Assembly: GCA_014239585.1 (NCBI GenBank)
Contig: JAAZYP010000003.1
Span: 1 to 32,997 of the forward strand
DNA from: Nanobdellota archaeon
GTDB taxonomy: Archaea > Nanobdellota > Nanobdellia > UBA10117 > ARS21
Direction: 5' to 3'
DNA: 32,997 nt
Under the pieces are notes generated by a model. It was not told the origin of the DNA. It searched no databases and worked only from the letters and a program-made list of their open reading frames with translations. The number at the start of each line of letters is the position of its first letter. Within the stretch, counting starts at the first letter, position 1. Both the position numbers and the translations under genes were made by a program. Shown in pieces: positions 1-32,997 of the stretch.

Positions 1-253
1 GCATAAATCTGAACCAACTAAACCATTTGAATTTAGAACCTTTAGGATCATATTGATAAACTAAAAATTTATTATGCGTATCTTGATATGTTGAAGTCCA
101 AATACTTGGCCATATCCCAGAAGAATATCCTAACAAAGTATCTAATTTCAAAAAAGATCCGTCCTTCTTCAATGAATTCATAAACGGAGTATTCGGACCA
201 ATATAATCGGGACGTACTGCATCCAAAAAGAAAATTAAAGTTTTACTTTTCAT
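1..253 (-). CDS. Partial alkaline-phosphatase-superfamily protein (type I phosphodiesterase/sulfatase-like), N-terminal part only
   Basis: Own translation from ATG at 253: MKSKTLIFFLDAVRPDYIGPNTPFMNSLKKDGSFLKLDTLLGYSSGIWPSIWTS...; LDAVRPDYI resembles the AlkP-superfamily metal-binding N-terminus. Open to the left edge; ATGA overlap with the upstream GT4. Confidence 0.6.
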   Translation of the reverse strand, partial: MKSKTLIFFLDAVRPDYIGPNTPFMNSLKKDGSFLKLDTLLGYSSGIWPSIWTSTYQDTHNKFLVYQYDPKGSKFKWFSWFRFM

Positions 254-1236
254 TTTTTTAGTTTACCAAAAGCATTCTTAAACTTTACTGATTGAGATTT
301 ATCATTTATTTTTTCTGATTTAGATTTTAATGATTTTAGTAAGTTTAGTTTATCAGTATTACTCAAACTCATAAGTTCAATAATTTTATTTGATATATCA
401 ACTACACTTTTTTCATTACAAATAATTTTGGATTCAGTTAGTACCTCATTATTACCGTTTTTTCTACCAGTGATAGGTATTACTCCACTCAACGAATACT
501 CCAAACCATTGCATCCAAACGGCTCGAAATTTGAAACATTATATCCAATCAAACTATTATTTAATTCAGAATTAAGATTCTTAACAAATCCCTTAAACTC
601 AATTTTGACACCCAAATCTGATGCAAGTGACTTCAAATTATCTGAATTTCCTGGACCAATAAACACCAATCGACTTTCTGGAATTTTCATCTTAACTTTT
701 ACGAAAGCCTTAATCAATCGTTCGAGATTCTTTTCAGATGAAATTCTACCCACGTGAATAATTTGTTTAGAATTTAGATTTGGTTTAAATTTAAAGTTAT
801 TAACTTCCACTGGCGGATAAACAACTTCAGAATTAATTTTCAAATATTTTTTAATAGATTTAGCAGATAATACTGAATCCGAAATCACATAGTCGATTTT
901 ACCCAAGAATAAATTTAAAATTACCTTTTTCAAACCATTGAGATGGTTATAGTCCCGAAGAAATAGTAAATCGGCATCATGATAAATTATATTTATTTTT
1001 GGTCTCACGATTTTCAGTACGCTCGAGAAATAAACTCCTGACATACCCTCACATAGAAAATTTCCAGACGGATACTTAAAATAAAGATAAGGCAATCTCA
1101 AAAAAGTAAAAATTGGTATAAATATAATTGGAATATGATTAGGTATTGGCGTTATCAATTCCGAATTTACACTTTTTGCAAAAATTAGATGTGATCGGTG
1201 TGAATTAGGTACATTTTGAACAAAGTAATTTTTCAT
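250..1236 (-). CDS. GT4-like glycosyltransferase
   Basis: ORF 328 aa; GT-B C-terminal pattern (IIHVGRISSEKNLERLIKAF...EPFGCNGLEYSLSGVIPI). Confidence 0.85.
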   Translation of the reverse strand: MKNYFVQNVPNSHRSHLIFAKSVNSELITPIPNHIPIIFIPIFTFLRLPYLYFKYPSGNFLCEGMSGVYFSSVLKIVRPKINIIYHDADLLFLRDYNHLNGLKKVILNLFLGKIDYVISDSVLSAKSIKKYLKINSEVVYPPVEVNNFKFKPNLNSKQIIHVGRISSEKNLERLIKAFVKVKMKIPESRLVFIGPGNSDNLKSLASDLGVKIEFKGFVKNLNSELNNSLIGYNVSNFEPFGCNGLEYSLSGVIPITGRKNGNNEVLTESKIICNEKSVVDISNKIIELMSLSNTDKLNLLKSLKSKSEKINDKSQSVKFKNAFGKLKK

Positions 1237-1237
1237 A

Positions 1238-2737
1238 TTAATTTTTTAGTTTATACAAATTTATAATATCATTTATTTGATTTATCGAAACAACTCTTAA
1301 AATAAATAATGATGCAATATAAATTACTCCTGATATTCCTACAACCGTAATCGTTTCAAGCCATATATTTGAAAACTCCAAATAATTTTTCAACAAATTT
1401 AATGTTCCGAGAAAGATGAATCCCGAAACAATTGAATATACTATTCCTTTAAAATCAATTGTTAATTCTTTAAATTTACGTGAAATGGCTCTAAAACTCA
1501 AAATACTCATTAGTGAATATCCAAATAAGGTAGATAGCGCTGCACCAACCAAACCATAAATTGGAATTAAAAATAAATTCAAACCGATATTAAAAATTGC
1601 TCCAATCGAAGTTATACGAAGATTTGATTTTGCCTTCTCTAACCCAATTAGAATATGAGTATTAATTACGAAAAATACAGATAACACCGAAGACAAACTT
1701 AAGATAGATAGTGCTTTTGCGGCAGGAAGATATTTATCTGTAAATAAAACCCGAATAACTAATTCCGGATAAACAATGAGTATCATTGCAATAGGCAATA
1801 ATAAAACAATATTTAATTTGTAAAGAACATTAACTAATTTATTCATAACTTCAAATTTTCGTTTAGAATACAATGATGCAGTTAAAGGAATCAAAATTAA
1901 AGTAAATGCGCTTGAGAAGAATAAAATTAATTTTGCAGTTGGAACCGCAACATTATACAGACCAACTTCTTCCAAATTTCTTAATGCAGTTAGCATAATT
2001 GTATCAGTATAATTCAAAACATAAACTCCAAACGCAAATAATACGTTCAGTAATGCAAATTTCTTAATTCTCGCATAATTCAAGGAAACATTAGTTATTT
2101 TTGTTTTTATTTTTTCCAAATGTTTAGCTTTAACTAAAAAATAAAAAATAAAACTCGGAATTGCATTTCCGATAAACAGTGCAAATATTGGGCTCCAAAT
2201 CCCAAATCCAAATAGTAGGAATAAATAAAGCAGTAAAAGTTGTACAATAATTTTAACTACCTCATAAAATGAATATAATTTTTGATCTTGAAAGGTCTGT
2301 AAAAGAGTATTTATGAAATTAAAGAAAATATCAATAAAGAAATAAACAAAACCCAGTGCGATAAATAAATAAAATGCAGCAACATCTCTGAAATAATAGG
2401 ACGATAAGAATTTTGAAGATAATAATACTAAGATCAAAAATAATATACCGTTTCTAATTTTATATCTCAAAAAATAATTAATCAATGAATTAAATTTCCC
2501 ATTTTTCCGTTTACTCAAAAATTCTGAACCAAATTTTTGAAATGCAGGAGAAATACCCATATCTATCATAGTAGTTGCAACCAAAAAGAAAGTTACAATA
2601 GAATAAAATAAACCATATTCATAAACGGTTAAATTCTGAATCAATAATAATCGATATAAAAATGCTAATGCTGCGGTAATTACAGTTGCACCACTTATCC
2701 AAATTCCACCACTTATCAATTTTCGTTTCAAACTCAT
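1238..2737 (-). CDS. Polysaccharide/lipid-linked oligosaccharide flippase (Wzx/RfbX-like, MOP superfamily)
   Basis: ORF 499 aa, many TM segments, N-terminal SGGIWISGATVITAALAFLYRLLLIQNLT typical of Wzx-like proteins; genomic context. Confidence 0.85.
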   Translation of the reverse strand: MSLKRKLISGGIWISGATVITAALAFLYRLLLIQNLTVYEYGLFYSIVTFFLVATTMIDMGISPAFQKFGSEFLSKRKNGKFNSLINYFLRYKIRNGILFLILVLLSSKFLSSYYFRDVAAFYLFIALGFVYFFIDIFFNFINTLLQTFQDQKLYSFYEVVKIIVQLLLLYLFLLFGFGIWSPIFALFIGNAIPSFIFYFLVKAKHLEKIKTKITNVSLNYARIKKFALLNVLFAFGVYVLNYTDTIMLTALRNLEEVGLYNVAVPTAKLILFFSSAFTLILIPLTASLYSKRKFEVMNKLVNVLYKLNIVLLLPIAMILIVYPELVIRVLFTDKYLPAAKALSILSLSSVLSVFFVINTHILIGLEKAKSNLRITSIGAIFNIGLNLFLIPIYGLVGAALSTLFGYSLMSILSFRAISRKFKELTIDFKGIVYSIVSGFIFLGTLNLLKNYLEFSNIWLETITVVGISGVIYIASLFILRVVSINQINDIINLYKLKN

Positions 2738-3561
2738 TTTAACACCTTAATTACTTTCTTGACAGATGGATTTTTAAGTTTTTTAACAATAACATCGCCC
2801 CAATTCAATATTTCAGAATTACTATTTAAAAATATGACCGCAGTATTTGTACCACTTGCAACCGCAACATGTGAAAATCCTGAATCGTTACCGATATACC
2901 AATCCAACTTAGATAATATTGCCGCAGATTTGCGTACAGATAATTTCCCCTTTACAAGATTAATTAGTTTATTTCCAAATTTAGATACAACTTCAGAATT
3001 ATATTTTGTATCATAACCCAGTAAGTATATTTCAAAATTTAATTTTATTAACTCAGAAATTAATGTAATATATTTATCGACTGACCAAGCTCTATCGATA
3101 GATCTGGATTCGATATTTATTCCAATCTTCGTTTTATTTGTGTTTTTTATATATTTATCTGAAGCCTTCAACTCATGTTTATTGAAATAGAATTTTGCTT
3201 TATTTGAAGGCAGATCTTCCTTTAGGATGGTTGGAGTACCAACCAAATTAGATAAAAACGAGAATAAATATTTGTTTTTTTGAGTAATGATGCATAAATC
3301 GTATTGTCTTATTTTATTTAATGCTGAAAGAATACATCCAAAGGATGCATAGATCTTTTCAAAAATAGAAATGTCCGTCGCTAGTATATCTAGGCGTTTA
3401 TCCACAATTAGTTTACCTGCTAACGGATTACCTGAATAACAATCCTTTATTATTGAACTTCCAATAACATCTGTTTTTTTACCAAAAGAGTGTAAAATTG
3501 AAGTTTCACGGATAGTGTCACCAACAATTCGTCCCCGAAAATTCCACATAACAACTTTCAT
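2734..3561 (-). CDS. GT9 family (ADP-heptose:LPS heptosyltransferase-like) glycosyltransferase
   Basis: ORF 275 aa; C-terminal motif WYIGNDSGFSHVAVASGTNTAVIFL as in GT9. Confidence 0.75.
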   Translation of the reverse strand: MKVVMWNFRGRIVGDTIRETSILHSFGKKTDVIGSSIIKDCYSGNPLAGKLIVDKRLDILATDISIFEKIYASFGCILSALNKIRQYDLCIITQKNKYLFSFLSNLVGTPTILKEDLPSNKAKFYFNKHELKASDKYIKNTNKTKIGINIESRSIDRAWSVDKYITLISELIKLNFEIYLLGYDTKYNSEVVSKFGNKLINLVKGKLSVRKSAAILSKLDWYIGNDSGFSHVAVASGTNTAVIFLNSNSEILNWGDVIVKKLKNPSVKKVIKVLK

Positions 3562-4209
3562 TTAATTCCAAAACCAAAACATACTTTCATTGAATTCATA
3601 ATTTTATTAAACGGAAAGTTAAATTCATCATTATCAAAGGTATTAAATTTAGTAAAGTTTGCCATATTAAAAAATCGTTTTAGCGATTCTTTATTATACG
3701 GTCTTATGTGAGTGGGATCATTATAAAATTCATAAGATGGTCTAGGTGTAAGGACAAACAATATTCCATTTTTTTTCAACATTTTTCTGGCCCGCTCAAA
3801 AAATACAGGAACATCCGATACGCTAAGATGTTCAATTAAATGTAAAGATACTATAAAATCAAATTTTTTAGAAGGTAATTTATCAGTAATTATGTTTTTA
3901 TTAATGAATTTTACATTTTTTGGAAGCATATTCTGGACGTTAGAAATATCCATCCCATACAATTCAGCGTTAGGTCGGACATTACGTATAAAATTTAAGA
4001 ATCCACCTTGAGCACAACCAATGTCTAATAATTTGATTTTACCCCCCCCCCCTTTGTTTGGAATTAGTCAGCAATTTATTCAAAATAAAGTAATATCTTG
4101 ATATAAACGGGCTTACAGACAAAATTTTAAATAAAATTTTTTTTAGAACACTCATCGGTTTATGATTAATAGAGTTATAATATTTTTCAGGATAAGATTC
4201 AAGACTCAT
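3558..4209 (-). CDS. Class I SAM-dependent methyltransferase, frameshifted at an 11-G homopolymer (candidate phase-variable gene)
   Basis: From ATG at 4209 the frame reads MSLESYPEKYYNSINHKPMSVLKKILFKILSVSPFISRYYFILNKLLTNSKQRGGG then TAA. With one G fewer it reads ...RGGGKIKLLDIGCAQGGFLNFIRNVRPNAELYGMDISNVQ... into the listed ORF 3558..3962, supplying SAM motif I (LLDIGCAQGG). Span is 652 nt (3n+1). Confidence 0.85.
4042..4052 (-). repeat. Homopolymeric tract, 11 consecutive G on the coding (minus) strand
   Basis: Plus strand reads ...gatttta-ccccccccccc-tttgtttg; exceptional in this AT-rich window. Confidence 0.97.
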
Positions 4210-5339
4210 TTTATTAAAACACCCCTATACACTTTTAATATTTTGTTAGTCATAACAGCTAAAGTATGATTTTTATTTACCTTTGTGTAACCATTTAATC
4301 CAATTTTTTCCAAATGAGTTTTAGTCATATCTTTAATTTTCAAAATATATTTTGATAACACTTCAACATTTTTTGAAGGAATAACAAATCCATCCTTTCC
4401 TTGATAGATTAATGATTTATGCTCTCCAACATCAGTTACAAGAACAGGTAATTTTGCAGACCAAGCTTCAAGCAACGTTAAAGGTAAACCTTCAAATAAT
4501 GACGGAAGAATGAAACAATCTGACGAAACATAATAATTTTTCAATTTAGTATCGGATATTCTACCAGTGAATTTAACTAATTTATTCAATTTTAGCGTTT
4601 TAGATTTAGCTTGCAATTTATTGCTTTCAGGACCAGATCCGACGATAATAAATTCAACTCCATCCAACTTATTTTTAATTTGACTTAATGTGTCGAGTAA
4701 AATAGAAATCCCCTTCTGTGGATGCAGTCTACCAACAAATAAAAATCTAAATTTTTTAGAGCTCGTTTTAGTAATACCGCTAAATTTATTGACATCAATC
4801 GCGCTATGAATAACTTTAATTTTTTTATTCAAGTTTTTCATCTTGAAAAAAGTTCCATCAACACTAATTTCAGTATCATAAATTATTCCTGTCTGTAAAA
4901 ATCTTTCAAATATTCCTAGACCCAACGCAAACGGATTAAAACCATACATTTGAAAAATAGATTTTATTCCACTACCATGAACTGTATATACTATTGGAAT
5001 TCCTAAATATTTACTCATAATTTTTCCTGGTAAACCAGCTAAATTCGCATGAGCATGGATTAAATCATATTGTTTGGTTTTATTCAGTTTTTTAATTGCT
5101 CTACAAACATTAATACACCACTTCAATCGATTAATTATATTAAATTTTGATTTTGATTTACCTACTCGAATTACGTTAAAACCACCCAAGTTTGAAATCG
5201 TAGGTCTACCATCCAGATTCATAGTAAATAAATCGACATCATGACCTCTTTCCACCAACGTTCGAGATAAGTCAGAAGTATGTATTTGACCGCCTCCCCA
5301 TTGCGGTTTCCACGCATCAATCATCATACAAATTTTCAT
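4206..5339 (-). CDS. GT4-like glycosyltransferase
   Basis: ORF 377 aa; N-terminal PQWGGGQIHTSDLSRTLVERGHDV, C-terminal FLFVGRLHPQKGISILLDTL and LPSLFEGLPLTLLEAWSAKLPVLVTDVG. Confidence 0.92.
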   Translation of the reverse strand: MKICMMIDAWKPQWGGGQIHTSDLSRTLVERGHDVDLFTMNLDGRPTISNLGGFNVIRVGKSKSKFNIINRLKWCINVCRAIKKLNKTKQYDLIHAHANLAGLPGKIMSKYLGIPIVYTVHGSGIKSIFQMYGFNPFALGLGIFERFLQTGIIYDTEISVDGTFFKMKNLNKKIKVIHSAIDVNKFSGITKTSSKKFRFLFVGRLHPQKGISILLDTLSQIKNKLDGVEFIIVGSGPESNKLQAKSKTLKLNKLVKFTGRISDTKLKNYYVSSDCFILPSLFEGLPLTLLEAWSAKLPVLVTDVGEHKSLIYQGKDGFVIPSKNVEVLSKYILKIKDMTKTHLEKIGLNGYTKVNKNHTLAVMTNKILKVYRGVLIK

Positions 5340-5797
5340 TTTTTCATTTTTGATATTAAATCAGTGGTTGATTCAATTTTTTCTCCACTAAATAATATTT
5401 TTCCACCATATTTTTCCACAGATTCTCGTTCCAACAAATTTTCAGAATATTCGTTCCCTTTAACATGAATATTGGGTTTAATTATTTCTAACCAAGTTAA
5501 CGGAGTTTCTTCTTCAAAAACGAATGCGTAGTCAACACAATCCAATGCTGAAACTATCCGAACCCGTTTATTTTCAGAAATAATTGGTCTATCTTCAGAT
5601 TTGTATTTTTTAATTGATGAATCTGAATTCAAACCCACAATTAGAATGTCCCCTTGTTTTTTCGCGAATTCTAAATTGGATAAATGTCCCACATGTAACA
5701 TATCGAACGCACCGTTGGTAGTGACCAGTGTTTTAGATTCAGACCTCAGTTGCTTTACGAGTGATTCTAATTCAGATATATTAATTATTTTACCCAT
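5336..5797 (-). CDS. D-glycero-beta-D-manno-heptose 1-phosphate adenylyltransferase-like cytidylyltransferase-fold protein (HldE C-domain/RfaE2 type)
   Basis: TTNGAFDMLHVGHLSNLEFAKKQGDILIVGLNSDSSIKKYK...RPIISENKRVRIVSALDCVDYAFVFEEETPLTWLEIIKPNIHVKGNEY. Confidence 0.9.
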   Translation of the reverse strand: MGKIINISELESLVKQLRSESKTLVTTNGAFDMLHVGHLSNLEFAKKQGDILIVGLNSDSSIKKYKSEDRPIISENKRVRIVSALDCVDYAFVFEEETPLTWLEIIKPNIHVKGNEYSENLLERESVEKYGGKILFSGEKIESTTDLISKMKK

Positions 5798-6873
5798 AAT
5801 ATTTTTTTAGCCAACCGGACAATCTCCACAGGATTAATACGATTTATTCTTAAACCTCCATCTTCCTTAAATTCTTTCAAATGAACATTAATTAGAGGTC
5901 TGCCTTCGGATTTATATATGGAATGATTTTTTGAACCATATGGACTAAATCTAACTGGCGTATTTGGACCAAATAAACCGATTGTGGGTGTTCGCTGAGA
6001 AGCACCGACGTGCATCGGTCCAGTGTCATTTGAAATAACTAGATCTGATTTTGAAATCAAGCAAAATAAGTCTTTATTTTTTAATTTACCATTAGTGATT
6101 ATTGCCTTTGCATGATTCAATTCTGAATTTTTTAAGATAAGTTTATCATTTTCAATCTCTGAATTAGAATAACCTGTCAAAATGAAGCAAACATCTTTTC
6201 GATCTAATCGTTTCATAACTTTTGAAAAATTAATAGGAGACCAACATCTATTTTTATTTGTTGAACCAACACCACCGTGAATAATTATTTTTTTCTTATT
6301 TCCGATACCTTTCAATAAACGTTTAACTTTATTTTCAGAACCTAAACCATATTTAAGTTTTATCAGGTTTTTTGGAACAAAGTACTTTCCGATAGGTTTC
6401 ATCAGATCAAGAAATGTCAAAACAACATGTTGTTTATCATTGTAAATTATATTCGCATCCCATTTATCTTTACGGGAACAAGTATTGAATCCAATGGAGT
6501 AACCATTAATAAATTTAGCTAACCATAAAGATATGTTTACAAACGGTTCGGTATCAATGACAATATCATATTTATTTCGTAAAGATAAAATTTTTCTCAA
6601 ATCCTTTAATGGATTCAAGCTAATAATCTTCGATTTATTTATGAATTTTTGACCTAAGAATATATCTTTGTTAAATTTACTACATAATACGTCAACTTTG
6701 TAACCTTTCTTAGCTAGTTGAGAAATTAAAGGCAAAGTTAGAATACTTTCACCCATCGACCAAAGTCGAATGATTAGAATTCGCTTACCTTCCGGAAGGG
6801 ATTTGGAAGGAATCAAATCCAAAATGAAATTAAACTCTCCAATTAGATCATCTAAGATTTTTTTATTTTTCAT
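5785..6873 (-). CDS. GT9 family (ADP-heptose:LPS heptosyltransferase-like) glycosyltransferase
   Basis: RILIIRLWSMGESILTLPLISQLAKKGYKVDVLC...IHGGVGSTNKNRCWSPINFSKV...LVISNDTGPMHVGASQRTPTIGLFGPNTPVRFSPYG. Confidence 0.92.
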   Translation of the reverse strand: MKNKKILDDLIGEFNFILDLIPSKSLPEGKRILIIRLWSMGESILTLPLISQLAKKGYKVDVLCSKFNKDIFLGQKFINKSKIISLNPLKDLRKILSLRNKYDIVIDTEPFVNISLWLAKFINGYSIGFNTCSRKDKWDANIIYNDKQHVVLTFLDLMKPIGKYFVPKNLIKLKYGLGSENKVKRLLKGIGNKKKIIIHGGVGSTNKNRCWSPINFSKVMKRLDRKDVCFILTGYSNSEIENDKLILKNSELNHAKAIITNGKLKNKDLFCLISKSDLVISNDTGPMHVGASQRTPTIGLFGPNTPVRFSPYGSKNHSIYKSEGRPLINVHLKEFKEDGGLRINRINPVEIVRLAKKILWVK

Positions 6874-7837
6874 CAGTCAACTCTCTTTGAATTTCAATTA
6901 AAGATGTGCTTGCAGTTCCAGATTTAGATACAACCATCCCTGAACAAACATTAGCAAATTCTGATGAAAGTATAAAATCAGTATCTAAACTTGCTAAGAC
7001 AAATGCAGCTAATGCTGTATCTCCTGCACCACTAACATCTTTCAATTTTTTCTTATCAAAAATATCAATTTTTGTAGAGTTATTATTTTTGATTTCGTGA
7101 ATTAATGAACCTTTATTCCCTAAAGTTAGAAAGATATTGGAATTATATTTTTTCGATAAATTTAATGCAATTTCATCAACCTTCAATTCATTTCGTTGAA
7201 TACCTAAGGCCATCATTGCTTGCCTCAAATTAGGTTTTAGTAAATATACATTCTTAAACAAATCATATTTTTCAGGCTTTGAATCAACATAAATTGGCTT
7301 ATTTTTAGTTTTCAAATAATTAACAATTGACTCAGTAATAACGCCTTTTGCATAATCTGAAATTATAATTGCATCAATATCTTGAACGGAATCAATCATA
7401 TCCAAAATTTCTTTTTCAACATTACTGTCTACAATATTTCGAATCTTTTCAACATCTTTTCTTAATAAATGAGTATTTGATGCCACAAATCTCTTTTTGT
7501 GAGTTGTTGGAAAATTATCATAAATTAATCTATTTGTTATATTAAATTTATCCAAAAGAGAATTTATTTGTTTAGCACTATCGTCATTTCCTACAATACT
7601 AATTATTTCGACATTCGCACCCAAAGTACTAAGATTTAATGCAGAATTCCCTGCACCGCCCAACATATATTTGGAAGTATTTGGTTCAAATACTGGAACT
7701 GGAGCCTCAGGACTAATACGATTTGCAAAACCATAACAAAATTCATCAAGCATAATATCTCCAATTACTAAAATTTTTCTTTTACTGAAATTGTTTTTCT
7801 TAATAAAATTAAGAATTTTTGAATAATCCATCTTCAA
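6863..7837 (-). CDS. PfkB-family heptose 7-phosphate kinase-like protein (HldE N-domain/RfaE1 type)
   Basis: KILVIGDIMLDEFCYGFANRISPEAPVPVFEPNTSKYMLGGAGNSALNLSTLGANV...DVSGAGDTALAAF. Confidence 0.92.
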   Translation of the reverse strand: MKMDYSKILNFIKKNNFSKRKILVIGDIMLDEFCYGFANRISPEAPVPVFEPNTSKYMLGGAGNSALNLSTLGANVEIISIVGNDDSAKQINSLLDKFNITNRLIYDNFPTTHKKRFVASNTHLLRKDVEKIRNIVDSNVEKEILDMIDSVQDIDAIIISDYAKGVITESIVNYLKTKNKPIYVDSKPEKYDLFKNVYLLKPNLRQAMMALGIQRNELKVDEIALNLSKKYNSNIFLTLGNKGSLIHEIKNNNSTKIDIFDKKKLKDVSGAGDTALAAFVLASLDTDFILSSEFANVCSGMVVSKSGTASTSLIEIQRELTDEK

Positions 7838-8387
7838 TATATTTACAAATAATATGAATTATCAAGATATGACTTTCTTGAATTCTCGCAGTATTCTCGT
7901 CATTAACAATTAAATTAACATCAACTAAATCTGAATCTTTCAAAATACCGCCATCTCGGCCATTTAATACGATCGTTAACATATCTTTAGCTCGAGCTTT
8001 TTCTAAGGCTTTAATAATATTTTTTGAATTTCCTGAAGTAGTCAATCCGATAAAGATATCGTCCTTTTTACCTAGCCCCTCTACTTGTTTTGAAAATACG
8101 CGCTCATATCCGTAATCATTAGAAATTGCAGTTAAATTAGTTAAATCGGAAGATAAACAAATACCGGGAAGTGCTTCTCGTTCCAACTCAAATCTACCTA
8201 ATAATTCACCTACAAAATGACTTGCTTGAGAAGAACTACCGCCATTTCCTGCAGCTAAGATTTTATTGCCATTTCTCAAAGCATGAACACACATTTGCCC
8301 AACTTTTTCTAAATCCGCAATAAATTCAGGAGTTAGTAATTTAGTTTTAACGTCAATACTCCGTCTAATTATTTTATCGATATTCAT
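7809..8387 (-). CDS. gmhA: Sedoheptulose 7-phosphate isomerase (phosphoheptose isomerase), SIS domain
   Basis: AAGNGGSSSQASHFVGELLGRFELEREALPGICLSSDLTNLTAISNDYGYERVFSKQVEGLGKKDDIFIGLTTSGNSKNI: characteristic GmhA motifs. Confidence 0.93.
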   Translation of the reverse strand: MNIDKIIRRSIDVKTKLLTPEFIADLEKVGQMCVHALRNGNKILAAGNGGSSSQASHFVGELLGRFELEREALPGICLSSDLTNLTAISNDYGYERVFSKQVEGLGKKDDIFIGLTTSGNSKNIIKALEKARAKDMLTIVLNGRDGGILKDSDLVDVNLIVNDENTARIQESHILIIHIICKYIEDGLFKNS

Positions 8388-8419
8388 TAAAACCCTCTTT
8401 CAGATTCAATTTATATGTA

Positions 8420-9097
8420 TTATGATTTAGCACCAAATCTCAATTTTATCAATTTATATAAAACTTCAATTGATCTTATAATTGTATTTCCGCCCTTATT
8501 AATTGTATCGGCAGAATAACGAATATTTACTGGAATTTCGCTATACTTAAGTCCATTCTCTTTAATCCGATATATAATCTCAGAGGCATGAGCCATACCG
8601 TTCTCGTTAATTTTTATCTTACGTGCAGCATTTGAATTAAATGCCCTAAAACCGTTATGCGCATCACTAAGTTTTATTCCAAGAAAAATTCTTTCAACCA
8701 AGATACTGCCTTTCAACAGAATCTTGCGTTTCAAAGGCAATTTCGTCTTTTTCAAGAAACGAGAGCCTAATACTACATCATAACCAGTATTAATTTTTTT
8801 TATAAATTTTTTAATTTCACTAGCCCTGTGCTGTCCATCAGCATCAAAAGTTACAATTATATCTGATTCTGAATCTAATGCGGATTTGATGCCGATTCTA
8901 ATTGATGCACCTTGTCCCAAGTTAGTTTTATTATTGATTAATTTAACTTTCCCAAATTTCTTTACTATTTTTGAAGTATTATCTGACGAACCATCATTAA
9001 CAACTATAATTTGATAAGGGTATTTTAACAATTTTTTCAAAACTTTTCCAATTCGATTTTCTTCATTGAAAGCAGGTATAACAACTGTTGTTTTCAT
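8420..9097 (-). CDS. GT2 dolichol-phosphate mannosyltransferase-like (polyprenyl-phosphate glycosyltransferase)
   Basis: TTVVIPAFNEENRIGKVLKKL...QIIVVNDGSSDNT...NLGQGASIRIGIKSA...IIVTFDADGQHRASEI. Confidence 0.93.
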   Translation of the reverse strand: MKTTVVIPAFNEENRIGKVLKKLLKYPYQIIVVNDGSSDNTSKIVKKFGKVKLINNKTNLGQGASIRIGIKSALDSESDIIVTFDADGQHRASEIKKFIKKINTGYDVVLGSRFLKKTKLPLKRKILLKGSILVERIFLGIKLSDAHNGFRAFNSNAARKIKINENGMAHASEIIYRIKENGLKYSEIPVNIRYSADTINKGGNTIIRSIEVLYKLIKLRFGAKS

Positions 9098-11568
9098 AAT
9101 ACATAATTTTCTGAAAATTCAGGCAATTTTTCAGGATCTAAAAATCTTTCAACATTATTTAAATTGGTCGGATAATCAAGTTTCCAAATTTTTATTGGAC
9201 CAATAATCCTTCCATTCATGAAAGATAACGGAATTGTATCAGTATACACTAAGTTATATCTTTCAATAACTTCAGAATGTAAGTAAAGTCTAGTAAATAA
9301 TCCGTCTTTTACTTTCTCAGAAAGATATAACATTGCTCCAACTTCATTTACTTGATCACCATTTCTCATAGGAATTATTTTTACACAAGAATCTAAATTA
9401 CCTTCGAAACTAAACTTTATATCGTGAATATATACACATCCAATTTCAAAATCTCGGTTATAATTATCTGAAACTAACGTTGCAGTAGCAGGAGCATAAA
9501 CTCCCAAATCATCAATATAAATATTAATTTCGGAGATATATCCTTGACCTGAAGCTATAATTCGCTTATTATCAACAAAAGTTTCATCTAAATACCATTT
9601 TCCGCGATAAGTTAATTTATTTCCATCTCTAACTTCGTTAACTTCAGATAAACCAAATGTCCCAATAATTGATTTTCGGTCATTATTTTTATCTGAACCT
9701 AAGTATGCAAATGCACCATATTTTCCAAGCTCTTCTGCAGAGTATAATAGGTGAGTAGTATCATGCGAATTAAAATATTCAAGCGATTCGTGCGGATCAG
9801 TATGAGTCATTCCATATCTTGCCAAAGTATAAATCATAAATCCTCCTCCCGGCTTACCTCCATCCTGTACCGACGCCCGTTTTCCCACCGATTGCGTCCA
9901 ATAACCATAATCCCACCAATGTGCAATGACTGAATCATCAGCAGTATGATTACTCAAAAAAGTCATTGAACCTTCCCATTGACCAGGTAAACTTGAGCCA
10001 GTTCGAAGATTCTGATTATAACTCAGTTCAGCAAGATTAAAAGATAAAATTGCAACAACCAATATTATTGCAATCTTCCCAAATTTTAGTTTTTTTGAAT
10101 GTTCATAAATATCATTTAATGCATATGCTGCCAAAACTACAACCGCGGGTCCAAATAAAAACAAGAATCTTGTAGCAGTTCTTGCAAGAAGTCCAGAAGT
10201 TATGAATAATGAAAGAATCAATAATAATTTCGGATTGGCCAGATTACTTACTTTATCGTATTGACCAATATGATAGAGATATGAATAATAAATTATGAAT
10301 AATAGTCCGATAACTCCCAAAAATTGTAGATATAAATTTTGCATAATGCTAACTGAATAACTCCAGTTACCTAATAAAACTAAAGTTATTGATCCGACGG
10401 TAAGACTACTCAAAATAAATCTATTTTTCTTATCAAGTTTTTTGAATATTATCGAAGATAAAATAAATAATCCCAGGATAGATATAAAAATTAAATATCC
10501 GTAATTACTAAAATAGCTATTCCCGCTCATAACAAATGCCCTACTTACTTCAGATGTAGTAAAGTCTACCTTCGAGGAACCCCCCGCATTTATTAGATTA
10601 AAGACGAATGATTTCAAATCAACAATTTTAAATAACGCATTGAAAATAAATCCGCCAATAATTGCAACAACGATTGATGCAACTTGATTAGGAATTCTAA
10701 ATTTAAATTTATTTATTAATTTACTAACAAATAAAATCCCTAAAGTCGCTAATGAAAATAAAAGACCATAATTACCTAAATCGAATTTCCCAAAAGGAAT
10801 AAGCATAATTGAAAAAGTCAAAAGCCAAGTTAAATAATAATTCAAATCAATTTTAGCAAAAAAGAAGTTGAATAAATAAAATAAAGATATTGTAATTATA
10901 AGAAAAGGATACGCGCTCCAAGATAGAGCCATTAGCCAAGTGAATATTCCGGCAGTAAAACCATATATATACTTTTTATTTGATTTGAAATCCAATCCTC
11001 GACTGAAGAAGTATATTGCGCTAAAAAAGAATAACATTGCTAGTGCTTCATGATCTGCAAAACCAGCACCTGTTCGGAAAATATAACCTGGAATTATGGA
11101 AAGAAATAATGCCGAAATTAATGCAATTCTTTTTGAAAAAATATTTCGTACAAATAAATAGAATGGAACTAGCGATATAACCATAATTACTGGAGGATAA
11201 ATAATATGAGCCATTTCCTGAGATAATCCAAATAATCCTAAAAATTTAGACCAGTATGCCATGAAATAAGGGAATAAATCTACAGATGGCTCATGACCGA
11301 AAGGAGGATTTCTAAATAAATCGGGAGACGAAAGAAAACCGTTCTGAATTATTTCTTGAGCTTGTCTAAAATAATAATACGGGTCCAATCCAACAAGATA
11401 CTTACCTTTCAAAAGACGAAGATTTCCAGTTCTCAGAAATAATGCTAACAGTGCAACCAATCCGAATAATGTGTGTTCCTTGTATTTAAAATCATAAACT
11501 TTTTTGTAAACACCCTTTACTAAATTAAAAATATTTGATAAATCAATATACTCTGAATCTTTACTCAT
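9094..11568 (-). CDS. aglB: Archaeal oligosaccharyltransferase, STT3 family (AglB)
   Basis: ORF 824 aa; LLKGKYLVGLDPYYYFRQAQEI, SAYPFLI, catalytic HWWDYGYWTQSVGKRASVQDGG; multi-TM N-half. Confidence 0.95.
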   Translation of the reverse strand: MSKDSEYIDLSNIFNLVKGVYKKVYDFKYKEHTLFGLVALLALFLRTGNLRLLKGKYLVGLDPYYYFRQAQEIIQNGFLSSPDLFRNPPFGHEPSVDLFPYFMAYWSKFLGLFGLSQEMAHIIYPPVIMVISLVPFYLFVRNIFSKRIALISALFLSIIPGYIFRTGAGFADHEALAMLFFFSAIYFFSRGLDFKSNKKYIYGFTAGIFTWLMALSWSAYPFLIITISLFYLFNFFFAKIDLNYYLTWLLTFSIMLIPFGKFDLGNYGLLFSLATLGILFVSKLINKFKFRIPNQVASIVVAIIGGFIFNALFKIVDLKSFVFNLINAGGSSKVDFTTSEVSRAFVMSGNSYFSNYGYLIFISILGLFILSSIIFKKLDKKNRFILSSLTVGSITLVLLGNWSYSVSIMQNLYLQFLGVIGLLFIIYYSYLYHIGQYDKVSNLANPKLLLILSLFITSGLLARTATRFLFLFGPAVVVLAAYALNDIYEHSKKLKFGKIAIILVVAILSFNLAELSYNQNLRTGSSLPGQWEGSMTFLSNHTADDSVIAHWWDYGYWTQSVGKRASVQDGGKPGGGFMIYTLARYGMTHTDPHESLEYFNSHDTTHLLYSAEELGKYGAFAYLGSDKNNDRKSIIGTFGLSEVNEVRDGNKLTYRGKWYLDETFVDNKRIIASGQGYISEINIYIDDLGVYAPATATLVSDNYNRDFEIGCVYIHDIKFSFEGNLDSCVKIIPMRNGDQVNEVGAMLYLSEKVKDGLFTRLYLHSEVIERYNLVYTDTIPLSFMNGRIIGPIKIWKLDYPTNLNNVERFLDPEKLPEFSENYVL

Positions 11569-11599
11569 TTCTTAAGAATGTTAATCAAATTTAAAAATA

Positions 11600-12448
11600 C
11601 TATGAATAAATCAAGGGAGAAACCGAAACTTCAATAACTGCAGATAATATTATAAGAATTATTGCAACTAACGTAAGAAATAATGCATCTTTCATTATTA
11701 ATCCAAAATTATCATCAAATAATTCATATCTTAACATACCAATTGAAATTAATCCGCCTGCAAGACCTGCAATAAAGAATGCCCCGATTTCAGGTATACC
11801 ATGTATTAAATATCGGGATAATCCAGTAGAAACTGCAGTAAAATATGTGCTAGCACTAATTGCACCTGCACCCAATGCCGCATTGGCCAAAATTTCCCGA
11901 ATAACCGTGCCAATTGCAACAGAAATAACTGAAGCATTCCAAGTTAGAATAAATATTGCACCTGAACCATAAATAAATGAGAATAGAAGTGCAAAAACCA
12001 TAACTTTCAAATTATTTATTACAATTATTGGGAAAAACTTCCCTAAAAACTCACCTGAAATTGTATCAGCAATTTGATTATTTACGCCTTCGATTGTACT
12101 TATTTGAATATCGAACAGTGCACGAACAGTTTCTTCAGGCATTAAAACAAAGAATAAAGTATATGCTGCAACCATACCAGTGAATAATGATATGAAAAAC
12201 ATCAAAGTATCTTTATGATGTTCAGTTTGAGGTCTAGCAAACAATTTTCGTTCCTCGAACATTATCATTTTCATCATCATCGGAATTGCGGCCATTACGG
12301 TAAAAAATACCATGGTTAAACCCGCATATTGCGGAAAAACCCAAATAGACAATAGGATCGCAATAATACAATAACTGAATGTCAAGAAAAATAATTCGCT
12401 TGGCCTTTTTTCAAGTCTAAAAGGTTGACCAAGTGATTCAAGTACCAT
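11600..12448 (-). CDS. SpoIIM-like (stage II sporulation protein M family) membrane protein
   Basis: ORF 282 aa multi-TM; GTVIREILANAALGAG...YLIHGIPEIGAFFIAGLAGGLISIGMLRYE pattern of archaeal SpoIIM family. Confidence 0.7.
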   Translation of the reverse strand: MVLESLGQPFRLEKRPSELFFLTFSYCIIAILLSIWVFPQYAGLTMVFFTVMAAIPMMMKMIMFEERKLFARPQTEHHKDTLMFFISLFTGMVAAYTLFFVLMPEETVRALFDIQISTIEGVNNQIADTISGEFLGKFFPIIVINNLKVMVFALLFSFIYGSGAIFILTWNASVISVAIGTVIREILANAALGAGAISASTYFTAVSTGLSRYLIHGIPEIGAFFIAGLAGGLISIGMLRYELFDDNFGLIMKDALFLTLVAIILIILSAVIEVSVSPLIYS

Positions 12449-12483
12449 TAATTAAAAATAACGTCTTTGAATAAAAATCTTGC

Positions 12484-14001
12484 TTACTCTACAAGCTTTT
12501 CAAGCATTTTAGCAAAAGCAGGACGAGTTACAAATACACCGATAGTTACACCAATAATTGTAGTTAACGCAAATCCTTTCAAAACTCCGGCACCAACAAA
12601 ATAAAGTGGTAACATTGCGACTAACATCGTGAAATATGCCGCAAAAATAATGAAAAAAGCTTTTTTCATTCTTTCAATCCGAGATTCGTCACTTGATTTT
12701 CCACGCATAACTTCATCAGTAATAACTATTTGATCATCAACTCCCGTACCGACTGCCGCAATAATACCCGCAATTGCGGCCAGATCTAAATTCCACCGAA
12801 TTAATGCTGCAAATCCCAATATAATTACAACTTCACTGAGACCCGTAAATATCATGGGTAAGGCGATATTCAAATTTCGATATCGTGCAAATATAACTCC
12901 GCCGACGGCAAAAATTGCCAACACGATCGAAAATAATGCTTCACCAAAGAATTTTTCACCCAATGATGCCGAAATAACATCTACTCGTTCAACTTCAACT
13001 GAATAAGGTAAAGAACCCGAAATCAATAAAGTTTGCATTTCTTTCATATCGGTTAATGCATTTTTCACTGCATCTTCTTCAGTCAAACCATTACCTGAAC
13101 CAGATATACTAAATGTAGTTGCAACAAGTCCCTGCAAATTTTCTGAAATAAATAAACTATTTACTAATTCATCATCCAAATATAGATCCAATTTTTCAGA
13201 TAAATATCCATTTTCAAGAGTCAACTTTGAAGTTATATCTGAATGTTTTTGTGCTGATTCAGTACTTACTCCAACACTAAATTGATGTCTACATTGCCAT
13301 TCACCGCCCTCAATTTGATAACAACCATTTTGGAAAGATATACCCGCGCATTCAGGAGATCGACATACACTCTTAATGTCTGTCCCACCTCTAAATACAA
13401 TTTCATCGCCAATTTTAGCTTCAAATTTTCCTTGTTTTGATACTAAATCAACAATTTCTTCTCGAGAAGCACCTGCGATTTCAATAATAATATAATTTGT
13501 ACCTTCTAGATCTCGCGAATTACGTATAGACATATCACTAACTCCAAAAACATTCAATCTTTTTTCAAGAAGGTCAACCATATCAATAATTTCAGATTCT
13601 GCCAAATCTACAGTTGGTCGTAATACAACTCTAACTCCGCCAACTAAATCTAAACCCTTTTTGAGATTTGAAGTACCAACTTCCTTCGCAATAAACCCAT
13701 TTTCATTTTCTTTTACAAAACTAACTTGACCATTATTTGTTTCAAATAGAACAATTTCACCAATTGAGTATGAATCTAACTTAACTAATAATTCGTCAAG
13801 AGTATCAGTTGCAGTTCCATCAACAGCATAGATTATATCGCCCTGAGTCAATCCATTAAGTTTTACGCTAGAATCATCAACTAAATTAATAACTTCTAAA
13901 CCGTTCGCCCAAGGATTGGGAGATATAGCAATAAATGACATTAAAATAAAACTGAGTAAAATCATTACTCTTCCTGTAGACATAACTTTCAATAATTTCA
14001 T
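12484..14001 (-). CDS. secD: Protein-export membrane protein SecD
   Basis: KKGLDLVGGVRVVLRP and GFAALIRWNLDLAAIAGIIAAVGTGVDDQIVITDEV; ATGA-coupled to secF. Confidence 0.93.
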   Translation of the reverse strand: MKLLKVMSTGRVMILLSFILMSFIAISPNPWANGLEVINLVDDSSVKLNGLTQGDIIYAVDGTATDTLDELLVKLDSYSIGEIVLFETNNGQVSFVKENENGFIAKEVGTSNLKKGLDLVGGVRVVLRPTVDLAESEIIDMVDLLEKRLNVFGVSDMSIRNSRDLEGTNYIIIEIAGASREEIVDLVSKQGKFEAKIGDEIVFRGGTDIKSVCRSPECAGISFQNGCYQIEGGEWQCRHQFSVGVSTESAQKHSDITSKLTLENGYLSEKLDLYLDDELVNSLFISENLQGLVATTFSISGSGNGLTEEDAVKNALTDMKEMQTLLISGSLPYSVEVERVDVISASLGEKFFGEALFSIVLAIFAVGGVIFARYRNLNIALPMIFTGLSEVVIILGFAALIRWNLDLAAIAGIIAAVGTGVDDQIVITDEVMRGKSSDESRIERMKKAFFIIFAAYFTMLVAMLPLYFVGAGVLKGFALTTIIGVTIGVFVTRPAFAKMLEKLVE

Positions 14002-14849
14002 TTTTTATCACCCAAATATAATCTCAATATTCCAGCATTTTGAATCCAAGTGTTCAAAATATCTAATAATAAACCGATAACTAAAGTTAATGAAATAATT
14101 TTCAAAATATCTGCAGTACTAGTAAGGTACAAAACTAATAATGCAACAATCGAAGTTACAGACATAGTTAGTCCGGTTTTTACTGCAGAAGTAATTCTAT
14201 CTTCTAAACTATCTCGTTTATTTTTCAAAACTCGTGCAGTTAATACTATATTCGAATCAATTGAATATCCCAACAACATCAGAATTGCGGCAATTCCCGA
14301 TGCAGACAAACTGATTCCCATTAGGCTCATTGCTGCCAAAGTACCAATAATATTTGAAACTCCAGAAAGGACAATTGCAGCAGCCGGAACAACTTTTCTA
14401 AAATATATGAAAATAACAAAAGACATTGCAATTAGTGCCATCGTGATTGCCTTCAAAGTTCCTTCCCAGAATCGTTGACTGATTGCAGGAGAAATCTCTT
14501 CAATACTATAGTCCGTAACTTCAAATAAAGATCTAATCTCGATTATAAAAGAATCAATATCATCACCACCGTATGCTAAAGTGTAACCTATTGCTCCACC
14601 TGTTGCAATTGATTTCAATTTTTTGACTGCAACGTCATCTCCGAGTTGGTTTTCTAAATCTAAAGTTGAAAATTCTTTATCTGTTTCAACCGTTATTGAA
14701 TATCCGCCCTTCAGAGAGACATCTTTTTCAATAAAATCTCCGAAAGTTGAATAATTATTTCCTAAAATTCCCAAAGAAACTACCAAAATCAATACAGGTA
14801 GTATCATTAATTTTTTCCAATTTTTATTATAGGAAGATTTGAAACTCAT
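13998..14849 (-). CDS. secF: Protein-export membrane protein SecF
   Basis: DVSLKGGYSITVETD; SLSASGIAAILMLLGYSIDSNIVLTARVLKNKR. Confidence 0.92.
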   Translation of the reverse strand: MSFKSSYNKNWKKLMILPVLILVVSLGILGNNYSTFGDFIEKDVSLKGGYSITVETDKEFSTLDLENQLGDDVAVKKLKSIATGGAIGYTLAYGGDDIDSFIIEIRSLFEVTDYSIEEISPAISQRFWEGTLKAITMALIAMSFVIFIYFRKVVPAAAIVLSGVSNIIGTLAAMSLMGISLSASGIAAILMLLGYSIDSNIVLTARVLKNKRDSLEDRITSAVKTGLTMSVTSIVALLVLYLTSTADILKIISLTLVIGLLLDILNTWIQNAGILRLYLGDKK

Positions 14850-14919
14850 GAAGATTCTTACGATACTAACATTTTAAAGCTTGTCAATATATTTATATTC
14901 CTGACTAAACAGGTGTAAT
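14850..14919. promoter_or_regulatory. Divergent promoter region between secF and trmI
   Basis: 70-bp AT-rich spacer with TATA-like aatatatttatatt about 22-34 bp upstream of the trmI ATG, consistent with a leaderless start. Confidence 0.5.
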
Positions 14920-15657
14920 ATGCGAAAAGGAACTAAAATATTGTTGTTAGGAACTGAAAATCGTTATCTAATTAAATATCGAAAAGAAAAATTCCACACT
15001 AAAGACGGTGCAATTGATTTAGCAAAAATCAAAAAATTCGGAGACAAAGTCCCGAGTGCCAATGGACCAGTTTTTACCGCAGTTGAACCAACTTTATTTG
15101 ATTTAATGAAGAAATTCAAAAGAGGCCCACAGATAATTTTACCTAAAGATGCAGGATTAATAATTGCTGAAACTGGGATCGGTGAAGGTTCTAAAGTTAT
15201 TGATGCTGGAACCGGAACCGGATGGATGGCAACGTTTCTTTCAAAAGTTGTTGGATCAAAAGGAAAAGTCGTAACTTATGAAAAATCAAAAATAAATCAT
15301 AAACTCGCAAAACAAAATTTCGACGACATTGGATTGAAAAATGTTCGAGCAAAACACGGCGATGCATATGTAGATATCAAAGAAAAAAACTTTGATGTTA
15401 TGATTTTAGATTTAGCAGAACCTTGGAATGTTTCAACAATGAAGAAAAATATCAAAACAGGAGGGTATATTGTTGCATATTTACCTCAAATTTCTCAAGT
15501 TCAAGAATATGTATCGTTTTGTGAAAAAAATGAATTCATCATCGAACGAATTATCGAACTACAAGAAAGAGAATGGTCAGTAAAGGGCAGAATTTCCAGA
15601 CCAAAGTCACATTCAATTGGACATACGGCATTTCTAATTTTTTCTAGGATTCTCTAA
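14920..15657 (+). CDS. trmI: tRNA (adenine-N1)-methyltransferase, TrmI/Gcd14-like
   Basis: ORF 245 aa; GPQIILPKDAGLIIAETGIGEGSKVIDAGTGTGWMATFLSKVVG...VMILDLAEPWN. Confidence 0.9.
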   Translation: MRKGTKILLLGTENRYLIKYRKEKFHTKDGAIDLAKIKKFGDKVPSANGPVFTAVEPTLFDLMKKFKRGPQIILPKDAGLIIAETGIGEGSKVIDAGTGTGWMATFLSKVVGSKGKVVTYEKSKINHKLAKQNFDDIGLKNVRAKHGDAYVDIKEKNFDVMILDLAEPWNVSTMKKNIKTGGYIVAYLPQISQVQEYVSFCEKNEFIIERIIELQEREWSVKGRISRPKSHSIGHTAFLIFSRIL

Positions 15658-17779
15658 TAATTTTTTGTCCAACTTGTTCTTTAACCTTCTCCGCAATCGC
15701 TTTACCAATAATTCTTGATAGTTCATCCAATTTTGCAGTTCTTAACTTCAAAACATTTTTGAAACCAGCACTATAAAGTCTACGCGCCCGAACACGCCCA
15801 ATTCCCCGAAGTCTTACTAATGGAATTAATTCAGATTTAATTCCGTTCTTCACTCGTAATTTTATTTTATTTATCTGATTGACTTTCGCCAAATTATCGG
15901 TCAGTTTACATAATTCAGAGGCACCATAGAGTAACCAATCTGCACGAGAGATTACATTTCTTAATTCACCAGGTGGAACATTATATTCATCCAGAATAAA
16001 TTCCTCATTACTTTCGTGAATCCATTCATTCATCAAAAAACAAGTTTTACATTTTTTCAAAAATGCAGTATATGTCCAATCCCATTTGTTAGGAGGTTCA
16101 GCTACGATTTTATCCATAATTTCTTCAACAGAAGTCTCAATCCATTCATAATCTTTCTTTTGAATATTTGTCCAAGGATACATTTCCCAATTTGACGCAA
16201 TTAAATGTAAGATTGCAATATTATCAAAATCAGTATTCATTTTATTCAATCCTTCAATTAAATCATGTGCTGCATCCGGATAGATATACAATTCCGAAAC
16301 CCGTCTCCCGATTTTAGTTGGTAAAATTGTGTTATCTGTTTGTTTCATAAATCCAAAATCAATTAATGAAGATACTGCATCCTCAATTTTTAATCTAAAA
16401 CCAAAATCATCACCAAATTGTTGACCATAAAATGTTTCCTTGAAAAATTCAATAAGGTCATCCAATTTTATTACAAATCCGCTAGCAACTAAACTTAAAA
16501 CTGCTGATCTCAAAACAGGTTCAACAGAAAGTTTAGAAGTTATTTCTTCTGAATCACCTTCAACATATTTCTCCTTGATAAATTTAAACTCCTTTTCGGT
16601 TCCCGCCAAAGTTATTGCTTCACCAAAATCATCACCAAAATCAGGTCGACCTGCACGACCAGTCATCTGATGATATTCTAATACGGGAATCCAATCCATA
16701 CCTCGTCCTGTAAATCGCTTCAAACTTTTCATAATAACTCGGAAAGCAGGTAAATTGACACCCATCGCCAAAGTAGGGGTACAACAAATAATTTTGATCT
16801 TATTGTCCTTAAATCCATTTTCAACTAATTTTTTTTGTTTACTCAATAATCCCGAATGATGAAATGCAGTTCCAGCAGTTACACATTTTGATAAACGAAT
16901 ACATTGACGCGTAGCAGAACCGGCAGAACCCATAATTTTTGACGAAAGATCATCATTGAATTTCTCGTTAATTAAATCTGCAATTTTTTCAGCAGTTGCC
17001 TCGGCAGATTTTTTAGTTGGACAGAAAACTAATGCTTGTTTACCTAAGTTAATAGTATCCATTGCTACATTTAATGCGCTATCTGAAACAGTTTTCGAAA
17101 TTGGTTTATCATCTTTAAATTTTAAAAATTTCAACTTATCTTCGTGAAATATACCTTGATGCAATTCAACAGGACGCCACTTATCTTCAATTAGTTCTGC
17201 ATCTAACCAATCTGCAAATTCTTCAGGATTACCAATTGTTGCACTCAATCCAATAATTTGAACGTTTGTCAAAACTCGTTTCAATAAAGTGATTATAATT
17301 TCTAAAGTTGGACCACGGTTGGTATCATTCAATAAATGTATTTCATCAAAAATCACCGTTTGAACATCCTTTAACCAAGGGATATTATGTCTCAAAAGAG
17401 AATCAAATTTTTCACTGGTACACACAATTATATCGTATTTGGATAACCAACCTTCACTTGAATCAGGATCCCCGATAGATAACGCAGTTTGAATTCCGAA
17501 ATCAGTATATTTTTCTTTAAACTCATCCGCCTTCTCTGAAGCCAAAGATTTAAGTGGAACAATGTAAACCATTTTTCCACCATCTTCTAAAATTCGTTTA
17601 ATTCCTGCTAATTCTGCAACAAAAGTTTTCCCTGATGCGGTTGGAGAACAAACCAACATATTTTTCCCTTCTAAAAGTCCAGCATTTATCGCCTTTTCTT
17701 GACTCGGTCTAAATTTATTAAATTCTAATGATTCGTAAAACTTCTTCGGTAATTTATTTTTTATTTTCGAAACTAGCAT
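15644..17779 (-). CDS. Ski2/Hel308-like DEAD/DEAH-box helicase
   Basis: FRPSQEKAINAGLLEGKNMLVCSPTASGKTFVAELAG, DEIHLL, GLSATIGN, HQMTGRAGRPDFG, C-terminal HhH LIPLVRLRGIGRVRARRLYSAG. Confidence 0.93.
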   Translation of the reverse strand: MLVSKIKNKLPKKFYESLEFNKFRPSQEKAINAGLLEGKNMLVCSPTASGKTFVAELAGIKRILEDGGKMVYIVPLKSLASEKADEFKEKYTDFGIQTALSIGDPDSSEGWLSKYDIIVCTSEKFDSLLRHNIPWLKDVQTVIFDEIHLLNDTNRGPTLEIIITLLKRVLTNVQIIGLSATIGNPEEFADWLDAELIEDKWRPVELHQGIFHEDKLKFLKFKDDKPISKTVSDSALNVAMDTINLGKQALVFCPTKKSAEATAEKIADLINEKFNDDLSSKIMGSAGSATRQCIRLSKCVTAGTAFHHSGLLSKQKKLVENGFKDNKIKIICCTPTLAMGVNLPAFRVIMKSLKRFTGRGMDWIPVLEYHQMTGRAGRPDFGDDFGEAITLAGTEKEFKFIKEKYVEGDSEEITSKLSVEPVLRSAVLSLVASGFVIKLDDLIEFFKETFYGQQFGDDFGFRLKIEDAVSSLIDFGFMKQTDNTILPTKIGRRVSELYIYPDAAHDLIEGLNKMNTDFDNIAILHLIASNWEMYPWTNIQKKDYEWIETSVEEIMDKIVAEPPNKWDWTYTAFLKKCKTCFLMNEWIHESNEEFILDEYNVPPGELRNVISRADWLLYGASELCKLTDNLAKVNQINKIKLRVKNGIKSELIPLVRLRGIGRVRARRLYSAGFKNVLKLRTAKLDELSRIIGKAIAEKVKEQVGQKIIRES

Positions 17780-17812
17780 AATATTATTTCGGAATCAAGT
17801 TTAATAATCAAT

Positions 17813-18418
17813 CTACAGTTCACCAGTATAATCAATTTGATCAGATTTATAACTTACATTATAAATTTTACTGGTATTTGAAGTTTCATTAACAAAAATA
17901 TTTTTTTCTCGGTAATTGTTAACAAATATTTTACTTGGACTAACTGAAATATTTTCAGATTTAATTATCGTCCCATTCACAGTATTAGTGAAGGGTAAAC
18001 TTGATCCACTTGCCAAAGGAGACAGTGAATAATAAATATAAAATTCTTTACACTTATTTCCATCAAAATTAAATTCAGAAGGTTTGATAAAAATCCAACA
18101 ACTACTCGTACTAATATACACTAGTTCTTCAGAATAAATATCATTACATTCAGCTTTGGGAGTTATGTTTATACTTGTATTCACGTAATCTGTTTCACTA
18201 GTATCTGAAACACAAATACCAATTTTTCTTCTAGTATCAAAATTAATATTAACCCAATTATCTGGAACTGATCGGCCATATGCGTTTTTGTAATTATCAA
18301 ATTCCAAATCAGTTCCCGATTCAATTCTTAATTCTTCGGAACTGTTTGCATAAGCTAGTGAAACAATTAATATTACTGCAATCACCACAATGCTCGAAAT
18401 AAAAAATTGACCCTTCAT
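17813..18418 (-). CDS. Pilin-like membrane-anchored protein of the T4P/Tad-like operon (function unknown)
   Basis: MKG-QFFISSIVVIAVILIVSLAYA: short K-G leader then hydrophobic helix; 4-nt overlap with upstream gene. Confidence 0.6.
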   Translation of the reverse strand: MKGQFFISSIVVIAVILIVSLAYANSSEELRIESGTDLEFDNYKNAYGRSVPDNWVNINFDTRRKIGICVSDTSETDYVNTSINITPKAECNDIYSEELVYISTSSCWIFIKPSEFNFDGNKCKEFYIYYSLSPLASGSSLPFTNTVNGTIIKSENISVSPSKIFVNNYREKNIFVNETSNTSKIYNVSYKSDQIDYTGEL

Positions 18419-18789
18419 AGTTTACTCCAAACATACAATCTCAAAATTGACCACTGTGCTGTTGAATCACGATAAGCATATTCTGCATAACTCAAATCTT
18501 GATTTCCGAGTGCAGAAATATCAGGAGTTCCGCTAGTCAAATAAAATCCAAAGTTATCAGGCAGATATGAATCAATAAAATATTCAACAAATACTGAATT
18601 GTAAGCTGCATCATCGCCAATAATGTTATGGTTGTGTAATTCACGCAATAAATCATATGCAATTAATGAATTAATCTCAACAGTTCTATCTTGATTTAGT
18701 GAGGTAACTTGTAATGAAGTAAACAAACTAAATGCCAAAATTACTGCAAAAATTATCTCAATGAAATATACATAACCGCGTTTGTTCAT
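18415..18789 (-). CDS. Pilin-like membrane-anchored protein
   Basis: MNKRG-YVYFIEIIFAVILAFSLFTSL: class III-type leader and helix; overlaps both neighbours by 4 nt. Confidence 0.6.
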   Translation of the reverse strand: MNKRGYVYFIEIIFAVILAFSLFTSLQVTSLNQDRTVEINSLIAYDLLRELHNHNIIGDDAAYNSVFVEYFIDSYLPDNFGFYLTSGTPDISALGNQDLSYAEYAYRDSTAQWSILRLYVWSKL

Positions 18790-19805
18790 GTTGAAATTAC
18801 TTTAACCTCCCCAATAAAATTTCGAGTAATATTAACTTCCCTTTGCTCACCAAAAATACTCTGATTTATCAAAAATGAATTATCATCCTCAATTTTGTAA
18901 AGTCGTTTATATTCACAACCTTCTGCGACAGGAGTACCCCAAGTTAATTTAGCCAAAGTATCATTTCCTAAATAAATCGGATAATCTTTATCAAGATCTT
19001 TATTAGTAAATGATATATCACGAATAAAAACTAAATTATTATTTCGTTGAATATCATTTATTGCTTGAAAATTTGGACCATATCTTGTCCAATCCTCATC
19101 CCAATCAGCATGAGTTGAAGTATCAGTTGTGTAGGAAATATATCTATGATCGCAACCATTTCCAATTGTAGATTCATAATTTACGACCAAACCGTAATCC
19201 TTTTGCGTATAAGTAATGGTATCGCCACCGCCTGAATGACCGCAATACCCTGAATTTGTATAACTTTTAACCAGAGTACCATTTGGAAAAACCATTTCCA
19301 ATTTTAAATATACTAAATTTGGATCTGAAATGTTTTTTGCAGAAGCAATTCCAATGGTATTATGAACGATACTATTGTTATACGAAGTATAATTTAACCA
19401 AATTTGTGCAACAGGTGAATTACGTCCAGCATGTTCAATATCAGCGCGTTTGGTAGAGTAAGCAGATTGAACATCGAAACCCTTTATTTCATAAGCCAAC
19501 TGAAAAGAATCAGTTTTGTTGGTATCATTATTATAATTTGATAAATTTTTATTATCGTAAAGATATTTCAGTGAAGCATAATTTACCGTTGAATTTTCTG
19601 CACTGACACCGTATTTTGAAACTTTAACTTCATTATCAACTAACTCTTTGAATATCCGCTCTGCAGTTTCACAAGATTCATGATCTTGAGCAAGACTTAA
19701 TTCTTCAGCAGTAATTAAAATAACTCTATCCACGATACCAACAAATAAAATTAGAAAAAAGAAAGTTACTATAATATATTCTCCAACAACATAACCCTTT
19801 TTCAT
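18786..19805 (-). CDS. Pilin-like membrane-anchored protein
   Basis: MKKG-YVVGEYIIVTFFFLILFVGIVDRVI leader and TM; Asn-rich extracellular region; operon context. Confidence 0.6.
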   Translation of the reverse strand: MKKGYVVGEYIIVTFFFLILFVGIVDRVILITAEELSLAQDHESCETAERIFKELVDNEVKVSKYGVSAENSTVNYASLKYLYDNKNLSNYNNDTNKTDSFQLAYEIKGFDVQSAYSTKRADIEHAGRNSPVAQIWLNYTSYNNSIVHNTIGIASAKNISDPNLVYLKLEMVFPNGTLVKSYTNSGYCGHSGGGDTITYTQKDYGLVVNYESTIGNGCDHRYISYTTDTSTHADWDEDWTRYGPNFQAINDIQRNNNLVFIRDISFTNKDLDKDYPIYLGNDTLAKLTWGTPVAEGCEYKRLYKIEDDNSFLINQSIFGEQREVNITRNFIGEVKVIST

Positions 19806-20947
19806 TAGCTAATTACTCTAATCGTTCTAACGAAATTTTTAGTGTCCTTATCGTGTTCGATAGTTATACGAATATCATATTCTCCTGCCTGTTCAGGCGT
19901 AGTCCAAAAATATCTAAATTCCCCTGAATTATCTGTAAATATTTGTTTGGGAAGTCCAGTATTATCTGTAATTATTACTGTAGCTCCCGCAACAGGTGCC
20001 CCCTCCGAAAAGGTTTTCCCAGTAATTGTTATCATACTATCGATTGGTGCTTCACTAGGAAAGACTGATATTTCGACAGATAATTCTGAAGGAAATACAA
20101 ATACAAAGAAAATAAATATACTTGCTGAAACCATTATCAAAATATGCTTTATTCCTGCAACCAATTTTTCTTCAGCGATAATTCCTGCAATAAATCCAGC
20201 ACAAATCGCCTCTATTAAAGTCATTAGAAAGAATAAGTTTCGAAAGTATTCAATTGTTAATTTAGCGCCACCTTCTTGAATACCGATCCCGGAAAATGAA
20301 CCAATCTGCTGAACATAAAGTATTGGAGATAATATCTTGTAAAGTGCAATAATAACTCCAACGAATACAAAGAAAATAATATACATGACAATAATTTGTT
20401 GATGCATAATTGATTTTCTTTCAGATTCCATATCTTTGATAATATTAACATCTTCCGCAAGAGAACCAAGCGTCTTTTTTACATCTCCGCCACTATGAAA
20501 TGCCTCTAAGATAATGGCATTAACTCGGCGGATTAATTGACTTTTGGCAAGACGATTTGTAAATTTTTCCCAAGCTTTAGGAAATGCCTGATTCCAAGAT
20601 AACCAAATATTTAATTGTTTGATATGTTTTGTAAGTTTCCCATAATTTGTTTTACTTGCAACTGAAATTGCTTGAGGTAAAGTCATTCCCGCAGATGCAG
20701 ATTGAGATAAATCTTCCAAAAAATGTGGAAATTGATCTTCCGCAGATTTAATTTCTTCAAATTCTTTAAATGAAATCCAAATTGAAGGTACAACAACAAT
20801 TATTAATCCGATTGAAATTAATGCAATAATTGTGGTGCTGCTTCCACCGAGTAAAAATGCGCCCAGTGCCAAAATAAATGGAACTGGCAAAGCCAGGACT
20901 GTGTAAAACAATTTCTTATCTTTCATTAATTCTTTTATTCTGCCCAT
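19805..20947 (-). CDS. T2SF-domain platform protein (TadC/FlaJ-half-like) with C-terminal Ig-like domain
   Basis: EDQFPHFLEDLSQSASAGMTLPQAISVASKTNYGKLTKHIKQLNIWLSW...ILEAFHSGGDVKKTLGSLAEDV plus TMs; C-terminal ~98 aa ITITGKTFSEGAPVAGATVIITDNTGLPKQIFTDNSGEFRYFWTTPEQAGEYDIRITI. Confidence 0.88.
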   Translation of the reverse strand: MGRIKELMKDKKLFYTVLALPVPFILALGAFLLGGSSTTIIALISIGLIIVVVPSIWISFKEFEEIKSAEDQFPHFLEDLSQSASAGMTLPQAISVASKTNYGKLTKHIKQLNIWLSWNQAFPKAWEKFTNRLAKSQLIRRVNAIILEAFHSGGDVKKTLGSLAEDVNIIKDMESERKSIMHQQIIVMYIIFFVFVGVIIALYKILSPILYVQQIGSFSGIGIQEGGAKLTIEYFRNLFFLMTLIEAICAGFIAGIIAEEKLVAGIKHILIMVSASIFIFFVFVFPSELSVEISVFPSEAPIDSMITITGKTFSEGAPVAGATVIITDNTGLPKQIFTDNSGEFRYFWTTPEQAGEYDIRITIEHDKDTKNFVRTIRVIS

Positions 20948-21804
20948 GGTGATGAACTCTTAATTAGTAATATTACTCCAGTAGTTATTAATGGTAATCC
21001 TGCAAAAATCGTTAGATAATGCAGTAATTTAATTGTTGATACTGAAACTCCACCAACTGCACCCATTAGCGATGAGACAACAATGAAGAAAATAGTACCT
21101 ACAATAATTATTGTGATATATAAATTCATTAACAAAGTTAGAGTTTTTCCAAATGCCTCAAGTTTTCGTTTATATTCGTGAACAAAACCTATTGATTTTT
21201 CATTAAGATATTTGTCTAAATCTCCGCCAACTTCAATACTGTTTTTAATTCCGGCTAAAAATTCAGTCCATTCAGGAGACGGTGAACGTTTGATTGCACG
21301 ATCTAAAGATGTTTTCAAATCCATACCTAATTTATTAACTTCATGATCAATTTTCCTGGCCTCATCTGCAGCAGTAGGATAATCTTTGAAATTACCTAAT
21401 AATCCAAATATTTTTTGAGGTTCAAACCCTGATTTCGATAGTGTAGACATATAGATTGAAACAAAAGCAAGTGAATTTTCAATTTTCTCTTTCTTTTCAG
21501 AAATTACAAAAGAAGGATACAAATAGATAAATCCACCAACCAATATTCCGATAAAAATTGCAACAAATAAATTCATTAAAATTCCAATTAAACTAAAACC
21601 GACCGTAAGAAGACCGATTAGTGTAAGAAATAAAAATGAAACTGCAAAACTGCTCAACGTTAAGAATAAAATTAGTGAACCATATGCTTCAATTGGAACT
21701 TTTATTCTAGCAATCTTTAATTTTGGTTCAATTAATTTAAAATATTTCTTGTTATTCTTAACTATCTTACCAAACAATTTATTCGCGCGACCATAAATAT
21801 TCAT
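20935..21804 (-). CDS. T2SF-domain platform protein (TadB/FlaJ-half-like)
   Basis: SLAFVSIYMSTLSKSGFEPQKIFGLLGNFKDYPTAADEARKIDHEVNKLGMDLKTSLDRAIKRSPSPEWTEFLAGIKNSIEVGGDLDKYLNEKS. Confidence 0.88.
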   Translation of the reverse strand: MNIYGRANKLFGKIVKNNKKYFKLIEPKLKIARIKVPIEAYGSLILFLTLSSFAVSFLFLTLIGLLTVGFSLIGILMNLFVAIFIGILVGGFIYLYPSFVISEKKEKIENSLAFVSIYMSTLSKSGFEPQKIFGLLGNFKDYPTAADEARKIDHEVNKLGMDLKTSLDRAIKRSPSPEWTEFLAGIKNSIEVGGDLDKYLNEKSIGFVHEYKRKLEAFGKTLTLLMNLYITIIIVGTIFFIVVSSLMGAVGGVSVSTIKLLHYLTIFAGLPLITTGVILLIKSSSPWAE

Positions 21805-23474
21805 TTTTTCATCAAATCAAATACTGCATTGGGATGAACATAATACATTTTGATAATTTTAGATACTTCATCAAATCGAGTAATTTCCGATTCACTCATC
21901 CATTTCAAAATATTTGCTCGTCTCATAACTTCTTCTAAAATTGTTGATGCATCTTTAGCATGAGTTTCAGAAATTTTAGATAGTATGAAACTTTCATGTT
22001 TTTCGAAGTCATCAGTTGCAGGATTCCAAATAATTGCATCATTAACTTTCAATTCCTTATTTTTTGCATCGAATCCTTCAATTTCAACAATTTTAGCAAG
22101 TTTTCTAAAGAATTTTCCTTCACGTTTTATTTTTTCTAAGAAAATAATTAAATCCAGATTCTGTAAAACAGATAAAGGTAATTCAATTGGAGGAGTAGAT
22201 AATCTATCTATAACTGCAGCAGTACTATCGGCGTGTATCGTAGATAATCCCGGATGACCTGTGGCCATAGCCTGAAATAATACTTCAGCTTCAACACCTC
22301 GAACTTCGCCTACAATCAGATAATCTGGTCGTTGTCGCATAGAAGATTTCAATAATTGATGCATGTCAATCTCACCATATTTGCTTGGTCCAAATCCTGC
22401 ACGGGTTACTTGAGGCAACCAATTCGTGTGAGGTAGTTGAAGTTCAGCAGTATCCTCAATCGAAACAATTTTGTCATTTGGTCTAATGAAGAGTGAAACT
22501 GCATTCAAAAAAGTAGTTTTACCTGTTGCAGTTGATCCCGCAATCAAGATTGATTTTTCCCGTTCAATTGCGAACCACAAATATGCTAGTGTTATTGCAT
22601 CAACAGTACCAAATTTCATCAAATCTACTGGACTTAGCGGCGTTTTGAAGAACTTTCTAATTGTAAAATTGCTTCCACGTCGAGCAATATCAGTACCATA
22701 TGTAATTTGAATTCTTGAACCATCTTCCAAAGAACCATCCATAAGCGGATTTGCAACAGAAATAGATCGATTCGCTTTTTGAGCTAATTTCATACAGAAT
22801 GAATCCAATTCCTCTTTAACTTCAAATTTTATATTTGTGGCCATCTCACCATAAAGTGGATTTCGATGAAATATAAAAATCGGGAGACCGACACCATCAC
22901 AACTTATATCTTCAATATTTGGATCCATCATTAATGCATCAATCTTATCTAAACCAATTGTTTGTCTAAACACATAATATTTCATTTTTAGTCCATATTC
23001 AATGGACGGAGTAACACCAATTTTTGACCAAATACCGTCAATTTTTTTATTTAAGTACTCATAAATTTCAGTTTTATCAGTTAATTTTCCAAAATCCATA
23101 TCTAAATTTTCATGTAATTCTTCAACAGTTCGATTGGTCAATTCTTGCGAATTTTCATCTAATATTGGTTCAGATAAAGTATATATCAAGGTTTGATGTT
23201 CAGGATTAAATTTTATGTTAGTATAAGCTAAACTTGTCGATTTTCCGTCCAAAGTTGCACTAATTAATGAATAAGTTTCATCAACAGATTTTAATTCTTC
23301 AGCAATATTTTCAGAACTTTCTTTATGTTTGAGATGTTCATTTGGAAGTTGAATTCTCAGTGTTTTTTCGATTTCTTCATCAATTTTTATTTTTGGAGTA
23401 ACTTCTTCAGACGGGATTGGTTTTTTTCGAAATTTATTAAGCATACGGAGAGCCTCAGGATTAGCCATGTGCAT
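21801..23474 (-). CDS. Type II/IV secretion system ATPase (TadA/FlaI/VirB11-like)
   Basis: Walker A ILIAGSTATGKTTFLNAVS; DYLIVGEVRGVEAEVLFQAMATGHPGLSTIHAD. The true start may be the second Met at 23468. Confidence 0.95.
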   Translation of the reverse strand: MHMANPEALRMLNKFRKKPIPSEEVTPKIKIDEEIEKTLRIQLPNEHLKHKESSENIAEELKSVDETYSLISATLDGKSTSLAYTNIKFNPEHQTLIYTLSEPILDENSQELTNRTVEELHENLDMDFGKLTDKTEIYEYLNKKIDGIWSKIGVTPSIEYGLKMKYYVFRQTIGLDKIDALMMDPNIEDISCDGVGLPIFIFHRNPLYGEMATNIKFEVKEELDSFCMKLAQKANRSISVANPLMDGSLEDGSRIQITYGTDIARRGSNFTIRKFFKTPLSPVDLMKFGTVDAITLAYLWFAIEREKSILIAGSTATGKTTFLNAVSLFIRPNDKIVSIEDTAELQLPHTNWLPQVTRAGFGPSKYGEIDMHQLLKSSMRQRPDYLIVGEVRGVEAEVLFQAMATGHPGLSTIHADSTAAVIDRLSTPPIELPLSVLQNLDLIIFLEKIKREGKFFRKLAKIVEIEGFDAKNKELKVNDAIIWNPATDDFEKHESFILSKISETHAKDASTILEEVMRRANILKWMSESEITRFDEVSKIIKMYYVHPNAVFDLMKK

Positions 23475-23500
23475 TATACTCGTCCAGATTATATATGTTT

Positions 23501-23962
23501 TTAGTTAATTTTAATGCCTGAGGTGTTCGAGGTTAAAGTATATTTTCCGCCCGATAGTGAAGAAGGAATGATAAACAAGTTAGTATCAATATCTTTACTG
23601 AATATGGTTTTTGATAAAGTAAATCGCTGTTTGGCATCCTTTGTTATAATAATTTGATCATTATCTGAATAACCACCTTTATTATTGGAAGTTCCATCTG
23701 CACGAAGAGTAATTGTGTAAAAATCTTCACCCAAACGAGTAGGTATATTTCGAGTAATTTCAATTTTTCCGCTAGTATTCAAACTTTCGATATAATAAAT
23801 ATCCGTTTCAATTTTTTCAATAATACTATTTATTTCAAGTTCAGCCAATAAATCTGTGTTTGCATCCTTTATCGATAAATTCCAAACCAAAATAATTCCA
23901 AATATTGCTAAACTTATTACTGTCAAAATACCTAAATAAAAAACACTTACTTGCCCTTTCAT
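23501..23962 (-). CDS. Pilin-like protein
   Basis: MKG-QVSVFYLGILTVISLAIFGIILVWNL leader/TM; ATGA overlap with the upstream pilin-like gene. Confidence 0.6.
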   Translation of the reverse strand: MKGQVSVFYLGILTVISLAIFGIILVWNLSIKDANTDLLAELEINSIIEKIETDIYYIESLNTSGKIEITRNIPTRLGEDFYTITLRADGTSNNKGGYSDNDQIIITKDAKQRFTLSKTIFSKDIDTNLFIIPSSLSGGKYTLTSNTSGIKIN

Positions 23963-24561
23963 TCTATATCAATTTCAACGGTTGGTTTAAGTATACTGGA
24001 ACAACCATTTTCAATAGTAGTATTCAGATGATTATACTTCAGTTTTATTCGATGTTGCCCCTTTCCGGCACCCGCATTATTACCAGCCTTTAATCGAATT
24101 GCAAAACAACCGTTACTATCGTTCAAAACCGGATAATATAATTCATAAATTGCACTACCTTGCAAAGTTAAACAACTTGAACTATCGGTTCCAATTGAAC
24201 CATTTGTTGAAGTATTTAGACAAGCACCCCCTGCAGTTTTATTATTCCCTCGAACAACAATTTTTTCACCACTTGAAATAGGCAAATCGATATGAGTATA
24301 ATAAACTAATTTGCTGGAACTTTCCATCAATAAATCGCCAGATTTAATTTCAAAATCAATAGTTCGCTGAGATTTTTGAGTGGCGACTTCTTTGATCATA
24401 TTGTCTAATAAAATCATTCTATTTTCAACACGATCTAAATCATTAACGTCCTTCGAATTTTGAATTAAAGGATTGGCCCAAATAAAAACAATAGCAGTTA
24501 CAGATAACATAATCAACGTTATTAATGTAAATCCAACAATTTGCGCTTGACCTCGTTTCAT
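23959..24561 (-). CDS. Archaeal pilin-like protein
   Basis: MKRG-QAQIVGFTLITLIMLSVTAIVFIWA leader/TM; ATGA overlap both sides. Confidence 0.65.
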   Translation of the reverse strand: MKRGQAQIVGFTLITLIMLSVTAIVFIWANPLIQNSKDVNDLDRVENRMILLDNMIKEVATQKSQRTIDFEIKSGDLLMESSSKLVYYTHIDLPISSGEKIVVRGNNKTAGGACLNTSTNGSIGTDSSSCLTLQGSAIYELYYPVLNDSNGCFAIRLKAGNNAGAGKGQHRIKLKYNHLNTTIENGCSSILKPTVEIDIE

Positions 24562-26405
24562 ATTGCGGTAGCATTTACCTCTATGCTACTTTTTTGTTCT
24601 TTAGTAAAAACATTCAAAATTTGAAAATTATTACCTATGTTTAAACGCGAAGTAAAATCAGTTTCATATCCATATTTCGAGATGTCACAATCACTATCTT
24701 CGATTGATAAAGTTAAATCTGAACATTCTCCTCGCTTCAAAGTTTGATCACAACCTTCTTTACAATATACTTTTCGATCAGTACATTGAGTAAATGTTTC
24801 CAATTGTTCAATCGATTGATAACTTGTATTAGTATATACTTTAGTCATACTAATCAAATTGCCTAGCTCAGTAAATTCTAAATCAAAAATATGTGAATTT
24901 GTATAATCAGTACCACCTGCAAAGATTGAATTACCTAATGTTGCAAATGTTTTAATTGAAATTGGAGTTGGTAAAGTAACTAAAGAAGGTATATAATCTG
25001 GACCCAAGTGTTCGATAAATAAGACTTCAGTTTCAGTAGTACCAAAATTAGATTTTAAGAATACCGCAACTCGAGAGAGATTATCAAAATAAGTTATGTC
25101 AGTAATATTTAATCTGATATCCATTCCTAAACTTGTAGTATCTAAACAATAAATTATTGTTTGAGGTGAGTCATATCCGGTATAAAATATAAAGGGAGTA
25201 CCTTTTCCCGCAACCGTTGCAGCATTGACTCCAATAAAAACTGGTTTTTCTGAACCAAGATTACTATCTCCTGAAAATTCTTCGGCATAAAACATAGCGG
25301 GAATTCCTCCAAATTCAATAGTACAAGCTGCTACTTGTCCGGGATCAAAACCACAAGCTTCAAAGCTGGATGCATCATAAGGGCATCCTGAAACAGGATA
25401 ATTTTGTTCAATCCCTCCGACAATATATTGAGTTTCATCAATGTATGAAACTCCGCCAGCACTAAGATTGCCAGTAACTCCAACCAATAATTGATTATTA
25501 CCATTTCGAATTATTCGTTGAACTGCAGTAATCGCAGCATTAGAAATTGATCTTCCATTTGTACCAAATTCGAGCAATCTTTCAGGTTTGTCATACGGAC
25601 TGAATTGTCTAGTTATAATCGCTTCAACATGTTGTTGATTTAATGGATCAACTAAGGCACCGCCTTTAAACAAATGTTGTTTTGGATCACCGGATTCAAT
25701 AGGACTTTGAGTAATGTCAAAAAATTCAGTAACATTGTCATCCAATCCCTTTGTATTATATGAATTACCTACTAACGAATTATTCAAGATGGCGCTAATT
25801 GCAATACGTGTTCCGAGTTCAGAATTTCGTCCAGCGCCCATCAAAATTAGATTCTTCGGAGCAGTACAATTATCTCCGCCCTCGACAAAATCACCTAGAT
25901 GATTGAAATCGAATTTATTATATCCTGAATAAATATCCAAATTTTTGGGAGTCCAAGCTGAACCGTCATTTGAAGTCAACAAAGTTATTCCTTGATGAGA
26001 ATTATTTCCTCCCATAACTCCGATTATTTTCTGAGTTTCAGATTCGCAACCACAACTTAATCCGAATTTGGAACAAACCAATTCTGTATTTGAACCATAA
26101 CCTTCGTACAATTCAAAACTTATTTCATCAGAGTCTATGTTTACAGATTTATCATCTGCACAAATTGTTTGCGTTATTTCGCCAAAATTGTTCAAATTTT
26201 GCTCATTATCAGTTTTATAATATTGATCAATTATTGAAGTTGCGCGAGTTATAACTTGTTCTTGAACTTCTTCAGTAAATGTTTCAGATGCCGCCATAGA
26301 ATCAGAACTTAAATTACTAAACCAAAAATAAAATGAGGCACCCACAGTTAAAGTCATCATTATTACGAGAATAAATGCGATCAAATTAGACAGGCCCTTC
26401 TTCAT
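24558..26405 (-). CDS. Giant archaeal pilin-like protein with inserted repeat (possible beta-propeller) domain
   Basis: MKKG-LSNLIAFILVIMMTLTVGASFYFWFSNL archaeal pilin N-terminus; C-terminal CTDRKVYCKEGCDQTLKRGECSDLTLSIEDSDCDIS resembles the Cys cassette of the small pilins. Confidence 0.75.
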   Translation of the reverse strand: MKKGLSNLIAFILVIMMTLTVGASFYFWFSNLSSDSMAASETFTEEVQEQVITRATSIIDQYYKTDNEQNLNNFGEITQTICADDKSVNIDSDEISFELYEGYGSNTELVCSKFGLSCGCESETQKIIGVMGGNNSHQGITLLTSNDGSAWTPKNLDIYSGYNKFDFNHLGDFVEGGDNCTAPKNLILMGAGRNSELGTRIAISAILNNSLVGNSYNTKGLDDNVTEFFDITQSPIESGDPKQHLFKGGALVDPLNQQHVEAIITRQFSPYDKPERLLEFGTNGRSISNAAITAVQRIIRNGNNQLLVGVTGNLSAGGVSYIDETQYIVGGIEQNYPVSGCPYDASSFEACGFDPGQVAACTIEFGGIPAMFYAEEFSGDSNLGSEKPVFIGVNAATVAGKGTPFIFYTGYDSPQTIIYCLDTTSLGMDIRLNITDITYFDNLSRVAVFLKSNFGTTETEVLFIEHLGPDYIPSLVTLPTPISIKTFATLGNSIFAGGTDYTNSHIFDLEFTELGNLISMTKVYTNTSYQSIEQLETFTQCTDRKVYCKEGCDQTLKRGECSDLTLSIEDSDCDISKYGYETDFTSRLNIGNNFQILNVFTKEQKSSIEVNATAI

Positions 26406-26440
26406 AAATATTCAAGCTTATTTTTAGTTAAATAATTATC

Positions 26441-26962
26441 TTATATTTCGAGATTTCTTCCGGTGGCGGCTTGACCCGAAAAGTCTAAAGTAAATGAAAT
26501 AGATGTATCTTCAGTAAATGAAGTAAGTGAACAATCGCTTGCTAAATCAATTACAATTTTCTGAGTTTCACCAACTTGAATATCACTATTACATCCGCTC
26601 GTACAATCAGCGCTAGCACTACCTAAATAGGTCTGACATATTACTGTGCCGTCTCCCTCTTGAAGTATAAATGACGTCGTTGGTGAGTCGGCACCCGTAT
26701 TTACTGGTATATCAATTCCACCCATATTTTTAACATAAACTTCTAAATCTCCTGAAACATAATCTGCAACTTGAATATAAACGTTAGAATTTATTGTTTC
26801 ACTTAATTCTGCAGCATAATTTTCTCCGCCAGATTGAAGTTCACCTTGAATTCGTACAAACCAGAAAAATGCAGCTCCTGCCGCAGCTACAGTCATCATC
26901 ATCAATAAGATTACTGCGATAACTGGGGTTATTCCTCGCTTATTCATTCGTTTCCGTCTCAT
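26441..26962 (-). CDS. Archaeal type IV pilin
   Basis: MNKRG-ITPVIAVILLMMMTVAAAGAAFFWFVRIQGELQ; CTSGCNSDIQVGE. Confidence 0.9.
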   Translation of the reverse strand: MRRKRMNKRGITPVIAVILLMMMTVAAAGAAFFWFVRIQGELQSGGENYAAELSETINSNVYIQVADYVSGDLEVYVKNMGGIDIPVNTGADSPTTSFILQEGDGTVICQTYLGSASADCTSGCNSDIQVGETQKIVIDLASDCSLTSFTEDTSISFTLDFSGQAATGRNLEI

Positions 26963-27489
26963 TTTCTAAATGTCCCCGAAGCAGTAGTTTTACCACTAAA
27001 TGAAATTTTTGCATAAATTAATGAATCATCGGATTCACCATCAATATCACAATCTTTTCCATCAGTTAAAGTTAATTTGATTAATCTGAGTTCTTTCAAA
27101 CCTAATTCTGAATCACATCCACTCGTACAATATACGTGATCATTTGAAGTTGCAGTACTGTTCCAACTAGAAGTACAAATTATATCTTGTTCACTATCAA
27201 GTAAGGTCCATTGTGCATTGGGCGCAGCAGTTTGGTTAGCAATAGGAATTTTAGTTGTACCTGTATTTAAGATATTAATACTTAAAATTCGAGTTGTTCG
27301 ATTAAACGTGGAATCTTGCCAAGCTACATTCGAAGTCATTCGTTCAAAAGTTTGCTCTTGAAATTGTTGAGTTCCACCTTGCAGTTCACCCTGAATTTTA
27401 ATTAACCAATAAAAACTAGCTCCTGCCGCAGCTACAGTCATCATTAATAGCAGAATCATAGCAATAACTGGAGTTAATCCTTTCGACAT
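26959..27489 (-). CDS. Archaeal type IV pilin
   Basis: MSKG-LTPVIAMILLLMMTVAAAGASFYWLIKIQGELQ; CTSGCDSELGLKE. Confidence 0.9.
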   Translation of the reverse strand: MSKGLTPVIAMILLLMMTVAAAGASFYWLIKIQGELQGGTQQFQEQTFERMTSNVAWQDSTFNRTTRILSINILNTGTTKIPIANQTAAPNAQWTLLDSEQDIICTSSWNSTATSNDHVYCTSGCDSELGLKELRLIKLTLTDGKDCDIDGESDDSLIYAKISFSGKTTASGTFRK

Positions 27490-27504
27490 GGATTAAGTAT
27501 TGTT

Positions 27505-27520
27505 TATTTATATAAAAACC
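27505..27520 (-). promoter_or_regulatory. Putative archaeal TATA box upstream of the pilin operon
   Basis: Minus-strand TTTTTATATAAATAAAC about 20-30 nt upstream of the ATG at 27489. Confidence 0.5.
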
Positions 27521-27937
27521 TTACAGATTCTTAGTCCGATTATACTTAACTTTCAGTCCACGCGGGAATCGTTCATTAAAATATGATTTTCGTTTTATTG
27601 AAGAATGTAAATTTTGTGTCTCTTGCTGAAGATTTTTGTTCGAGTTTTCCAGACTTTCCAATCTTGCTAAAATTTGTCCTAACTGATCAACTTCGGAACT
27701 CTCCTCTTCAATATCACCTGAAAATATTTCGAGAAGTTTATCTAATTTATTTGTCAATTTATTTAAATTTTTAACCGTCAATTCAAATTTATTTTCAATT
27801 TTAGAAACCGCATTCAAAATATTCGTATATTCTTTAGGTGAATTTTTTGGTTTTTCTGAGGAAGTTTTAACCTTTTTCAATTCAAGCTCCAATTCCTTTA
27901 ATTTCTTAGAAGGCACTAATTCAAATTCATCGGACAT
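27521..27937 (-). CDS. Predicted coiled-coil protein, function unknown
   Basis: 138 aa with heptad-like, Lys/Glu/Leu-rich composition (LVPSKKLKELELELKKVKT; ILARLESLENSNKNLQQETQNL). Confidence 0.65.
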   Translation of the reverse strand: MSDEFELVPSKKLKELELELKKVKTSSEKPKNSPKEYTNILNAVSKIENKFELTVKNLNKLTNKLDKLLEIFSGDIEEESSEVDQLGQILARLESLENSNKNLQQETQNLHSSIKRKSYFNERFPRGLKVKYNRTKNL

Positions 27938-28013
27938 AACTACACTATAACTCGTTTAGTAATAAATATTGCGCCAAAAACAAGTCTTAAAAGTGTTCTT
28001 CCGAAGAAGAAAT

Positions 28014-29618
28014 ATGAATCAAGTTCAACCAATATATATTCTTCCTGAGGGTTCGACACGGAATCAAGGAAAAAACGCTCAAAAATCAAATATTGCTGCA
28101 GCTAAAGCTTTAGCAGATACGGTTAGAACAACATTAGGTCCAAAAGGGATGGACAAAATGATTGTAAGCTCATCCGGACATGTTACGATAACAAATGATG
28201 GAGTCACAATTTTAGATGAAATGGAAGTCGAACACCCTGCAGCAAAAATGTTAGTGGAAGTTGCTAAAGTTCAAGAAGCAGAAGTTGGCGATGGAACAAC
28301 AACTGCAGTTATTTTGGCAGGCGAATTATTAAGCAAAGCAGAAGCGTTACTTGACAAAAATATTCACCCCACAGTTATTGCCAGAGGATATGAATTGGCA
28401 GCAAGAAAATCACAGGAAATTTTATTAAAATTAGCAAAAAACATTACGCTGAAAGACAAAAAATTATTGGAACAAATTGCGATGACAGCAATGACAGGAA
28501 AGAACGTAGAATTTGAAACCAAGAAAAAACTTTCAAAATTAGCTGTAAAGGCAGTAACAAATGTTATCGAAGAGACTAAAACTCAGATAATTATTGACTT
28601 AAATGACATTAAAATTGAGAAAAAGGCAGGGGATGACACCGATAATTCCGAACTAATTGAAGGGTTGGTTATAGATAAAGAAAGAGTTCACACCTCAATG
28701 CCGCGATTAATAAATAAGGCTAAAGTTTTACTTTTAGATACACCAATTGAAATAAGTGAAACTGAAATCGATGCTAAAATTCAAATAACTTCTCCTGCAC
28801 AAATGCAACAATTTGTTGAACAAGAAGAACAAATGCTGAAAGAAATGGTAACTTCAATAGTTAAAACTGGAGCAAATTCAGTTTTCTGTCAAAAAGGAAT
28901 TGATGATATTGCGCAACATTATTTGGCCAAAAACGGAATTTTCGCAACCCGAAGAATGAAAGAATCAGATATGAAGCGATTAGCAAAAGCAACAGGCGGA
29001 AAGATCGTAACAAGTCTTAAGGACATTTCAAAGTCAGATCTGGGATATGCTGGAAGAGTGGAAGAGCGAAAAATCTCTAACGAACACATGATATTTATTG
29101 AGAAATGTAAATCTGCAAAGGCAGTAACATTATTGGTTCGAGGCGGAACAGAACATGTTGTTTCAGAAGTCGAAAGAGCATTAACCGATGCAATCGGAGA
29201 TTTAGCAGCATCGGTCTCAACTAAGAAAATCATTGCAGGTGGATCATCAATTGAACTCGAAATATCTCGAAACATCAGACATTATGCGGACTCTTTTTCT
29301 GGAAGAGAACAATTAGCTATTTCCGCATTCGCAGATAGTTTAGAAGTAATTCCAATAACTCTTGCCGAAAATGCAGGATTAGATCCGATAAACACTTTGG
29401 CTGATCTGAAATCAAAACATGATGCAGGTAAAATTTGGGCAGGATTAAATGTATATAATGGAAAAGTTGAAGATATGTGGAAAAATGGCGTAATTGAACC
29501 AATGAAAATCAAATCGCAAGCAATTTCTTCATCCAGCGATGTGGCAATTATGCTTCTAAGAATTGATGATATAATTGCATCCAGACCATCTGCACCCGTA
29601 TTGCCAGATCAAGTATAA
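28014..29618 (+). CDS. thsA: Thermosome subunit (group II chaperonin)
   Basis: [51 protein letters not shown]...[16 protein letters not shown]; start moved from the track's TTG at 27969 to ATG at 28014. Confidence 0.95.
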
Positions 29619-29654
29619 ACGATATACTAGAAATCAAAAGAGAGAGACAAGTAA

Positions 29655-29665
29655 GTTTTATATAG
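29655..29665 (+). promoter_or_regulatory. Putative TATA box for the downstream small-protein/pilin cluster
   Basis: gttttatatag about 21-31 nt before ATG 29686. Confidence 0.5.
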
Positions 29666-29685
29666 TTCAGAAGACATTCAACATT

Positions 29686-29904
29686 ATGAGATTACAAGAT
29701 CAACAAGATTTTATCGAAAAAGGTTTACTTGGTATCTTAGCAGTATGGAGTCTCGCAGTATTATATTTAGTTAATCAAGCTGCCACAGCAGAATTGAACG
29801 TCTTAAGTTGGGTTTCATTAACAACCTTCTTTAACGGATTCTCAAGTGTAGTATTGATTGTTATCGCTATTTTATTAGCTAGAATTGGTAAAAATTTAAG
29901 ATGA
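29686..29904 (+). CDS. Small two-TM membrane protein, unknown function
   Basis: 72 aa: MRLQDQQDFIEKGLLGILAVWSLAVLYLVNQAATAELNVLSWVSLTTFFNGFSSVVLIVIAILLARIGKNLR; ATGA overlap with the pilin gene at 29901; track start (29575) lies inside the thermosome gene. Confidence 0.7.
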   Translation: MRLQDQQDFIEKGLLGILAVWSLAVLYLVNQAATAELNVLSWVSLTTFFNGFSSVVLIVIAILLARIGKNLR

Positions 29905-30461
29905 GACGAAAATTAAGAAAAACAAACAAAAAAGGAGTAACTCCGATCATTGCAATTATTTTACTTATGATGATGACCGTAGCTGCAGCAGGAGCTGCAT
30001 TTTTCTGGATTCTCCGAGTACAATCTTCATTCACTGGAAGTTCTGAACAACATGCAGAATCCCTTAACGAACACGTTAATTCTCAAATTTTAGTTAATCA
30101 TATTGAATATACGCCAGATGGTACTACTTACGGTAATTTAACTATGGTTTTAGCAAATGTCGGCGCACAACCAATACCATTAGATAATAGTGCATCTTCA
30201 CCTACAACTACACTGATACTGAAAAATAATGACCAGCGTATAATTTGTAGCCCGGCTAACGTTAATGCCGCACCCGCAGAATGTATCTCAGGATGTGGTT
30301 CGGGAACAACATTAGATGCAGGAAGCTCAGCAACAGTTAAAATTAAATTATCAAGTGATTGTCTAATCGCAAGCGACACAACTTATCCAAACGGAACATT
30401 GTTCTATGCAAACTTGGATTTCTCAGGACAAGTAGGAACGCAAGCAAGTTTCACTAAGTAA
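29901..30461 (+). CDS. Archaeal type IV pilin
   Basis: NKKG-VTPIIAIILLMMMTVAAAGAAFFWILRVQSSFTG; CISGCGSGTTLDAGS. Confidence 0.92.
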   Translation: MRRKLRKTNKKGVTPIIAIILLMMMTVAAAGAAFFWILRVQSSFTGSSEQHAESLNEHVNSQILVNHIEYTPDGTTYGNLTMVLANVGAQPIPLDNSASSPTTTLILKNNDQRIICSPANVNAAPAECISGCGSGTTLDAGSSATVKIKLSSDCLIASDTTYPNGTLFYANLDFSGQVGTQASFTK

Positions 30462-30472
30462 AATATATAAAG
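30462..30472 (+). promoter_or_regulatory. Putative TATA box of the second tandem pilin
   Basis: aatatataaag about 20-30 nt upstream of ATG 30493. Confidence 0.5.
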
Positions 30473-30492
30473 AAAGAGCTTATTTTAACAAC

Positions 30493-31062
30493 ATGAAAAA
30501 GGGAGTTACACCAGTTATTTCAACGATTTTACTAGTTATGATGACTGTAGCTGCAGCAGGAGCTGCATTCTATTGGATTCTTAGTGTGCAAGGCGGACTA
30601 ACTGGCGGTTCTGAACAACATGCAGAATCCCTTAACGAACACGTTAATTCTCAACTTCTAATTGATGAGATTCAATATGATGTTAGAAACCCATATGGTC
30701 CTGCTACATCAACCAATTCGGAAAATCTTTCAGGAAACATTACTATGGTTTTATCTAATGTCGGAGCACAACCAATCCCAATAGATAGTTCCACAACTTC
30801 ACCGCTAATGTCTATAATTTTGAAAAATAAAGATCAAGTATTAGTCTGTAGTCCATCTGACGTAAATGGGTCTAATGTTGATTGTATAAGCGGTTGTGGT
30901 GATGGAGCTACATTAGATGCGGGCGAAAGAACTACCGTTAAATTATCGTTAAATGAAACATGTGATATTGGTAATATCACAACTTATCCAAACGGAACAT
31001 TGTTCTATTTGAATATGGATTTCTCTGGACAAGTGGGCACTCAAGCAAGTTTCAGAAAATAA
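30493..31062 (+). CDS. Archaeal type IV pilin, tandem paralogue of 29901..30461
   Basis: MKKG-VTPVISTILLVMMTVAAAGAAFYWILSVQGGLTGGSEQHAESLNEHVNSQ; CISGCGDGATLDAGE. Confidence 0.92.
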   Translation: MKKGVTPVISTILLVMMTVAAAGAAFYWILSVQGGLTGGSEQHAESLNEHVNSQLLIDEIQYDVRNPYGPATSTNSENLSGNITMVLSNVGAQPIPIDSSTTSPLMSIILKNKDQVLVCSPSDVNGSNVDCISGCGDGATLDAGERTTVKLSLNETCDIGNITTYPNGTLFYLNMDFSGQVGTQASFRK

Positions 31063-31082
31063 TTTTTCCGGGGAACGGGAAA

Positions 31083-31096
31083 TGTTTATATTATAA
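31083..31096 (+). promoter_or_regulatory. Putative TATA box
   Basis: tgtttatattataa upstream of ATG 31114. Confidence 0.45.
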
Positions 31097-31113
31097 AGTT
31101 CTTTATAGAAACC

Positions 31114-31620
31114 ATGGGTCAAACAAAGAATTTAATCAATCATGTTACGATTACGAAAGGTGATTTTATTTTCGATTTTCAAGAATTTTATACGCATGCA
31201 GGAGATTGGCTAAAATGGCGAGGTTTCGGGTTAATTGAATCAAAATATGTCGAAAAAGTAACTCCTAACGGAAAAGATTACGAAATTCATTGGAGATGTG
31301 AAAAAGACATTGATGAATATTCGCAACAACAATTATTAATTATCTGGAAAATGTTCAGTGTAAATGATGTTGAAGCATCAGTTGACAACAAAAAAATCAA
31401 ACTTCAAAAAGGATCCATAAATATGGATATGAGTGCAGTAATTGAAGAAGATATTGAAAAAAAATGGGGAAAAACAATATTGTTTTCTGCATTCAAACAA
31501 TTTTATGAGAAATATATCTTCAGATCATCAAAAAAACGAATTGAGGAGGAATTATGGGGAATATCATGGGAATATCATGCTGAAATCAAATCCTTCTTAG
31601 AACTCTATAAATACAATTAG
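31114..31620 (+). CDS. Hypothetical protein (168 aa), cytosolic-looking, Trp-rich
   Basis: ORF with its own promoter-like sequence; no family recognised. Confidence 0.7.
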   Translation: MGQTKNLINHVTITKGDFIFDFQEFYTHAGDWLKWRGFGLIESKYVEKVTPNGKDYEIHWRCEKDIDEYSQQQLLIIWKMFSVNDVEASVDNKKIKLQKGSINMDMSAVIEEDIEKKWGKTILFSAFKQFYEKYIFRSSKKRIEEELWGISWEYHAEIKSFLELYKYN

Positions 31621-32997
31621 ATGCGAAAATTCCTACCCTTATTACTTTTAATATCAATTGGCACAGTATTCGCAATCGGATTAGTTGACACAAACATAAT
31701 TTCAACAGGAATAGATGTAAACACTGGAATCGAAACAAAATCACTCTCTGCCAATAATATAATTCAATCAACAACACTTCCCGCAAATTTTACAATTTTT
31801 GCATCAGCGGTAGAAGGATTGGGACATGAAGGCGCATCTGAATGTATCAACAACAACGGAAAATTTGAATTAAAATGTTCGGATGATTCAATAATTTATA
31901 CTTACGCTTCTTGCCTAGGTGCAGGATATTATGATTTCGGAGAAGAAACAATCAATATGAATACGCAATCGTGGAGTCAATCACCAAACGGCTACACTGT
32001 TTGTGTTTCCGAAGATTTTTCAATTTTACCTGATAGTTTATCGCCAGCATGGGGAATTATTGTAGGAGGAACTTATTCTTCATGTGAAGATATACCATAT
32101 TCTTCAGAATTTTTAGATATTAAATCAAATATTTATGACGCATTTGCTTCTTCAAGTCATAGTATCACCGGTCCAATGCAATTCGCAAGTACTACAAATG
32201 GAAATATGTGTATGTTTGAACAAAATTCTAAATATTATTATTTGACCGATTTAGGAATGAATTTAGTTTCAAATATTTATTCTACAAGTAATTGGAACGA
32301 CTTTTATCAATATCTTTATGACGAAACAGATTGTGAAGGAAGTTATGATTTGGCAACTCAGCAAAATATAATCAAAAATTCATGCAAAGCTAAATTTTTA
32401 GCAAAAGATTATTCTTCGAAGTGTGATTTATTGTCAGAATTCCAAAATTCAGGGGCGTCAAATTTAAATTCATTTTCAGTTGGAGGAGGCGGAGGAAACC
32501 CAGTATTTAATTTACAGAATAATGCGCTAACAAATTATAATTTTGAACCATCCGAATTTACCGAATATGAGGGAGAATGGGTTTCTGAAAATGAGATAAT
32601 TACTAAATGTCACGAAAACCCAATTAATCCAAATGTTGATATTTATTTGAAAGATTATCCTGATTTAACTTTTGAAGATGGAAAATGGCCCGCAGGAACA
32701 GATTTAACTCTCGATGCAGCTGATTCAACACCTGAATCAGTATCTTATCATTGGACAGGAAGTACAATGAATGTCTTCCTGAATGCCCGAGAATCTTCTG
32801 TTGAAATCTTACCAAATATCGGACAAAGCAATCTAAATCTAGAATTAACAACAGCAGATGGAGCATGGACATACGATGTTCCGATCAATTTAACGATTGA
32901 AGATTTTTTCTATGTTGACATTCAAACAAGTTTAGCAGGGGAATCAGTCTCTCCCGGAACCCCATTCACTTTCCTTCTAACTTCATTCACTTTTGAC
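31621..32997 (+). CDS. Large secreted/surface protein (partial, runs off window)
   Basis: Own translation: ATG immediately after the TAG of the previous gene; MRKFLPLLLLISIGTVFAIGLVDTNIISTGIDVNTGIETKS... signal peptide; 459 codons with no stop to the window end; absent from the supplied ORF track. Confidence 0.85.
   Translation, partial: MRKFLPLLLLISIGTVFAIGLVDTNIISTGIDVNTGIETKSLSANNIIQSTTLPANFTIFASAVEGLGHEGASECINNNGKFELKCSDDSIIYTYASCLGAGYYDFGEETINMNTQSWSQSPNGYTVCVSEDFSILPDSLSPAWGIIVGGTYSSCEDIPYSSEFLDIKSNIYDAFASSSHSITGPMQFASTTNGNMCMFEQNSKYYYLTDLGMNLVSNIYSTSNWNDFYQYLYDETDCEGSYDLATQQNIIKNSCKAKFLAKDYSSKCDLLSEFQNSGASNLNSFSVGGGGGNPVFNLQNNALTNYNFEPSEFTEYEGEWVSENEIITKCHENPINPNVDIYLKDYPDLTFEDGKWPAGTDLTLDAADSTPESVSYHWTGSTMNVFLNARESSVEILPNIGQSNLNLELTTADGAWTYDVPINLTIEDFFYVDIQTSLAGESVSPGTPFTFLLTSFTFD

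Follow-up and report, generated by a model that had tools for sequence, protein, structure and literature searches.

Random on/off switching of surface sugars through poly-G tracts is used by bacteria such as Campylobacter, and most known cases of slippage-based phase variation are bacterial. In Campylobacter jejuni, the gene cj1426 encodes a capsular heptose 6-O-methyltransferase that is phase-variable through poly-G, for which reporter switching was reported at about 2-3e-2, and C. jejuni strains carry 12-29 such tracts (PMC8437040). A survey of homopolymers published in 2010, which covered 81 bacteria and 18 archaea, observed poly-A/T to be over-represented, near gene 5' ends (PMC2831843), and a 2025 review deferred phase variation in archaea to later studies (PMC11868660). 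An earlier note on the DNA described here had remarked that comparable switches are scarcely described in archaea; in agreement with this, no poly-G glycan switch in archaea was found in the literature searched, which was open-access and consisted mainly of titles and abstracts.

We analysed a window of 32,997 nucleotides, which is one whole contig (C15) of the 443,919-bp, 21-contig assembly (G000) of a Nanobdellota archaeon, with a completeness of 86.7% and a GC content of 31.3% over the 443,919 bp. The window carries an operon on its minus strand, the features of which are listed here in operon order, i.e. in the minus direction.

9094-11568, minus strand: AglB/STT3-like oligosaccharyltransferase (TIGR04154, 105.9 bits, cut-off 450)
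8420-9097, minus strand: GT2 glycosyltransferase (profile matches)
7809-8387, minus strand: GmhA-like sedoheptulose-7-phosphate isomerase (196.7 bits, cut-off 209.45)
6863-7837, minus strand: HldE kinase-like protein (rfaE domain I, PfkB; 258 bits, cut-off 345)
5785-6873, minus strand: GT9 (heptosyltransferase-like) glycosyltransferase (profile matches)
5336-5797, minus strand: HldE nucleotidylyltransferase-like protein (rfaE domain II; 158.5 bits, cut-off 181.5)
4206-5339, minus strand: GT4 glycosyltransferase with an ATGA overlap with the split gene (profile match)
4039-4209, minus strand: 5' ORF of the split methyltransferase, 56 aa ending in SKQRGGG, with TAA right after the tract in the 11-G frame (sequence and codon model)
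4042-4052, minus strand: 11-G tract, the proposed switch
3558-4041, minus strand: 3' remainder of the methyltransferase in another frame, with SAM motif I, joining the 5' ORF at 10 G (PF13489 and codon frame)
2734-3561, minus strand: GT9 (heptosyltransferase-like) glycosyltransferase with an ATGA overlap with the restored gene (profile matches)
1238-2737, minus strand: polysaccharide flippase-like membrane protein (PF01943)
250-1236, minus strand: GT4 glycosyltransferase (PF00534)

The GT9, GT4 and GT2 glycosyltransferases, the flippase and the AglB-like gene bear out the earlier reading of the locus as a glycosylation operon. Its setting is more specific than plain glycosylation: a GmhA-like gene, split HldE-like genes and a pair of GT9 genes are indicative of heptose. 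The GmhA-like protein and both HldE-like domains show clear homology, yet each scores below its NCBIfam equivalog cut-off for the ADP-heptose enzymes, and they are therefore called 'like' only. The HldE-like gene is split here (GmhA/HldE region, window 5336-8387) and fused in a genome of the same family (L206:14680-16681). The window also encodes thermosome-, archaeal pilin- and SecDF-like proteins, recognised by eye, which together with the AglB-like protein mark the organism as an archaeon; its placement in DPANN is suggested by the small genome. A scan of the window for Rfam families and tRNAs gave zero matches.

With a poly-G tract inside a methyltransferase gene, a surface-glycan cluster containing heptose genes and a one-base change acting as on/off, the locus resembles cj1426, which would be its closest functional analogue. 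It differs from cj1426 in lying in an archaeon, in an AglB-type operon and as the single tract of its genome; switching and substrate are predicted here, and the likeness is one of build. It shares with the cases in the 2010 survey the idea of homopolymers in coding genes as a means of reversible inactivation, and differs from them in that the homopolymer is a long run of G and the gene belongs to an archaeal glycan operon.

On the minus strand the sequence at the tract reads AAACAAA-G11-TAAAATC, with the Gs at 4052-4042, exactly where the earlier note had placed them. Eleven is the consensus length in a draft assembly; in the sequence as assembled, there is no doubt about the tract or the split gene. 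The 56-aa frame starts with the ATG at 4209, which overlaps by ATGA with the stop of the GT4 gene lying upstream. From 4209 to 3558 the span is 652 nt, or 3x217+1, and with 10 G (also 7 or 13) a single intact 216-aa ORF is read across it, ending at 3558 in a stop that shares an ATGA with the start of the GT9 gene downstream. With 12 G or 9 G, a stop is reached after about six codons at most. A change of one G thus takes the methyltransferase from a complete ORF to a truncated one or back. The 56-aa frame with its overlapping start, the arithmetic of ON at 10, 7 or 13 G and OFF at 11 G, and the coupling of the restored ORF to the GT9 gene had all been claimed beforehand, and all were confirmed in the sequence.

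A codon model trained on the genome prefers the ATG frame 5' of the tract and the other frame 3' of it, and neither stretch contains a stop. The 216-aa read-through product was identified as Methyltransf_23 (PF13489; E 3e-19, 69.6 bits against a cut-off of 27, residues 54-186), and SAM motif I, LLDIGCAQG, lies shortly downstream of the G tract, which upholds the earlier assignment as a SAM methyltransferase. NCBIfam and PDB matches of the methyltransferase (P0001) are weak and fall on other methyltransferases. We also considered a start within the frame that follows the tract, and rejected it: this frame opens just 15 nt before the tract, and there is no ATG, GTG or TTG there. The first such codon of this frame is codon 83, and because it is past motif I, an active enzyme is not expected from the 11-G allele. 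Some full-length protein could nevertheless be obtained from this allele if transcriptional or ribosomal slippage occurred on the G run, and a long homopolymer followed immediately by a stop does resemble slippery sites in general. We regard such recoding as very improbable, since the site is conserved in no homologue and the known cases of transcriptional slippage are mainly at runs of A or T.

Runs of G or C were counted over the 443,919-bp assembly, and their numbers were 2605 (3 nt), 359 (4), 44 (5), 4 (6), 1 (7), 0 (8-10) and 1 (11). The methyltransferase tract is thus the sole G/C run longer than 7 nt, and the sole run of at least 9 G, in 444 kb, against approximately 0.004 runs of at least 11 nt expected for the whole assembly under a first-order Markov model. 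The repeat far exceeds chance length, and hence it is not due to chance. GGG makes up 5.3% of glycine codons in the whole assembly, and one hexamer repeated four times is the only other simple repeat of similar length. In the same assembly, A/T runs of at least 8 nt are several-fold rarer than the Markov prediction, and the longest A/T run is no longer than 10 nt.

The sequence could have been misread at this one point, such that the true count is 10 G, the gene is intact and the eleventh G was written by sequencing or assembly. A long G homopolymer, represented by one consensus in a draft assembly and with its surroundings all intact, is compatible with such a miscount. However, the window's other long operon genes have open frames, and as an overall impression, not a gene-by-gene tally, no general problem was noticed at the 9-10-nt A/T runs of the genome. 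We consider a miscount unlikely, though with a real share of the probability; a run of 10 G is also slippage-prone, so a miscount would change the called state and not necessarily the mechanism.

Homologues of the methyltransferase were sought in genomes of the genus, order and class, in GTDB contigs and in viral contigs; the best is 39% identical, the range is 26-39%, and none of them has the tract. The gene looks accessory, since a genome of the same family (G003) possesses the GT9, GmhA, fused HldE-like and flippase genes and has no matching methyltransferase. This accessory character, together with the single occurrence in the lineage, would fit a fresh pseudogene, in which a methyltransferase that was dispensable and had no contingency role was lost through one slippage event. 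We find this rather improbable, as the 216 codons show no further lesion and their codon use is intact, and as a neutral origin leaves an 11-G run unexplained where the next longest G/C run is 7. The earlier note took the gene to be probably under selection and not decaying; the basis for this view here is that the codon statistics and the domain are intact to either side of the tract.

Of the 371 genomes of the phylum, 133 contain nine or more consecutive Gs. Among 143 tracts that were classified, 19 interrupt an open frame on the strand carrying the Gs; one of these is the tract of the window, and 16 are in reverse transcriptases, identified through Pfam or the motif GMPLGN(L/Y)TSQFFAN...YVDD. 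Runs of exactly 9 G were not counted as support, as they are often in frame or outside genes. The idea that poly-G marks glycan genes in the phylum was rejected, the gene-splitting tracts being mostly in reverse transcriptases. A search of the 371 genomes for poly-G followed by methyltransferase motif I returned only the window locus and one match that does not read as motif I. At L057:672-4009 a 10-G run splits a long frame (667 + 443 aa, with a DUF2341 match) out of frame, and this may be a candidate switch in another large protein.

The reverse transcriptases carry their repeats mostly at one site, the linker upstream of GMPLG. In the repeat-free copies fetched, this linker is 45-57 nt long and in frame in every case. 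A simple repeat was observed at the linker in 26 distinct copies (poly-G in 23, and poly-C, CT and AG in one each), of which 5 are in frame and 21 out, a ratio that is biased since some were fetched for a shortened match. Among copies found only through a run of at least 9 G, 3 of 17 are in frame, which is compatible with one third (P 0.13). The repeat loci at the GMPLGN linker are L025, L026, L032, L033, L038, L043, L045, L050, L051, L094, L095, L104, L116, L123, L125, L129, L159, L246, L248, L255-L260 and L263. Runs of 10-14 G or C were also seen elsewhere in such reverse transcriptase genes (L028, L112, L117, L130, L154); four of these five are out of frame and L117 (12 G) is in frame.

Adenine-specific repeat pairs of the template/variable type, about 0.3-0.6 kb apart, were identified in 15 of 20 regions scanned (L275-L277, L279, L280, L282, L283, L285-L288, L291-L294), which indicates that the reverse transcriptases belong to diversity-generating retroelements. 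The pairs are 70 nt long and differ almost only at A (6-19 positions); L292 and L293 surround repeat-free copies, and the distance to the reverse transcriptase was checked for part of the regions. The occurrence of several repeat types at one site would suggest recurrent selection for instability at the linker, and the linker repeats resemble a switch that turns the hypermutation enzyme on and off. The words frameshift and homopolymer are absent from the main text of a survey of 31,007 retroelements (PMC8144416). In these relatives, as in the methyltransferase, poly-G or other simple repeats set a gene in or out of frame; the gene of the window is of a different kind and function, and a search of its own genome for a retroelement reverse transcriptase gave no match.

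Profiles for MutS_V and NucS_C gave zero matches in the genome of the window, which is 86.7% complete; across 14 control genomes MutS_V matched 11 and NucS_C 7. This is suggestive of an absence of MutS/NucS mismatch repair from the genome.

Taking these observations together, we favour slipped-strand phase variation of the methyltransferase as the best explanation, and hold it to be fairly probable. A one-G change repairs both gene junctions exactly, other lengths stop at once and the next start is past motif I. In a genome otherwise poor in long homopolymers the run is an extreme outlier, codon use on both sides is genome-typical in the expected frames around an intact methyltransferase domain, and the gene sits in a glycan operon with heptose-type genes. 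The lack of a MutS_V or NucS_C match points the same way, as does repeat-driven frame variation in the class relatives, in a different gene and at one fixed site. Against it stand the presence of only one such tract in the genome compared with 12-29 in C. jejuni strains, an architecture that is unique among the 371 phylum genomes and has no homologue with the tract, and the association of poly-G tracts in the phylum with reverse transcriptases and not with glycan genes. Of the phase-variable switch proposed in the earlier note, the anatomy, the ON/OFF arithmetic, the methyltransferase and the glycosylation operon stood, while homologues, at 39% identity or less, offered no tract in its support.

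According to the proposed mechanism, the G run would gain or lose Gs by slipped-strand mispairing during replication. With 10 (7, 13) G, a 216-aa SAM-dependent methyltransferase would be made, which most likely methylates a sugar of the operon's glycan, plausibly a heptose as judged from the neighbouring genes. With 11 or 12 G, a stop within six codons of the tract would leave no catalytic domain, and in this OFF state the GT9 and flippase genes downstream may be less tightly coupled to the gene in translation. We infer that tract length varies in the population, and that the variation is reversible and under selection. The tract is probably a switch of a known kind in an archaeal form.

It is quite possible, and we put it forward tentatively, that frame switching by repeats is a general strategy of the class, applied to heptose-glycan methylation here and to the retroelement reverse transcriptase, and with it targeted hypermutation, in many relatives. 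A glycan-methylation switch in a small-genome archaeon would imply that the cell surface is under pressure to vary, exerted for instance by viruses or partner cells.
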